A stretch of 64,000 nt of DNA, taken from a virus. Both the position numbers and the translations under genes were made by a program. The stretch covers positions 90,977 to 154,976 of IMG/VR virus record IMGVR_UViG_3300026097_000008; one strand, 5' to 3'. The stretch's first letter is position 1. Each line of letters opens with the position of its first letter. The notes below the pieces were generated by a model. The model was not told the DNA's origin. It saw only the letters and a list, made by a program, of their open reading frames with translations, and searched no databases. This document shows, in pieces, positions 1 to 64,000 of the stretch.

Positions 1-3000
1 AGATTTATTACCGCCATTGTGTAGATTGCCGTCGATTTTTTGTCCTATGGCTGCGGTTCCTAGAGTTGTCACACCTTGTATGTACGGAGAACGATTGTTG
101 ATCCATGTTCTTTCGTCTGCTGGTCCCCAACCTGGATCTAAAGAACAATATGCTCCTCCTGTTGGTCTTTGGAACTGTGCAAACACACCTGGAGGATTAA
201 GTCCACCGCGCAATCCGTCGACAGTACAGTTTCTTAACCCTGTAGTGTCTCTTAGATAGAACATGTCGTCAATTTGACTTCCTAGAACCTGACTTGCAAA
301 TCTTCTGCCTGCAAGAGTAGTTGCATAATTACCGCTAAAGGTTAAATCTCTATTAAAGGCTCTAATTAGAGAATATACGTCTGCTTTTATATTATCCGGG
401 TAAAAGGTTATCGACGGATATGTATCTTCTAAAAAGCCTATGATTTCGTTGTATATAAATTCTCTATTTGCTTGTAAAATAGCACCTGCATTAGCAATAT
501 CTTGATCAGGGTTTGCTTCGTTGGATCCTGTCACAGTAGGATTATTACCGCCTGATAGTAATCTAGCTTCTATTGTGTTTTTGTAATCTGTAATCAAAGC
601 ACTTGTTGCGTTAGTGCCATCTAGATTTGAAGATGCTAGAGTTTTATTTTGGCCAACACCGCCTGTATATCCGCCACTTACATCTTGATTAGTAAGTAAA
701 TTATTTAAGAAAGTAAGAACATAATCTAAATATGCCGAGACGTAAGTATAATGTCCGTCGTATTCGGTTTTTGGACTATTTGCAATTATTGTTGTAGATC
801 TTAATTCGTCGCCCATTACTACACAACCCGCAGGTATAATAATAGGACAATTTTCTTCATATCTTCCTGTTGCAATTGATACCTTTGTCGGAGTAAGAGC
901 AGGTATGTTATCCTCTATATATTCGCATGCATGTCTAATTGTTTTGAATGGAGAGTATAATGTTCCATTTCCTGTAATATCACTTCCTTTTGTAGAAACA
1001 TAGATTACTTCGGCATCGTTAGTGACTTCTCGCCAAAATACTTCTAGTTCTTCACTTACCGAAAGTTTCTGATTTGCTGTTCCAATAGGTATGCGCAACG
1101 AACCTTCGGTACTGCCGTCTCCTACATTTTCTCTGTTTAGACCGTATGATAATAAATCACCAATTTGAAGCATTCCGCCTGGCTGGCCAGCTTGTATGAG
1201 TGTATCCCAGAAATTAAAAGTATTTCCGTTATCTCCTGGAAAATTTAAATTTGACGAAATATGTTCGATATTACACACATAGGCTGTACCTAGATAACTT
1301 ACAACTTCTCCTACAGAATACCTTTGTCCAGATTGCCACTGACTCGAAAATACATTTCCAGGTAGTAGTAATTCCCACTGAGCTGTATCAACTTCTGTAC
1401 CTTCGTCTACTATAATGTTAAGTTGATTTCCTTGATTTGCATTGAAATGACCATAGTAATATAATGTATCCGGTGCGTCAAGTGGCACTGAAAATTCTAT
1501 TGTACGCACTGTAGCATTTTGAAATCCTGTGATATATTGATCTACAGTTAACTCACGACCGTCTAATTTGTAAACTACGCCAGTTGTGTAAGCTGTACCA
1601 CCCAGCACTAAATCTCCATCCTCACTAGTACTAAATTTAAGTGGATGATATAGTGGATCATCCTCTCCTATAAGAGAATATTCGTTGTTAGAGGAATCAG
1701 ATTGATCAAATATATAAGTAGCTCCCTTGATTAGATCAAGCTGTGGTTTTTCTACTCCGTCTATATAAAATGCTCCTGCATTTTGATTTGATGCATTATC
1801 TAGTCCTACCGTGATTACTTTTGTAAGGTTTTTTGCGCTTTCATCTATATCAGTAAGTGCTTGATAAAGTCTGCCGCCTCTAAGAATTATATCACCTGGA
1901 CGATATTCTGTTTCAAGATTCCATTCGTTTGTAGCGTATATGCTTAATGAATTCCCCTGATTAAGACCGTTATGACCAAAATAATACAGGGTAGCCGGCG
2001 CACCAAAGTCAACGGTTATTTCAACTGTGCGTGTAGAAGCTGCTTCGAACCCGTTCATATAATCATTCATAGATACAGCGACACCGTCTAATTTATAAAC
2101 AACTCCTGTAGAATAATGACTAATAACGTCATTATTTCTACCATCACTTATTGTACTAAACATAAATGGATGATATGTTCCTCCAAAGCTACTATTTGTA
2201 GCATCAGATTGATCAAAAATGTAAGTTGATCCTTTTACTAGATCCAGTGTAGGTTTTTCGACACCGTCTATATAAAATACGCCAGTCGCAAGTCCATTAA
2301 CTGTATCCGTACCTACTGTCACAGTCTTTTGCACTAATCTACTAGATCTAAAGTTATATGTTTTTGATAATAAAGACCAATATATAATAGGTATTTGTAC
2401 CGTAATAGACGATGCTCCTGCTATACCAGTTTGATTTTCACTTGCATAATAAAGTGTTTCGGGTGTACCTGTATTAATAGCGATTCTTAGTTCTCGCTGT
2501 GATGCTGCGTCAAATCCTGCTACATATGCAGCTCGATTCGCTACTTGAACTCCATCTAGAAAGTATGTGACTCCGGTACTATAAGCAGTGCCGTCACCTA
2601 ATATTCCATCTTGTGTCGTGCTTAAATCTAGCGGATAACCGTCATTGGTTGCAGAATCCTGATTAAATATATAAATTCCATTAGGCACAAATGTTAGATT
2701 TGGTGTTTGTGTATCGTCTATAAGATAAACATCTCCGCTTCCTCCGTCCTCAACTGTGACAGTATATGTAGTAGTCACGACGGTTTCACTATCTTCTTGT
2801 TCAGCTGAGGTTGATGGTAATTGATTACTATTAGTTAAATTTGCATAATATAAATATCCGCCGTATCTTACAACATCACCAACTTGATATGTTTCTGAAC
2901 TTGACCAATCTTTTTCGTGTTGATATCCTGGAAATTCCAATGTAAAATTTGTTGTACTAAAAGAACTTGTAGAAGTATGTGTTGTATTACATACAAAAAT

Positions 3001-3597
3001 ACTTCCGCCATATTTTACTCTATCGTTTTTTCTATAAGCAGTACTAGAAGTCCAAGCTCCTTTATAGTCTACGCCTTCATAAAATTCTCGCCAGTCGCTA
3101 ATATTATCCTCTAATAACGATCCTGAATTGTGTGCAGTTATACATTCGTATACATAGCCGTTATATTTTACAATTGCACCAGGAGCGTAATCTATGCTAG
3201 TATTCCAATCTCCTAGATAATCGATACTTGCAGCAAACACAGTCCAATTAGAATAATCAGTGACAAAGGATGTAGAAGAATGACTAGCGGTACAAAGATA
3301 TAGATGACCGTTATAAAGCACTATATCACCTAAATTATAATTTACAGAAGTTATCCAATCACCGAGGAAAGATCTACCGCTAGTCATTACTACCCAACGA
3401 GGTTGCGGTTGCGGAGGATTAGACCCTGGTAATATAGCATTTAGATCATTACGAAATGCACTATCTGCAACGTGTGCTATCAAACAAACATAACTTTTTC
3501 CGTTAACACGAATAATGTCATCTCTTCTATAACTTGCTGCGGCTGTCCACTCACCTCGCCATCTATATTTAAATTTATCTAAACTAAATTCTGACAT
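1..3597 (-). CDS. Modular virion surface/fibre protein, partial (3' end outside window)
   Basis: The frame is open from the ATG at 3597 to the window edge, giving at least 1199 residues; the stop lies outside. I translated it by hand and see three kinds of module. Seven carbohydrate-binding (CBM5/12-like) repeats of about 30 residues follow the pattern W-x6-Y-x3-D-x-[IV]-x-[YV]-x-G-x2-Y-x-C, near residues 13, 78, 128, 181, 230, 557 and 750. Three longer repeats near residues 280-385, 424-535 and 592-714 carry YIDGVEKP, YIFDQSDATN and LYYYGH motifs and look cupredoxin-like. From about residue 860 a YVSTKGSD...PFKTIRHACEYI stretch marks a right-handed beta-helix of the pectin-lyase type. Likely an adhesion or decoration protein of the virion; the exact role is inferred. 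It starts 1 base after the next gene's stop, so it is probably the last cistron of the fibre operon. Confidence 0.75.
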   Translation of the reverse strand, partial: MSEFSLDKFKYRWRGEWTAAASYRRDDIIRVNGKSYVCLIAHVADSAFRNDLNAILPGSNPPQPQPRWVVMTSGRSFLGDWITSVNYNLGDIVLYNGHLYLCTASHSSTSFVTDYSNWTVFAASIDYLGDWNTSIDYAPGAIVKYNGYVYECITAHNSGSLLEDNISDWREFYEGVDYKGAWTSSTAYRKNDRVKYGGSIFVCNTTHTSTSSFSTTNFTLEFPGYQHEKDWSSSETYQVGDVVRYGGYLYYANLTNSNQLPSTSAEQEDSETVVTTTYTVTVEDGGSGDVYLIDDTQTPNLTFVPNGIYIFNQDSATNDGYPLDLSTTQDGILGDGTAYSTGVTYFLDGVQVANRAAYVAGFDAASQRELRIAINTGTPETLYYASENQTGIAGASSITVQIPIIYWSLLSKTYNFRSSRLVQKTVTVGTDTVNGLATGVFYIDGVEKPTLDLVKGSTYIFDQSDATNSSFGGTYHPFMFSTISDGRNNDVISHYSTGVVYKLDGVAVSMNDYMNGFEAASTRTVEITVDFGAPATLYYFGHNGLNQGNSLSIYATNEWNLETEYRPGDIILRGGRLYQALTDIDESAKNLTKVITVGLDNASNQNAGAFYIDGVEKPQLDLIKGATYIFDQSDSSNNEYSLIGEDDPLYHPLKFSTSEDGDLVLGGTAYTTGVVYKLDGRELTVDQYITGFQNATVRTIEFSVPLDAPDTLYYYGHFNANQGNQLNIIVDEGTEVDTAQWELLLPGNVFSSQWQSGQRYSVGEVVSYLGTAYVCNIEHISSNLNFPGDNGNTFNFWDTLIQAGQPGGMLQIGDLLSYGLNRENVGDGSTEGSLRIPIGTANQKLSVSEELEVFWREVTNDAEVIYVSTKGSDITGNGTLYSPFKTIRHACEYIEDNIPALTPTKVSIATGRYEENCPIIIPAGCVVMGDELRSTTIIANSPKTEYDGHYTYVSAYLDYVLTFLNNLLTNQDVSGGYTGGVGQNKTLASSNLDGTNATSALITDYKNTIEARLLSGGNNPTVTGSNEANPDQDIANAGAILQANREFIYNEIIGFLEDTYPSITFYPDNIKADVYSLIRAFNRDLTFSGNYATTLAGRRFASQVLGSQIDDMFYLRDTTGLRNCTVDGLRGGLNPPGVFAQFQRPTGGAYCSLDPGWGPADERTWINNRSPYIQGVTTLGTAAIGQKIDGNLHNGGNKS

Positions 3598-3598
3598 T

Positions 3599-4036
3599 TT
3601 AGTATCCTTCGTTTGGTTGGCTATATGTTGTAATTACATCTGTGTCTGGTCCGTCACCGTATGCAGGAGATGATATATTTGTTGGATATGTGTATGTTTC
3701 TGATAATCTCTGAATAAACTGGCCGTCACTAGGGTCTATAAAATATGTTAAACTTCTGTTATCCCATCTAAATTGCGGATAACGTAAATTGTCGTTTACA
3801 ATTTCGTGATCTTCGTTAATTCCTGCCAGGTAATTAATACCTTCTTCAAAATCAAGATAGTTTTCTGCTGCTACACCAATATCGTTTATTACAGCAATAT
3901 TTTCGTCGCCTCCTGATAACTGATCTATTTTTACTAAAAAAAGTTCACCGTCGTCATTTCTACGCATACCATACATATATCTTTTAATAAAACCGTTGAT
4001 TACGTCAGTAGGACTTGTTCCTATATAATATGTCAT
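3599..4036 (-). CDS. Small virion-associated protein, function unknown (145 aa)
   Basis: Complete ORF of 145 residues from ATG at 4036 to TAA at 3599. I do not recognise a domain. It is rich in Asp, Tyr and Gly with no membrane segment or signal peptide, contains the run DNRSLTYFIDPSDGQF near residues 93-108, and has a flexible C-terminus. It sits between two large fibre genes in one tightly packed minus-strand unit (its start overlaps the stop of the preceding gene by one base, TAATG type). That context suggests a small structural or fibre-attachment component. The function is inferred from position only. Confidence 0.6.
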   Translation of the reverse strand: MTYYIGTSPTDVINGFIKRYMYGMRRNDDGELFLVKIDQLSGGDENIAVINDIGVAAENYLDFEEGINYLAGINEDHEIVNDNLRYPQFRWDNRSLTYFIDPSDGQFIQRLSETYTYPTNISSPAYGDGPDTDVITTYSQPNEGY

Positions 4037-4365
4037 TATGTTATCTCCACATAGCTTACTACTACGTCAACTGCATCATCTACACTCGACCTTACAAGCA
4101 ATCTATTACTAGGTGCAAGTACTAGTTTTTCACCTGTACTCACTGCTCTCAAACTAGTTCCTGCTGGTAAAATACTATCTTTTAGATAGTAGCCGCTAAC
4201 ACTAGTATCGTCTTCAACTAACACATCTACGTAAACAAACTGATTTGTTAGATTTGTAAAACTTAAACCAAGTATTGTGACTCTGGTTGTCGGTAGTGTT
4301 TCGTAAATTAACACAGGTACTGTACCACAATTTTTTATTACTGTATTTTTTAATAGTGTTGCCAT
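4036..4365 (-). CDS. Small virion-associated protein, function unknown (109 aa)
   Basis: Complete ORF of 109 residues. The protein is mostly short beta-prone segments (FVYVDVLVEDD, VVVSYVEIT) without cysteines, membrane segments or recognisable catalytic motifs, so it could be a small beta-sandwich. Its beta-rich character resembles the 118-residue protein at 12950-13306, which sits in an equivalent place beside another fibre gene; the two may be distant paralogues. It begins 3 bases downstream of the stop of the 1346-residue fibre gene, and its stop overlaps the next start, so translation is probably coupled. Confidence 0.6.
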   Translation of the reverse strand: MATLLKNTVIKNCGTVPVLIYETLPTTRVTILGLSFTNLTNQFVYVDVLVEDDTSVSGYYLKDSILPAGTSLRAVSTGEKLVLAPSNRLLVRSSVDDAVDVVVSYVEIT

Positions 4366-4368
4366 TTT

Positions 4369-7300
4369 CTATCCAAATATTAAAACTTTTTCAATTGCTA
4401 TATCTTCTGCATCTTGGAAGCTGATACCACCTGATGCTCCAGCAACAGAAACCCAATTAGTCCCGTCAAATAATTCAACCCTTGCATCATCAGTATTGAA
4501 ACGTATCATTCCTGTAACACCTGTTGGTCTAGTGACATTACCCCCAACTGGTAAAACTACTCCATAAGTTCCGTCTATGTTTACATAACCATCACCAGTC
4601 GTTGTGAAAGTAGTAATAGCATCTTCTACAGTATTAGTTATAGTATTGTCTTTAAATCCAAAATTCTCAAAAACAACTCTTCCAGTCCCTTGTGCAGATA
4701 ATTGCAAATCAGTGTTTGTTGTAGTAGTACTTATCACATTACCATCTACTTCAATGTCATCTACGGTTACTCTATTCGCATTAAATCTAGACGAATCTAT
4801 ATCTGCTACTGCTACTCCGTCAATATAAAATCTTATGACGTTGTCATTTGCTCCGGGAGTAAGTTCTGCCGTAATACGAGTATTTCCGTCTAAATCTTGT
4901 AATCCATTTAGCCGTATCCAATTAGTGCCGTCGTATCCTTCAAATTGTGCAGTGTCACTGTTAAATCTAATTTGTCCTGCATTTGCGCTTGGTCGATCTC
5001 CTGTACCCCCTACAGGTAATTTGAGTGCTCCTGTACTATCTATATTAACTAATCCTGTACCAGGTGATAATGTCATATCACCTGTGGTTGTAATAGTACT
5101 GTCTTTTATCGAAAAATCGTCAATAACAATAGATCCGGTTCCTGCTGCACGTAGTTCTAGATCAGAATTAGAAATTGTTGTTGTAATAAAATTATCATCT
5201 ATCAGGATATCGCCAGTCGTAAAGTTATTCGCTTGAATAGTACCAGCACTTTCTATATCATTTACAGTCAACGTACCGGTTATATTTACATTATTACCAA
5301 CGGTTATGTTTCCTGTGACTTCTAAATTTTGAGACATTTGAACATCATTACTTGGTACATTTACTACACCAGACCCGTTCGCACGTAATATTAGATCTGT
5401 ATCTGCTGTTATTGTTTCTACAACATTGTTGTCAATTAATACAGTGTTATTTGTAAAACTGTCTGCTGTTATCAAACCTGTACTAATTATATCAACTGTA
5501 GTAGTTGCTCCGTTTACTGTAAAGTCATTGTTTACTGTAAAATCGTTAGTCGGTATCAGTATTTTACCTGTGCCATTTGCTCGTAGTTCAAGATCAGTAT
5601 TTGAGGATGTAGTAGTGATAAAATTATCGTCTACTAGTATTTCTTCAAACTGTGCAGAAGCACCTACATTAATGTCCTGTTCTACTGTGACATCGCCAGA
5701 CACACTTGTGTCTCCTGTCTGGTCAAAATCTCCTACAAGTGTCACTGTACCTGTAATATTTGTATTAGCAAGAGTTGCGGTTCCATCAACATTAAGATCT
5801 TGATCTATTTGTACATCGTTACTAGGCACAACAACGTTGCCTGAGCCGTTTGCTCGTAAATCCAAATCAGCGTTTGAATCTGTTGTTGTAATGTAATTTT
5901 GTGTAATTTTTATGCCGTCAATGTCTGCTTCATTAACATATATATTACTCCAAGTTTTTGATGCACTACCAAGATTATATGTTGAAGTTAAACTAGGTAA
6001 TAAGTCACTGTCTATACCTGCAACAATTTGTATTGTATCACTAGGGTCATTACCTACAGTAATATTACCCCCAATAGTCACATTTCCTGTGACATCAAGA
6101 TCACCTGTGATATTGACATTATTATTAAGATTGATTATGTCACTACTTGCAGTAAAGTTTACGTCTCCTGACAAGCTTTCTATAGTATTACCACTTATTC
6201 TAAGATTACCAGTATCTATTCTTTCGCCGCTTACAAATGTAGTATCGCCGCCTGTGGTAAATGTTGCACCAGTAGTTAGGTCTATGTTTAGAGCACTTGC
6301 AACAAAGTTTACAGTTCCGTCATCTTGATTTACATAGAATAAATCACCTACTCTAAAATCACCTTTGTGGTCAACACTGTTATAGCGTATTTTTGCACTA
6401 TTAGATTCTACTACTTCATTTTCTTGTATAACTGTAGCTGCGTCATTTGTGACTTCTTTACCATTTCCGATATATGCTAAATTTTGTCCTATAGCATATA
6501 CAATCACGCCGTCGCCGTCGCCTACTAATCCAAAATTTCCGTAAACAGATGCAGAGCCGATCATGCGCATTTCAGCGCCGAAGTCGCGTTTGTCTATGTT
6601 GAGTATTTCTGTGGCTGTTTCTGTGCCGTCACTTATACTTTGTGGAGTAGTATCAAAACCGTCTAAATCATCGAACTTGCCTGCGATACTGATTACATCT
6701 CCATCAACTGCTGCAATAGTTCCTGTAACAACAGTTGAGCTATCAGTTGATGTAAATGTAACTGTTGCACCTTCAGTAAATGTTCCGCTAGTTCCGCCTA
6801 AACGTATATGCGTTTGTCCTGCACTTTTTAAACCTAAATTACTATTATACGCATACAAACTTCTATTTGCAAAATACGTAAAGCTGTTTAGCCATTCAAT
6901 ACGTACACCGTTTGTAGCTACAACACCATCTACACCAGGTACAATAAATGTGACACTATGGAACAGCATACTTGCTTCTTTAGAATTTGCTGTAGCATAT
7001 GAACCGTCTATGTATGCTCCTTTACCTGCGTCACCTGAATTAAATCCTCTTGGATCTTCTGCTGTAGTTGTGCTACCTGCTGTAATTACTGTAACATTTC
7101 TAATATAAGGAGAACGTGTAGTGACTTCAAAGTCTGTTGCGAAACGGAAAGCATATCCGTTGTTAGGGTATACTTTATTTCCATTACTACAGCTAAATGT
7201 TAGATTTGACACAAATACACTATGACCTACATAGCTATCGTGTGCTGCATCTAAATCTATTGTTAGCACACCAGTAGTGTTATCATAAGTTGCATTGTTT

Positions 7301-8409
7301 ATATCGATCGGTGCAGTGCTGTCACTAAAGTCAACAGTTCCGCCACTTACGTATGTATGTGCTTGTGGTGCTGTACCTATGTTAACTTTGATAGTGTTTG
7401 CATCAACAACTTCAGTAATATCAAAATAATTCCCGCCGCTGTAGAAGCCTTTAATAGTAACATCTTCTACAGTGCTTTCACCATTTACAAGTATTGCATC
7501 ATTATAGCGTGTTTCTGTAGTAGGTTGTATTGTGACACTTCTTAAACTTGTACCTTTTAGAGTGACTCCAACTGGTACAGTTAGCGGAAATTCTTCTGTG
7601 TAAACACCGGGATAAATGTGAACAGTATCTCCTGCTGTTGCTAAACTTAGTGCGTATTTGATAGTACCTACAGGATCTTGCTGGTGTGTTCCTGTATTTG
7701 TGTCGCTACCATTTTCGGCAACATAAAAAATATTTCCTTGACGAAGCACTAGATCAACTCCGTCAACTACTAATGCAGTAGAACTAATTGATCCTGCTAC
7801 AAAGTTATCTACCCAAACATCAGACCACTGTTTTCCGCCGCTTAATGGGTCACTTCCTAAGGTATATGTGCTAGTTGTATCCGGTATAATATTGCTTGCT
7901 ACTTCTGCATTGAATGTGACGTTGTCTGTATCAGCATCACCAATTGTAATATTGCCGTCTGCTGTGATATTTCCAGTAGCATGTATATTACCGTCTACGT
8001 TCATAGATGCAGCAACTTCTACTGTGCCTGTTCCGTTGGGTCGTAGTTCTAAATTGGCATTTGAATCATTAGTGCTGATAATGTTGCCTTCAATATCAAT
8101 GCTATCTATTCTTGCACGATTTTGATATACAACAGTGTCTAGTGTTCCTAAGTTTAGGAATCGATTAGGTGTGCTAATTGTATTGCCAACTATGTTAATA
8201 TCAGCAATATCAGCTTCTGTGTCTACAATAAGATTTGTAGTTCTAGTGGTTCCGATTACGTCTAATTCGTGTTGAGGCGCATTTGTTTTGACGCCGATGC
8301 GCTGGTTATTTACATCTAGATATAATAGATCAGTCTCAAAGGCTAAATCAATCCCATTACGGATCAAGTTAGACTTCAAGAGCGGACCTGATATGCGACC
8401 TACAGCCAT
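4369..8409 (-). CDS. Giant beta-helix tail fibre protein (1346 aa)
   Basis: Likely a long virion fibre or spike. The N-terminus (ISGPLLKSNLIRNGIDLAFE, about residues 6-25) matches that of the 1186-residue neighbour and is probably the anchoring module. Residues about 225-650 hold a pectin-lyase-like right-handed beta-helix, marked by NIFYVAENGSDTNTG, DPRGFNSGDAGKGA and NSFTYFANRSLYAY. Most of the rest is built from about six copies of an ITTTxSNxDLELRANGTGxI motif separated by short beta-strand linkers. The C-terminus has a GGNVTRPTGVTGMIRFNTDD...DGTNWV element shared with sister genes. No enzyme active site was recognised, so depolymerase activity is not claimed. A late-type promoter lies 116 bases upstream and GAGGAGAAG precedes the start. 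Confidence 0.8.
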   Translation of the reverse strand: MAVGRISGPLLKSNLIRNGIDLAFETDLLYLDVNNQRIGVKTNAPQHELDVIGTTRTTNLIVDTEADIADINIVGNTISTPNRFLNLGTLDTVVYQNRARIDSIDIEGNIISTNDSNANLELRPNGTGTVEVAASMNVDGNIHATGNITADGNITIGDADTDNVTFNAEVASNIIPDTTSTYTLGSDPLSGGKQWSDVWVDNFVAGSISSTALVVDGVDLVLRQGNIFYVAENGSDTNTGTHQQDPVGTIKYALSLATAGDTVHIYPGVYTEEFPLTVPVGVTLKGTSLRSVTIQPTTETRYNDAILVNGESTVEDVTIKGFYSGGNYFDITEVVDANTIKVNIGTAPQAHTYVSGGTVDFSDSTAPIDINNATYDNTTGVLTIDLDAAHDSYVGHSVFVSNLTFSCSNGNKVYPNNGYAFRFATDFEVTTRSPYIRNVTVITAGSTTTAEDPRGFNSGDAGKGAYIDGSYATANSKEASMLFHSVTFIVPGVDGVVATNGVRIEWLNSFTYFANRSLYAYNSNLGLKSAGQTHIRLGGTSGTFTEGATVTFTSTDSSTVVTGTIAAVDGDVISIAGKFDDLDGFDTTPQSISDGTETATEILNIDKRDFGAEMRMIGSASVYGNFGLVGDGDGVIVYAIGQNLAYIGNGKEVTNDAATVIQENEVVESNSAKIRYNSVDHKGDFRVGDLFYVNQDDGTVNFVASALNIDLTTGATFTTGGDTTFVSGERIDTGNLRISGNTIESLSGDVNFTASSDIINLNNNVNITGDLDVTGNVTIGGNITVGNDPSDTIQIVAGIDSDLLPSLTSTYNLGSASKTWSNIYVNEADIDGIKITQNYITTTDSNADLDLRANGSGNVVVPSNDVQIDQDLNVDGTATLANTNITGTVTLVGDFDQTGDTSVSGDVTVEQDINVGASAQFEEILVDDNFITTTSSNTDLELRANGTGKILIPTNDFTVNNDFTVNGATTTVDIISTGLITADSFTNNTVLIDNNVVETITADTDLILRANGSGVVNVPSNDVQMSQNLEVTGNITVGNNVNITGTLTVNDIESAGTIQANNFTTGDILIDDNFITTTISNSDLELRAAGTGSIVIDDFSIKDSTITTTGDMTLSPGTGLVNIDSTGALKLPVGGTGDRPSANAGQIRFNSDTAQFEGYDGTNWIRLNGLQDLDGNTRITAELTPGANDNVIRFYIDGVAVADIDSSRFNANRVTVDDIEVDGNVISTTTTNTDLQLSAQGTGRVVFENFGFKDNTITNTVEDAITTFTTTGDGYVNIDGTYGVVLPVGGNVTRPTGVTGMIRFNTDDARVELFDGTNWVSVAGASGGISFQDAEDIAIEKVLIFG

Positions 8410-8555
8410 CTCTTCTCCTCAACACGGGGATCCTGTCCCTCTAGCCTAAATTTTCAGCTTGCGCTCTTTGCTGGCTAACCACAGTTTGACCCTGCAATAC
8501 AATGGTCGCTGTACTGCATTAGTAGTATTTATGTGTTTTAAAGAAAAGGTGCTTA
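8410..8555 (-). promoter_or_regulatory. Leader region of the 1346-aa fibre gene
   Basis: This 146-base intergenic stretch holds no gene. In the minus direction it has an ATAAATAC late box at 8525-8532, then a leader of about 110 bases with at least one stem (TGCA-TAC pairing with GTA-TGCA) and a GGGA/TCCC hairpin just before the ribosome binding site. The leader is longer than those of the other late units here. Whether the stems regulate translation is not shown. Confidence 0.5.
8525..8532 (-). promoter_or_regulatory. T4-type late promoter box
   Basis: Minus-strand ATAAATAC, identical to the core found before several other structural units in the window, 116 bases before the start of the 1346-residue fibre gene. 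It fits the T4 late consensus TATAAATA read by a gp55-type sigma factor. Confidence 0.6.
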
Positions 8556-11500
8556 TTACCCGTAAATTAAAGTTTGAATTAGACTTATATCGTCCATTTC
8601 GGCTTCACTTACAGCTTCAAATGCTCCAGCTGATGTTTGCCATTGATCACCAATCCAAGTTTCCATTTCTCCTGAATCTGTATTCACACGAGTTTGACCA
8701 AGGATTGGTGATGCAGGTCTATTGCTGTTTGAGCCTGTAGGTATTTTGACGGCACCGTCGCCGTCAAACTGATAATAACCGTCGTCTGTACTACTAAAAA
8801 CTAGGGGCTCGTCGGTTGCTGTATTTTGAATGGTGCTACCAGAAACTTTAATGTTGTCAATTATAACACCGCCAGATCCGTCTGGTCTTAATTCAAGATC
8901 AGAATTTGAAACTGTTGTGCTTATACCAAGGCCGTCTATAAGTATATCATCAACCTGTAAACCGTGTATATTAATGCCGTCGCTATCAAAATTTCCTACT
9001 TGTATATTTGCAATATCTAATAATAATGTATCATTTGTTGGGTGGGCTCTTAAATTAGTTAAGCTATTATCTGAGTAAACACCGTTAAAAAATATATTTG
9101 ATGTAGCATATCCTTGAAATAAATTTTTATCAGTATTCAACCGTATTTGAGATTGGGTGAGTGTATCGTCAGGTCCAATTGGTAATTTTAATGCTTTAGT
9201 ACTATCAATAATTAATTGATCTTCAACATCTAATACAATGTCTGTAAGCGAACTATCCGGAGTTGTTTTACTACCTATAGTATTGTTTGTAAATTCAAGA
9301 ATCTCTAAATATATACTTCCAGCACCGGCTCCGCGGAGTTCAAGATTTGAATTAGAATTAGTGGTTGTAATTACATTATCAAATATTTGAATATCAGTAC
9401 TACTGGTCATATCTTCCATTGCAAAGCTATCTGTGATATTAATCGCGCCAACTGTGATAGAGTCAGAGGTTAGATTTTCTCCAGAGATATTATTAGAAGT
9501 AGTTAAATTTTGTGTAATATTCACATCATTACTAAAAAGTACATTTCCTGTTGCACGTATGTCAAGATCAGCGTTTGATATATGAGTTTCTATTATGTTT
9601 GTCTGAGTGCGCACTGTACTATTATCAAAATTTACTGCTTCTACTTGTGTTGCACTTATCCAATCACTGGAATAAACTGTTCCTTGTGTATCAAAGTTAT
9701 TTGTTAATACTAAATCTTCTGTAGGAACAAGTATATTTCCAGTACCTGAAGCACGTAATTCAAAATCTGTATTAGAAGTTGTAGTGGTTATATAATTATC
9801 ATCGATTTTTATTTCTTCAAATTGCGCAATTTGAGCTACGTTTAGATTTTGGGTTATTGTTAAATTTGTAGTAGAAAAATTATTATTAAGTGCAATAGCA
9901 CCTGCAGTTGTTAAATCATTTGTAGAAAGATTGTTTATAAAAGTAGTGGTTTGAACTTGAAGATTGTTAGTAATATTTAAATTTTCATCTTCAAAATATA
10001 TACGTCCGGTACCGTTTGCGCGAAATTCAAGGTCTGCATTTGAATCATTAGTAGTAATTACATTATCAAATAATTGTACGTCACCTAAGTTTGCTTGACT
10101 TCCGTGTACTATATTCCAAACTTTTGTTGGGCTTCCTAGATCAAATTGGAGAGTTTGATTTGGTACAAGATCCTGATCAAAATCTACATTAAAGTCTACT
10201 GTATCCGTTGACTGATCACCTATAGTATTCAGTGTGCCATCAAAACTGAGATTTCCTGTAATATCAAGATCTTTTAAAATATTAGTGCTAGATGTAAAAT
10301 TTATATTTCCAGCCGCACTGTCTATTTCAATATTTCCAGACAGACTACGGATAGTGTTTTCTCTAAAACGAATATTTCCTGTTTCTACTCTTGTGCCGTC
10401 AATAAATGTTGTACTGCCGTTTGTAGTCACGGTCATGCCGCCTAACGAATCAATATCCGCTTCGGTTAAAACTAAGCTTGTTTCTCCTGATTCCTGATCA
10501 ACTAAAAAATTGTTGCCTACTCTAAAATTGCCTAAATGATCTTCTGTTTGGAAATATATTCTACCAGAATTAAGTTCTGACACTTCTTGGCTCTGTATAA
10601 CTCTACTTGGGTCATTATCTACAAACTTGCCGGCGCCTATATAGGCCATGTTGTGTTGTATTAAGTACATTAAACAATCAGAGCCATCTGCTACTGCGCC
10701 ATAATTACCGTACACGTTTGCACTACCAATAGAGCGTATTTCTGCACCATACTTTACAGTACTGCCATCAGTACTTAAATGACCAGTAACTCCGTCGAAT
10801 GCATATAAACCTCTATTCGCAAAATATGTAAAACTGTTAAGCCATTCTACCCTAACACCATTGGTCATTGTAAGGCCGTCCACTCCGGGTGTGATAAAGG
10901 TCACACTATGAAACAACATACTTGCTTCTTCGCTTGCGCTTAAAACATCAGCACCATCTACCAAAGCACCTTTACCTGCGTCGCCGCTAGCAAACCCCCT
11001 AGGATCACTTGCACTAGTTGTAGTGCCTTTGGTGATAACTGTGACATTTTGTATATATGGAGAACGTGTTGTGACTACAGTATTAGGTGCAAAACGGAAG
11101 GCGTACCCGGTATCATTTCCGCTGTCATAATAAAAATCAGTAATAGTAAGATTTTGAACTGTACTTTCACCATTTAGGTGGAAAATATCTTTTGACTGAT
11201 CTGCACTCGTTGGACGTATAAACGTATTCCTGTAATCTTCCCCTACAATATTAACATTAGTAGGAACAACTAGTGGAAGTTCTTCTTCGTATCCGCCAGC
11301 GTATACATAGATTGTGACTGGCCCACTTGTACTTGCATCTGCAAAATCTAAAGCACGTTTTAAAGTTTTAAAAGGACCATTTGGATGATCACCTACATTA
11401 GAATCGTTGCCGTTTTCAGCTACATAAATTATATTTCCTTGCCTACTAGATAGGAAGACCGGTCCTACTGCAACACTAGCAGTTGTAATGCTTTGACCGT

Positions 11501-12116
11501 TTAAAAATACAGAATACAAATCTTTCCATCTTTTAGAAGGAGTTCCTAAAGAATATGTGTTGTTTTGATCAGGTATAATACTACTATTGACATCAGAGTT
11601 TATGATTACAGTATCTTGTGCTAAAGCATCACCTAAAATTATACTTCCGTCAAAAGTAATATTTCCTGTAGCATGCAAACTTCCGGCTATGTTTACATTA
11701 TTATGTACATCAAGTATTCCTGTACCATTTGTTTGTAAATCTAAATTACTATTAGATCTATAAGTAGAAATAGTATTATCAGTAATACTAATATTATCTG
11801 TTTGAAAATTGCTAAGACTAATTATTTCACTTGCATTAAGATTTATATCTCCTGTGAGATTATTAATATTATTTGTATCAATAGAAAAATCTGAAATATT
11901 TGCACTAGTGCTTGCGATTAAATTAATAGTTTTAGTTGTGCCAGAAATATCTGCTGTATTTCCAGGATCGCTTTTGTTGACTCCGATTAATCCGGTGTTA
12001 ACATCTAGAAATAAAAGTTGTGTGTCATCTTGCGTGTTTCGAAACGCTAGATCAATTCCGTTTCTTTCTAAATTAGCGTTTAATAAAGGACCAGATATTC
12101 TACCTACTTGTGCCAT
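8556..12116 (-). CDS. Giant beta-helix tail fibre protein, paralogue (1186 aa)
   Basis: Paralogue of the next gene downstream. The N-terminal GRISGPLLNANLERNGIDLA motif (about residues 5-24) is nearly the same. A pectin-lyase-like beta-helix lies at about residues 230-520 (NIIYVAENGNDSNVG, YIQNVTVITKGTT, DPRGFASGDAGKGA, NSFTYFANRGLYAF), shorter than in the paralogue. Six copies of the SNxDLELRAxGTGxI fibre repeat follow. The C-terminus again carries an RPxxPxxGQxRxNTDSGExExWxGDQW element. The two genes probably arose by duplication and could form heteromeric fibres or alternative receptor-binding proteins. AAGGAGAC lies just upstream and a TATAAATAC late box ends only about 19 bases before the ATG. 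Confidence 0.8.
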   Translation of the reverse strand: MAQVGRISGPLLNANLERNGIDLAFRNTQDDTQLLFLDVNTGLIGVNKSDPGNTADISGTTKTINLIASTSANISDFSIDTNNINNLTGDINLNASEIISLSNFQTDNISITDNTISTYRSNSNLDLQTNGTGILDVHNNVNIAGSLHATGNITFDGSIILGDALAQDTVIINSDVNSSIIPDQNNTYSLGTPSKRWKDLYSVFLNGQSITTASVAVGPVFLSSRQGNIIYVAENGNDSNVGDHPNGPFKTLKRALDFADASTSGPVTIYVYAGGYEEELPLVVPTNVNIVGEDYRNTFIRPTSADQSKDIFHLNGESTVQNLTITDFYYDSGNDTGYAFRFAPNTVVTTRSPYIQNVTVITKGTTTSASDPRGFASGDAGKGALVDGADVLSASEEASMLFHSVTFITPGVDGLTMTNGVRVEWLNSFTYFANRGLYAFDGVTGHLSTDGSTVKYGAEIRSIGSANVYGNYGAVADGSDCLMYLIQHNMAYIGAGKFVDNDPSRVIQSQEVSELNSGRIYFQTEDHLGNFRVGNNFLVDQESGETSLVLTEADIDSLGGMTVTTNGSTTFIDGTRVETGNIRFRENTIRSLSGNIEIDSAAGNINFTSSTNILKDLDITGNLSFDGTLNTIGDQSTDTVDFNVDFDQDLVPNQTLQFDLGSPTKVWNIVHGSQANLGDVQLFDNVITTNDSNADLEFRANGTGRIYFEDENLNITNNLQVQTTTFINNLSTNDLTTAGAIALNNNFSTTNLTITQNLNVAQIAQFEEIKIDDNYITTTTSNTDFELRASGTGNILVPTEDLVLTNNFDTQGTVYSSDWISATQVEAVNFDNSTVRTQTNIIETHISNADLDIRATGNVLFSNDVNITQNLTTSNNISGENLTSDSITVGAINITDSFAMEDMTSSTDIQIFDNVITTTNSNSNLELRGAGAGSIYLEILEFTNNTIGSKTTPDSSLTDIVLDVEDQLIIDSTKALKLPIGPDDTLTQSQIRLNTDKNLFQGYATSNIFFNGVYSDNSLTNLRAHPTNDTLLLDIANIQVGNFDSDGINIHGLQVDDILIDGLGISTTVSNSDLELRPDGSGGVIIDNIKVSGSTIQNTATDEPLVFSSTDDGYYQFDGDGAVKIPTGSNSNRPASPILGQTRVNTDSGEMETWIGDQWQTSAGAFEAVSEAEMDDISLIQTLIYG

Positions 12117-12134
12117 TAAAGTCTCCTTGACACA

Positions 12135-12143
12135 GTATTTATA
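12135..12143 (-). promoter_or_regulatory. T4-type late promoter box
   Basis: Minus-strand TATAAATAC, the full T4 late consensus, in the 30-base gap before the 1186-residue fibre gene. If transcription starts about six bases downstream, the leader is only about a dozen bases, just enough for the AAGGAGAC ribosome binding site. Confidence 0.7.
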
Positions 12144-12146
12144 GCT

Positions 12147-12950
12147 TTATTTGTTGAAATTATGTAGGACTGTTACAGGCTTATCAAGATCAACCGGCGA
12201 CGTAAAAGATAGATACCAACCTGGTAAATATGGTCCGGTGCTTGAACCTACTTCTAGAATAAACCCAGTGCTAGAAACATAGTTTCCAATATTTGCACCT
12301 GATGTGTCTACGGCTAATTCTAAACGTGTAGCAGTTGGTGCGCTTACAACTCCATGACTTCCTGGTGAGCTAGAATCATCAGTATTCAAGTTTTCTAAAT
12401 TATCATCAGTACTAGATTCAACACCACTAACATACACTTGATCTCCGGCGCTTAATCCGTGAGATCCTGATAATTCTATTACAGTTGTTGTGCCTACACT
12501 AATAATATTAATTACTTCTAATCTATTACCAGGATTTTGTGTTAGTGTATAGTTTGTACCAAAAATTTGAAATACATTTTCTACAAATACAAGTATGTCT
12601 GTAGATCCGCCGCTGTTTTGTGGACTAGGGTAATCTGTATCGCCGTTATCTAAAGGTCCAAATAGTGTTTCAACAGCATCGCCTGAGCCAAGATTTTGTT
12701 GTACAATAGTCCTTGGTTCTTTATAACGACCTTTGCGCCAGGCTCCATCTTGATAAAATTCAAATTCGTTAGCAGTTGTATTGTAGCGTATATGACCGTT
12801 TGTAGGATTGTCAGGACGCTGCGCTTCTGTACCTTTTGGTACAAGCATAACATTAGTACTATCTACAACTACCTGGTCGTTAACATCATACTTAACGCCC
12901 TTTCCGTAAATATTACGTAGATTAGTATTTTGCGCTTTTAATAATCTCAT
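12147..12950 (-). CDS. Fibre-associated virion protein (267 aa)
   Basis: A 267-residue protein. Residues about 35-75 (LVPKGTEAQRPDNPTNGHIR...FYQDGAWRKG) are the same GxxxRPxxPxxGxIRYNTxxxxFExYxDGxW module that ends both giant fibres, here placed near the N-terminus. The remainder is beta-rich with a central VIELSGSHGLSAGDQVYVSG segment. It probably caps, joins or chaperones a fibre; this is inferred from module sharing and position. Its start overlaps the stop of the preceding gene by one base (TAATG). Confidence 0.65.
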   Translation of the reverse strand: MRLLKAQNTNLRNIYGKGVKYDVNDQVVVDSTNVMLVPKGTEAQRPDNPTNGHIRYNTTANEFEFYQDGAWRKGRYKEPRTIVQQNLGSGDAVETLFGPLDNGDTDYPSPQNSGGSTDILVFVENVFQIFGTNYTLTQNPGNRLEVINIISVGTTTVIELSGSHGLSAGDQVYVSGVESSTDDNLENLNTDDSSSPGSHGVVSAPTATRLELAVDTSGANIGNYVSSTGFILEVGSSTGPYLPGWYLSFTSPVDLDKPVTVLHNFNK

Positions 12951-13306
12951 TAAACTTCCAAATAGCTAATGGTTGCTGCCAAATCTGTATTACTACCGCC
13001 TACATCAGGCTCTGCAACAAAAGCCACAACATCACCTGCATCTAAAACAACACGCTCTGTGTCAAATGTAAAAGTTTCTCCTGCAGGTAATGTCAGTTGT
13101 CTAACTACGCATGTTCTTGTATTAGACAATGCTTGACCGTTAGGAATTAAGTGTAAATCAAATATTGCATCGTGCGATGCTGCATCAACTGCACCCGGGT
13201 CGTATGTATTACAAACAAGTATATTTGTAATTGCATATTGCGTATCTGCAGGCACAGTTATAATATCTAATTGTGTGGTTGTAAGTCTTTGATTTACTAT
13301 TGCCAT
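12950..13306 (-). CDS. Small virion-associated protein (118 aa)
   Basis: Complete 118-residue ORF with an AGAGGAAA ribosome binding site. The sequence alternates hydrophobic and polar residues in strands (DTQYAITNILVCNTY, GDVVAFVAEPDVGG), suggesting a single small beta-sandwich domain. No catalytic or membrane features were seen. It lies in the fibre operon between two fibre-like genes. Similar proteins in marine T4-like phages are generally virion components, but I cannot name the family. Confidence 0.6.
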   Translation of the reverse strand: MAIVNQRLTTTQLDIITVPADTQYAITNILVCNTYDPGAVDAASHDAIFDLHLIPNGQALSNTRTCVVRQLTLPAGETFTFDTERVVLDAGDVVAFVAEPDVGGSNTDLAATISYLEV

Positions 13307-13317
13307 TTGTTTTCCTC

Positions 13318-14346
13318 TTAGAATAGCATGCTAAAAATTAGTGATCTATTTCTACTTATTAATTCGTCTGATGTATTACTTTTATTTACAAAATAAATCC
13401 CGCTGCCGCCTTCTGCTTGAGTTTTGGAATAAATTTTTACTCCTTCGGTCGGTGCATTTGGATCAATAAATGCATCATCGTCATTTGGTGTTTCAGAAAT
13501 CTCCAAGTTATCGTTTATCTTAACAGTTCCAGTTCCAGGAGATTTTAAAATCAAGTCTTCATTACTGTTGACTGTACTAATTTCGTTATTTTGGACTTTT
13601 ATATTTGCAACTTCTAGTCTGTTTGAATAGAAATTAGCAATAATCGATCCGTCTACTGTAGCGACTATTGTACTCTCAACACTAGTTTCGCTATCATCTT
13701 CAGTTGCTAGTCGTGTGTCGCCTTCTTCAATTGCATCTTGCAAATTCGTAGATAAAGCAAAATCTACATAGTCTACTACACCTTTTGCATTAGGTATAAA
13801 GTCATTATTTAATACAGCCGGCGCAACAATACTACCTGCAGAGTAATTAAAAACATTTTCTTCGTAGTCTGTTGTTCCTGCAACATTTATAGCACTACCT
13901 GGAGTAGTTATATAAAGTGTTCCCTGAGCGTTTATACTGTTAACACTGACTGGTAATAATTGACCTGCTGCATTTTCAAATACAAAACTTCCGTTGCCGC
14001 TAGAACCTCCTGTGACATAAGGAACACTTTCGTCAAACAATAATCTTGCTTCTGATAAACTTCCTCTGTCTATTCCAATTCCTGCTTGAAATCCCAATGC
14101 TGCACTGATACCATCTCCAGTCTGGCCTTCATTAAGTGTAATAATATTATCTGCGATTGTAGTGACGGTAGATTCAACAGTAGTAGTGATACCTTTAACT
14201 TCTAAGTCTCCGGTTATCACTACTTTTCCTCTGTCGGTAGTATAGCCTCCAGTAGTGTCAAGTGTAATCAATCCTCCAGAAGCATCTGATGGATTGTCCA
14301 CTACAATTTTATAATTGCCGTCTTTTACTCTAACTACTCTTGACAT
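13318..14346 (-). CDS. Fibre-like structural protein (342 aa)
   Basis: A 342-residue protein. The central part (residues about 45-75, VITGDLEVKGITTTVESTVT and ADNIITLNEGQTG) is typical of phage fibre shafts, and residues about 255-280 contain one copy of the NEISTVNSNEDLILKSPGTG repeat found six times in each giant fibre. It is therefore a short member of the same fibre family, lacking the beta-helix domain. The start is preceded by AAGGGT. It is probably a proximal or short fibre segment; the partner is unknown. Confidence 0.7.
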   Translation of the reverse strand: MSRVVRVKDGNYKIVVDNPSDASGGLITLDTTGGYTTDRGKVVITGDLEVKGITTTVESTVTTIADNIITLNEGQTGDGISAALGFQAGIGIDRGSLSEARLLFDESVPYVTGGSSGNGSFVFENAAGQLLPVSVNSINAQGTLYITTPGSAINVAGTTDYEENVFNYSAGSIVAPAVLNNDFIPNAKGVVDYVDFALSTNLQDAIEEGDTRLATEDDSETSVESTIVATVDGSIIANFYSNRLEVANIKVQNNEISTVNSNEDLILKSPGTGTVKINDNLEISETPNDDDAFIDPNAPTEGVKIYSKTQAEGGSGIYFVNKSNTSDELISRNRSLIFSMLF

Positions 14347-14358
14347 TGATTACCCTTA

Positions 14359-14844
14359 TTAGATTGCTGTAAGAATAAGCACGTTTTCAGCAGAGTCGTT
14401 ATCAACATACCAAGTATACTGGTTGTCGTCGAACCCTGTAATCTTACGTCCTGAAATTTTCTTTACAAAGACTTGAGTTCCTGAATCAGTTCCTACAAAT
14501 CCACGTAGTACCATTTCGTTATTACCAATGCCCGACGACCCGTCATCATCCACAAGTTTACATACTCCTACGCCGTTAGCTTCTGAATATACTTTGAATC
14601 TACGAGCACCTTTTTGTTGTAAAATATAGCAACTGTTTGGTCCATCATCTTGCACATCTACCGCTGCTGTGCTTGAAACTTTAGCTTTGTACACTGGAAT
14701 GTTATATCCTTTTTGACGATCTGTGCTTGCAGATGTAGTATCAAATCCGTGGATATTACGGCCGTCTCCTGTATCAGGGTATCCTGATGTGCTTGTTGTT
14801 GATCCTAGTGGACCGAAGTTCTTTTTACCTAGTGGTCTTCCCAT
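14359..14844 (-). CDS. Probable head or virion decoration protein downstream of gp23 (161 aa)
   Basis: A 161-residue protein beginning MGRPLGKKNFGPLG, followed by a Ser/Thr/Gly-rich linker and a beta-rich C-terminal half (CYILQQKGARRFKVYSE, VLRGFVGTDSGTQVFVKKI). No known motif was found. It is the first gene after the major capsid gene on the same strand but is separated from it by a terminator and an RNA element, and has its own late box at 14939-14946 and a strong AAAAGGAGAAAA ribosome binding site. Independent strong late expression next to gp23 suggests an abundant virion protein, possibly capsid decoration. That is inference. Confidence 0.55.
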   Translation of the reverse strand: MGRPLGKKNFGPLGSTTSTSGYPDTGDGRNIHGFDTTSASTDRQKGYNIPVYKAKVSSTAAVDVQDDGPNSCYILQQKGARRFKVYSEANGVGVCKLVDDDGSSGIGNNEMVLRGFVGTDSGTQVFVKKISGRKITGFDDNQYTWYVDNDSAENVLILTAI

Positions 14845-14938
14845 TTGTTTTCTCCTTTTTAAGAAGTCCGATGCAGGTTCTAGCTGCTACGCTGTGGGTA
14901 CAGCATAAGTCCGCCTCGCGGCACACTATCTGACATAT

Positions 14939-14946
14939 GTATTTAT
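14939..14946 (-). promoter_or_regulatory. T4-type late promoter box
   Basis: Minus-strand ATAAATAC, just downstream of the RNA terminator at 14957-14988 and 95 bases before the 161-residue gene. The leader between them has a CCGC-GAG-GCGG hairpin and a strong ribosome binding site. Confidence 0.65.
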
Positions 14947-14954
14947 CAAAAGAG

Positions 14955-15199
14955 AAAAAAGCCCGACACAGTTAAGCATCGGGCTTTATAAAAAAGTGGG
15001 TGAAGGACTTGGGTTTACCTCCAACTAAGCGCCTAGATACCTTTCATCGTTAACACTTAGAACCTTGCTCTGTCTAGTATGACAGTGTGCGTACTCCTAG
15101 TCTCCTAAGTCTACGCCGGGCACTACCCCTAACAAGTGCGCTTATCCTCTCTAGAAACAGGATTATTAGCGCCAACCCTTGTAACAACGTCTTGCTACA
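14955..15199 (-). ncRNA. Candidate structured small RNA (about 245 nt), unassigned family
   Basis: A gene-free stretch lies between its own sigma70-type promoter and an intrinsic terminator. On the minus strand I can draw, in order: P1 15180-15199 (TGTAGCAA / TTGTTACA, loop GACG), starting at the predicted +1; P2 15138-15172 (GCGCT / AGCGC, inner ATCCT / AGGAT); P3 15089-15116 (GCGTA / TACGC, a GA/AG internal loop, CTTAG / CTAGG capped by GAGA, a GNRA tetraloop); P4 15070-15085 (CTGTC / GACAG); P5 15025-15060 (CTAAGTG / CGCTTAG); P6 15002-15022 (GGAGG / CCTTC); then the terminator. G-U pairs in P1, P3, P5 and P6 become A-C mismatches on the plus strand, so the RNA is read from the minus strand. 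I do not recognise a known family. Function is unknown; an early regulatory RNA is the simplest guess. Confidence 0.65.
14957..14988 (-). terminator. Intrinsic terminator of the structured RNA
   Basis: Minus-strand hairpin with an eight-base stem AAGCCCGA / TCGGGCTT (14979-14986 pairing with 14959-14966), followed by TTTT and a pyrimidine-rich run. It ends the transcript from the sigma70 promoter at 15206-15233 and insulates the next late unit. Confidence 0.8.
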
Positions 15200-15205
15200 G
15201 TAATA

Positions 15206-15233
15206 ATAATAACATCACTGCAACAAATGTCAA
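15206..15233 (-). promoter_or_regulatory. sigma70-type promoter of the structured RNA
   Basis: Minus-strand TTGACA at 15228-15233, a 16-base spacer, and TATTAT at 15206-15211. The predicted start is near 15199, exactly where stem P1 of the RNA begins. It lies downstream of the gp23 terminator, so the RNA would be transcribed independently of the capsid gene. Confidence 0.7.
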
Positions 15234-15255
15234 CCACTTTTTTTAAAAAAGTCAT

Positions 15256-15283
15256 AAAAAAAGGCCCCGTAGGGCCTTTTTCT
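15256..15283 (-). terminator. Intrinsic terminator of the gp23 transcript
   Basis: Hairpin AAAAAGGCCC / GGGCCTTTTT (15258-15267 with 15272-15281), loop of four bases, followed on the minus strand by a run of T. It lies 22 bases after the capsid gene stop. Confidence 0.85.
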
Positions 15284-15304
15284 TGTTGTCGTTCTAAGTT
15301 AAAC

Positions 15305-16474
15305 TTAGCTGAATGACAAGTTCCCAGTTGTAACTGTGATCTCGTCTAGGTAGTCAGCTGCATTACCTAGTGACGATGCTGTGTTTGATAGCTCAACATA
15401 ACCATAACGTGTCATGAATGATACGACTGGCTCAAATGTTGATGGATCTAGTACAACACCACTGCTCATCAATGGAATGTATGGGCAGTAGAACGCTGCT
15501 GCGTCTGATTCTGAAGTACCTTTGTACCCAACAAGAATGTTGTCATCAGATGCATATGTGTTTACATACACTTTCATTGCATTGTTCAATGTACCAACCA
15601 TCTTAGTGTTAGTTGGTGCTTCGAATGTACCTTCTGTTGTACGTGCAAACGCTGAAGTAGTTGCTGACTGTAGGATTGTTAACACTGTTGGTGAAACAAC
15701 TGCCCAATTACCAGCACCACGACGTGTACGCTGTGCGATACGGTTTGCTGCGCGGTTCATAAGAACTGCTAGAGCAGCATGCTCGTCGCCAACGAATGTT
15801 GCAGTACCACTTACTGCTGCCTGATCGTATGTATCAGTTGCACCAGCTAGTGTGAATAGTGAAGCAAGTACTTCTTGGTCGATTTCAGCAGTAATCTCTT
15901 GAGCAAGTGCTGCCATGATTTCTGCTTCTACGTCGATGCCGTGCTGCGACTGAGCGTCTTGTGCAGACTCAAAAGTCCAACGTGCGCTTAGTTTACGAGT
16001 CTTAGCTTCAACTGTTTGCTTCAAGATTTGAATGCTTAGTCTGTTTCCAGCTGCACCTTCTAGTGCTGCTGTTGCATCAGCTTTAGCAGTTGTAGCATTA
16101 CCCGAGTATGCTTCTGCAATCTTGAATGGGCTTAGAGCCTCTTCGCCTGCTACTGCGCCGCTTGCGTCTGAGCCAGCTGTGTCCGAATAACGAACACGTA
16201 ATGTGTGGATTTGACCCACAGGACCAGTCATAGGCTGAACACCTACAAGCTCGTTTGCAATGACTGTTGGCATTACACGACGAATAACTGGAAGAATAAC
16301 ACGGTTAAGTGTTGCGATATTACCGGCAGAGGTAGCACCAGCTGTAGCAGTCTCTGCGAGATACGAGCGAGTATTCTCTAGAGTAGTTGCCATAACAGAT
16401 TTCTTTGTGCCTTGTAGGCCTTCAAGTAGAGCTGTTTTGGTGTCCTGCCAGCGACTTTCTAGTAGTTCTGACAT
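15305..16474 (-). CDS. gp23: Major capsid protein gp23
   Basis: T4-type major capsid protein, 389 residues (T4 gp23 is about 520). Recognised from the N-terminal LNRVILPVIRRVMPTVIANE and GPVGQIHTLRVRYSD segments and the overall HK97-fold layout. An LAE motif at residues 39-41 fits the gp21 protease consensus, so the first 41 residues are probably removed, leaving about 348. It assembles around the gp22 scaffold on the gp20 portal. It follows gp22 after 12 bases with an AAAGGAGAT ribosome binding site and ends in a strong terminator, as expected for the most abundant virion protein. No clear late box is directly upstream; it may be transcribed from a more distant start, or from the TTATAAAAGG sequence just before the gene. 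Confidence 0.95.
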   Translation of the reverse strand: MSELLESRWQDTKTALLEGLQGTKKSVMATTLENTRSYLAETATAGATSAGNIATLNRVILPVIRRVMPTVIANELVGVQPMTGPVGQIHTLRVRYSDTAGSDASGAVAGEEALSPFKIAEAYSGNATTAKADATAALEGAAGNRLSIQILKQTVEAKTRKLSARWTFESAQDAQSQHGIDVEAEIMAALAQEITAEIDQEVLASLFTLAGATDTYDQAAVSGTATFVGDEHAALAVLMNRAANRIAQRTRRGAGNWAVVSPTVLTILQSATTSAFARTTEGTFEAPTNTKMVGTLNNAMKVYVNTYASDDNILVGYKGTSESDAAAFYCPYIPLMSSGVVLDPSTFEPVVSFMTRYGYVELSNTASSLGNAADYLDEITVTTGNLSFS

Positions 16475-16486
16475 AATTATCTCCTT

Positions 16487-17584
16487 TTATAATCCAGCTA
16501 GACGTTTAATGTCAACGACATTGTGTTCGTCTGCTGTTCTACTAACGTTAGTTTGTGACTGTGTGTCACGGTTGCCTGTTACTTCTTTTGCCTCTGATAA
16601 TACTGCCTTCTTTGCCGGTGTCTTACCATCGATAACTGATGGTAGATACTTATCAAACGCAGACTGTAGTCTGTTTGTTTGAACCGATTCAAGTAAATCT
16701 GTCATGATTTCTTTTTGGTCCTTGCTTAGAGGACTTACAAGATTACTCATAACTTCTTTGCGTTCTGCTAATGCTTTCATTTTACCAATTTCTGCATCTT
16801 TGCTTTCTGCAAGTTGTTTTTTCTTAGCCGCTTCTGCTTTTGCTTCTGTAAGTTGCTTGTCTTTTAGAGCAACAACTTTCATTAGTTTAGCAGTTTCTGA
16901 TTTCTCATTTAAGTGGCTAGTTGAATATTCGTTCGCAAATGCTTCGAATAGCTTGCGACCGAAGTCGTTTCTACGTGCTTCTTCGATATCTTCTTTAAGT
17001 GCAGTAATTTCACTTGTGAGTGTCTTACTGACAATATCTGATACCTTGTTAGCACTTGTTTCGACAAAGGATTTTTTAACCTCTGCGAATTTTGATTTTG
17101 CTTCTTTAACAAGTTTAACTTTTGTTTCTGCAAGATCTTTTTTATCTTCGTGGAACTCAGCAATTTCTTTAGCTAGTGCATCTACAACAAAGTTCTCTAG
17201 CATGCCAAACTTGTCAGCAATTGCTTTTTGATCTTCGTGTAGTTCTGAAATTTCTTTTGCAAGAGACTCTGCAACAAAACGCTTCATTAGATCAGCATTT
17301 TCACGCATTGCAATGGCATACTTTGCCTTTGCTTCTGCAAGTTGCTTTCTATCATCTGCAAATTCTGCAATTTCTTCTGCAAGACGCTCTGAAAGCATAG
17401 CATCGATAGCTTCAACCATAGTTGACTTATCGTGCTCGTACTTTTGTGCAAATTCTTCGCGAAGCTCAGCTGTGACAGCTTGCTTATTCTCGAGGATTTT
17501 TGCATTCCAAGCCTCTTCAATTTCCGCACGAACATCTTCTGAAACAACATCGTTCTCGAAAAGTGTTTTTAGTGCATCCAACAT
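16487..17584 (-). CDS. gp22: Prohead core scaffolding protein gp22
   Basis: A 365-residue, highly charged, largely alpha-helical protein with repeated coiled-coil segments such as LAEEIAEFADDRKQLAEAK, LAKEISELHEDQKAIADK and LAKEIAEFHEDKKDLAE (about residues 68-165). The scaffold character, length and position between protease gp21 and capsid gp23 match T4 gp22. In the T4 pathway it forms the prohead core and is degraded by gp21 before DNA packaging. The three related KEIAEFHED repeats suggest internal duplication. GGAG precedes the start. Confidence 0.9.
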   Translation of the reverse strand: MLDALKTLFENDVVSEDVRAEIEEAWNAKILENKQAVTAELREEFAQKYEHDKSTMVEAIDAMLSERLAEEIAEFADDRKQLAEAKAKYAIAMRENADLMKRFVAESLAKEISELHEDQKAIADKFGMLENFVVDALAKEIAEFHEDKKDLAETKVKLVKEAKSKFAEVKKSFVETSANKVSDIVSKTLTSEITALKEDIEEARRNDFGRKLFEAFANEYSTSHLNEKSETAKLMKVVALKDKQLTEAKAEAAKKKQLAESKDAEIGKMKALAERKEVMSNLVSPLSKDQKEIMTDLLESVQTNRLQSAFDKYLPSVIDGKTPAKKAVLSEAKEVTGNRDTQSQTNVSRTADEHNVVDIKRLAGL

Positions 17585-17597
17585 AGTGTTCTCCTTT

Positions 17598-18224
17598 TTA
17601 TTGGAGTCGACTGATTATATTAATCAGCGATTCTTTTAAATATTTTTGTGCCTTAGGGTCTTCTTTTGTTGCCTGTGCTAATTCGTATGCCTTGTATCCT
17701 CCACGAGCATTCATTAAGTGTTCGTAAATTGGTGTAGGATATGCACCAGGGGCGCTAGGCTGAGCCACTACGTCCACGGTGATAATTTCAAAATCAGAGA
17801 CAGTATTACTGCCGTCTTCTGATACATTTCCGCTACCACGCGATGAAACACCTAGCTTAACTCCGCTTTCAAGCATTGTTTTAACTAAGGTGCCCATCGG
17901 TGTAGGTAGGATTTTCATCTTTCCATAACCATTAGCATCGTCCATCCACATTTCTGTAATCATGTGCGATACTCTATCTAGGTTAACATTAAGTCCATCT
18001 GGATGATCAACTTCGCCGAGAACACTATAACCTCCGCTAATTTGATCGTTGAGAGTTTTGACAGCCCTGCCAATTTCATTTACAGGGTACACACGCTGGT
18101 TAGCGTTGCGTACTCCGCCTTGTATACAAATACCTTTCATATACAAGTCTTTTCCTTCGTTGGCATTCTCAACTACAATCCTTGCAGCATCAAATGTCAA
18201 ATGCTCTCTTAAAAAGTTGTTCAT
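17598..18224 (-). CDS. gp21: Prohead core protease gp21
   Basis: A 208-residue serine protease of the T4 gp21 / herpes assemblin-like group, which matures the head by cleaving gp23, gp22 and other core proteins. Catalytic candidates are visible: His74 in GEVDHPDG, Ser127/128 in LGVSSRG, and Asp151 in ITVDVVAQPSAPGA, all in the family order. The N-terminal KGICIQGGVRNANQRVYP block is also typical. Length is close to T4 gp21 (212). The ribosome binding site is GAGGAAAG. Downstream, gp22 begins after 13 bases. Confidence 0.93.
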   Translation of the reverse strand: MNNFLREHLTFDAARIVVENANEGKDLYMKGICIQGGVRNANQRVYPVNEIGRAVKTLNDQISGGYSVLGEVDHPDGLNVNLDRVSHMITEMWMDDANGYGKMKILPTPMGTLVKTMLESGVKLGVSSRGSGNVSEDGSNTVSDFEIITVDVVAQPSAPGAYPTPIYEHLMNARGGYKAYELAQATKEDPKAQKYLKESLINIISRLQ

Positions 18225-18247
18225 TCAAACTTTCCTCTTTATACTGC

Positions 18248-19198
18248 TTACTTTGCTCTTTTTGGAGCACCGTTTAGTGGTGATCCTGCGCTTTTGTCAG
18301 CAGTCTCTGGCTTGCCCTTTTTCTCAGCGCCGTGGCCAGGTTGTGACTTCATTGATTTTGAAGCCTTTCCACCAGGTACATTTACGTTCCCGTGTGAATC
18401 TTCTTTAGTATTTGGAGCAGCTAGACCACCTTGTGTGCCGCCTGTTCCGCCGTCACCGCCTGCTGTAATATTAGACGCTGTTCCGCCCATATCGTTTTTA
18501 CCAGCTACAGTTGACTTTGTGTTTGCACCATTGTCGCCCATTTTAGCATTGACTTTTTCTACATACTCACGCATTTCTTCTGCGTTAGATTTTTTCATTT
18601 TCTTTTTGCCTTCTTCGACGTTGTCTTCAAATGATTCCATTTCGTTGTCATCATCTTCGCCTTCGTCGTCCATGTCCATGTCGTCTCCGCCCATATCCAT
18701 GTCGCCGTCTTCGTCTTCTTCGCCTTCGTCGTCACCGGCCATCATTTTTTCAAATTCAGCTTTTAGATCTTGTAGTGCATCTTCTAGGTCTTCAACACGG
18801 TCGTCTAGATCTTCGTCATCGCCGTCCATGTCCATACCGTCTTCGTCGCCCATCTCTGGCTCCATAGCACCCATCATGTCGTCTGCTGGGTCACCGCCCA
18901 TCATGTCCATCGGATCTGCTTCTACTTCAAACTCGTCTAGATCGAAGTCTTCAGACATTTCTTCGTCTTCGTCTTCATCTTCATCTTTTGATTCGTCAAC
19001 TTCTTCATCATCTGACTCATCTACTTCTTCGTCAGAAGCTTCGTCAACTTCTTCGTCTTCTAAATCTGCTTCTAATAGTGATTCATAAATGTCACGTGAT
19101 TTTTCAACCACGATCTCGTGGAATAGCTCTTCCGCACCGTCACGATCTTCGTTGACTAGGCGCTCAAGCATTTCTTCAAACTTATTGCGTGTTGCCAT
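18248..19198 (-). CDS. Acidic prohead core protein (gp67/gp68-like)
   Basis: A 316-residue protein with a short helical N-terminus (FEEMLERLVNEDRDGAEELF, residues 6-25) followed by a very acidic low-complexity region of repeated DEEVDE, DEDEDE and DMDMGGDD units (about residues 45-190) and a Gly-rich basic C-terminus. T4 encodes small acidic core proteins gp67 and gp68 at exactly this place between 20 and 21, and the N-terminal helix resembles theirs. It is probably a prohead core component cut by gp21. It is much longer than either T4 protein, so it may combine both roles; that part is inference. Confidence 0.7.
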   Translation of the reverse strand: MATRNKFEEMLERLVNEDRDGAEELFHEIVVEKSRDIYESLLEADLEDEEVDEASDEEVDESDDEEVDESKDEDEDEDEEMSEDFDLDEFEVEADPMDMMGGDPADDMMGAMEPEMGDEDGMDMDGDDEDLDDRVEDLEDALQDLKAEFEKMMAGDDEGEEDEDGDMDMGGDDMDMDDEGEDDDNEMESFEDNVEEGKKKMKKSNAEEMREYVEKVNAKMGDNGANTKSTVAGKNDMGGTASNITAGGDGGTGGTQGGLAAPNTKEDSHGNVNVPGGKASKSMKSQPGHGAEKKGKPETADKSAGSPLNGAPKRAK

Positions 19199-19243
19199 TA
19201 CTTTTCTCCTATAAATGTTATACCTATGGTAAGGCTGTCAGTT

Positions 19244-19251
19244 GTATTTAA
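19244..19251 (-). promoter_or_regulatory. Probable late promoter box
   Basis: Minus-strand TTAAATAC, one base off the ATAAATAC core, in the 101-base gap upstream of the acidic core gene. The leader of about 40 bases ends in AGGAGAAAAG. This could drive the block from the core protein through gp21, gp22 and gp23. Confidence 0.5.
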
Positions 19252-19299
19252 CATACTGCGAGAAAAGTACGTAGAAATAGGCCAAAAACGGCGTATTTT

Positions 19300-20052
19300 T
19301 TAACAGTTGCCAGAAAAGTCGAAAATTCTTTGAAAATTTTCTACTGTTATTGTATTAAAGTTGTCAAATTTATTTAGTTCGTCAGGCTGATAATTATCAG
19401 GTGCTATAACTCTAATGTAGTGAGTTTGTTTATGTTCTTGAATAACACTTTTAGTTTGACGCAACCAATTTCCAAAAAAAGTAGCACCATCTAATGACTT
19501 TTTATAGTTAGGTGTATCAGCATACATGTTATTAAAACGCTTTCCATTTTCTAGACCTTGATAATCAAATCCTAAAATGTAAATTGTTTTATATCCATGC
19601 TGACTTGCTAGCCATAATGCTGTAGGACCACTGCTCCAACCTTTTGAAGGATTGAAATAATTGAATCCTTGCATGCGTTGGTATGCTTTGTTTGGATTGG
19701 TCCATACTTCGTGTTTTTTTTGATATCCGGACTTGTTTATTTCTAATATCATTTTAGTATCAACAGCAACTAGATAGTCAGGGTTAAATGTTCTATATAG
19801 AGCATTGCAACCGTATGTATTTCCAAATTGTGTTAAATTTTCCGGATTTATAGGTGATCTACTAGTTCCATTGCCAAGAACAAAGGCTGTGTTCTTTTTT
19901 TCTAATCCTATATTCTTTGTAGGAGCAGCAATAAATTCTATTTTTTGTTCAGGATCTTTATTCAGACGTTTTTCTTCTTTTTGTCTACGCCTTTGTTCTT
20001 TAATAATTTTCCACTGAGATTTAGAATATTGAGATTTATCAATTTTAGCCAT
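19300..20052 (-). CDS. Rossmann-like protein of unknown function in the head cluster (250 aa)
   Basis: A 250-residue protein. After a basic helical N-terminus (residues 1-35) comes AFVLGNGTSRSPINPENL (about residues 56-73), then YGCNALYR, DYLVAVDTKM and a late SSGPTALWLASQHGYKTIYI / LGFDYQG block. This resembles the nucleotide-binding layout of sialyltransferase GT42 or MptE/DUF115-like Rossmann enzymes, where a G-x-G-x-S loop and a GYKxIYxxGxD strand recur. No one family is certain. It is unusual among head assembly genes, of which T4 has no counterpart here. It could modify a virion protein or glycan. Its start overlaps the previous stop (TAATG), so it is co-translated with head genes. Confidence 0.6.
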   Translation of the reverse strand: MAKIDKSQYSKSQWKIIKEQRRRQKEEKRLNKDPEQKIEFIAAPTKNIGLEKKNTAFVLGNGTSRSPINPENLTQFGNTYGCNALYRTFNPDYLVAVDTKMILEINKSGYQKKHEVWTNPNKAYQRMQGFNYFNPSKGWSSGPTALWLASQHGYKTIYILGFDYQGLENGKRFNNMYADTPNYKKSLDGATFFGNWLRQTKSVIQEHKQTHYIRVIAPDNYQPDELNKFDNFNTITVENFQRIFDFSGNC

Positions 20053-20300
20053 TATACTCCGCCGGCTGCTGCTTGAGCTGCTATTCCATACATTTGTCTT
20101 ACAAAGTCTAGTTCTTTTGACTTTTCATTTGTATGTAGCTCACTTGCTTTCCTTGCACGGTTTATTTGGCGTAGAGTAAGTCTTGTTTTGCGAGTATCGT
20201 CTAAGTCAACAATACTATCGTCATACTGAGGATCGTAGCGATCGTCTTCGATCGGCTCAATAGTTTCTTTGTCGTAATAAAAAAGTTCTCTCAGTATCAT
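20052..20300 (-). CDS. Small conserved head-cluster protein (82 aa)
   Basis: An 82-residue charged protein with an acidic N-terminal half (ETIEPIEDDRYDPQYDDSIV) and a helical basic C-terminal half (DTRKTRLTLRQINRARKASE, then KELDFVRQMYG). I recognise the type from marine T4-like phages, where it lies beside the portal gene, but its function is not established to my knowledge. A scaffold or portal-assembly role is likely from position. It starts 8 bases after the gp20 stop. A perfect late box overlaps that stop, so a transcript starting there would have almost no leader. Confidence 0.6.
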   Translation of the reverse strand: MILRELFYYDKETIEPIEDDRYDPQYDDSIVDLDDTRKTRLTLRQINRARKASELHTNEKSKELDFVRQMYGIAAQAAAGGV

Positions 20301-20304
20301 GTTA

Positions 20305-20314
20305 GTATTTATAT
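20305..20314 (-). promoter_or_regulatory. T4-type late promoter box overlapping the gp20 stop
   Basis: Minus-strand ATATAAATAC containing the full TATAAATA consensus. It overlaps the TAA of gp20 (20309-20311). The expected transcription start falls at or within a few bases of the ATG at 20300, implying a leaderless or nearly leaderless message for the 82-residue gene, or use mainly for the genes beyond it. Confidence 0.55.
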
Positions 20315-22063
20315 CGTTTGATCAGTTGTTGCGCCAGTCGGTGCTGGTTCTTGTCCTGTGACAGTATCAGGTGGAGTTGCTTCAGGTCCTGTTTCTGCTT
20401 CTCCTTCAATAGGAGCTAAGTCTTCTGCTCCATCTAAGTCTGCACTAATACCTGCACTACTAATGCCTGCGGAGCGCATTTCACCTGCTGCATCAGTTGA
20501 TGGTTGATCTAGTGTTTCGTCATTTTCTTCACGCCATAGACGTTCATTTTCTGCAACTTCTTCGTCGCTTAGTCCAAGGAATCTTTTAAGCGCAAATCTA
20601 TTAGACATGTAAGGTATAGCACTCATTTGTGTAAATGTCGGAACGCGACTGTTGTCTAGTTCTGCTTGACGATAGCTTGCAAAATTCTGTGGCGGCATAA
20701 ACTTGAGGTCAAACATGTTAGTATCAATGTTTACACCTTTTTCTAATAAGAAACGTTTAAATTCTTGATTAAACTGTTCTACTACTAGGCCTTGTAGACG
20801 TTCGCAATAAGTGTTAAAACGTAGCTCTTGAATATAAGCTGTGCCTACTCTACCGTCGTTATAGCTAGTTGCTCCGTCATCAGCGCCGGTAGGCAAATAT
20901 GAACTCGGGATTCGTAAGCCGCGTACAAGCTTATTAGTAAAGTATCTAAGATCATCAATTTCTCCTAGGTTAGTTCCGCCCGGTAGTGTTTCAACTTTTG
21001 ATCCACGACCTTCAGCAGTTTGTGGGAAGAAGTAGTCTTCGTTGATTGACAGCGGATTGTAAGAACTGTCTATGACATTTGTGCCTCCGCCTGTCTGCGA
21101 TGGGATACGTCTTTGATGTATTTCCGTCTTGACACGTTCAACAAATTGCATCGCCAAGTGACTTGGCATATTGCCCACATCAACATAGAATACTCTTCTT
21201 TCTGGAGCTCTCTGCACACGATAGATAATAATCGCGTCTTCAAGCAATTCTTTTTGTTTGTAAACTTTAAAAATAGTTTCTAATAAACTATTTCCAAACG
21301 GAAAATTGTTGTCTAATCCTTCGCTTAAACTGAGATGCATAACATGCTCCGCAGCAATAGCAATTTCGCCTTCTTCAATAGTAAATCTATTTCCATTTTG
21401 TACAGGGGAGTTCCCTACCATACCTTGTGCACCGCCAGTAAAATATCCTTGGCCACCTGGTACATTTGGAGATTGAATATTACCATTTGTAATATGCGGA
21501 CTAGTTGCTACTAGATCTTTAAAATTAAGATTAATATCTTTTATTACATATTGCTCAGGAGTTTTTCCTTCGCTTTCGTTTACAATTATACGTGTGACTT
21601 TTGCTGGGTCTACGTAAAATAATTTTTTAGTTTCAGGATCTCTAAGAAAAAATTGATCGCCATACTTAAATGTATTACGAAAAACACGAAACATACGTGT
21701 GTCAAATTGTTGCAGTTTTACCCATTGCTTAAGGTATTGTCCTAAAATTTGTACTTCTGTGTTTGTTGCACTTTTATTAAACTCAAAATCAAAATTTGTA
21801 TTATTTCTTTTGTTTTTTTGTGTACAAAATTCAGCAAGGATATCAAGTGCTGCATTAACTTCTGAATCTTGATCCATTGTGTTATACTGCCCGTAGCGTT
21901 CAACACGATTAGGCGAACCTACATACACGTCTGGAAGATAACTAGAATAGTTTGATCGTGCAGGACCAGCTTGTGTTCCGTTTCTCGATCCGTTTATAGG
22001 TGAGTAATTGCCGCTAGGGTTGTCACCTGTAGGTACTGGTGTGAAGTACTTTTTCCAGCTCAT
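20309..22063 (-). CDS. gp20: Portal vertex protein gp20
   Basis: A 584-residue T4-type portal protein (T4 gp20 is 524). Recognised by DVYVGSPNRVERYGQYNTMD, FRNTFKYGDQFFLRDPETKK, VQRAPERRVFYVDVGNMP and the RGLRIPSSYLPTGADDG block, with the remaining portal core around them. Twelve copies form the ring through which DNA is packaged and the tail attaches. The C-terminal 80 residues are a Pro/Ala/Glu-rich tail not typical of T4. Its start overlaps the stop of the preceding tape-measure-like gene (ATGA), which couples head and tail genes in one transcript. Confidence 0.95.
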   Translation of the reverse strand: MSWKKYFTPVPTGDNPSGNYSPINGSRNGTQAGPARSNYSSYLPDVYVGSPNRVERYGQYNTMDQDSEVNAALDILAEFCTQKNKRNNTNFDFEFNKSATNTEVQILGQYLKQWVKLQQFDTRMFRVFRNTFKYGDQFFLRDPETKKLFYVDPAKVTRIIVNESEGKTPEQYVIKDINLNFKDLVATSPHITNGNIQSPNVPGGQGYFTGGAQGMVGNSPVQNGNRFTIEEGEIAIAAEHVMHLSLSEGLDNNFPFGNSLLETIFKVYKQKELLEDAIIIYRVQRAPERRVFYVDVGNMPSHLAMQFVERVKTEIHQRRIPSQTGGGTNVIDSSYNPLSINEDYFFPQTAEGRGSKVETLPGGTNLGEIDDLRYFTNKLVRGLRIPSSYLPTGADDGATSYNDGRVGTAYIQELRFNTYCERLQGLVVEQFNQEFKRFLLEKGVNIDTNMFDLKFMPPQNFASYRQAELDNSRVPTFTQMSAIPYMSNRFALKRFLGLSDEEVAENERLWREENDETLDQPSTDAAGEMRSAGISSAGISADLDGAEDLAPIEGEAETGPEATPPDTVTGQEPAPTGATTDQTI

Positions 22064-24369
22064 CTAGCTCTTACCCCTTGTAATAGATTACCGCTTGCAC
22101 CTCTTAGTGCATCTACAGTTTTGTTGCCTGTTCTTGACATATTGTTATTTATTGAAACTAATTGTAACATACTTTGGTTAAGAGTGTCAAGTAATTGCTC
22201 CATGCGCTGGGTGCTTATAGCAGGATCATCATTTATTGCGCTTTTCAATTCTTCAATTGTGTTAGTAAGATCGTTGCTAGTATTATTTTCGGGCATATTT
22301 TCTAGTCTAGATCGTAAGTTGTTGGCCATTTGCATCATAGAGCTTTGCATAGATACAGATTCACTTCTCATAGAAGGCATAATAGATCCCATTGCTTGTT
22401 GCATAGATGCTGATTCACTTTGCATAGCTGTTTGCATTTTAGGTATATTATTTTCTATCACCTGTTGCATAGATGCTGATTCACTTTGCATAGCTGTTTG
22501 CATTTTAGGTATATTATTTTCTATAACCTGTTGCATAGATGCTATTTCTTCTTGCATATTAGGAAGAATTACGCCATTTGCACCTGGAACAAATGTTTCT
22601 GGACCTTCTTCGCCTACAAGGTAAGATCTACCTGTGTTGACTGGACCGCCTAGAGCTCTTGCTCCGTCTCGTTGCACTCTAGCTTTGTCTAATGCACTTG
22701 CAACTTGATCAGAATTAAAACCTAAACCATTTAAAATATCAGGTAAATTTACAATTTCTGTACGCAAGGCATTAGTAGTAATTAAAGGTTTAAATAAACT
22801 TGTAAATGGACTTAGTTCAGCAATTTCTGGATCTACTTCTCCAGGCGTTACTCCTTCGACTATACCTTTACCTATTTCGCCTGCGCCTATAGCTATTGAA
22901 CTTATCGCCTTCAGCCCTTCGGCAGCAGAGTTCTGTAATTCAGTATTAGCACTTAGATTTCTTCCAATTTCTTGATTGATGCCGGCAGCACTATCAGCTA
23001 GTGCAACGGTTGCTATGTTTATTTCTCTAGATATTGCTTGCCCTTCTGCTTCTCCTCCTCTTTGAGCACCAACTCGATCTCTTGCTTCGGCTTGGAATCT
23101 TCTAGCAGCTTCGGCTTCGGTGACGTCTCCAAACCCGCCTGTATATTTTTGTCCAGATGCTTCTGCTCTTTCGCGAGCCATTTGCGCTCGCATTTGTTCT
23201 ATGCCTAGTCTAGTATTTTCAGTTTGTGCAAGATTGTCGGCTACAGTTTGTCCTACACCACTTACTTGACCTAAAGAAGCTGCCGCAGTATTAGTTGCAC
23301 TTACATATTCAGATGCAGAAACTTGCACAGCTCTGTCAGCTTGTTCTCTAAGTCTTATTCGCTTGGTTTCTGCATCTTCTTCGCTTTTTAACACAGCTGC
23401 CATTTGCCTAATTTGTTCAGCTACTTGAGGATTCATTGCAGCAAAATTCTTAGTAAGGTCACTCATAGGAGCACCAGATTGTATCATGTCTTGAAAAAAT
23501 GCTTGAGCCTGCTGACCAGCAGGAGCTAGACCTGCAAATGCTTCGTCAAATCCTCCCTGGATTCCTTCAAGGCCTTGAGCTTCTAAGCGTCTCAGTGCAG
23601 CTATATTTCTACCATCACGTTGTGCGTCTACAAGGCTTTGGCGTTGCTGGTCTGCACTTTCGCCTGTAATTTCTGCCATATAAGCAAGATTTTCAGCCAT
23701 ATTTAGAGTAGCTTGAGCAACTTGATCTGGCCCCATTCCTTCAAGCATTTGTTGACGTCTTAGAAGGTTTGCATTATCTAGCAAGAACTCGTTTGCTTGT
23801 TCTATAGTATATCCTAGGTTCATCATTCCTCGGATAACTTGACCGTCTTCGAACATTGCACGAGATAATTCTGCAAATCTTTTAGCGCCGTTGTTTACAC
23901 CTGTGCCTAACCCTGCCAAGGAATCACTATTTTTACCAACTAGATCTGCAAATGCTTCTAAAGGCATTCTTGTATTAGCAGCAGCAGATCTTAATGCACC
24001 TAGGTCTCCATTAAACCCTGCACCTACTTTAGACAAAGCTTGAAAGGTAGCGTTTGTGTTGTCTAAGTATCCAACTACGCCTTGCACAGAATCGCCAAAC
24101 AATCCAAGGATACCGCCTATAGCAGGCACTTCTTTTGCTAATCTATTAACATTTCCTGTAAAATCGCTTACAGATCCGCCTGCACGACTAACAAATCCTG
24201 TAAGGTCGCCAAAAGCACCTTCTAATTCTTTTGTCTTTTGTCCAAATTTTAAAGAAGATTTGTCAGAGGACGCCCTAGGCTGGGATAGGGTTGATCCTTG
24301 CTGCCTTAATGATTTTGCAAGGGCTTCTATGCTTTCGGGAGATAGATTTACTTCTTCTGTTGCTGACAT
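22060..24369 (-). CDS. Probable tail tape measure protein (769 aa)
   Basis: A 769-residue, Ala/Gln-rich, helical protein. Residues about 75-105 hold Gly-rich hydrophobic stretches (AIGGILGLFGDSVQGVVGYL), and residues about 575-595 carry RSYLVGEEGPETFVPGANGV, a motif common in tape measure proteins of many phages. Just after it (about residues 610-665) is a tandem 22-residue repeat, SMQQVIENNIPKMQTAMQSE. Its divergent neighbour is an assembly chaperone with an apparent frameshift extension, the usual partner of a tape measure gene. T4 gp29 (590 aa) fills this role in T4, but I see no clear sequence match. A generic structural protein is the alternative. Confidence 0.65.
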   Translation of the reverse strand: MSATEEVNLSPESIEALAKSLRQQGSTLSQPRASSDKSSLKFGQKTKELEGAFGDLTGFVSRAGGSVSDFTGNVNRLAKEVPAIGGILGLFGDSVQGVVGYLDNTNATFQALSKVGAGFNGDLGALRSAAANTRMPLEAFADLVGKNSDSLAGLGTGVNNGAKRFAELSRAMFEDGQVIRGMMNLGYTIEQANEFLLDNANLLRRQQMLEGMGPDQVAQATLNMAENLAYMAEITGESADQQRQSLVDAQRDGRNIAALRRLEAQGLEGIQGGFDEAFAGLAPAGQQAQAFFQDMIQSGAPMSDLTKNFAAMNPQVAEQIRQMAAVLKSEEDAETKRIRLREQADRAVQVSASEYVSATNTAAASLGQVSGVGQTVADNLAQTENTRLGIEQMRAQMARERAEASGQKYTGGFGDVTEAEAARRFQAEARDRVGAQRGGEAEGQAISREINIATVALADSAAGINQEIGRNLSANTELQNSAAEGLKAISSIAIGAGEIGKGIVEGVTPGEVDPEIAELSPFTSLFKPLITTNALRTEIVNLPDILNGLGFNSDQVASALDKARVQRDGARALGGPVNTGRSYLVGEEGPETFVPGANGVILPNMQEEIASMQQVIENNIPKMQTAMQSESASMQQVIENNIPKMQTAMQSESASMQQAMGSIMPSMRSESVSMQSSMMQMANNLRSRLENMPENNTSNDLTNTIEELKSAINDDPAISTQRMEQLLDTLNQSMLQLVSINNNMSRTGNKTVDALRGASGNLLQGVRAR
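22399..22545 (-). repeat. 66-bp tandem repeat in the tape measure gene
   Basis: Two and a fraction copies of a 66-base unit (starting near 22401, 22467 and 22533) differ by about one base between the full copies. The unit is in frame and adds exactly 22 residues (SMQQVIENNIPKMQTAMQSE plus SA). Near-identity at the DNA level indicates a recent duplication. Confidence 0.85.
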
Positions 24370-24405
24370 TTGTATTCCAAATTAAAATATACGTACTTAA
24401 TTTAT

Positions 24406-24413
24406 TATAAATA
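24406..24413 (+). promoter_or_regulatory. T4-type late promoter box for the gp26-like gene
   Basis: Plus-strand TATAAATA followed by C, a full late consensus, 30 bases before the ATG at 24444. It lies inside the leader of the divergent minus-strand tape measure gene, so the two late promoters are interleaved. Confidence 0.65.
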
Positions 24414-24423
24414 CTTGTACAAT

Positions 24424-24431
24424 GTATTTAG
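24424..24431 (-). promoter_or_regulatory. Late promoter box for the tape measure gene
   Basis: Minus-strand CTAAATAC, 54 bases before the ATG at 24369. The same CTAAATAC appears on the plus strand at 56592-56599. It lies inside the leader of the divergent plus-strand gene. Confidence 0.5.
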
Positions 24432-24443
24432 CGAGATTATAAT

Positions 24444-25310
24444 ATGAGTAGTTTTCTTCAAAATTATCAAAGACAACCTAAACTTTTTATAGATTTACCT
24501 AGTAAAGGAAAATACTATGATGCGTCTATTGTAGAAGATGAACAGTATGTGCAAATTCCTGTATTTGGAATGAATGCAATGGACGAAATTATGTTTAAAA
24601 CTCCTGATGCATTGTTCGGAGGCGAAGCTACAGCACAAGTTATACAGAGTTGTATTCCTACAATTAAAGAACCGTGGAAGCTAGTAGGCTTTGATATTGA
24701 TTTTATTTTAATTGCAATAAGAATTGCTACCTACGGCGACGATATGGCTGTATCAACACAATGCCCTAAATGTGCAGAAAGAACAGAAAACAACCTAAGT
24801 TTAACCAACATGATTCAAACTTATGAAACTTTTCCAGTTGATCATAGCTTTTCTATAGACGATCTAACATTTAATCTTAAGCCTTTGACATATAAGCAAA
24901 TGACAGATTTTAGTATCGAAAACTACACTTACGAACGGCAACTTTTACAAATTGCTCAACAAACAGAAATGTCTGATGATGATAAAAATAAAGCAACACA
25001 AGACATATACAATAAAATTAACGACTTAAATTTGCGTGTTGCTATTTCATATGTTAAATCTATTTCTAACAATACAGAAGCAGAAACTAATATTGAAAAT
25101 ATAACACAATTTATTATTCAAAATGACGCTGTTTTTTATAATAATTTAAAAGACAGTGTATTTGAACTAAGCAATCGTTGGCGTGTTCCTAAAATGACTG
25201 CACAGTGTGCAAATGAAGAATGTAATCATGAGTATGAATCAAAAGTAGAATTGGATTACTCAAATTTTTTCGGACTCAAATTCTTACACTCTCGGAATCT
25301 GATCTCTTAA
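24444..25310 (+). CDS. Baseplate hub / tail assembly chaperone, gp26/gp51-like (288 aa)
   Basis: A 288-residue protein of the T4 baseplate hub assembly type. The N-terminal LFIDLPSKGKYYD and VFGMNAMDEIMFKTPDALFGG segments (residues 14-60) are characteristic. Two cysteine pairs, C107-PK-C110 and C255-ANEE-C260, could form a zinc site. In T4 the equivalents gp26 and gp51 act in hub assembly beside the tape measure. The ribosome binding site is weak (GCGAGA). The zero-frame product ends 12 residues after a U UUU UUC slippery site; slipping -1 there would add 77 residues. Gene order and frameshift resemble the G/GT tail assembly chaperones of lambda-like phages. Separate gp26 and gp51 genes are not seen in the window. 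Confidence 0.75.
   Translation: MSSFLQNYQRQPKLFIDLPSKGKYYDASIVEDEQYVQIPVFGMNAMDEIMFKTPDALFGGEATAQVIQSCIPTIKEPWKLVGFDIDFILIAIRIATYGDDMAVSTQCPKCAERTENNLSLTNMIQTYETFPVDHSFSIDDLTFNLKPLTYKQMTDFSIENYTYERQLLQIAQQTEMSDDDKNKATQDIYNKINDLNLRVAISYVKSISNNTEAETNIENITQFIIQNDAVFYNNLKDSVFELSNRWRVPKMTAQCANEECNHEYESKVELDYSNFFGLKFLHSRNLIS
25265..25271 (+). other. Candidate programmed -1 ribosomal frameshift site
   Basis: T TTT TTC heptamer, a canonical X XXY YYZ slippery sequence, with zero-frame codons TTT (Phe275) and TTC (Phe276). An overlapping A AAT TTT heptamer lies at 25262-25268. The -1 frame is open from here for 77 codons, while the zero frame stops at 25310. Confidence 0.65.
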
Positions 25311-25504
25311 GTTTAGTAGACGATTACGAAAACGATGTAAAACGTATCAAAGACGAACGTTATAGGTTGGGTTGGTATATGAGAGGTTCAATAACATATC
25401 AAAATCTAATGTATAATATTACTAGAGATGATATTGAAATCTTAAACAATATTATCAAAGATAATATAGAAGCTACAGAAAAAACTAGATTGCCTTTAAT
25501 TTAA
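25271..25504 (+). CDS. C-terminal chaperone extension reached by -1 frameshift (77 codons)
   Basis: This frame runs from CGG at 25271 to TAA at 25502-25504 and has no good start of its own: the first ATG is at codon 37 (25379), inside what looks like a conserved WYMRGS motif and without a ribosome binding site. The peptide is protein-like: a helical SESDLLSLVDDYENDVKRIK stretch, then RYRLGWYMRGSITYQNLMY and a terminal IIKDNIEATEKTRLPLI. Joined to residue 276 of the upstream protein it gives a fusion of about 353 residues. It ends 3 bases from the stop of the convergent 432-residue gene. Confidence 0.65.
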   Translation, partial: RTQILTLSESDLLSLVDDYENDVKRIKDERYRLGWYMRGSITYQNLMYNITRDDIEILNNIIKDNIEATEKTRLPLI

Positions 25505-25507
25505 TTC

Positions 25508-26806
25508 TTATCCAGGATCTCCTGAACGCATAATTTCTTTTGCTTCTTCTTTTCCGCGCTTATAAGCAGCTTGCATTTTTGGATTTGATTTAATAAAGTC
25601 TTTAATAATTGCTTTTGCTTTGTTAGGATTTATTGCATTATTCTTGTTTTCTGTATAGGTTATACTATCTCTTACAATATCTCCTGCATCGTCGGCACCG
25701 GCTATTCCCCCTAACCAGTCTAGACGTTCGCCAAACCATTGTTGAGTTCCGTCAACTGCTAGTGCAGTTCCTAAAATTCTTGCAGGGTTCATTAGAGGTC
25801 CAGACATGTTGTTTTCTAACCAATCATTAATTCCTAAAGATTCAAATAACTGATACAATGCCATAGTGCCGCCTACTACAAAGGCACCGCCTGCAACAAG
25901 TGATAATATAGCACCAACCCCGCCAGTGCCTATAGAAAATCCTGTAAGCAAGGCGAATGCTGTCCATCCTCCTGCTAGTACAATGCTTATAACAGCTTCA
26001 ACTATTAATTGATTAAATCTTTCTACAGCTTCTAAATATGCTCTACTTACGCCTGGTGTAAGATTACCGTTTTCTAAACCTGTTAAAAATGCTTGGCGTC
26101 CTGCTTTATCAACATTATTAGCATCGTTTTTTATAGCTCGTAAATAAGCATCCAGTTGATCTTCGAAAGCAGATATATTAATTGCAGAATTTAAAACTAC
26201 AGCAATTTTTGTACTAAAAAGTGCCTTAAGTGTTGAAGCTACACGTGATCCTAAAGCGTCTAATATTTTTCCTAATAAACCTTTTGGAGGATCGTCTGGA
26301 GTATCAGGAGTATCTGGTTTAGCAGTAGGCTTTACTTTATCATCTCCAGGACGTACATCTTTACCAGCAGCCGAATTGCGAATACGTTCTGCTTCTGCAT
26401 CTGCTGCTGCAATCTGTGCTCTAGTATATGATTGACCATTTACCTTAATTTTTCCGTGTCTAGACAACTTTCTTTGTTGGCTTCTACTAAGACTATCACT
26501 TGTAGGTGTGCCAGGTTTAACACCTGCTTTTAATTCACCAGGATCTTTAGGAGTATCAGTAGGTGTTGCAGGACCAACTTTAGGAGCATCGCCTTTAGGC
26601 TGATCTACGATTGGAGTTGGCGCTTTTGCACCAGGCAACATTTCCTTAGCTCGTATTTCAGCAGCATATCTGTTAGATGCAATAGATGTTTTTCCATCAG
26701 GAGCAGTAATTTTTATCTGTCCGTCATCAAGTGTATCAAAAGAAAATCCTTGAAGTGGTCCTTTTTTTACAATAGTTTTTGCTTCTGTTATTTGATATAC
26801 CTTCAT
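25508..26806 (-). CDS. Membrane-segment-containing virion-type protein, function unknown (432 aa)
   Basis: A 432-residue protein with an N-terminal MKVYQITEAK tag, a Pro/Thr/Asp-rich disordered linker (residues about 60-175), then a helical region with two long hydrophobic segments at about 268-290 and 297-318 separated by a Gly-rich turn. The C-terminus is basic and helical. I recognise no catalytic motif. Late expression (late box 25 bases upstream, GAAGGA ribosome binding site) and location among tail genes suggest a virion protein that could be delivered into, or act on, the host membrane. A late membrane protein acting in lysis is an alternative, but the size is unusual for a holin. Both are inference. 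Confidence 0.55.
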   Translation of the reverse strand: MKVYQITEAKTIVKKGPLQGFSFDTLDDGQIKITAPDGKTSIASNRYAAEIRAKEMLPGAKAPTPIVDQPKGDAPKVGPATPTDTPKDPGELKAGVKPGTPTSDSLSRSQQRKLSRHGKIKVNGQSYTRAQIAAADAEAERIRNSAAGKDVRPGDDKVKPTAKPDTPDTPDDPPKGLLGKILDALGSRVASTLKALFSTKIAVVLNSAINISAFEDQLDAYLRAIKNDANNVDKAGRQAFLTGLENGNLTPGVSRAYLEAVERFNQLIVEAVISIVLAGGWTAFALLTGFSIGTGGVGAILSLVAGGAFVVGGTMALYQLFESLGINDWLENNMSGPLMNPARILGTALAVDGTQQWFGERLDWLGGIAGADDAGDIVRDSITYTENKNNAINPNKAKAIIKDFIKSNPKMQAAYKRGKEEAKEIMRSGDPG

Positions 26807-26830
26807 AATCGTCCTTCGATATTGTTAAGT

Positions 26831-26838
26831 ATATTTAT
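26831..26838 (-). promoter_or_regulatory. Late promoter box for the 432-aa gene
   Basis: Minus-strand ATAAATAT, one base from the ATAAATAC core, 25 bases before the ATG at 26806 with GAAGGA between them. Confidence 0.55.
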
Positions 26839-26883
26839 GTCTCAACTTCGTTGATCCAAGTTTTCGCTATCGCTCAAACTGTT

Positions 26884-26942
26884 TACTTCGTAATTAATTA
26901 TGTGATATATTATTTGAAACGCATTATTACGAAGTAATAATG
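26884..26942. repeat. Palindromes sharing TTAC/GTAA arms
   Basis: CATTATTAC-GAA-GTAATAATG at 26922-26942 is a perfect nine-base hairpin with a three-base loop. A shorter TTAC-TTC-GTAA element just before it (about 26883-26893) uses the same arms with the complementary loop. These could be a protein-binding site or the 3' end of a transcript; no T-run follows. Confidence 0.5.
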
Positions 26943-26970
26943 TTTAAGTTTCATGTAGATTGTTTCAGTC

Positions 26971-27106
26971 AGACGGAACCTGTTACGGTTCCATCTAATC
27001 TCAAAAATAGCTTCATGTGAGTTCGCCACCAGCCGAGACTTGGAAGTAGGTGTTTTCTGCTACACAATGGGCTCTGACCTTTCCCAACCTACGTCGACAT
27101 CACATA
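26971..27106 (-). ncRNA. Second candidate structured RNA or long leader element
   Basis: Read on the minus strand, a closing stem TATGTGA / TCACATG (27100-27106 with 27014-27020) encloses GTAG / CTAC (27089-27092 with 27046-27049), which itself encloses TGGG / CCCA and GTGT / ACAC hairpins, forming a junction. It is followed by a continuous ten-base stem AGATGGAACC / GGTTCCGTCT with a six-base loop (26971-26996). The U-G pair in that stem and the one in the closing stem would be mismatches on the plus strand, favouring minus-strand transcription. A late-like box ATAAATGC at 27111-27118 would start the RNA at the closing stem. No intrinsic terminator is seen, so it may instead be part of a long 5' leader of the 432-residue gene. 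Confidence 0.45.
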
Positions 27107-27110
27107 ATGC

Positions 27111-27118
27111 GCATTTAT
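27111..27118 (-). promoter_or_regulatory. Late-like promoter box before the second structured element
   Basis: Minus-strand ATAAATGC, one base from the ATAAATAC core used elsewhere. It places a start near 27106, the first base of the element's closing stem. Confidence 0.4.
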
Positions 27119-27165
27119 TTGCACTTTATCTGTAAAAATACAAGTTAAAGTGCAAATGATTGCAC
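27118..27165. repeat. Overlapping alternative inverted repeats
   Basis: TTTGCACTTTA (27118-27128) pairs perfectly with TAAAGTGCAAA (27146-27156). The second arm can instead pair as GTGCAA-ATGA-TTGCAC (27150-27165). The two hairpins are mutually exclusive, so this may be a switch-like or operator structure. It lies between the early block and the second structured element. Confidence 0.6.
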
Positions 27166-27412
27166 ACTATGCTACCTTCCGCTTCGTTCCTGTTGCTAAG
27201 AAGTTTTTGTGTGTAATTTGCAGTTTTTCGAATGACAGCAATTCATCCTATGTCAATACGTTGGGCATATGGTTCGAACCCTCAGACTCACTTCCATTTT
27301 TCAGGATACTAGGATCTACCTAGGGGAGTGTCTCAACATGTTACGTGTGCTCCGATCAAGGATGCTTTTTCCACAGCGGTATTACAATCTGGCCCGCTAA
27401 CCTTATGTGCTG

Positions 27413-27649
27413 TTATATGCTGCCTTTTGGTAACCATGTAACAAATTTGCCGTTGCAATCGTTACATATTACTTTGCCTGCGTGTGGGCCTAAATCTAAC
27501 TTTATAACTTGCCAGTTGTGATTTTCGTGGATGCCTAACTTGATATCTTTCTTAGGTTTTTTCTTTTTCAATTGATTGCGTTCAATTGCTTCGGCATAGT
27601 GATCTATCTTATCGTATTGATTACGTTTTTGATGATTTAACTTTGCCAT
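27413..27649 (-). CDS. Small zinc-binding-type protein (78 aa)
   Basis: A 78-residue protein with a Lys-rich N-terminal half (LKKKKPKKD near residues 27-35) and a C-terminal HENHNW...CNDCNGKFVTWLPKG segment. H41, H44, C62 and C65 have the spacing of a small HxxH/CxxC zinc site. Proteins like this recur in T4-like marine phages, but I know of no assigned function. Its start lies 29 bases inside the upstream GIY-YIG gene, and it is the last gene of the gp47-gp46 transcription unit, which suggests a role in DNA metabolism. Confidence 0.65.
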   Translation of the reverse strand: MAKLNHQKRNQYDKIDHYAEAIERNQLKKKKPKKDIKLGIHENHNWQVIKLDLGPHAGKVICNDCNGKFVTWLPKGSI

Positions 27650-28067
27650 GTTCTAAAAGTGCCGTCCTAAGTTTTTCTGACCCGCCTACTCTAACATTAA
27701 TAATACCATTGTAGTATTCATCTGTTTCAAGTACACGCCTGTCAAATTGTTCTCTTGCCTCTATGTAGGACATTTCGCCCCTACCTTTACATAGGTATAA
27801 TATTTCTCTTGTGAAGTTTTCTGGGCCTAGTGCTGCAACGTCAGCATTGAGTCTATCAGATGATCCCCAATAGTCTTTCCAATCGCTTTCTTTTGTGCCG
27901 CGCCTTTTATTTTTCTTGCCTTTGAGTGGAGGTTTGGTAGTTTTAAATTTTGCAAGTTTTTTGCCTATATATTTTTGCCCAGTAGTTAGATTGGTTATGA
28001 GATAAACAAAACCTTCGTATTCGTCTGGTATTGTTTCTATTACTTTGCCTTGATAAGTCCACTCCAT
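27621..28067 (-). CDS. GIY-YIG nuclease-like protein (148 aa)
   Basis: A 148-residue protein with GFVYLITNLTTGQKYIGKK (residues about 19-37), the signature opening of the GIY-YIG nuclease fold (here VYL and YIG). A basic loop and an ARE-Q-FDRR-L region follow, with Glu as possible metal ligand. It resembles small Seg-type or repair-type GIY-YIG proteins. It is embedded in the recombination block between gp46 and a zinc-binding-like gene and interrupts no other gene, so it may be a domesticated repair or DNA-processing nuclease rather than an active homing element. Confidence 0.7.
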   Translation of the reverse strand: MEWTYQGKVIETIPDEYEGFVYLITNLTTGQKYIGKKLAKFKTTKPPLKGKKNKRRGTKESDWKDYWGSSDRLNADVAALGPENFTREILYLCKGRGEMSYIEAREQFDRRVLETDEYYNGIINVRVGGSEKLRTALLEHGKVKSSKT

Positions 28068-28091
28068 GCGTGTACTTACCGATTGCCTATG

Positions 28092-28289
28092 TTATTTGCT
28101 TTCTATCTTGGTTTGATGCTTTTCGTGTATTTCTTCCATGCGGGCCTTTGCAAGTTCTCGTATTTTTCTTAACCAACGCCTTGCTTCTCTGTGTGTTCGC
28201 ACACTATTTCGAGCCTCAAACTTTTCGTTTGCCTTAAAATAGGCCATGTATGCCTTTGTTAGTTGATCGTGTGTATCGTCTTCAATCAT
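28092..28289 (-). CDS. Small charged helical protein (65 aa)
   Basis: A 65-residue, mainly helical, charged protein (YMAYFKANEKFEARNSVRTH and REARRWLRKIRELAKARMEE). No domain was recognised. Small proteins of this type are common in T4-like marine phage recombination blocks. Its ATG shares a base with the gp46 stop at 28289, so it is translationally coupled to gp46 and may work with the gp46/gp47 complex, which is an inference from position. Confidence 0.55.
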   Translation of the reverse strand: MIEDDTHDQLTKAYMAYFKANEKFEARNSVRTHREARRWLRKIRELAKARMEEIHEKHQTKIESK

Positions 28290-30061
28290 TAATCTACAAT
28301 GTCTATGTCATTTGCATATGACGTAAAGCCATTCTCCTTCACAACTTTCATAACATGATTAACTCTTCCAACTAATTCGTCTTTGTGCGAGATTAGATAG
28401 ACATTTTTATCACGTTCGCGCCCCATTTTCTTAAGGACGCTTAGTGCATTTTCTACACCAGCGGTATCCATACCGCTATCGATAAGTTCGTCAATGAACA
28501 GTAAGTTAATGTTTTGATATAAACTTTCCCAAACATCTCTAAATGCAAAGCTCATACCTAATATAAGTCTGTTGCGCTCACCACGACTCAGATTATCAAA
28601 GTCTAGATCCTGACCTAACTGTGTAATTTCAACGTTTAGATCATTTTGGAATACAACTTGATGCGGCAGACCCAAACGATCGAGATAGTATGTAAGTCTA
28701 TTGTTTAGATATGCGAGATTTTGATCAATAATTTTCTTACGTATAAAACTATCTTTGTTTGTAAGAAGTTTAAGCAAAAATTCTTGGTGTTCCTTAAAGC
28801 TTGTAAGATCATTTACAGGCATCCAGTCAATATCTTGTAGTGCAGTTTCTGTCAGATCGTTAATTTGTTCTTGATAAGGATCTGCTTCTGTTTGCTTTGC
28901 TTCTAATGTTTGTTTTAAACTATCAACATTCTGTCTATGTTCGTAAGCTTCTTTAGCAGTTTCATAAAATGTATTAGGACGTCCGTTGATATCGCCAATT
29001 TCACCTAATCCTGCAAGAACATCTTGTAGTTTTGTACTAACTTCGGTTTGATATGCTATTGCATCGTTTAATTCTTTAGTTTTTCTAGACAAAATTTCTT
29101 CTTTTTTGTCTGCGTGAAGCTCTTGTCCGCAAGTATAACATGTAGCATCGTCAAGATTTGAGATGTCTTTTTCTGCTTTTTCAACACTTTTATCAGCACG
29201 TAATAGTGCCGAGTCCAGTGTGCTTTTTTCCTTATTAAGAGCCAAAATAGCATTGTTCATTTCTGTCCAATTAGACAGTTTTTCGTGTGCTTCTAGCTCG
29301 GCATCAATATCTAGTTTTTCTAATTGTGCAATACCCTGTGATAATTTTTCACAATCTTGCTTCTGTTTAGATTGCCAAGCACGTTGTCTACCTTCTAATG
29401 TGCTAATGCTTTCATTAATTTTTTCATTAGCTGTTTGAATTGCATTAATTTTTGCAGTTTCCTCTGTGATTGCTTCTTTGGTCACACGAACTTGTTCTTT
29501 AAGTGCTTCTGCCTTTTCTGTAAGAATCGTAATACCTAACAATTGTTCGATAATAGCACGTTGATCATTTGCTCGCATACTTAAGAACGGCTCAGTGTAG
29601 GTATTAAGTGCAACAATATGCTTAAACATATCGTGACTCATGTTTAGTAAGTCATTAATAAATTCTTGTGTTTTACGACTATCGCCTTGCGATTCATCGA
29701 TCATTTCTTGTTCTTGATCATTAATATAAAACTTAAGAACGTTAGGCGAACGTCCTCTTTCAATACGATAATCTTGTCCATCTTTCTCAAAATGCAAAGT
29801 CACTAACATTCCCTTGCTATTTGTCTTATTAATAAGATTATTACGCTTGATGTTAGTCAATGCAGTACCGTATAATGCATACGATAGTGCATTAATAATA
29901 GTTGTTTTACCAGTACCATTGCGGGATCCGCTGTCGTCTCCGCCTTGATCTAGATTTTCACCTAGCACAAGTGTTAATTGTTCTCTATTAAAGTCAACAG
30001 CTTGAGTTTGATTGCCCACGCTCATAAAATTCTTGACGGTAAGATCTTTAATTTTTATCAT
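28289..30061 (-). CDS. gp46: Recombination endonuclease subunit gp46 (Rad50/SbcC-like ATPase)
   Basis: A 590-residue SMC-type ATPase. The Walker A motif SRNGTGKTT lies at residues 47-55, a coiled-coil region follows, and the zinc hook C308-YT-C311 sits at its apex. A second coil leads to the ABC signature LSRGERNRL (about residue 490) and a Walker B FIDELIDSG (about residue 520). With gp47 it forms the nuclease that resects DNA ends for recombination-dependent replication and that also degrades host DNA in T4. Length is close to T4 gp46 (560). The start overlaps the gp47 stop (ATGA), giving stoichiometric coupling. Confidence 0.95.
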   Translation of the reverse strand: MIKIKDLTVKNFMSVGNQTQAVDFNREQLTLVLGENLDQGGDDSGSRNGTGKTTIINALSYALYGTALTNIKRNNLINKTNSKGMLVTLHFEKDGQDYRIERGRSPNVLKFYINDQEQEMIDESQGDSRKTQEFINDLLNMSHDMFKHIVALNTYTEPFLSMRANDQRAIIEQLLGITILTEKAEALKEQVRVTKEAITEETAKINAIQTANEKINESISTLEGRQRAWQSKQKQDCEKLSQGIAQLEKLDIDAELEAHEKLSNWTEMNNAILALNKEKSTLDSALLRADKSVEKAEKDISNLDDATCYTCGQELHADKKEEILSRKTKELNDAIAYQTEVSTKLQDVLAGLGEIGDINGRPNTFYETAKEAYEHRQNVDSLKQTLEAKQTEADPYQEQINDLTETALQDIDWMPVNDLTSFKEHQEFLLKLLTNKDSFIRKKIIDQNLAYLNNRLTYYLDRLGLPHQVVFQNDLNVEITQLGQDLDFDNLSRGERNRLILGMSFAFRDVWESLYQNINLLFIDELIDSGMDTAGVENALSVLKKMGRERDKNVYLISHKDELVGRVNHVMKVVKENGFTSYANDIDIVD

Positions 30062-31068
30062 AGTTCGTTATAAATGTCCAAAAGTGTTTTCTTGTCGTAG
30101 TTAGTAGTGTCTAATGCAGATATTTCTCCTGCAACAATCTGATCAACACTTTCAAAGTGCTGAATGTCTAATTGTGTCGAAATTTCTTCCATTTGTTTTT
30201 GCGGAATAAGACTTATCTCTCTACAGTTGTATTGTCTAATGAATGTCTCTTTGATAAATTGTGCTTCTTCATAACTGATAGGCTTATCAATAGTGACACG
30301 TAGGTACATTTTAGGTTTTATAATACTTTCGATATTATCTAGTAAATTGCTTAATGCTATAGTTCTGTATTTAGGACAATTAGGCCAGTTAATATATTCA
30401 GGTTCCTTGCCGTTTTCGCGATCAAGGATCATCATACCACGCTCGTCGTCTCCAGCATCTGCATAGTTATGGGGAAATGCATTACCTATATAGTGTACTT
30501 TACCTTGTTTTTGCCGCTTGTGAAAGTGACCACTGAATACATATTCTTGATTTTTAAAATGTTCTACTTTTAAATCACCATGATCAGGCATTTGCACCAT
30601 AGCGTTCATGTAAAAGCTAGGAAGTTCAAAGTGACCAAACATGTATTTGGCTTTGATCTTTTCAATCTTCTTCCATTCATCGCCTACTAGCCACGGAACA
30701 AGACACACGTCGTCTTCTTGATAAATTTCATCAACAAATGTAATACCTGGAATATGTTTTGCAAATGCAGTTGAATTTACGTCACGCTTGTCTTTGTAGT
30801 ATAAATCGTGGTTGCCGTCAAAGAAGTAAAACTTTTCAAAAGCAGAACCAAGTTTTTCCATACTACGAATGGTTGCATCCATAGTCGTAAGGTTAAGACT
30901 GTTGCGATTGTGATGCCAATCGCCACAAAAGATACCAGTTTCACAACCATTGGCTTGTGCTTGTTCGATAAACCAGTCGACAAATTCTTCGCAATCGTCG
31001 TTGTGTACACGCGAGTTGCCTTTTAGACCAAAATGGATGTCTGTAAACACCGCAGCTTTTTTAAACAA
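30058..31068 (-). CDS. gp47: Recombination endonuclease subunit gp47 (Mre11/SbcD-like)
   Basis: A 336-residue calcineurin-like phosphoesterase. The metal-binding motifs are all present: D10-I-H12, GD50-W-H-H, GNH87D, H146 in FGHFELP, and GHFH at 180-183. It is the nuclease subunit partnering gp46. T4 gp47 has 339 residues. It is the first gene of an early unit (gp47, gp46, 65-aa, GIY-YIG, 78-aa), driven by a near-perfect sigma70 promoter 28 bases upstream, with a GAGGAATTTAATTTTG leader before the ATG. Confidence 0.95.
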   Translation of the reverse strand: MFKKAAVFTDIHFGLKGNSRVHNDDCEEFVDWFIEQAQANGCETGIFCGDWHHNRNSLNLTTMDATIRSMEKLGSAFEKFYFFDGNHDLYYKDKRDVNSTAFAKHIPGITFVDEIYQEDDVCLVPWLVGDEWKKIEKIKAKYMFGHFELPSFYMNAMVQMPDHGDLKVEHFKNQEYVFSGHFHKRQKQGKVHYIGNAFPHNYADAGDDERGMMILDRENGKEPEYINWPNCPKYRTIALSNLLDNIESIIKPKMYLRVTIDKPISYEEAQFIKETFIRQYNCREISLIPQKQMEEISTQLDIQHFESVDQIVAGEISALDTTNYDKKTLLDIYNEL

Positions 31069-31095
31069 AATTAAATTCCTCTTTTATGCTGTCTT

Positions 31096-31124
31096 ATAAT
31101 AGCAGTTTTTTTGACAGGTGTCAA
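31096..31124 (-). promoter_or_regulatory. sigma70-type early promoter of the gp47-gp46 unit
   Basis: Minus-strand TTGACA (31119-31124), exactly 17 bases, TATTAT (31096-31101). It sits in the 66-base gap after gp55 and lets the recombination genes be transcribed independently of gp55. Confidence 0.85.
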
Positions 31125-31134
31125 GAGAATTTTG

Positions 31135-31962
31135 TTATTTTTCATTATTTTCTGCTTCTCGTTTAAGAGCAGCTTCCCACTCTCCTGCATGTTGTCTAGT
31201 ATGACTTGGATTGAGATCGTTCATTTCTAGAATATCATCTCTAATGTTTTGATTGCGTTTTTCAATATTGATAACTCTTACAAATGAGTTTGTCACAGCC
31301 GCAGTATAATACGCAAAAGGATTCTGTGATTTTGATTCGTCAAACTGTAATCCAATCTGAGCAAGTTGTAGAATTGCTTGACCGCGCATTTCGTCATTGT
31401 AAGTATAACCACGAACATTACCGCGAGTAGCATATCGATCACACAATTTCATCCACATAAGTGCAAGTTTGTCAGTTGCCTTACCGTGATCTTTTGAAAA
31501 ATGTCCGTTTTCCATACCTCCTATCCAGTGACTTTTACCTACGCAAACAAGTTCGCCGTCCTCGTTAAACTTAAAATGTTGAAAAGGAGGAAAGTTAAGC
31601 TTAGTTTTTGTATCTGCAACAGTTTTTGGATTCTTTTTTCGTCCAGGTTCCTCTGGAATATGATCAAAAGTCATAATACGAAAGATAAGTTCTTCTTTTG
31701 TAATCTTTTTATAATCAACTTCGCATTCTGCTAATTTAATCTTTTCGCCTGCTAGTTTACGCGAATCAAAGTCTTGATGTTGCAATCTTTTTGCTTTGTT
31801 TCTTTTTGCTTCTGCTATTGTTCTAATATTAATTTTTTCAATACTAGGTAATATAATATCGTATTGCCCGTATTCTGATTCAACATAGCTACAAAACTTG
31901 TTTTTTGATTTGTGTATTTCTTTCAAAATATCTTTATTGTTAAGGTAATTTGTTTTCCTCAT
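31135..31962 (-). CDS. gp55: Late-transcription sigma factor gp55
   Basis: A 275-residue protein whose residues about 176-236 (DRYATRGNVRGYTYNDEM, then SQNPFAYYTAAVTNSFVRVI) match the sigma region 2-like core of T4 gp55, which directs host RNA polymerase to TATAAATA late promoters. Such promoters are frequent in this window. It is longer than T4 gp55 (185 residues): about 90 extra N-terminal residues include a basic KRNKAKRLQ stretch and a FPPFQHFKFNEDGELVCVG segment of unknown role. It is transcribed from a perfect sigma70 promoter and has a CGGAGAACTC leader. It ends before the gp47 promoter. Confidence 0.9.
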   Translation of the reverse strand: MRKTNYLNNKDILKEIHKSKNKFCSYVESEYGQYDIILPSIEKINIRTIAEAKRNKAKRLQHQDFDSRKLAGEKIKLAECEVDYKKITKEELIFRIMTFDHIPEEPGRKKNPKTVADTKTKLNFPPFQHFKFNEDGELVCVGKSHWIGGMENGHFSKDHGKATDKLALMWMKLCDRYATRGNVRGYTYNDEMRGQAILQLAQIGLQFDESKSQNPFAYYTAAVTNSFVRVINIEKRNQNIRDDILEMNDLNPSHTRQHAGEWEAALKREAENNEK

Positions 31963-31983
31963 GAGTTCTCCGTTATTTTAACT

Positions 31984-32012
31984 ATTATAATATACGCAGA
32001 TAATTTTGTCAA
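31984..32012 (-). promoter_or_regulatory. sigma70 consensus early promoter of gp55
   Basis: Minus-strand TTGACA (32007-32012), exactly 17 bases, TATAAT (31984-31989). Both hexamers match consensus at every base. The -35 box directly abuts a plus-strand late-like box at 32013-32020. Confidence 0.9.
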
Positions 32013-32020
32013 CTAAATAA
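32013..32020 (+). promoter_or_regulatory. Probable late promoter box of the plus-strand tail block
   Basis: Plus-strand CTAAATAA, close to the CTAAATAC variant used at 24424-24431 and 56592-56599, 21 bases before the ATG at 32041. AAGGAG lies between them at 32026-32031. Confidence 0.45.
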
Positions 32021-32040
32021 TGTATAAGGAGACTAATCTC

Positions 32041-32928
32041 ATGGCCGGGTACGATGACGCAATTTTACGACAAGCTAGAGCACAACAAAGTTCTACACGT
32101 TCACAACAACGAAATTCTGTTAATCCACAACAGTCTGTACAAAACTTTTTAGGTTCAGCAGGCAGATTTGGACAAAATTTAGGCAATGCTGTTGTAGATG
32201 TTGGCAAACAAGTTGTAGGCGAAATTGCAAGTGCAACAGGATTTGGTAGATTTCTTCGAGGTGCAAATTTACCTGTATTTGGTATGCCAGGCGGAGCAGG
32301 GTTTGCTGAAGGCGCCTGGGCAAGTCAAGATCCTGGTGACTGGCGTGTGAGATTAAGTATTCCTCCTAATTTTAATTTACCTGGGCCGCTAGGTACAAAG
32401 CTAGCTGCTACTAACGGTATGGTGTTTCCTTATACACCGCAAATTATTTTGCAACATTCTGCACAGTATGGTCAGCTAAGACCTACACATAGTAATTATC
32501 CTTTTCCGGTATATCAGAGTAGCTCAGTTGATACAATTAGTATAACTGGAGAGTTTTTAGTAGAAAATACAGACGAAGCAAAATATTGGATAGCCGCTGT
32601 ACACTATCTTAGAAGCGTCACTAAAATGGCGTATGGTGAAACAAGTAATCAAGGATCGCCTCCTCCTGTGGTGCGACTAAACGGGTACGGAGACTTTGTC
32701 TTAAAAAACGTTCCTGTAGTTGTCACAGTATTCAATGTAGACATGCCTACAGATGTCGACTATTTGCATGTACCAGATATCGGACCGCAAGGCACATGGG
32801 TACCTGTAAGAAGTCAGATTGCAATCCAAGTCACACCAACATATAGTAGACGTGCTGTGCAGTCATTTAGTCTCGACAAATTTGTAGCAGGCGGATATGC
32901 TAACAGCAATGGAGTAGGATTTATCTAA
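32041..32928 (+). CDS. Baseplate tail-tube junction protein, gp48/gp54 family (295 aa)
   Basis: I take the ATG at 32041 because AAGGAG lies 9 bases before it; an in-frame ATG at 32020 has no ribosome binding site. The protein is 295 residues. Residues about 1-75 are Gln/Ala-rich and helical. The core (FPYTPQIILQHSAQYGQLRP, then YQSSSVDTISITGEFLVEN) matches the tail-tube-like fold of T4 gp48/gp54, which caps the baseplate and nucleates the tube. T4 has two related genes (364 and 320 residues); I cannot decide which this is. It opens the long late block and overlaps the next start by one base. Confidence 0.75.
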   Translation: MAGYDDAILRQARAQQSSTRSQQRNSVNPQQSVQNFLGSAGRFGQNLGNAVVDVGKQVVGEIASATGFGRFLRGANLPVFGMPGGAGFAEGAWASQDPGDWRVRLSIPPNFNLPGPLGTKLAATNGMVFPYTPQIILQHSAQYGQLRPTHSNYPFPVYQSSSVDTISITGEFLVENTDEAKYWIAAVHYLRSVTKMAYGETSNQGSPPPVVRLNGYGDFVLKNVPVVVTVFNVDMPTDVDYLHVPDIGPQGTWVPVRSQIAIQVTPTYSRRAVQSFSLDKFVAGGYANSNGVGFI

Positions 32929-33230
32929 TGGCAAGTTATACATCAACAAGTCCATGGCATAAAACAAATATAGTTAGAGGACAGTATCTGGATGTTTTAA
33001 CAATTCGACCTGTACCTGCAGAAAGTGACGATGTATTATACACAATAGAAGTTCAGTATACACATCGCCCTGACTTGCTAGCATACGATATGTATGGCGA
33101 TAAAAATCTTTGGTGGGTATTTGCCCAAAGGAACATGAATATAATAAAAGATCCTATTTACGATATTGAAGCAGGAGTAGAAATTTATGTTCCTAAGGGC
33201 GAAAAGCTACAACGAGTATTAGGAATCTAA
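32928..33230 (+). CDS. gp53: Baseplate wedge protein, gp53-like (100 aa)
   Basis: A 100-residue protein. The block HRPDLLAYDMYGDKNLWWVF followed by AQRN and IIKDPIYDIEAGVEIYVP is the core of the T4 gp53 / LysM-like baseplate wedge family. T4 gp53 has 196 residues, so this is a short form containing little but the conserved domain. In T4 it joins the wedges to the hub. It sits between the tail-tube junction gene and the hub gene, with stop/start overlap on the left and no gap on the right. Confidence 0.7.
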   Translation: MASYTSTSPWHKTNIVRGQYLDVLTIRPVPAESDDVLYTIEVQYTHRPDLLAYDMYGDKNLWWVFAQRNMNIIKDPIYDIEAGVEIYVPKGEKLQRVLGI

Positions 33231-35909
33231 ATGTCATTTGTACCCCAAAACTGGAAAGACAGATTAAGTGCAGCTGGTCGCTCTATAGAAGAACGTGCAG
33301 AAGGTGTAGCTAGCGGTTTAGCAAAAAATGTAGGGCAGTCTGCTCGAATAGATGTAAACGGAGTAGCTAGTGCAATAGAAGGTGCTGCTTCAGAGCTTAC
33401 TGGTGCTACAGTAGATTTAGCAAAGAGTGTAAATGGACTTACTGGACAAAGTATAGCAGATGGCATTAGTGGTGCTGTAGCAGGAGCAACAAGTGATTTT
33501 GTTAATGGCATTACCAATCAATTAGGAGGAGTGCTAGGAGGTCTCCTTGGCGGCGACAAACAACCTAATCCATTAGATCAATATGCAAGCTACAATTACG
33601 ATATTACACTAGGATGTTTAACCTCGTTCGAAGTAAATTTACCAGACTTTACTTATAGACGTAGAGAACCCTTTGTCACAGTTTTACGAAGCAGTGGCGG
33701 AGATACTAGAGGTAGTCGATTATTATTTGAAAACGGCGGAAAAACCGAATATTTTATAGATGACCTTGAAATCGATTCTATTGTTGCACCTAATGATAAT
33801 ACAAGACTTACTAATGCACATTCTATTAGTTTTAATATTTTAGAACCGTATAGTATGGGCAATTTTTTAGAAGCACTACAAGTCGCTGCTCTTACAGCAG
33901 GACATAAAAATTATATAGAAGCCCCTTATTGCCTTATTATTCAATTCAAGGGTTGGGATGATTTTGGAAGACCAATAAGCGTTCCGAATACTAGAAGAGT
34001 GTATCCTCTAAAATTTGTCGACATTAAATTTGATATAGACGAAGGTGGTAGTAATTATAAAGTTCAAGCTATACCTTATAATGAAGTTGCACTTACAGAT
34101 GAAAATCAAGCGTCTCATACGGACATACAAATACAAGGCAGAACAGTAGCTGAAATATTACAAACAGGAGCAGAAAGTTTATCCACAATTTTAAATAATA
34201 GAGAATTGCAAAGGGTAGAAGCAGGTCAAATAGAAACTGCAAATCAATATGTAATAATGTTTCCTACATCAACCAGCAGTGTAGAAGAAGCCTTACTTGC
34301 AGGTCCTGAGAATAATGACGGCGCAACTTCTGCCAGTTCTGCTGACAGTGAAAGTGCTGGTATGCGAGAACTTACAGAAGAACAAAAGCAAAGATTATTT
34401 GAAAGTATAACAGGAATTCAAAATGGAGAAGTTCCCGCAGACTTTGATGCAGAACTTGAAAAGATAGCCGGAATAGTTGTAAGAAGATCTGACTACGGCG
34501 AACAGATTAGAGAATACGCCGAAAAAGTAGAAAACACCAATGCAGTCGGCCAGGCATCTTTAGTAAAAACTAATTTAGACGGCGGCACTCAACCTATGGC
34601 AACTCCAAATTTAAGCGAAGATGAAAATCAACCAGGAAAATTTAATAGATGTCAGATTGGAAGAAGTCAAGACTTACGTTGTATGACTTTTAGTTCTGGT
34701 AAAAGAGTGCAAGATATGATCGAACAAGTTGTACTTGCTAGCGAATTTGGTAGAAGTATAGCAACTGCTGAATCAGACGCAAATGGGATGGTAAATTGGT
34801 TTAGAATAGAATCGCAAGTATACCTAGTGGGCGGAAGCGAACAAGTTGATAGAACTGGCGAACAAGCAAAAGTTTTTGCTTATAGAGTAGTGCCCTATAA
34901 AGTTCATAGGAGTGTATTCCAATCACCTACTCAGAGTGCTCCGGGAATTAATAATTTATTCAAACAAGCAGTTAAAGAATATAATTACATCTATACAGGA
35001 TTAAACAAAGATATAATAAATTTTGATATACGCTTTGATTTAGCTTTTTTTACCGGAGTAAATGGCGACCTAGGACAACTAAGTTCTGATTCTCAGCAAG
35101 GCGGCGCCCAAGAAATAGCTAGTGGCAATAATAGATCAACTCCAGCTATACCAGAGGGAAATACCGAAGCTCTAGCAAATGGAAAAATAAAAGAAAAAGT
35201 TCCAGGTGCAAACAAACTAGACGGTGGCGGCCTAGTCTTACATCCTGAAAATATTATAGGTATGAATTTCAACGAAAACCTTGTTAATAATCCTGTAGAC
35301 CTTGTAATGGTAGATTTAGAAATCGTAGGAGATCCGTATTACCTAGCGGATAGTGGTATAGGAAATTACAATTCACGTCCACTAGGAAGTTTGCTAAATC
35401 TAACTTCAGACGGCACCATGGCATATCAAGATAGTGAAGTAGACATTGCAATAAACTTTAGAACACCATTAGATTATGGATCCAATGGTTTAATGGAATT
35501 TCCTGGACTAGGAACTCAGCCTGTAAGAAAATTTAATGGGTTATATAAAGTTATTTTTGTAAAGCATACGTTTAATGGCGGACAATTTACACAAAAACTT
35601 GAATTAATTAGAAGACGCTCCCAAGACGTTGCAGCAGAGCTTGCATCCGTACAAAATACTGGCGCAGTAGAACTTGGAAGTTCAGATAAGCAAATTTCCG
35701 AAACTCCAGAGATATCAGCATCAGGCAGCGGAGCAAGTCGTGGAGGTACAGGTGGACAAGCGAGCCAAGGCACGCCTACTAGAGGAACCGAAGGATACGG
35801 TGAAGGTCAAGTTGACCCTGGCATAAATCGTGCAGCAACACAAGCAGAAGCTACAAGAGTAAGCAATGTTCAGTCTGCTAGAGCAAACGGCGCAAACATA
35901 GGATTCTAG
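33231..35909 (+). CDS. Large baseplate/hub structural protein (892 aa)
   Basis: An 892-residue protein. The N-terminus (residues 1-105) is Ala/Gly-rich and amphipathic. The central part (YNYDITLGCLTSFEVNLPDF near residue 120, then TEYFIDDLEIDSIVAPNDNT and ISFNILEPYSMGNFLEALQV) is a beta-rich domain conserved in marine T4-like phages between gp53 and gp5. Further on, CQIGRSQDLRCMTFSSGKRV and FRIESQVYLVGG (residues about 475-540) form a second domain, and the last 100 residues are Gly/Ser-rich. Position next to the gp5-like spike suggests the gp27 hub role. I cannot show sequence homology to gp27. Confidence 0.65.
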   Translation: MSFVPQNWKDRLSAAGRSIEERAEGVASGLAKNVGQSARIDVNGVASAIEGAASELTGATVDLAKSVNGLTGQSIADGISGAVAGATSDFVNGITNQLGGVLGGLLGGDKQPNPLDQYASYNYDITLGCLTSFEVNLPDFTYRRREPFVTVLRSSGGDTRGSRLLFENGGKTEYFIDDLEIDSIVAPNDNTRLTNAHSISFNILEPYSMGNFLEALQVAALTAGHKNYIEAPYCLIIQFKGWDDFGRPISVPNTRRVYPLKFVDIKFDIDEGGSNYKVQAIPYNEVALTDENQASHTDIQIQGRTVAEILQTGAESLSTILNNRELQRVEAGQIETANQYVIMFPTSTSSVEEALLAGPENNDGATSASSADSESAGMRELTEEQKQRLFESITGIQNGEVPADFDAELEKIAGIVVRRSDYGEQIREYAEKVENTNAVGQASLVKTNLDGGTQPMATPNLSEDENQPGKFNRCQIGRSQDLRCMTFSSGKRVQDMIEQVVLASEFGRSIATAESDANGMVNWFRIESQVYLVGGSEQVDRTGEQAKVFAYRVVPYKVHRSVFQSPTQSAPGINNLFKQAVKEYNYIYTGLNKDIINFDIRFDLAFFTGVNGDLGQLSSDSQQGGAQEIASGNNRSTPAIPEGNTEALANGKIKEKVPGANKLDGGGLVLHPENIIGMNFNENLVNNPVDLVMVDLEIVGDPYYLADSGIGNYNSRPLGSLLNLTSDGTMAYQDSEVDIAINFRTPLDYGSNGLMEFPGLGTQPVRKFNGLYKVIFVKHTFNGGQFTQKLELIRRRSQDVAAELASVQNTGAVELGSSDKQISETPEISASGSGASRGGTGGQASQGTPTRGTEGYGEGQVDPGINRAATQAEATRVSNVQSARANGANIGF

Positions 35910-35910
35910 A

Positions 35911-37509
35911 ATGACATCACCTAATGAAGAAAAACGCACCAAAAGCGGAACCGCAGGACCATTAGATGGCCCAGGTCCTTATCTTGCAAAAGTTAAAAGT
36001 CATTTAGACGGAGAGTACATGGGCAGACTCGAAGTAGAGTTGCTTAAACATAATACAGAAGGCAACTCAACGGAAACAACAGGTCAATTAGTCACAGTTC
36101 AATACCTTAGTCCGTTTTATGGCATAACCCCGTATAAAGGTGTAAGTGAAAATGAAGGCGGACAGTATTCACAGAGTAGTTATGGGTTTTGGGCTGTACC
36201 GCCTGATATTGATACTACTGTGCTAGTAATTTTTGCAGAAGGTAATAGAGGTCAAGGATTTTGGATAGGCTGTGTACAAGACCAATATATGAATTTTATG
36301 ACTCCGGGTCGCGCCAGCACAGGATATAACGAGGAAGAATCTGGACAATTAAGGCCTACAACAGAATACAATAAACGGACAGAAGATGGCGCAGGAAATA
36401 ATCCAACACAATTTATAAAACCGTGTGATCAAGATGCATGTGATATGCTTAATAGATCAGGATTAATGTCAGATGCAATAAGAGGACATACTAGTTCTAG
36501 TGCAAGACGAGAAGTGCCTAGTATGGTATTTGGTTTAAGTACTCCGGGACCAGCAGATTGGAGAGATGGCTCTCCTAGAGTTGCATATGGAGAAGAGTTT
36601 GGACAAAGTCAAGTTCCATTTAATAGATTAGGTGGAAGTACATTTGTTATGGACGACGGCGATCCTAGTATGTATAGAACTAGTCCGCCAGGAGAAGGAC
36701 CAAGTGCATATGCATCTATAAGCGCCGGCGGATTACCAGAATATCCTGCCAATGAATTGGTACGTATTAGGACACGCACAGGACATCAAATACTTCTACA
36801 TAATTCGGAAGACTTAATTTACATTCAGCATGCAAATGGTTCGTATATAGAATTTACTTCAAATGGGAAAATCGATGTTTACGCTAAAGACAGTGTTAGT
36901 GTACACTCTAATAACGATATAAACTTAAAAGCAGATCGTAATGTTAACATAGAAGCAGGTAGTGCTATCAATATAAAATCAGGAACAAATACAAATATTG
37001 AAACAGGTTCAGAGTTTAATTTAAAAGTTGGCGCAGACGGAAAAATTACAACCGCAGGAACAACAAATTTTACCGCAGATGGATTTTATGTCACTTCTGA
37101 TCCGATACACCTTAATGGACCCGCCGCGGCAGACGCAGCAGCAGCACCGTCTCCTACTAGAGTGCCAGCAGGCGGAGGATGGACAGGTAGTGAAAATAGA
37201 AATCCTGCCGCACATACTCCTGAAAAAACTGAAAATGCTGAAGGCACTAGTGCTCCGCAACCAAACGCTGACGGAACAACAGCTGAACAAGCTCCAGCAG
37301 ACGCAGGAGAACAACCGCCAACTGATACATTTGAACAATGTCAGCCAATGGAGAGCACAAATGGCGATGCACCTCAAACTGATTCAGAGCTAGATGCTGA
37401 TAGTGCAGACAATAGTACAGTAACACAAGATCCTGAAAGGGCTCAGGTTGTTAATCCTGATGAAACAGATGATGCAAGAGCAGCAAGGACAAGTGGCGGA
37501 GCAGGGTAA
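35911..37509 (+). CDS. gp5: Baseplate spike/hub protein, gp5-like without visible lysozyme domain (532 aa)
   Basis: A 532-residue protein. Residues about 20-130 form the OB-fold-like domain (PYLAKVKSHLDGEYMGRLEV, TVQYLSPFYGI, then WAVPPDIDTTVLVIFAEGN). Residues about 284-404 are the needle: GHQILLHNSEDLIYIQHANG, then VSVHSNNDINLKADRNVNIE and further octad-like NI-x-GS repeats typical of gp5C/VgrG beta-helices. T4 gp5 carries a lysozyme domain between these parts; no lysozyme motif is seen here, and the middle (residues 150-280) looks like linker. The C-terminal 125 residues are acidic, Pro/Ala/Thr-rich and probably disordered. It starts 1 base after the preceding gene. Confidence 0.8.
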   Translation: MTSPNEEKRTKSGTAGPLDGPGPYLAKVKSHLDGEYMGRLEVELLKHNTEGNSTETTGQLVTVQYLSPFYGITPYKGVSENEGGQYSQSSYGFWAVPPDIDTTVLVIFAEGNRGQGFWIGCVQDQYMNFMTPGRASTGYNEEESGQLRPTTEYNKRTEDGAGNNPTQFIKPCDQDACDMLNRSGLMSDAIRGHTSSSARREVPSMVFGLSTPGPADWRDGSPRVAYGEEFGQSQVPFNRLGGSTFVMDDGDPSMYRTSPPGEGPSAYASISAGGLPEYPANELVRIRTRTGHQILLHNSEDLIYIQHANGSYIEFTSNGKIDVYAKDSVSVHSNNDINLKADRNVNIEAGSAINIKSGTNTNIETGSEFNLKVGADGKITTAGTTNFTADGFYVTSDPIHLNGPAAADAAAAPSPTRVPAGGGWTGSENRNPAAHTPEKTENAEGTSAPQPNADGTTAEQAPADAGEQPPTDTFEQCQPMESTNGDAPQTDSELDADSADNSTVTQDPERAQVVNPDETDDARAARTSGGAG

Positions 37510-37510
37510 G

Positions 37511-37518
37511 GTAAATAC
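37511..37518 (+). promoter_or_regulatory. Possible late promoter box at the gp25 start
   Basis: Plus-strand GTAAATAC, 3 bases before the ATG at 37522. A start six bases downstream would fall at the ATG itself, so this is either leaderless or a chance match. The upstream AAGG overlapping the gp5 stop suits translation from a longer message. Confidence 0.3.
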
Positions 37519-37521
37519 GTT

Positions 37522-37971
37522 ATGAGCAGTTTAGAAAAGAAACTTTATAAAGAAATTACAGTAAGACCTAATGTTAGACCTGATTACGGTGTAGGTTCAA
37601 AAACCTATAGAGGGTTTTCTACTGTAAGTCCTGAAGCTACTAGTTTTGTTCTCTATGATATGGAACTAATAAAACAAGACATTATAAATCACTTTCATAT
37701 TCGTCAAGGAGAATTACTTAGTAATCCAGAGTTTGGAACTATAATATGGGACGTAATTTTTGAACCTTTGACAGACCAATTAAAAAATGCTATTGTAGAA
37801 AATGTCACAGAAATTATTAACAGTGATCCTAGAGTCAGTGTAGATAGTGTTATTGTTGATCAGTACGAAAGTGGAATACTAATAGATGCTTCGCTTGTTT
37901 ATCTAACTTATAATATAGCTGAAAATATGCGCCTTACTTTTGATGAAAACAACGGGTTTGTATCCGAATAA
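37522..37971 (+). CDS. gp25: Baseplate wedge protein gp25
   Basis: A 149-residue protein of the gp25 / GPW lysozyme-like wedge family, the most conserved baseplate element in contractile tails. Key features are YDMELIKQDIINHFHIRQGE (residues about 45-65), the NPEFGTIIWDVIFEPLTDQL core (about 68-87), in which FEP corresponds to the conserved acid-proline motif, and the following DPRVSVDSVIVDQ strand. It joins gp6 and sheath initiation in T4. T4 gp25 has 132 residues. It lies directly before gp6, as is usual. Confidence 0.92.
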   Translation: MSSLEKKLYKEITVRPNVRPDYGVGSKTYRGFSTVSPEATSFVLYDMELIKQDIINHFHIRQGELLSNPEFGTIIWDVIFEPLTDQLKNAIVENVTEIINSDPRVSVDSVIVDQYESGILIDASLVYLTYNIAENMRLTFDENNGFVSE

Positions 37972-37996
37972 TTAAGTACGCAGTTTTCTAAATTCA

Positions 37997-38004
37997 ATAA
38001 ATAC
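37997..38004 (+). promoter_or_regulatory. T4-type late promoter box before gp6
   Basis: Plus-strand ATAAATAC, 24 bases before the gp6 ATG, with AAGGAAG between. It is an internal promoter for gp6 and the giant gene. Confidence 0.65.
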
Positions 38005-38027
38005 TGTGTATAAAAAAGGAAGCAAAT

Positions 38028-41000
38028 ATGTCATCAACAGATAGACAAAACAGACTGTTAGTAGCTGAGGACTGGAAACGCATTTACCAAAGCTATAGAA
38101 ATGCAGATTTTAAATCATATGATTTCGACAATCTACGTCGAACAATGATTAACTATCTACGTCAAAACTATCCAGAAGATTTTAATGATTATATTGAAAG
38201 TTCGGAATACCTTGCACTGATTGACCTTATTGCTTTCTTAGGTCAAAACTTTGCTTTCCGTAATGATCTCAATGCTCGAGAAAACTTTCTCGAACTAGCA
38301 GAACGTAGGGAAAGCGTATTACGACTAGCACGTTTGCTTTCGTATAATCCTAAACGTAATCAAGCTGCCAACGGTTTACTTAAAATAGAAAGTGTTCAAA
38401 CTTCAGAGGAAGTTAGAGATAGCAATAATGTTAATCTTTCTAATCAAACAATTATTTGGAATGATCCTAGTAATTCAAATTGGTACGAGCAATTTATAAA
38501 AGTAATGAATGCTGCACTTCCTGTGAATAATACATTTGGTAGACCGATTAAATCTGAATCAGTAAATGGCATTCCAACACAACAATATAGATTTAATAGC
38601 ACTAATGCAGATACTCCAGTATATGGATTCAATAAAACAATTGACGGTACCACTGCAAGATTCGAAATTGTAAGCACAGATATTAATGCAGCTACTATTC
38701 AAGAAGAAGCTCCCTTTCCTGGTAATAATTTTGCTTTTCTTTATCGAGATGACGGTCGAGGATTTGCAAGTTCTAATAGCGGATTCTTCTGTCATTTCCG
38801 ACAAGGTACACTAGATCAAGGCACATTTAATGTAGCTGCTCCTAGTAATAATCAAGTAGTTGCAATTGATGCAGTAAATGTTAATAACACAGATGTTTGG
38901 CTGTACAAACTAAACAACTTTGGAGCAGAAGAAGAACTTTGGACAAAGGTAGATGCTGTAGAAGGTAATAACGTTATCTACAATAGTTTAAGCAAAGACA
39001 TCAGAAATATATACAGCATATTGACAAGAGCAAACGATCGAGTAAGTCTAATTTTCGCAGATGGTACATTTGGTAATTTGCCCCAAGGTCAGTTTAGAAT
39101 ATACTATAGAACAAGTAAAAATCAAAGACTTGTTATTGATCCAAGCGACATGCGCGGTGTTAGCATTCGTGTTCCGTACTTGTCTAAAACAGGCAAACAA
39201 GAAAGTCTTACTATTGTATTTTCTTTAAAGTATTCAGTAGATAATAGTTCAACAAGTGAAACAAATGCAAGCATAAAAGCGAATGCTCCTGCAACATACT
39301 ATACACAAAATCGTATGGTCACAGCCGAAGATTATCAGATTGGCCCACTAGCAGTTAGCCAAGAAATTGTAAAAGCAAAAAGTGTTAATCGTCTCGCTAG
39401 TGGAATAAGCAGATATTTTGATTTAAAAGATGCTACAGGAAAATACAGCCAAACAAACTTATTTGGTAAAGATGGTGTAATTTATAAAGAATTTTTAACG
39501 CCTAAACAAACATTTAGTTTTACAACTAGAACTGACGTAGAAGGTGCTATTGTGAATGTTGTAGAACCTATACTTGCAGACAGGAAGGTAAAAAACTTTT
39601 ACCTAAACAGTTTTCCAAAGACACTAGTAGGTGATTTAAACGTATTATGGAATAGTTTAACTACTGATACCAATCAAAGCACAGGATTTTTTACCAATGC
39701 TAGTGGACTTAGAGCCGAGTTAGGAACGTTTACTGCAAGTACATTGAAATTAATTAAGGCAGGATCTCTTATAAAGTTTGAATCACCCACCGGAAGTTAT
39801 TTTGACACAAAAGATAATAATAAATTAAAAACTATTCCTCAGACAGGTATTATACCACCAGGAGGAAAAACTTATCTATGGACAAAAGTAATTAATGTAG
39901 TTTCTGCAGGTACAGAAATACAATCAGACGGCACAGGACCTGTTATTTTTAATGATATCATTCCTACTAACTCGTTGTTAGTGCAAATTGTGCCAAGGAT
40001 AGCTACAACATTACAGAGTCAAGTCAAGACACAAATTATTGACCAGACTTTCGCATATAGAACATTTGCACTCCGGTTTGACACCAATATCGGAGAGTGG
40101 AGACTTATAACAAATAATAATTTAAATGTCAATTCAGATTTTAGTATAGGTAAAACAGGAGACAATACTAATCAGCAGCTAGATGCAAGTTGGCTATTAC
40201 TATTTGAAACCGACGGCGACAAGTATACAATTACCTATAGAGGTAGTCGGTATGTGTTTGAGAGTGAAGACGAAATCAGATTTTATTATGACAGCTCAGA
40301 TAAGATTTATAACAGCTCTACTGGAGAAGTTATTAAAGACAGAATTTCAATACTAGAAATAAATCCAGAACCTGATAGCACACAATCATTTACTACTGAT
40401 TTTGATTGGGAAGTAGTAGAAGAGTACAGAGATGCTGAAGGTTATGTAAACAGCAAAAAAATACAAGTTAGTTTTTTTGATTCAGATGACGACGGAGTAG
40501 TAGACGATCCTGATGTATTTGATGTAGTGGTAGATGAAGAAACTAATGCTATATCAAAGTATGTGTTCTTACAAAAGAATATAACAAGCGACGGAGTAGA
40601 AGATTTCAACTACATTGCTCAAACTTCGCTAGATGTAATTGTACTTTCAAGCAAAGGCAATATAGGGTCTTTAAGCCAATACGACGACGGACAGCTTTTT
40701 TATTACATTAACGAGGATATCTTTGAAACTCTTAACAAATCTGCAGGCACTTTAAATATTACTCAAGAATATAAAGCAAGAATAGGTAGAGACAATGTTA
40801 AGTTTCAATATGTTCATGCTGCTGATGCTAATACAAGAATTGACCCTAGTGTTAGTAATATCATAGATACATATTTGCTTACTAGAAGTTATGATACTAG
40901 TTTTAGACAGTATCTAGAAGGAACAACAGCAACTTTACCGCTACCTCCTAGTTCGGATCAATTATACTTAAACTACGGTGAAAGTATAAACAGAATTAAA

Positions 41001-41465
41001 TCACTTAGCGACGAAGTAATATACCATCCGGTTAAGTATAAGATACTATTTGGAGATAAGGCTGATACTGATTTGCAAGCCAAATTTAAAATTGTTAAGA
41101 ATCCAGATGCTGTATTAAACGACAATGATGTAAAGTCAAGAGTGATTGCAGCAATTAATCAATTTTTCGCATTGGAAAATTGGGAGTTCGGCGAAACATT
41201 TTATTTCTCTGAACTTAGCACGTATGTAATGCAACAGCTTGCACCTGACTTAGTGACTTTTGTTGTTGTTCCTAATCAAACAACACAGAGTTTTGGTAGT
41301 TTATTTGAAATAAAATCAGAAAGTGACGAAATTTTTATAAGTGGTGCAACAGTTGATGATGTAGATATTATTGATGCTGTCACAGCAAGTAGGTTAAAGG
41401 CAACAGGAAATGTAGTTTCATCTACAAATAATTTGAATGTTGGAATTCAGAGTAGTTCTAATTAA
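38028..41465 (+). CDS. gp6: Baseplate wedge protein gp6
   Basis: An 1145-residue protein. The N-terminus DFDNLRRTMINYLRQNYPED followed by LALIDLIAFLGQNFAFRNDL (residues about 30-75) and ERRESVLRLARLLSYNPK is the hallmark of T4 gp6, a P2 J-like wedge protein that forms the inner iris of the baseplate. The C-terminal part (KSRVIAAINQFFALENWEFG and FSELSTYVMQQLAPDL, residues about 1030-1070) is the second conserved domain. T4 gp6 has 660 residues; here the middle is expanded by about 480 residues of beta-rich sequence. It directly follows gp25, its partner. Confidence 0.9.
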   Translation: MSSTDRQNRLLVAEDWKRIYQSYRNADFKSYDFDNLRRTMINYLRQNYPEDFNDYIESSEYLALIDLIAFLGQNFAFRNDLNARENFLELAERRESVLRLARLLSYNPKRNQAANGLLKIESVQTSEEVRDSNNVNLSNQTIIWNDPSNSNWYEQFIKVMNAALPVNNTFGRPIKSESVNGIPTQQYRFNSTNADTPVYGFNKTIDGTTARFEIVSTDINAATIQEEAPFPGNNFAFLYRDDGRGFASSNSGFFCHFRQGTLDQGTFNVAAPSNNQVVAIDAVNVNNTDVWLYKLNNFGAEEELWTKVDAVEGNNVIYNSLSKDIRNIYSILTRANDRVSLIFADGTFGNLPQGQFRIYYRTSKNQRLVIDPSDMRGVSIRVPYLSKTGKQESLTIVFSLKYSVDNSSTSETNASIKANAPATYYTQNRMVTAEDYQIGPLAVSQEIVKAKSVNRLASGISRYFDLKDATGKYSQTNLFGKDGVIYKEFLTPKQTFSFTTRTDVEGAIVNVVEPILADRKVKNFYLNSFPKTLVGDLNVLWNSLTTDTNQSTGFFTNASGLRAELGTFTASTLKLIKAGSLIKFESPTGSYFDTKDNNKLKTIPQTGIIPPGGKTYLWTKVINVVSAGTEIQSDGTGPVIFNDIIPTNSLLVQIVPRIATTLQSQVKTQIIDQTFAYRTFALRFDTNIGEWRLITNNNLNVNSDFSIGKTGDNTNQQLDASWLLLFETDGDKYTITYRGSRYVFESEDEIRFYYDSSDKIYNSSTGEVIKDRISILEINPEPDSTQSFTTDFDWEVVEEYRDAEGYVNSKKIQVSFFDSDDDGVVDDPDVFDVVVDEETNAISKYVFLQKNITSDGVEDFNYIAQTSLDVIVLSSKGNIGSLSQYDDGQLFYYINEDIFETLNKSAGTLNITQEYKARIGRDNVKFQYVHAADANTRIDPSVSNIIDTYLLTRSYDTSFRQYLEGTTATLPLPPSSDQLYLNYGESINRIKSLSDEVIYHPVKYKILFGDKADTDLQAKFKIVKNPDAVLNDNDVKSRVIAAINQFFALENWEFGETFYFSELSTYVMQQLAPDLVTFVVVPNQTTQSFGSLFEIKSESDEIFISGATVDDVDIIDAVTASRLKATGNVVSSTNNLNVGIQSSSN

Positions 41466-41478
41466 AGGATATTAAAGT

Positions 41479-44400
41479 ATGGCATACGAAAACGATCAAA
41501 ACGAATCAGCACTTCCAGCAGGTCCTGGTGGTAATAGAAAGAGAAAAAGTTCTGATCATCTACCTCGTTATTTTAGAACACAGGCTAATACTAAGTTTTT
41601 ATCTAGTACACTTGACCAACTTATTCAACCAGGCGTAGTAGAACAAATTAACGGCTTTGTTGGAAGAAAAAGTGCAAAGGCGTTTACTCAAAATGACAAT
41701 TATGTAGCTGATGTAAGTAAGTCTAGAGAAGACTATCAATTTGAGCCTGCTGCTGTCATTAAAGATGATTTAGGTAATGTAAAATTTTATAAAGATTATA
41801 ACGATTATGTAAATCAATTAGGAAGTTTTAATAAAGGTATAAACGACCATAGTATTCTAAATAGGCAAGAGTATTATGCTTGGGAACCGCATATTGATTG
41901 GGATAAGTTTAGTAATTTCCGTGAATATTATTGGCTGCCTAATGGACCACAAAGTGTTCCTATAGCGGGAAATACTATAGATGTAGAAAGCAATATCAAA
42001 GTCACTGTAGGTGACAATGTAGACAATAATACATTCTTATTTTCTAATGCAGGCACAACCAATAATCCTACCATTACTCTTTATAGAGGACAAACTTATA
42101 GATTTGAAGTTGATACACCAAATCTTCCATTTACTATTAAGACTCAAAGAACACTTGAAGATGATTTTAACTTGGATTCTAGTAGTATTCTTGTACTTGA
42201 AGGTGTAAGTTTACAAAATTTAGAAAGCGGAACAACTACAATTCAACTAGGACCAGATGTTCCTGACATCATTTACTATGTTGCTGCTAACGATATCAAT
42301 GCCGCAGGCACTATTATTGTAAAAGATATTGAAGAAGCAACTTTTATAGACGTTGAAAACGAAATATTAGGCAAGCGTTATTACAAAACTTCTAACGGGT
42401 TTGATCTTTCAAATGGCATGAAGGTGTATTTTACAGGGGATGTTGAACCTGCTTCTTATTCAACAGGTGCATATTATGTAGAAGGCGTTGGTAATAGTAT
42501 AAAACTAGTATCAGAAACTAGTCTAAACGTACCTAGTGCATTTACGAGTGATATTGTTCTTGAATTTGATGACGAACAAGAAGGATTTGATACAGTTCCA
42601 TTTAGTAGTGCAATTGGTTATGCAGGTACTAAAGATTATTTTGTAGTGAATAGAGCATCACAAGATGGAAATCTTTGGAGTAGATATAATCGCTGGTTCC
42701 ATAGAAGTGTAATTGAGCAAAGTGCAGCAATTAACAATCAACCAGTTGAGGTTGATCAATCTCTACGAGCTAAAAGACCGATTATTGAATTTAATGCAGG
42801 ATTAAAACTTGCAAATTTTGGTACACTTGCAAAAACTGATGTTGATCTTGTAGACGACTTTACAACAGATGTATTTTCTGTTATTGAAGGTAGTCCGGGA
42901 TATAATATTGACGGTATTGATATTGTAAACGGAATGAGAATTCTTTTTACAGCTGATACTGATATTCTTGTAAAAGGTAGAATCTTTGAAGTTGAATTTA
43001 TTAATTTTGCAAGCGGAGGAGCATCTAACAGACAAGTTCACTTGAAAGAAGTTAGTGACACACAGCCTTTAGATAATGAAGTTGTGCTTGTAAAAAACGG
43101 CACAACTTACAAAGGAAAATTGTTTTATTTTCAAAATGACGCCTGGAAATTAACACAAGATAAAACAAATGTAAACCAAGCTCCTCTCTTTGACGTTTTT
43201 GATGCAGACGGAAATAGTTATGCAGATACAACAGCATATTCTGCTTCAAACTTTTTAGGAACCAAAGTTTTTAGTTATCAAGAAGGCACAGGTTCAATAG
43301 ATGACGAATTAGGAATTTCTTTAAATTACAGAAACATTGCGAATGTAGGCGATATACTTTTTGATTTTAATCTTCTTAATGATAGTTTTACCTACACTAT
43401 TGACAATGCAATTTTTAGTAAGAATACAGACATAGGATTTTTAAGATCTTATACTGATAGAACTTCTTTTACTACACTTAACGGCTGGACAGAAGCTGAC
43501 ACTGATAGTGATCAACCTGTAATTAGACAGTATGTATTTGATAATACTAGTGTAGGATTTGAAATCGATGTATACGATAATAGTGCAAGTCTTACAGACT
43601 TGTGGATAAGAGTTTATCTAAATAATGATCTTAAATTTGAAGGCACGGATTATACAATTAATACAAATGTACAAGGAAATAGTGTTATTAATTTTAATAA
43701 CTCCCTAACAATTGGTGATGTAGTTGTAATTAAAACTAAATCTAGCACAATAAAAAATGATAATGGCCTTTACGAAGTTCCAATCAATCTAGAACGCAAT
43801 CCGTTAAATGAAAATTTAACTGAATTTACACTAGGTGAAGTTAATGATCATGTTAGTACTATTATAGAGGGTACAGGAGAATTTGCTGGCACTTATCCTG
43901 GTACAAGCAACTTAAGAGATCTAGGATCTGTATCAAAATTCGGACGCAGATTTGTACAGCATAGTGCTCCTCTAAATCTAAGTTTATATCATTTGCTCGA
44001 TAAAGAAAGCAATATAGTTAAAGCAATTAGTTTCGCTAGAAACGAGTATGCTAAATTTAAGAGACAGTTTTTACTTACTATAGATGAACTAGGATATGAT
44101 GGACCTGTCAAAGGTCACGTAGACAAAGTATTGTCAGAGATCAACAGAGCAAAAACTGAAAGTATGCCGTTTTACTTTTCAGACATGGTTCCAACGGGTG
44201 CTACAAAAAAGAATACATATATTGTAGAAGATGTGAATTTTACATTCTTTGGTCTGACCAGGACTTTCTTGCTTACTGAGCAATCTCGACGAGCTGTTGA
44301 GGTATATCAAAACGGAGTTCAACTAGTATACGGAAAAGATTATACTTTTAACACTGATGGATTCTGTGTAATCACAGCAACCAAACAGCTAGACGATGTA

Positions 44401-47400
44401 ATTGAAATTTACGAATACGAAAGTACAAACGGAAGCTTTGTGCCTCCTACCCCTACAAAATTAGGATTATATCCCAAATACGAACCTAGTGTGTATGTAG
44501 ACAACACATATCAAACACCTACAAAAGTAATACAAGGTCACGACGGAAGTATTATCGTAGCATACGATGATTTTAGAGATGACTTAATTCTTGAACTTGA
44601 AAAAAGAATATACAACAATCTAAAAGTTGAATACGATGTATCCTTGTTTGATATTCACGACATAAAAGGCGGCGAGTATAGAAACACTGGTGTTGATAGA
44701 ACGGATTTGAACCGTGCAATGCTAGGAGATTTTATTGAATGGAGTAATCTTGTTGAATCAGATTACACACTTCATGATTTTTTTGAAAGAACTAACAGAT
44801 TTACTTTCAATCATAAAAACCTACAATCACCTAGTGGCAAAACTGTACCAGGATTTTGGAGACAGATTTACAAAGAAGCATATGATACTGACCGCCCTCA
44901 CACACATCCTTGGGAGATGCTAGGGTTTACCATTCAACCTACATGGTGGGAAGAAGTATATGGCCCTGCACCATACACAAAGGATAACCTTATCCTATGG
45001 CAAGACCTTGAAGGAGGTATTGTAAGAGAACCTAACAAGAAACTAGTCTTTAAAACAAAATATAAAAGAAGTGGACTAACTAGTTATATACCAGTTGATG
45101 AGCAAGGTAATTTGTTGCCTCCTGTGGATAGCGGTTATATTAGAAATTATACGGCCCAAGAAATAGACGACAGCTTTGTATTCGGTGACGGTGCACCTGT
45201 AGAAACAGCTTGGCGCAGAAGTTCGGAATATCCATTTAGTTTACTAAAATCATTTGTTATAAATCAGCCTAGCAAAACGTTCGCAACCGCATTTGATAGA
45301 ATTAGGCAGACTAGAAATGCTACAGGACAAATTGTTTATTCAAGTACAAACAAGCGATTAAGACTTAGTGATATTGTATTTCCTAATACATCCGAAGATA
45401 CTACGCAAGTATATACAGCTGGACTTGTAAATTATGTTTCCGCATATATGGCAGCTGATGTTTTAAGATCTTATACAGAGTACAAAGAAAACATCAATAA
45501 TTTGAGAAATCAAATTGGTTTCAAGATCGGCGGATTTACTGATAAAGAAAAATTTAGATTAATTTTAGACAGCAGAACGCCGTTAAATGAAGGCAACGTA
45601 TTTGTTCCAGATGAAAACTATCAAATTTTCTTAAACACTAGTTCTCCTATCGAAACTATATCATATAGTGGCGTCATTGTAGAACGCAGAGAAGACGGTT
45701 ATGTTATTAAAGGATACGATCGTCAAAATACATCATTCAAATATCACAGGGCTGTCCAAACTCAAAATGATCCTAGTATCAACATAGGAGGCATTAGCGA
45801 ACCTTTCTTGATTTGGACAGCAGGAAAACAGTATGTACCTGGAACCAATGTAGAATTTGAAGGATCATACTATAGAGTTAAAACAGCACACACTAGTGAA
45901 AATGATTTTGATTCTAGTTTCTTTGCAAAGCTTCCCAATTTACCTTTGATAGGTGGCAGAGACGCAGTTATAAGAAAGAGCTTTCTTGCAGATTTTGAAG
46001 AAGAATTACTGTATGGTACTTTATTACCAGAAGTTCAAGATGTAGTAGATTTTTTATTAGGTTATGGAAGTTGGTTAGAATCCAAAGGATTTGTATTTGA
46101 TTACTTTGACGGAGATTCTGCGGCAGTATTGAACTGGAGACACAGCGTAAACGAATTTCTATTTTGGACTACACAAAACTGGAGTGCTGGGAGTGTAATT
46201 GCACTTAGTCCGGCTGCAAGTAGACTAAAACTACAAACAGATTATTCAACAGTTGATAATGTTTTTGACAGTTTTTACGGTTATACACTTTTAAAGTCAG
46301 ATGGTAATAAACTAGTAGAAGAATTTAGCAGTCTAGGTAGAGAACCAAACGAATTTATACTACAACCTAAGAACACCGAAGATGGAATATTTTCTGTTAG
46401 GTTGCCTCTTATACAAAAAGAACATGTATGTCTTATAGACAACAGGACAGTATTTGGTGATGTAATATATGATCTACAACCAGGATATAGGCAAGAGCGT
46501 ATCAAAGTATTAGGTTATAGAACAGATGGCTGGGACGGAAGTTTAAATATTCCAGGCTTTATCTATGATAATGCTACTGTAGAAGAGTGGGAATCTTGGA
46601 AAGATTACGCCATTGGCGATGTTGTAAAATATAAAGAATTTTATTATAGTGCTGCTGTAAAAATTTCTGGAGAAGAAAACTTTACAGCATCTAAATGGAA
46701 TAGACTTGCTGAAAAACCAGAGGCAGGATTGTATGCAAACTTTGAATACAAAACTAATCAGTTTGGAGATTTTTACGATTTAGACAGTGACAATTTTGAC
46801 ACAGAACAACAGAGATTGGCACAACACCTTATTGGCTATCAAAAACGCGACTATTTAGAAAACATTATTAACGATAGTGTAAGCCAGTATAAATTCTACC
46901 AAGGCATGATTGCAGACAAGGGTACTGAAAATGCTCTTACTAAATTGTTTGACGCACTTGCAAGTGACGACAAAGACAGTTTAGAATTTTACGAAGAATG
47001 GGCAATTAAAGACGGTCAGTATGGAGCTTCGGATGGATTTGAAGAAGTAGAATTCAAACTTGACGAATCTAAATTTAGATTGACTCCGCAGCCTATAGAG
47101 TTAGTAAATCAAGTCACCGGACAGGAAACAGACCTAGTTTATAGGATACAGCCTTTTGAAACGTATGTCAAGAGCACAGATTATGATCATACTAATGCTT
47201 TTCCTAGTAAGAAAATCCTAGACACATATATTAACAATGCTGGCTATGTCAATCAACAAGATGTATTAGGTATAGCATCCTCCTACACTGATATCACTAG
47301 CTTCTTCTACAATCAAGTAAGACAAGGTGCTTATATCTGGGTAGGCAACGATAACAGATCTTGGAATGTTTATAAACATGTAGGAACGCCATATATAATT

Positions 47401-50400
47401 GAAAATGTAGAAAGTACTACAGGCGGATTTACAATTACCGTAAATGCAACTCCGCAAGATATTGCAACGGGAGATGTAATTGGTGTAGCAGATCTTTACA
47501 GGTATAATGCTGTTGGTGCCACAGACAGTAGTATGGATGCCTCTTATGAAAAGTTTACCCTAGAAGGGTTTTTTGAAGTGTTAACCGTTGCTAACAATAA
47601 AATTACATTAGCTACTGATCAAACAATAGAAGATATTGACTCTGTAAGGGGTTCTTTAACTAAATTTATATCTGTAAGATCGAGTAATGCTATAGAAGCA
47701 AATGCAATATCACAGCAGGGCGTTTCTAAGAACGATTTAATCTGGATAGATGATAACGGGCAATTGGCATGGAACGTACTAAAAAACAATCAATCATTTT
47801 TAGAATTGCAAAAATTGTCTAATGATACTGCCGGTGAAGGACATAACTACGGATTTAGCATCAGTGCTGATGATAGGAATACAACATTACTTGTAGGTGC
47901 GCCTGATTACGAAGACGGTAGAGTTTTTGTTTATAACAGACCTGCAAACAGTGTAAATTTTGTTCAAACACAAATTATTGAACCTTTTGGTTTTGCAGAT
48001 CCAGCAGAACGATTCGGAGCAAGTGTTGCTGTGAGCCCTGACGGTGAATATGCTATCATTGGCTCACCTAACGCATCTAATGTAAAAACAAAATACGATA
48101 GTAATAAAGATTTTGTTGCTACAACTGATTATCCAAAAGGTTCAATAGTTAGAAAAGATCAAAGTTTATGGAAGTCTGTAGTAGATATTCAAGGTCAAGA
48201 AGATAATATTCTTTTCAACAGCTTTGGTAGTACAACCCAAGCAATAGAAACGCTGAGTATTGAAGCAGATAGCACTCAACAGTCGCCTGTTCTATTAGTT
48301 GGTAATTATGCTATAGATGCAACAACAGGATTGTATGCATTTCCTAACTTCCAAACAGATCATTTCTTAGTAAGAGTACCTTTAGAGATATATGAAGGGT
48401 CTGGCCAAAACGATGAAGTTAAACTAGGATGGAATAAGAGGACTTATTCCAATCAATCGCAATCAGTATTAGTAGATAGAGAACCTTTTAACGGAGACTA
48501 TCCTTTAATAACAGGCGAATTTTTAGAACAAACTAGAAGTATACAGCATAAAGTAGATGTTATACTTTATATTAATGCTGCAACAAATGTTCCTAATATA
48601 GGCGACACCCTTCAAACTGATACAGGAAGCGGCACAGTTTCTTATGTATTTTCAGATGCATCTGAAACAGTGCTATACCTTAGCGATCTTAACGGTTCGT
48701 TAAATGCAGAAGATCCTATTTTTAGATCAGATGGAGATTTTATAGGACAATACGTAAAACAAGGTCCTAATGACGAAGTTGATACTTCAGCTGTTTGGGG
48801 CGGATATTGGATGATAAAAGTTAGTACATCCTATACTCCCACTACACTTACTAACGTAAGCGACCAAGGCAAGGCATTAGTCTTTTATGATGTAATACCT
48901 GATAGTACTTCCACAGGCAGATATTACTATAATAGTTTAGATTTTCAAGCCGGCGTCACAAGAAGTCAAAACACTTTAGGTAGTCTTATCGAAGTCTTAA
49001 GCTTTAGCGGCTCCCCCGGACCTGGCGGCACTACAGGAGATTTTTTAAGTAATTTATATGTGGTAAGAACTCCAAAGCAGATTACTGATATAATTACAGC
49101 CGGAGACGAAATAGATTTATATGTCAATCAATTACCTAGAGACGGTATAGGTATTGTTAAAGATCTTACAGATATAAATCTTTCTACAACAATTACAAAT
49201 AAAAAACAAACAGTATACGATGTTTGGGACGGCTACATTAATCTTGATTTTACAAAGTTTGATGCAGGCGGCAATCCTTTTGAACCTAAGATAGGCTTGA
49301 CTGTAAGAGACAGAACACGTGGAGGCACAGCTGAAATTGCTTTCTATCAAAGGAATGGACTTAACGTTACTATTTTTGTTAAAAATGTTTCGGGAACTTG
49401 GTCGTTAGGTGACGATTTTGGACAAAATGCAGAAATAGAATTTTTAGGAGTTCCCGGAGATCCAGATGTTATATATCAAGTTGATAGAATCATGGGTCAA
49501 ATACAGTACATTGGACTAGGATATGCTCCGGCAAATATCGGCGGACTGCTAGTCTTTGAAGCTGCTGAAAATATAGATATTCCTACTACTAGAGTACTAC
49601 TCGATATAGAATATTGGTTGTATAATGAAAGTGAAATTCAAGGAATTCCTAGACCAGCAAATGCTCCTAGTCCTGTGAATAATGAATGGCAAGAAGTATT
49701 CAATATACCTGCAGACTCTACAGGTACAGCAAGCGGATTAACTAATGAAGGACTGTACAATCTATATCAAAAATCAAGACCAGGAGTTTATGATCTTGTA
49801 GCTTCTTATACTGTTCCTGAACAACAATCAAATCTTTATCTAGGCAATCAAGTAAAAATTACAAAATTCAACGAATTGTACAGAGCTTTTATTCATGCAA
49901 AAGGATTAGAAACTGAATCGTCACCTGGTCGAATATATATGGTCAAAGACGGAATTGAAAATGACAACAGCTACAATTGGGAATATGCAAAAAATAAAAA
50001 GTTTAGAGGGCCGTTTAACGACAGTATAAATTATTATACCGGAGACATAGTTTATTTACAGGACGGATATGATTCGTCAGGTATTTCGAGCGTTGATACA
50101 TTATATACTGCTAAGACAAACATAGCAGCAGGCAACTTTGATGCAAATGACTGGACCTCAACTGATGACCTTATTGATTATGTAGGTTATATTCCTAATA
50201 ATACAGGACTAAGTGTTGTCAATGACAGTAGTAATGATTTTAGTACAGTCCTCGATCAAGGAAATTTATACAGTTTTGGTACATCATATGATATATCAAA
50301 AAATGGCGATGTGTTAGTTGTATCAGCATTATACGATAATACTAAGGCTAATAGAGTTGTTGTTTACAGATCAAATAACGGACACTTTGAAAGACGTCAA

Positions 50401-53400
50401 GAAATATTAGCTGATAGTAATACTAGCGGATTTGGACAAAGTATTTCTATTAGTGATGACGGAATGCTAATAGCTATAGGCGAACCTTTCAATGACGATG
50501 TTGATGAAGATCAAGGTTTAGTTTATATCTATAAACAAATTAACAGCGTATTTGAATTGTATCAAACACTTAATAGTCCTAGCAATGAACGAGCTGAAAT
50601 GTTTGGATGGAATATCGAATTCGACGGCGACAGTCTTGCAGTCAACGCAAGAAATGCAGATTCTTTCGATAAAACTACATTCGATTTATATCAAGATGCA
50701 ATCACATCAGATGATTCTAATTATGTAAATGATCCAACTAGTATAGAAAATACAAATGCTACAACTTTTGATAATGGATTTACGTCATTCAAGACTGTAA
50801 ATAAAAATAGCGGTGTAGTTTATTTGTATGAAAACTATAACGAAACTATGCTATATGGGCAAACTATACAAGTAGCAGATGCAAATATTAACTATTTTGG
50901 TCGAAATTTATTGATTAAAAACAATCATGTTTATGTTAGTCTACCGTCATTGGAGGAAAATGATCGAGAAGGCCAGCTTTATGATTTTAGAAAACCTGAA
51001 AACAGTAGAATATGGAACATACACCGAGAAGCTAAAGACACTGTAGATCTTGACAAAATTAAAAAACTATTCTTGTACGATACTGTGCAACAAGAACTTA
51101 TCACCTACCTAGACTTTATAGATCCATTACAAGGCAAAGTTGCAGGCATAGCAGAACAAGATATTAGATTTAAGACTTATTATGATCCTGCAACGTATTC
51201 GACCACTTCAAATGCTGATCCGTTAGCTACGCAAAGTTTAGTTTTTGACAGAACAGATAGTTGGGGTAAAGAACACGTAGGCGAAGTATGGTGGAATCTA
51301 AACACAGTTAAATTTTATAACCCTTATCAAGATACAGTAATCTATAGCACACAAAACTGGAATCGTATTTTTGTAGGTAATAGTGTAGACGTGTACGAAT
51401 GGGTGGAAAGTGATGTTCTGCCTAGCGTTTGGGACGAACGTGCAGACACAAATCAATGGTTCCCAAGGGGTTATAGTGGCACAAGCTTATATGGTGATAG
51501 TGCATATTCTACTAAATCAGTATATGATAGTGTCGGACAAATATTCAAAACAAAATACTACTTCTGGGTCGAAAATAAAAAGGTTATTCCAAATGTAGAA
51601 TTTAGGAATATTAAACTAACAGAAATCAAGAGCTATATCGAAGATCCGCAAGCCGCAGGTTTAAGATTTGCAACTCTAATTAGTCCAACACAGTTTGTAA
51701 TTTACAACTGCGAAGATTTAATTAAAAATACAGATGTGGCACTAAGTGTGCAATATTGGACAATCGATAACCAAACTCAAAACATTCACAATCAATATCA
51801 GATTGTTAGTGAAGGACTCGAAACAAGTCAGCCAAAGGCAGATATCACAAGAAAATGGTTCGATAGCTTAGTTGGATATGATGAACAAAAAAGACCTGTA
51901 CCCGATCCTTCACTTTCACCTAAGTACAAATATGGTATTCTAAATAATCCTAGACAAGGATGGTTTGTAAATAGAACTGAGGCACTAAAGCAATTTATTG
52001 AAAGAACCAATCGTGTATTGCTGGAAAATTTAATAATTGACGACAAAGATATTTCTAATTTGTTCCAAAATGAGGAAGCACCTAGTGTTCAGTCAAAACA
52101 ATACGATACAACTGTTGATACACTTGCAGATTTAGAATTTGTAGGTGTAGCAAGAGCCGCTCAAGCAAGCCTAACTCCTGTTGTAGAAAATGGTAAAATC
52201 ACAAGAATTATAATTGATAACCCTGGGAGAGGTTATAGAGTTGTACCTACTTTTACTTTAAGTGGCAACGGTGAAGGTGCAGAGATAGAATTAGAGATTA
52301 ACAATATCGGACAAATAATTAGTGCAACTGTAATAAAGCAAGGCAATAATTATGATAATAGTACCACCATTACAGTACGAAGATTTACAGTTTTGGTTCA
52401 AAGTGACAATACAATTCAAGGTAAATGGGCTTTATATGAAAGGTTAACAGCAAATACAGGATCTTGGAATAGAATAAGAAGTCAAGCGTTTGATGCATCG
52501 TTATACTGGAGTTATGCTGATTGGTATGCTATAGGATATAGTGAATTGACAGAAATAAATTTCTTGATAGATAATTCATACGAACTAACAAGCCTTGAAA
52601 ATCAAATAGGCGACACTGTGAAAATATCTAGTATCGGCACAGGTGGTTGGCTATTGCTAGAAAAAATAGATGAGCAGGACACACAAGATTATACTGTAAA
52701 CTATAAAACTATTGGACGAGAAAACGGAACTATACAATTTAATCGAAGTCTTTATGATTTCAATTTTTCAAGTGTCGGTTTTGATACTATTAGTTTCGAT
52801 ACAAAAATATATGACAGCGAACCTGTGAACGAATTAAGGATTGTGCTAAACGCTATTAAAGATGATTTATTCATAGATGATCTATTGATAGAATTTAATA
52901 AACTTTTCTTTGCAAGTATACGATATATTTTCTCAGAGCAGCCTTATGTTGATTGGCTTTTTAAAACAAGCTTCATTAAAGCTAAACATAATGTCGGTAC
53001 ACTTAGAGAAGACATTACTTTTAATAATGATAATCTTCCGAGTTATGAAGCATATGTAAAAGAAGTCAAACCTTTTGCTACTAAAATTAGAGAATACTTG
53101 AGTGCTTATGAAGGGTTAGATAATACAAGATCTGTAGTCACAGATTTTGATCTTGCACCTAGATATCAAGATGCTCTTAAAAAGATATTGCCTGAGGCTA
53201 TAAAAATAGTTGATAATAATTTAATTGGCGTAGATGCAGATCTTGAAACCTATCCGAATAAAAATTGGTTAGATAATGCATCTTACAAAATTACATCTGT
53301 AGATGTTGTAAATAACGGGTCAGGATATACTTCACCACCTGAATTAATTGTTGAAGGCGGCGGTGGATCTGGTGCAATCTTAAAAGCTTTTTTAGGAAGA

Positions 53401-56400
53401 AATGGGCAAATAAGTTCTGTAGAAGTTGTGAATGCAGGCACAGGGTACTATAGTTCTCCTACAGTGAGTATAAACGGCAATCTAATTGAAAGCGGCGAAG
53501 ATGCAACACTCAGTGTAAAGATTGGTGATAGTCCTGTTAGAAATATACATACTATTGTAAAGTTTGATCGCACTACAGGCACTTATCTACACACTAATTT
53601 GTCACCTGACCCGGAAACATTTGTAGGTTCAGGAAACAAATTTGCTTATGATCTAATTTGGCCAATGGATCTTCTAAAAACTAATGTTAATATCTCAGTA
53701 AACAATATAGAATTACTAGAAAGTGAATATTCTTATGAGAATATACTTGATACTTCTAAAGGGTATGATAGATATTATGGTAGAGTAATATTTACTGATG
53801 CACCTCTAGTAGGGGATCAAATTAGTATTACATATAAGAAAAATATTAATTTGCTTCAAGCACAGGATAGAATTAACCTAGCATACGAAATAGGTGCAGG
53901 TAAATTTGGTAAAGACCTTGGTCAATTAATGGACGGCATTGACTACGGTGGCGTCGAAGTAAAAAGTTTCAGTTTCGGCGGCTCAGGCGGCTGGGATGAT
54001 AATTCATGGTTTTCAGATACTTGGGATTCAAACTACGACATTTCTTATGAAGACGAAATTTTCGAGTTTGACGGATCTACAATAGAAGTCACACTTAGTC
54101 AGCCACTAGAACTAGGGGTAGTTTATAATGTATACTATCAAACTCCTACAGATAGTCAACCAGTAAGAATTGATGATCCTGCCTATGACGGAAGTACAAT
54201 TGTAGATAATCCTAATGCAATTATGCGGTCGTTTGTTGGCGACGGAGTGACGCAAACACTTTATCTCGATGATCTTAAATTATCTACATATCAAGAAGAC
54301 GGAAACAATACAGGTATATTTTTACAAACAGGTGCAAATTACAAACTAATTATCCGTAAGTCTACAAGTGACGGTACTTTTGATATTGACCCAGAAGGTT
54401 ATGATACAATTCTTGCAGGTGGTAATTTGAATTATTCTACTGCCACTGGCTTAGCTGCCGAAGATATTACTATCGACGGCGATGGATTTGTGACACCTAC
54501 TACATCAAAAGGTCCAGAAGAATTAATACCTGGACAAATATTGGACACTGTTGATATTAAAGTATTTGAAAGACCTAAAGGCGGAAGTAGTCCTATAACC
54601 TCTAGATTTTATAGAGGCGATGGGTCTACAAAAACATTTGATATTGGAAGTTCATTAATATTAAAAGATAGTATTTTTGTAAAGGTAGAATTTGAAGTAA
54701 AGTCTAGTGATAATTACACTATAGATTATGCAGAAAATACTATAACACTTGATACTGCTCCTGCCGCTGGTCAAAGAATTAATATCTTGACATTAGGAGT
54801 AAGTGGCACAAATGTTCTAGATATTGACGAGTTTATTGCCGATGGAAGCACTGTTGAATTTTTAACTAATGTAAGATGGAGTGAAACTCTTTCTTATTAT
54901 ATAACTATTGACGGTGAAAAACAAGAAAACATTGTATTCCGATCTGACGAAACATACGAAGTTCCTAACAATGTGGTATTAAAGTTAGCTACCCCGCCTA
55001 GTGCAGGAAGCGTTATACGTTTTGCTTTTTTTGAAAATGATACAGATGTTAAAAACTTTAGTGAAGTATTGATAGATAACTTTATAGCAGACGGAAGCAC
55101 AACTAGTTTCCAACTTAGTCAAACACCATTCACACAAAAAATAGAATCCTGGTTTACAGTAGTAAAAGTGAACAATAAAATACTTAATGCAGGGTATAAT
55201 AAACGATTCATTGCCACAGCAGCTAAATTAGAATATAAATTAGACGAATGGCAAGTTCCGCCAGGTTCTATTAGAAATAGTCAAATTAAAGTATTCTTAA
55301 ATGGAACAGAGCTCGAATATATTCAACAATGGACGTTTGTAGGAAATCCTAGCACAGATGATCAAGACGGTACACTAATAAGATTAAAAGATAATGTAGT
55401 ACAGCAAGATGGCAACGTTTTAGATGTATATGTTATAAGCGATGGCGAGTATAGATACGGAACATTTGACAACAATCTACAATTTACCGAAACACCAGGT
55501 ATTTTACAATTAGATAGTGCTTATAATGATGGCGATACTATTACAGTATATCAATTTAGTAATCACGACAGTCAAGGATTTGAAAGACAAAAATTCGATG
55601 TAGTGGATAGGGTTAATATTACTAATCTAGAAGATGGTAGTACTATACCGGTAGATGATGCAACATTTCCTGAAGAATGGTATCAAATACAGCACCTAAG
55701 AAATGGTCTGATAGAGCTTCGCGAAGAAGCAATAGATGCACAATATGTTTGGGTGACAATTAATGGCGATCTATTGACACCTAACGTAGATTACTATATT
55801 ACAGAAAACAAACGTTATGTAAAAATAGATGCAACTATTGCGGAAAATGACACTATTGAATTAATACAATTTAGCAATCCGATCACCACTAATAAATTAG
55901 GTTGGAGACAGTTTAAAGACATGTTGAATCGCACACACTACAAACGCCTTGATGGTACAGAAAATATCACTCTTGCAAGCGATTTGAATTGGTACGATAA
56001 TGAGATAGTACTTATTAATGCAGACAGTCTTGTGGAACCACAGCCTAACGGCAAAGTTCCTAATATTATTTTTATTGAAGGAGAACGTATTGAATACTTT
56101 ATTAAGGACGGTAATACGCTCAAGCAGCTACGTAGAGGCACACTAGGTACAGGAGTGAAGGATGTTTATACGACAGGTACAGAACTTTATAACCAAAGTC
56201 AAGAATCTACAATGCCTTACAAAGACGAAACAATTACTACTATATTAGATGCAGACGGAACAAGCACAGTTTATGAACTAGATTTTGTTGCAAATAATGT
56301 AAACGAATTTGAAGTTTTTGTCGCAGGTAGGCGCTTGCGAAAAAGTGAAATTAATTCTTATGTACAACCTAATCCAACTGCACAAGATTCGCCAGAAGGA

Positions 56401-56595
56401 GACATAACTCTTCCAGCAGAATTTAGTGTTAATGGAAATCAATTAACTTTAGCAGAAGCACCAGAGATTAACACAAAAATAATTATAGTTAGAAGACAAG
56501 GTAAACTTTGGAATGATCCGGGAACTGCACTAGCAGATGCAGATACCGACATTGCAAGATTCTTACGTGCGAAGTCTCCGGACTTTCCGCGCTAA
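41479..56595 (+). CDS. Giant baseplate-region structural protein (5038 aa)
   Basis: One uninterrupted ORF of 5038 residues, about 24% of the window, in the position where T4 has gp7/gp8. The N-terminus (SSTLDQLIQPGVVEQINGFV and the following NRQEYYAWEPHIDWDKFSNF, residues about 40-160) recurs in large structural proteins of marine T4-like phages. Further modules: a cupredoxin-like stretch near 195-220; four CBM5/12-like modules near 1445, 1705, 2210 and 2850; FG-GAP (integrin-type propeller) repeats at about 2121-2201 and again at 2931-3170; GxGY repeats near 3555-3634 and 3936-4001; and GDGSTxxF beta-modules at about 4250-4560. Probably a multidomain wedge or arm protein carrying receptor-binding surfaces; that role is inferred. 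ATTAAAGGATATTAAAGT precedes the start. Confidence 0.85.
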   Translation: MAYENDQNESALPAGPGGNRKRKSSDHLPRYFRTQANTKFLSSTLDQLIQPGVVEQINGFVGRKSAKAFTQNDNYVADVSKSREDYQFEPAAVIKDDLGNVKFYKDYNDYVNQLGSFNKGINDHSILNRQEYYAWEPHIDWDKFSNFREYYWLPNGPQSVPIAGNTIDVESNIKVTVGDNVDNNTFLFSNAGTTNNPTITLYRGQTYRFEVDTPNLPFTIKTQRTLEDDFNLDSSSILVLEGVSLQNLESGTTTIQLGPDVPDIIYYVAANDINAAGTIIVKDIEEATFIDVENEILGKRYYKTSNGFDLSNGMKVYFTGDVEPASYSTGAYYVEGVGNSIKLVSETSLNVPSAFTSDIVLEFDDEQEGFDTVPFSSAIGYAGTKDYFVVNRASQDGNLWSRYNRWFHRSVIEQSAAINNQPVEVDQSLRAKRPIIEFNAGLKLANFGTLAKTDVDLVDDFTTDVFSVIEGSPGYNIDGIDIVNGMRILFTADTDILVKGRIFEVEFINFASGGASNRQVHLKEVSDTQPLDNEVVLVKNGTTYKGKLFYFQNDAWKLTQDKTNVNQAPLFDVFDADGNSYADTTAYSASNFLGTKVFSYQEGTGSIDDELGISLNYRNIANVGDILFDFNLLNDSFTYTIDNAIFSKNTDIGFLRSYTDRTSFTTLNGWTEADTDSDQPVIRQYVFDNTSVGFEIDVYDNSASLTDLWIRVYLNNDLKFEGTDYTINTNVQGNSVINFNNSLTIGDVVVIKTKSSTIKNDNGLYEVPINLERNPLNENLTEFTLGEVNDHVSTIIEGTGEFAGTYPGTSNLRDLGSVSKFGRRFVQHSAPLNLSLYHLLDKESNIVKAISFARNEYAKFKRQFLLTIDELGYDGPVKGHVDKVLSEINRAKTESMPFYFSDMVPTGATKKNTYIVEDVNFTFFGLTRTFLLTEQSRRAVEVYQNGVQLVYGKDYTFNTDGFCVITATKQLDDVIEIYEYESTNGSFVPPTPTKLGLYPKYEPSVYVDNTYQTPTKVIQGHDGSIIVAYDDFRDDLILELEKRIYNNLKVEYDVSLFDIHDIKGGEYRNTGVDRTDLNRAMLGDFIEWSNLVESDYTLHDFFERTNRFTFNHKNLQSPSGKTVPGFWRQIYKEAYDTDRPHTHPWEMLGFTIQPTWWEEVYGPAPYTKDNLILWQDLEGGIVREPNKKLVFKTKYKRSGLTSYIPVDEQGNLLPPVDSGYIRNYTAQEIDDSFVFGDGAPVETAWRRSSEYPFSLLKSFVINQPSKTFATAFDRIRQTRNATGQIVYSSTNKRLRLSDIVFPNTSEDTTQVYTAGLVNYVSAYMAADVLRSYTEYKENINNLRNQIGFKIGGFTDKEKFRLILDSRTPLNEGNVFVPDENYQIFLNTSSPIETISYSGVIVERREDGYVIKGYDRQNTSFKYHRAVQTQNDPSINIGGISEPFLIWTAGKQYVPGTNVEFEGSYYRVKTAHTSENDFDSSFFAKLPNLPLIGGRDAVIRKSFLADFEEELLYGTLLPEVQDVVDFLLGYGSWLESKGFVFDYFDGDSAAVLNWRHSVNEFLFWTTQNWSAGSVIALSPAASRLKLQTDYSTVDNVFDSFYGYTLLKSDGNKLVEEFSSLGREPNEFILQPKNTEDGIFSVRLPLIQKEHVCLIDNRTVFGDVIYDLQPGYRQERIKVLGYRTDGWDGSLNIPGFIYDNATVEEWESWKDYAIGDVVKYKEFYYSAAVKISGEENFTASKWNRLAEKPEAGLYANFEYKTNQFGDFYDLDSDNFDTEQQRLAQHLIGYQKRDYLENIINDSVSQYKFYQGMIADKGTENALTKLFDALASDDKDSLEFYEEWAIKDGQYGASDGFEEVEFKLDESKFRLTPQPIELVNQVTGQETDLVYRIQPFETYVKSTDYDHTNAFPSKKILDTYINNAGYVNQQDVLGIASSYTDITSFFYNQVRQGAYIWVGNDNRSWNVYKHVGTPYIIENVESTTGGFTITVNATPQDIATGDVIGVADLYRYNAVGATDSSMDASYEKFTLEGFFEVLTVANNKITLATDQTIEDIDSVRGSLTKFISVRSSNAIEANAISQQGVSKNDLIWIDDNGQLAWNVLKNNQSFLELQKLSNDTAGEGHNYGFSISADDRNTTLLVGAPDYEDGRVFVYNRPANSVNFVQTQIIEPFGFADPAERFGASVAVSPDGEYAIIGSPNASNVKTKYDSNKDFVATTDYPKGSIVRKDQSLWKSVVDIQGQEDNILFNSFGSTTQAIETLSIEADSTQQSPVLLVGNYAIDATTGLYAFPNFQTDHFLVRVPLEIYEGSGQNDEVKLGWNKRTYSNQSQSVLVDREPFNGDYPLITGEFLEQTRSIQHKVDVILYINAATNVPNIGDTLQTDTGSGTVSYVFSDASETVLYLSDLNGSLNAEDPIFRSDGDFIGQYVKQGPNDEVDTSAVWGGYWMIKVSTSYTPTTLTNVSDQGKALVFYDVIPDSTSTGRYYYNSLDFQAGVTRSQNTLGSLIEVLSFSGSPGPGGTTGDFLSNLYVVRTPKQITDIITAGDEIDLYVNQLPRDGIGIVKDLTDINLSTTITNKKQTVYDVWDGYINLDFTKFDAGGNPFEPKIGLTVRDRTRGGTAEIAFYQRNGLNVTIFVKNVSGTWSLGDDFGQNAEIEFLGVPGDPDVIYQVDRIMGQIQYIGLGYAPANIGGLLVFEAAENIDIPTTRVLLDIEYWLYNESEIQGIPRPANAPSPVNNEWQEVFNIPADSTGTASGLTNEGLYNLYQKSRPGVYDLVASYTVPEQQSNLYLGNQVKITKFNELYRAFIHAKGLETESSPGRIYMVKDGIENDNSYNWEYAKNKKFRGPFNDSINYYTGDIVYLQDGYDSSGISSVDTLYTAKTNIAAGNFDANDWTSTDDLIDYVGYIPNNTGLSVVNDSSNDFSTVLDQGNLYSFGTSYDISKNGDVLVVSALYDNTKANRVVVYRSNNGHFERRQEILADSNTSGFGQSISISDDGMLIAIGEPFNDDVDEDQGLVYIYKQINSVFELYQTLNSPSNERAEMFGWNIEFDGDSLAVNARNADSFDKTTFDLYQDAITSDDSNYVNDPTSIENTNATTFDNGFTSFKTVNKNSGVVYLYENYNETMLYGQTIQVADANINYFGRNLLIKNNHVYVSLPSLEENDREGQLYDFRKPENSRIWNIHREAKDTVDLDKIKKLFLYDTVQQELITYLDFIDPLQGKVAGIAEQDIRFKTYYDPATYSTTSNADPLATQSLVFDRTDSWGKEHVGEVWWNLNTVKFYNPYQDTVIYSTQNWNRIFVGNSVDVYEWVESDVLPSVWDERADTNQWFPRGYSGTSLYGDSAYSTKSVYDSVGQIFKTKYYFWVENKKVIPNVEFRNIKLTEIKSYIEDPQAAGLRFATLISPTQFVIYNCEDLIKNTDVALSVQYWTIDNQTQNIHNQYQIVSEGLETSQPKADITRKWFDSLVGYDEQKRPVPDPSLSPKYKYGILNNPRQGWFVNRTEALKQFIERTNRVLLENLIIDDKDISNLFQNEEAPSVQSKQYDTTVDTLADLEFVGVARAAQASLTPVVENGKITRIIIDNPGRGYRVVPTFTLSGNGEGAEIELEINNIGQIISATVIKQGNNYDNSTTITVRRFTVLVQSDNTIQGKWALYERLTANTGSWNRIRSQAFDASLYWSYADWYAIGYSELTEINFLIDNSYELTSLENQIGDTVKISSIGTGGWLLLEKIDEQDTQDYTVNYKTIGRENGTIQFNRSLYDFNFSSVGFDTISFDTKIYDSEPVNELRIVLNAIKDDLFIDDLLIEFNKLFFASIRYIFSEQPYVDWLFKTSFIKAKHNVGTLREDITFNNDNLPSYEAYVKEVKPFATKIREYLSAYEGLDNTRSVVTDFDLAPRYQDALKKILPEAIKIVDNNLIGVDADLETYPNKNWLDNASYKITSVDVVNNGSGYTSPPELIVEGGGGSGAILKAFLGRNGQISSVEVVNAGTGYYSSPTVSINGNLIESGEDATLSVKIGDSPVRNIHTIVKFDRTTGTYLHTNLSPDPETFVGSGNKFAYDLIWPMDLLKTNVNISVNNIELLESEYSYENILDTSKGYDRYYGRVIFTDAPLVGDQISITYKKNINLLQAQDRINLAYEIGAGKFGKDLGQLMDGIDYGGVEVKSFSFGGSGGWDDNSWFSDTWDSNYDISYEDEIFEFDGSTIEVTLSQPLELGVVYNVYYQTPTDSQPVRIDDPAYDGSTIVDNPNAIMRSFVGDGVTQTLYLDDLKLSTYQEDGNNTGIFLQTGANYKLIIRKSTSDGTFDIDPEGYDTILAGGNLNYSTATGLAAEDITIDGDGFVTPTTSKGPEELIPGQILDTVDIKVFERPKGGSSPITSRFYRGDGSTKTFDIGSSLILKDSIFVKVEFEVKSSDNYTIDYAENTITLDTAPAAGQRINILTLGVSGTNVLDIDEFIADGSTVEFLTNVRWSETLSYYITIDGEKQENIVFRSDETYEVPNNVVLKLATPPSAGSVIRFAFFENDTDVKNFSEVLIDNFIADGSTTSFQLSQTPFTQKIESWFTVVKVNNKILNAGYNKRFIATAAKLEYKLDEWQVPPGSIRNSQIKVFLNGTELEYIQQWTFVGNPSTDDQDGTLIRLKDNVVQQDGNVLDVYVISDGEYRYGTFDNNLQFTETPGILQLDSAYNDGDTITVYQFSNHDSQGFERQKFDVVDRVNITNLEDGSTIPVDDATFPEEWYQIQHLRNGLIELREEAIDAQYVWVTINGDLLTPNVDYYITENKRYVKIDATIAENDTIELIQFSNPITTNKLGWRQFKDMLNRTHYKRLDGTENITLASDLNWYDNEIVLINADSLVEPQPNGKVPNIIFIEGERIEYFIKDGNTLKQLRRGTLGTGVKDVYTTGTELYNQSQESTMPYKDETITTILDADGTSTVYELDFVANNVNEFEVFVAGRRLRKSEINSYVQPNPTAQDSPEGDITLPAEFSVNGNQLTLAEAPEINTKIIIVRRQGKLWNDPGTALADADTDIARFLRAKSPDFPR

Positions 56596-56599
56596 ATAC
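56592..56599 (+). promoter_or_regulatory. Late promoter box overlapping the giant gene stop
   Basis: Plus-strand CTAAATAC overlaps the TAA of the giant gene and lies 18 bases before the next ATG, with AGGA between. The short leader is like that of other late units here. Confidence 0.5.
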
Positions 56600-56617
56600 A
56601 CTAGCAGGATATAAAAA

Positions 56618-57229
56618 ATGAGCAATATAAACGATAAAAGTGGAATACTACTACAAGGTCATATTAAGATTCACGAGCCTGAAACAGGCAAAGTTCTTAT
56701 TGACAAACGGAATGCTATTCACTATGAAAACATGAGTATCAGCCTTGCTGAAAGTATAGCCAACGGCGGACAAGGTTGGATATATGAAATGGGCTTCGGA
56801 AACGGCGGCACAAGTGTTGACCCTACAGGTATTATCACATACTTAACACCGAACAGTACAGGAACCAATGCTAGCTTGTATAATGAAACATTTACAAAAG
56901 TAGTAGATGACCGTTCGATTAATAATTTAGATCCTGCAAGAAACAAAATCGAAACTCGTCATGTAAGCGGTACTAACTATACTGATGTTCTCATAACTTG
57001 TTTATTAGATTACGGCGAGCCTAGCGGACAAGACGCTTTTGATACTGCTACTGATACAAACAGTCTTTATATATTTGACGAACTAGGACTAAAAAGCTAT
57101 AGTCCTGCAGGAGACGGACGTCTGCTGACACACGTAATCTTCCATCCTGTGCAAAAAAGTTTAAACAGATTGATCCAAATTGATTATACTGTAAGGGTAC
57201 AGAGCTTAACTGGATTTAACGAGGGATAA
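56618..57229 (+). CDS. Baseplate-region structural protein (203 aa)
   Basis: A 203-residue protein. Residues 10-75 (ILLQGHIKIHEPETGKVLID, IYEMGFGNGGTSVDPTGII) and the C-terminal VIFHPVQKSLNRLIQIDYTV block are typical of a virion protein conserved between the giant baseplate gene and the collar/fibre genes in marine T4-like phages. It occupies the place of T4 gp8/gp9, but I see no clear match to either. It has no membrane segment. AGGAT is the ribosome binding site. Confidence 0.6.
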   Translation: MSNINDKSGILLQGHIKIHEPETGKVLIDKRNAIHYENMSISLAESIANGGQGWIYEMGFGNGGTSVDPTGIITYLTPNSTGTNASLYNETFTKVVDDRSINNLDPARNKIETRHVSGTNYTDVLITCLLDYGEPSGQDAFDTATDTNSLYIFDELGLKSYSPAGDGRLLTHVIFHPVQKSLNRLIQIDYTVRVQSLTGFNEG

Positions 57230-57235
57230 AGTTAG

Positions 57236-59344
57236 ATGGCATATACAATACAATTTACTGACAGTTCTAACAAAGATCCTATTGTAGTTGAAGATCAAAC
57301 AATTAATACTGAAACTACAATAGGCTTCCCTGGCAAGAATTCGACAGGTTATGGACAAGTTATTGCAGAAGATTTATTGCATTTACTAGAAAATTTTGCA
57401 AGTCCAACAGAGCCTAGTCGTCCTGTAGAAGGACAACTATGGTATAATAATGACACCAATCAATTATTAATTTATGATAGTACTAATTGGGTTCCAGCAG
57501 GTGGTCTAAGAAAAAGCATAAATCAGCCAGATCCTGTAGAAGCATTAGACGGTGATCTTTGGGTAGATACAGATAACCAGCAACTTTACCTATTCTCCGG
57601 GTCAACATGGATACTTGTAGGGCCTACATTTAGTGAAGGTCTTTCAACAGGAACGTTTCCTACTACTATTGTAGGACAAGATAACATAGAATATACTGTT
57701 TTAGAAGTACAAGTTAAGGCACAAGTAGTAGCAATAATAGCATTTGATACATTTGTACCTAAAGCAACAATAACTGGATTTGCGGCAACAACAATTCGTC
57801 CCGGTATTAATCTAGCAACAAGAGATACCGACGGTGACGGACAAAATAATGTAAAGTTTTTTGGTACCGCAGAAAAAGCGGAAAGCCTTATTGTAAATAA
57901 TTTATCTGTACCTGCAGGAAACTTTTTACGAGGTGATGCAGAATCAACAACTACTTTTCCTTTAAACATTCAGAACAATAGTGGTATTGCATACGGTATT
58001 AATGCTGAAATGAATATTGGTATTGAAGGTAGTGCAGGTGTTATACAACATAATATTGAAGGATCAAATGTTGATGTAAGGGTAAGAAATGCAGGCTCAA
58101 GTAGCACCGTTCTTAGAGTTGATTCTAATTTAAGAGTTGGTATAAACAATGTAGCACCGGACGAAGCTTTAGATGTCACTGGAAATCTTTTAACAAGTGG
58201 TACTATTAGAACAAACGATACAACAGAGAGTACTACCATTAGTAATGGAGCATTAATTGTTAAAGGCGGCGCAGGTATTGCAAAAAGTCTTAATGTAGGA
58301 GAAAATGTTCTAATACAAAAAACACTTACATTAGGAAATGTTGATCTTACAGTTGATGCTGAGGATAGTGATGTATTACTACCCGATAGCAATAATACTA
58401 GAGATATAGGTAGAAATGATCTACGCTTCCGTAGGATGTATGCGACTACATTTATTGGAAACTTAGAAGGGATTGTAAGTGGTAATGTTTCAGGAAAAGC
58501 AGGAAGTGCTGATAGATTAACATCTGCAACAACTTTCCGTTTGCAAGGAGATGTAGAAACTGTAGAAAATAGCTTTGATGGCCAGACAGGCGGCGGACTT
58601 AAGGAATTCAATGTTTCGATATCAAACAGTATTATTTCTGGCAAAGAACAAATTACAACAAGTCAAGCAGATGATGATTTTATTATTAATAGAACCACTG
58701 GTGATACCGGCTTAAAACGTATATCACGCTCAAGTTTATTTAATAGTATAAGTGGCCTTACTCCGATAGGCAGTATAATGCCCTATGCCGGCACAGCCGA
58801 GCCTGCAGGATGGAAATTTTGTAATGGACAAGAATTATCACAAGGCTTATTCGAAGCCTTATTTGAGATAATAGGATTTACATACGCTCCAGAAATTGAA
58901 GTGACCGCAGGATTTTTTGCTGTACCGGACTTAAGAGGTAGGTTTCCATTAGGTAATTTAGCAATGGGAGGATCTGCTCCAGGAGTGACTACACCGGATC
59001 ATAGAACTAGAGGAACGAATGCCCAAACTTTAGGAGCAGCCGACGGAAGCGACGATGTTGAAATCGGCGTAGATAACTTGCCTGAACACCAGCATGATAT
59101 GAAAGACCCTGCGGGTAGACAATTCTTTGCTGTGCGTGAATCTGTAGGTACTGGAGATAAGCCGTTAGGCGTATCAGATTCGAAATTTGTAGATGGTGCT
59201 GACGATCTTTCAGAAAGATTGTCTAATTCGGGTGGGATAGATGTAGATGCAGCAGGAGTGACATCAACTGGCAACGCACTTGATATTGCAAATCCGTATC
59301 AAACTATTAACTATATTATATATACAGGACGAGTAGGAACATGA
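57236..59344 (+). CDS. Fibre protein with phage tail-collar domain (702 aa)
   Basis: A 702-residue protein. Residues about 1-145 are a module shared with the next two genes: STGYGQVIAEDLLHLLENFA, GQLWYN, then GDLWVDTDNQQLYLFSGSTW and LVGPTF. The middle has shaft-like beta repeats (GIAKSLNVGENVLIQKTLTL). Residues about 508-580 are a tail collar domain (PIGSIMPYAGTAEPAGWKFC, then FFAVPDLRGRFPLGN), the fold found in T4 gp12 short fibres, and a NLPEHQHDM metal-site-like stretch follows. It could be the gp10/gp12-type short fibre of the baseplate. The stop overlaps the next start. Confidence 0.8.
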   Translation: MAYTIQFTDSSNKDPIVVEDQTINTETTIGFPGKNSTGYGQVIAEDLLHLLENFASPTEPSRPVEGQLWYNNDTNQLLIYDSTNWVPAGGLRKSINQPDPVEALDGDLWVDTDNQQLYLFSGSTWILVGPTFSEGLSTGTFPTTIVGQDNIEYTVLEVQVKAQVVAIIAFDTFVPKATITGFAATTIRPGINLATRDTDGDGQNNVKFFGTAEKAESLIVNNLSVPAGNFLRGDAESTTTFPLNIQNNSGIAYGINAEMNIGIEGSAGVIQHNIEGSNVDVRVRNAGSSSTVLRVDSNLRVGINNVAPDEALDVTGNLLTSGTIRTNDTTESTTISNGALIVKGGAGIAKSLNVGENVLIQKTLTLGNVDLTVDAEDSDVLLPDSNNTRDIGRNDLRFRRMYATTFIGNLEGIVSGNVSGKAGSADRLTSATTFRLQGDVETVENSFDGQTGGGLKEFNVSISNSIISGKEQITTSQADDDFIINRTTGDTGLKRISRSSLFNSISGLTPIGSIMPYAGTAEPAGWKFCNGQELSQGLFEALFEIIGFTYAPEIEVTAGFFAVPDLRGRFPLGNLAMGGSAPGVTTPDHRTRGTNAQTLGAADGSDDVEIGVDNLPEHQHDMKDPAGRQFFAVRESVGTGDKPLGVSDSKFVDGADDLSERLSNSGGIDVDAAGVTSTGNALDIANPYQTINYIIYTGRVGT

Positions 59345-61254
59345 GCTATCAAATAAACAAAACAAATGGCGAATTATTAACAGAACTAGTAGATGGCTCA
59401 ATAGATACAAGTAGTACTGATCTTACACTTGTAGGAAGAAATTACAAAGGCTACGGTGAAGCCTTCAATGAAAACTTTATATCTTTATTAGAAAATTTTG
59501 CTAGCACAAGTGCTCCTAGTAATCCACTAAGTGGACAACTTTGGTTCGATCTTAGCGATGACAGACTAAAAATTTATGATGGATCTGCGTTTAGAACAGC
59601 AGGAGGTCCTATAGTATCTCCTGATCAACCTACTAATCAAGTTACTGGTGACTTATGGATCGATAATACTGAGAAAAAGCTATACATGTGGGACGGCACA
59701 GTTTGGACTCTTGTAGGGCCAACATTTACGTCAGGACAAGGCAAGACCGTATTCGAAGCTGAAACTATGGTTGATACCTCAGGAACACAGAGAACTGTTC
59801 TTGCTTTGTATATCGGCGGAGTACTAGCAGGAATATTAAGTAGACAAGAGTTTACACCGGCTAGTGCGTATGTAATACCCCCGTATGCAGAAGGAAGAGC
59901 AATCAAAGTTGGTTTTAATCCTGTAGAAACTGCTACATTTAAATATCAAGGAACTGCAACTTCTGCAGAATCGTTGGTAAACGACCAAGGAGATCCGTTT
60001 ACTAGTGAAGACTTTGTGCGTACAAATGAACGAGACGGATCAAATAATATCGTTGATCAATCTATGCTAGGAGCACTTTTTGTAAAAGGTGAAGATGGTG
60101 TTCAAGTGGGTATAGGCGACACAATTTATGCAAAATTTAATGTTCCTAGCACCAATACTACCAGCGTTATTCAAACTACTCAGACAAATTATGACTTTGC
60201 TATCAGGGTTCGTCAAGGTAGTGATAATATAGATGCTATTACTGTTGACACTAGCTCGTCTAGCGTGGGGATATTTAATTCAACGCCTAGCTTTAACTTA
60301 GATGTCACAGGCACTGGACGATTTACTGGAGATGTCACAATTGACGGGAATCTATTGGTTCAAGGCGATACAAGTTATTTTAATGTAAGTACTCTTAGGG
60401 TTGAAGATCCTAATATAGAACTTGGACTTTTAGATGATAGTACAGAAGGTGATGATGTAAATGCAGATGGCGGCGGCATCACATTACGTTCTACAAACGG
60501 TTCTAAAGATATACACTGGGTAAGAAGTACAGGAAATTGGACATCTAATCAAAACTTTGATCTAACTATAGGTAAAGAATTTAGAATTGAAAATACACAA
60601 GTTCTTAGTAAAACTCGTCTAGGAGATACTGTAGCAACTGCAAACGGATTAACTAGCATAGGTACACTTACATCATTAGCAGTGGCAGGCGATATCACAC
60701 TAGGTAGCGACATTATTAATGCTGGTGCAATGAATATTACCACAGGCGGAACTATTACACTTAATAATGTAAAAATCGCTGGATTAGATACTCCTACTGC
60801 CACAACAGACGCAACTAATAAATCTTATGTAGATAACGAAATTGCTACTATTCCAGTTAACTTTAGTTTAGATATTACCGCACTGAGTAATCCAAATATA
60901 CCCGGAGTTAGCGACGGACCCGTTAATGATGTAAAAAATATTTTAGATGACATATCACCAGTCACAACAGCTAATAATGGCACAATAGCAAGGATACATT
61001 GTGTATCCTATACAGCTTCTGCAGTAAGTGGGATTACAATTACTGTTGGCACTGATCCTGACACAACTAAAACTCTTACAAAATCTACTATTGCTGTTGA
61101 TAGTGCAGGCACACAAAATGAAAGCGTTATTCAAGACATTGTTGCATCTAATACTGTTTCAGGTACATTTACTCCTAGTCCGAGTAGATATACTATGACT
61201 TTCCAAGTTGTAGCAGGTGCATGGGCACACCAGAGTACAACGAATTATACGTAG
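59341..61254 (+). CDS. Fibre protein, paralogue with shared N-terminal module (637 aa)
   Basis: A 637-residue protein with the shared N-terminal module (YKGYGEAFNENFISLLENFA, GQLWFDLSDDRLKIYDG, GDLWIDNTEKKLYMWDG). The middle contains fibre-shaft motifs (TGDVTIDGNLLVQGDTSYFN, RVEDPNIELGLLDDS) similar to those in the minus-strand fibres, then a TTDATNKSYVDNEIATI segment typical of fibre proteins of many phages. The C-terminal 130 residues form an unrecognised beta domain, possibly the tip. It lacks the collar domain of its upstream paralogue. Start and upstream stop overlap (ATGA). Confidence 0.75.
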   Translation: MSYQINKTNGELLTELVDGSIDTSSTDLTLVGRNYKGYGEAFNENFISLLENFASTSAPSNPLSGQLWFDLSDDRLKIYDGSAFRTAGGPIVSPDQPTNQVTGDLWIDNTEKKLYMWDGTVWTLVGPTFTSGQGKTVFEAETMVDTSGTQRTVLALYIGGVLAGILSRQEFTPASAYVIPPYAEGRAIKVGFNPVETATFKYQGTATSAESLVNDQGDPFTSEDFVRTNERDGSNNIVDQSMLGALFVKGEDGVQVGIGDTIYAKFNVPSTNTTSVIQTTQTNYDFAIRVRQGSDNIDAITVDTSSSSVGIFNSTPSFNLDVTGTGRFTGDVTIDGNLLVQGDTSYFNVSTLRVEDPNIELGLLDDSTEGDDVNADGGGITLRSTNGSKDIHWVRSTGNWTSNQNFDLTIGKEFRIENTQVLSKTRLGDTVATANGLTSIGTLTSLAVAGDITLGSDIINAGAMNITTGGTITLNNVKIAGLDTPTATTDATNKSYVDNEIATIPVNFSLDITALSNPNIPGVSDGPVNDVKNILDDISPVTTANNGTIARIHCVSYTASAVSGITITVGTDPDTTKTLTKSTIAVDSAGTQNESVIQDIVASNTVSGTFTPSPSRYTMTFQVVAGAWAHQSTTNYT

Positions 61255-61257
61255 GCG

Positions 61258-61265
61258 ATAAATAC
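61258..61265 (+). promoter_or_regulatory. T4-type late promoter box
   Basis: Plus-strand ATAAATAC right after the stop of the 637-residue fibre gene and 24 bases before the next ATG, with AAGGGG between. Confidence 0.65.
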
Positions 61266-61288
61266 ATTACGCAAGGGGTTTAACTAAC

Positions 61289-62794
61289 ATGGCTTATACT
61301 ATTGATAGATACAATAATGTCACACTAACTACTGTCGAAGACGGTACTATTGATCAAACTACTGATCTTAAATTAGTAGGAAAAAATTATGCAGGGTACG
61401 GTGAAATACAAAATGAAAACTTTGTATTTTTGCTAGAAAATTTTGCAGGCGGCAATGCTCCGCCTAAGGCAATTAGCGGACAAGTTTGGTTTGATAGTAA
61501 TAATTCAAAACTTAAATTTTATGACGGTAGTCAGTGGCGTACGACAGGCGGTGCTGAGATAAGTGCAACTGCTCCAAGCGGATTATCAACAGGTGACTTT
61601 TGGTGGGATACATCGAACGAACAGCTTTATGCCTATAACGGAAGCGACTTTGTCTTAGTAGGACCTCAAGATGCAGGCGAAGGCATTACACAGATGCAAA
61701 GCCGAACAGTTCGTGATACAACTGATACAGCTAGGTCTATAATTGTTGCTACTGTAAACGACGAAGTAATTTTTGTTATTAGCGGACAGGAATTTACAAT
61801 TGATAGTAGTGATGCTGAAAATGCGATTGCGGGATTTGATGTTGTCCGCCAAGGTGTAACTTTAAAAAATACAATTGATGCTACAAGCGGGGTCACAAGC
61901 GGCGCTCAGAGATTCTGGGGAACAGCATCTAACGCATTAAAACTAAATGGTATCGATGCAAGTAATTATGTAACTACAGGCGGAAGCTCTACAGATTTTA
62001 CAGAGTTGGTTAATATTCAAAACGATTCTGGTATAGCAATAGGATTAGGACTAGACCTAAAATTGTTTGTCGAAAATGACAACGAAGGCGTTATTCTAAA
62101 TAATGTAGGCACTAAACTTAAATTTAGAGCTAAACAAACAGGTACAAATTTAAATATTGTAGAAATGTCACCAGGAAGTGTTTTACCGGGCAGAAATGCT
62201 GCGGACACTGGCGTTAATACTGTAAATTTAGGTGCAAGTGGAAGTGAGTTTAATAATGTTTATGCTACTACATTTACAGGAACAGCCACACAAGCAAGTG
62301 CTCTTGTAGTCGGCGGAAGTGCAAGATCAGGTAATGTTGGATCAGCAGGAACAGGAACACCTAATACTGTAGCAGTAAGAGATTCAAGTGGCAACTTAAA
62401 TGCAGTACTATTTCAAGGAACGGCAACAAGCGCAAGATATGCTGACCTTGCAGAAAAATATACAACATCAGCAGAACTTGCGGTAGGAACAGCAGTAGCA
62501 GTTTGTGTCCATGAAACCCACGAAGTAGAGCCTGCTGTAGCAAGTCAAATGTGTATAGGTGTTGTATCGGCAGAACCTGCATACTTAATGAATTCGGATG
62601 CAGATGGTCAAGCAATAGGACTCAAAGGTCGAGTTCCTGTAAGAGTAAAAGGTCCAGTTAAGAAAGGCCAAGAAGTTTATGCTTGGGAAGAAGGCGTATG
62701 TAGCATAATTAAAACACAAGGACTAGTAGGAATCGCACTAGAATCTAATAGTGAAGAGTCAGAAAAATTAGTAGAATGTGTTTTAAAGGTATAA
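61289..62794 (+). CDS. Fibre protein with C-terminal ADLAEKY-type processing domain (501 aa)
   Basis: A 501-residue protein, third paralogue of the series (YAGYGEIQNENFVFLLENFA, GQVWFDSNNSKLKFYDGSQW near the N-terminus). From about residue 380 it carries RYADLAEKYTTSAELAVGTA, then CIGVVSAEPAYLMNSDADG and GLKGRVPVRVKGPVKKGQEV, the pattern of the peptidase G2 / intramolecular chaperone-like C-terminal domains on many phage fibres. Such domains aid trimer folding and in some phages are cut off. Whether cleavage occurs here is unknown. Confidence 0.75.
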   Translation: MAYTIDRYNNVTLTTVEDGTIDQTTDLKLVGKNYAGYGEIQNENFVFLLENFAGGNAPPKAISGQVWFDSNNSKLKFYDGSQWRTTGGAEISATAPSGLSTGDFWWDTSNEQLYAYNGSDFVLVGPQDAGEGITQMQSRTVRDTTDTARSIIVATVNDEVIFVISGQEFTIDSSDAENAIAGFDVVRQGVTLKNTIDATSGVTSGAQRFWGTASNALKLNGIDASNYVTTGGSSTDFTELVNIQNDSGIAIGLGLDLKLFVENDNEGVILNNVGTKLKFRAKQTGTNLNIVEMSPGSVLPGRNAADTGVNTVNLGASGSEFNNVYATTFTGTATQASALVVGGSARSGNVGSAGTGTPNTVAVRDSSGNLNAVLFQGTATSARYADLAEKYTTSAELAVGTAVAVCVHETHEVEPAVASQMCIGVVSAEPAYLMNSDADGQAIGLKGRVPVRVKGPVKKGQEVYAWEEGVCSIIKTQGLVGIALESNSEESEKLVECVLKV

Positions 62795-62795
62795 G

Positions 62796-62803
62796 TATAA
62801 ATA
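62796..62803 (+). promoter_or_regulatory. T4-type late promoter box
   Basis: Plus-strand TATAAATA, the exact T4 core, 29 bases before the ATG at 62833, with AGGAG at 62821-62825. Confidence 0.7.
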
Positions 62804-62832
62804 TATACGTAGTTAATTACAGGAGCTAAAGT

Positions 62833-63780
62833 ATGGCAAAAAATGCCGGTGATAAGATAACAGAATTAGATTATAATACCCTACAAAGTAATATTGCAGT
62901 CATCATGGGTACTCCTGCAGGAACTACAGATACTACAGCGACCGGTTATAATCAAGCATTGTCTAGTAGTCAGGTAAGTGTAGGCAATTCAGTCACTGAA
63001 GCACAATGGGATAATTTACGTACTGATATTACAAAAGCATATAAGCATCAATTTGGGTTGGATCCTACAATAACCAATGTTAGTAATGCAGACACTGTTG
63101 ATGCAACATTACACAATCAATACGAATCTCTTATTACAACAGTAAGTGGTGATCCTAACAGATACACTGTAAATGCTAGCACAGCAGGCGGTAGAGAAAC
63201 ACAAGTTTCAATTGTGACTGGTCAAACTGCACAATTAGGTGCAAATTGGAATGGTACACAAACACATCAATTTACTGCAACATTTAGTAGCTCAAACGAA
63301 CGCAGAGCTTTTTTTAATGCAGGCGGCACTATTAGAATTAATTTAACACTTGCATATACTGGCAGCGAGCAAAAAACATTAGACTGGCAAACAATGATGA
63401 GTGACTTAGGAACTATCGAGTTTGGCGTAAAAGAAACAACTGGCGGCGGCGGGTCTGCAATCGGTAATTATGATGCATCAGGAACTTTCCAAACTATTGC
63501 TGTAGAAAATGGCGCCAATCCTTATTCGGAAAACGATATTGCTGTCCAAGTCAAGTCTAATAGTGCAACACAATTAGAATTTGCAGTTATTTTAAGAGAT
63601 GATGACTCAGGTGACAGACCTGTGCCTAGCCCACCTCCACCATTTGGACCTCTGGTTGACGAAAACGTTCAAGGTACAACTACTAGTACAATTACAATTA
63701 AAAAACCAAACGGCTCCAACGTTAGTGTGCCTGCTCCAACAGTAGCAGCAGCCGCTGGCAATACATTCACTGTAGTATAA
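62833..63780 (+). CDS. Virion structural protein (315 aa)
   Basis: A 315-residue protein. The N-terminal half (GDKITELDYNTLQSNIAVIM, then VTEAQWDNLRTDITKAYKHQ) is helical and the C-terminal half is beta-rich with LGANWNGTQTHQFTATFSSS and a Pro-rich linker (VPSPPPPFGP). The layout suits a short fibre or a baseplate-attached protein in marine T4-like phages; no named family is certain. Its own late promoter separates it from the fibre genes. It ends 5 bases before an early promoter that opens the next region. Confidence 0.65.
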   Translation: MAKNAGDKITELDYNTLQSNIAVIMGTPAGTTDTTATGYNQALSSSQVSVGNSVTEAQWDNLRTDITKAYKHQFGLDPTITNVSNADTVDATLHNQYESLITTVSGDPNRYTVNASTAGGRETQVSIVTGQTAQLGANWNGTQTHQFTATFSSSNERRAFFNAGGTIRINLTLAYTGSEQKTLDWQTMMSDLGTIEFGVKETTGGGGSAIGNYDASGTFQTIAVENGANPYSENDIAVQVKSNSATQLEFAVILRDDDSGDRPVPSPPPPFGPLVDENVQGTTTSTITIKKPNGSNVSVPAPTVAAAAGNTFTVV

Positions 63781-63785
63781 TTCAC

Positions 63786-63814
63786 TTGACAAGCATATAA
63801 ACTTCTAGTATAAT
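63786..63814 (+). promoter_or_regulatory. Perfect sigma70 early promoter
   Basis: Plus-strand TTGACA (63786-63791), exactly 17 bases, TATAAT (63809-63814), all consensus. It lies in the 57-base gap after the last late gene and marks the start of an early region to the right. I see no terminator between, so late transcripts may read through. Confidence 0.9.
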
Positions 63815-63837
63815 AATTACAATACTAGGAGTTTCTT

Positions 63838-64000
63838 ATGGACGAACGTTTAGAAAAAGCACTTGAATTTTCCAATTATATGATTACGTTGAACAATCAG
63901 CGAAAACTAATTCAAGAAAAATTTCAAGAAGAATCAATTCATTATTATAACGGCGGCAAGTTTTGTGTTAGTAGAGATTTAGTAGCATTTGTACAAAGCC
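63838..64000 (+). CDS. Early protein of unknown function, partial (3' end outside window)
   Basis: The ATG at 63838 follows TAGGAG at a good distance, and the frame is open to the window edge (54 residues seen). The peptide begins MDERLEKALEFSNYMITLNN and continues with a helical QRKLIQEKFQEE stretch and HYYNGGKFCVSRDLVAFVQ. Small proteins of this type are widespread in marine T4-like phages near early genes, but I know of no function. The perfect sigma70 promoter upstream indicates early expression. Confidence 0.75.
   Translation, partial: MDERLEKALEFSNYMITLNNQRKLIQEKFQEESIHYYNGGKFCVSRDLVAFVQS

Follow-up and report, generated by a model that had tools for sequence, protein, structure and literature searches.

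The interval 14955-15233 (minus strand) of an uncultured T4-like phage lies between the major capsid gene, gp23, and the late gene that follows. It contains no open reading frame (ORF) as long as 50 aa; counting both strands, there are only five, of 29-38 aa. We analysed the whole stretch of 64,000 nucleotides around it (the window, part of genome G000). The first-pass annotation had proposed here a structured, apparently undescribed minus-strand RNA with its own promoter and terminator, and promoter, fold and terminator could all be located. The features are as follows:

15305..16474, minus strand: gp23 major capsid gene, the upstream neighbour (Pfam PF07068, 340 bits; PHROG 138)
15256..15283, minus strand: intrinsic terminator of gp23; an equivalent is kept in relatives that lack manA
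15228..15233, minus strand: -35 hexamer TTGACA of a promoter kept in 58 of 59 distinct copies
15206..15211, minus strand: -10 hexamer TATTAT with preceding TG; predicted +1 at about 15199
14993..15197, minus strand: manA RNA (RF01745), full-length match to model positions 1-192
14989-15199, minus strand: manA RNA as matched by the clade's own model
15180..15199, minus strand: 5' hairpin UGUAGCAA-GACG-UUGUUACA, a clade helix (helix 1) changing on both sides
15175..15178, minus strand: GGGU, 5' strand of the enclosing helix, pairing with ACCC at 14998-15001
14998..15001, minus strand: 3' side of the enclosing helix, ACCC, partner of GGGU at 15175..15178
15122..15125, minus strand: loop UAGU, proposed kissing contact with ACUA at 15075-15078
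15075..15078, minus strand: loop ACUA, proposed partner of UAGU at 15122-15125
15101..15104, minus strand: GAGA tetraloop, near-invariant across the clade
14958..14987, minus strand: intrinsic terminator of the manA unit, a 12-pair stem followed by T's
14939..14947, minus strand: late-type promoter GATAAATAC, which belongs to the following gene and not to the RNA unit; past the manA terminator
14842..14925, minus strand: freshwater-2 RNA (RF02980), leader of the next gene, with ribosome binding site (RBS) and start codon included
14359..14844, minus strand: 161-aa ORF (MGRPLGKK...), no family match

Missing from the earlier annotation were the membership in manA, freshwater-2 as the leader of the next gene, the GGGU/ACCC helix, the loop-loop contact and the late promoter GATAAATAC.

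The RNA proved to belong to a known family. Rfam assigned 14993-15197 to RF01745 with 78.6 bits against a curated cut-off of 55.2, over model positions 1-192 and with E = 2.6e-18 over the 64-kb window, and manA had been described as a riboswitch candidate occurring in T4-like cyanophages, two gamma-proteobacteria and marine metagenomes (Weinberg et al. 2010, PMC2864571). The comparison with Rfam that the first-pass annotation had itself suggested thus disposed of its claim of a new RNA; its view that the RNA is neither a tRNA nor a tmRNA held, ARAGORN and Rfam giving no such match, while its view that the RNA belongs to no other family did not. In the reciprocal search a covariance model built from the manA copies of the window's clade (R1) recovered the cyanophage manAs with E values of 5e-16 to 7e-5, confirming at the level of sequence and pairing that the two are one family. 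The window copy shares with manA all helices, the GUxGU and AC-containing loops and the 5' hairpin with its GACG loop, as well as the T4-like phage setting and a promoter directly upstream. It differs in being divergent (78.6 bits versus about 120-190 in cyanophage copies), in belonging to a phage not close to the known cyanophages, and in being isolated by a promoter and a terminator, whereas manA is filed as a cis-regulatory element of the 5' UTRs of metabolic genes. Most copies of the window's clade score below the Rfam cut-off and are thus missed by annotation, which would suit a new, undescribed family; yet the window copy itself clears the cut-off end to end and R1 finds the cyanophage manAs, and these two matches make such a family extremely improbable and led us to discard it.

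The RNA is not a chance feature, given the Rfam E value and the homologues with covarying pairs. For 14957-15201 the predicted folding energy on the minus strand is -88.6 kcal/mol (z -4.35, none of 200 shuffles being as good) whereas the plus strand reaches a z of only -0.95, and the minus-strand assignment made earlier is therefore right. Instead of the six stems described at that time about ten helices are predicted; the GAGA tetraloop is indeed present, at 15104-15101, within a helix supported by the alignment. This alignment comprises 41 sequences (40 clade copies and the window copy) and 49 pairs, of which 34 change on both sides, with standard pairs in 94.7% of cells, counts that are inflated by relatedness and refer to a structure derived from the same alignment. 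None of 500 shuffles reached the observed level of pairing, and all slid versions were far lower. Covarying pairs among homologues, which had been named as a check, are thus present. The enclosing helix reads GGGU/ACCC in the window, GAUAG/CUAUC in most of the clade, GCUUUG/CAAAGC in the contig L197 and GGGAG/CUCCC in the cyanophages. Furthermore, two manA loops may kiss, to judge from their complementarity: the candidates are UAGU (15125-15122) with ACUA (15078-15075) in the window and UGGU with ACCA in the cyanophages. Among 95 copies the loop triplets are AGU/ACU in 30, GGU/ACC in 56 and other combinations in 9, and exactly complementary triplets occur in 86 of the 95 versus 50 by permutation, but p is 0.07 when distinct loop pairs within the clade are counted. 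The manA figure of 2010 marks a weakly supported pseudoknot (PMC2864571).

The promoter in the window, TTGACA-16-TATTAT on the minus strand, matches the consensus at 11 of 12 positions and has the TG of an extended -10 element. A sigma-70-type promoter with at least 9 of 12 matches stands just upstream of the RNA in 58 of 59 distinct flanked copies, the -10 hexamer ending 0-14 nt, mostly 5-8 nt, before the RNA start (59 distinct copies), and is found in 20 of 20 copies that were identified through gp23 instead of by a sequence pattern. Promoters of this quality occur in 46 of 47 upstream regions versus 5.4% of shuffled upstream DNA. On the other side a terminator lies within 76 nt of manA in 42 of the 59 distinct copies and a late-type promoter within 230 nt in 48 of the 59, and 40 copies carry 34 different terminators. 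The earlier proposal of an early-type promoter and an own terminator, apart from capsid transcription, was borne out by TTGACA-16-TATTAT, the gp23 terminator (15283-15256) and the manA terminator (14987-14958). The same elements bear on the idea that the RNA is a processed by-product of gp23 or tRNA transcripts, the structure of which would protect or process its neighbours, for instance by forming a stable 3' end or by acting as a spacer, and have no target of its own. Although manA often lies behind gp23 and in tRNA clusters, a terminator stands between gp23 and manA, manA has its own promoter, and its loops and helices are kept beyond the needs of a simple roadblock, which renders this origin highly doubtful. 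At cyanophage loci such as L026 and L211 the hairpin of the upstream gp23 terminator (TTGACACCCTC) contains the manA -35 box, hence terminator and promoter share bases there.

The window unit is likely to be an accessory, early-transcribed, stand-alone manA RNA gene acting in trans. As a small accessory module lying between gp23 and the late gene behind it, the unit would be read by host-type (sigma-70) RNA polymerase from about 15199 to a stop at about 14955, giving a transcript of about 210 nt of manA plus the terminator hairpin. This RNA would form the 5' hairpin and a multi-branched domain, with GGGU/ACCC as closing helix of the domain and the UAGU/ACUA loop contact holding it together, and the free RNA would act in trans, the next gene being outside its control. 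Early timing is suggested by the promoter type alone. Outside the window, at 500-10500 of G000, about twenty TTGACA-17-TATAGT/TATACT promoters and three tRNA genes occur in 10 kb, the promoters on one strand; this is presumably an early-type region with the same promoter type as manA. Several genes of the window have GATAAATA-type late promoters.

The order promoter, manA, terminator, gene would also fit a terminator-type riboswitch or attenuator, in which a ligand-sensing manA sets the read-through at 14958-14987 into the freshwater-2 leader and the 161-aa gene, and manA was published as a riboswitch candidate (PMC2864571). In the window one arm of the terminator pairs with manA at -13.8 kcal/mol versus -8.5 kcal/mol for swapped terminators, but over 40 copies a terminator from the same locus had no advantage over a swapped one in pairing with manA (p 0.72 and 0.17). 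Anti-terminator pairing between manA and its own terminator was rejected for this lack of excess over the swapped controls, and conserved alternative pairing with an expression platform was not found in the same comparison. Nor does the sequence present manA as a 5' UTR co-transcribed with a controlled gene, since the terminator and the late promoter intervene. The downstream gene has its own late promoter, retained where manA is absent, and its own leader, and would thus not be controlled by manA. This leader, freshwater-2 (73.1 bits versus a cut-off of 49.9 at 14842-14925), ends at the RBS and start codon, adjoins manA downstream, would be transcribed from the late promoter and is found whether or not manA is there. 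Furthermore, the downstream genes vary from copy to copy, and where manA sits in a tRNA cluster or precedes a tRNA there is no neighbouring ORF for it to regulate. We therefore consider a riboswitch unlikely at this locus.

That the manA unit is transcribed independently is well supported by these sequence features and is at odds with the listing of this RNA as a riboswitch candidate of the cis-regulatory type. A phage paper of 2023 still handles manA as cis-regulatory (PMC9964418), and earlier doubts about this filing may exist beyond the openly licensed papers searched. Against a stand-alone RNA gene count the type Cis-reg that RF01745 carries in Rfam and the start of an ORF within 50 nt after manA in about 36 of 61 distinct cyanophage loci. 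The ORFs in question are of many different families, and their frequency makes a leader or dual role possible for the cyanophage copies directly before ORFs. A promoter is present in 46 of the 61 loci, a nearby terminator in 12 and a tRNA directly after manA in 4.

The unit furthermore behaves as a module. In an empty-site comparison of relatives of the next (161-aa) gene (L002-L005), the order in L003, L004 and L005 is gp23, gp23 terminator, late promoter GATAAATAC, freshwater-2, gene, and the manA unit is missing; L002 has the unit. This implies that the unit is gained or lost as a block with the neighbour left intact. On the gp23 tree the presence of manA is patchy, with 13 changes, at least 4 of them forced by well-supported branches, and in most of the manA-less phages looked at the space behind gp23 is either empty or occupied by small ORFs. 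In L270 (4194-4340) a decaying manA is cut off mid-way and joined directly to the late promoter. Among 80 viral contigs with a gp23 like that of the window, the Rfam model detected 16 carriers of manA among the first 50, with 5 scoring above the cut-off, and 3 among the remaining 30, with none above it; R1 raised the count to 25 of 80, mostly below the Rfam cut-off and all 25 downstream of gp23 on the same strand. Thus the interval does recur in relatives, as the first-pass annotation had proposed to check. The cyanophages P-RSM1 and P-RSM4 likewise have manA behind gp23, and its absence from L136-L185, 50 contigs whose cyanophage-type gp23 is more distantly related, indicates that it is patchy there too.

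A pattern scan for the clade's manA core found at least 120 viral contigs, and most of the clade goes unseen by Rfam at its cut-off. The loci so selected share the core (which includes one strand of the enclosing helix and portions of the helix after it) by construction, hence its conservation in them is no evidence; promoter, terminator and remaining helices lie outside the pattern. Among the phage isolates searched there was no DNA match to the interval or to a clade manA and no tblastn match to the 161-aa protein, and no cultured phage with a copy of the window's clade was found. A 16-base manA pattern hit bacterial genomes mostly by chance, with real copies in 3 of 20 genomes tested, on contigs that are possibly viral. 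In G000 we found no second manA and no other Rfam RNA apart from three tRNAs. In L103 (3230-3520) the slot behind gp23 holds a promoter-like site and a folded RNA, possibly a remote manA (11.2 bits with the clade model, filters off).

With regard to the target of a trans-acting manA, the genomic company gives a hint. The RNA lies inside tRNA clusters in L288 and L289 and is directly followed by tRNA-Gly(TCC) in L220, L228 and L274, by tRNA-Gly also in cyanophage S-SSM7, and tRNA-Asn accompanies several cyanophage copies. This recurrence in two phage lineages makes the translation or tRNA machinery our preferred, if tentative, guess. As a special case of trans action, manA might be an antisense or base-pairing sRNA, its exposed loops seeding on host or phage mRNAs; as predicted it would resemble typical bacterial sRNAs in its short length, its separate transcription and the terminator at its end, but the RNA is mostly paired and its conserved loops are apparently engaged with each other, and we regard this mode of action as improbable. 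Small stable RNAs of unknown function, RNAs C and D, lie within the tRNA cluster of T4, a setting like that of manA in L288 and L289, and are likened to it by setting alone. GOLLD and ROOL are also structured non-coding phage RNAs of unknown function that often occur near tRNA islands (PMC12286853), yet they are far larger and unrelated to manA in sequence and structure.

manA is a widespread RNA of marine phages that in dozens of relatives has its own promoter and stop signal. For the class as a whole, we see an evenly balanced case for small, promoter-driven RNA genes of phages that move as modules among late genes and tRNA clusters and, rather than serving as riboswitches, work in trans in the infected cell; the Cis-reg filing would then stem from copies that happen to precede genes. 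Should manA prove to be an independent RNA gene, looking for a ligand and for a gene under its control would be misdirected.

Other RNAs were met on contigs of the same clade. L222, which also carries manA, has a permuted (alpha-type) tmRNA at 12888-13275 (118 bits). Directly 3' of manA in L222, L245, L256, L277 and L294 (and L241) there are two further conserved, unannotated and apparently structured RNAs, neither with an Rfam match above the cut-off; one has a covarying closing stem (GAAATACACAC/GTGTGTATTTC, AATATACACAC/GTGTGTATATT, AGTATACACGC/GTGTGTATACT) and the other the core GCGCCGTAATACGC.
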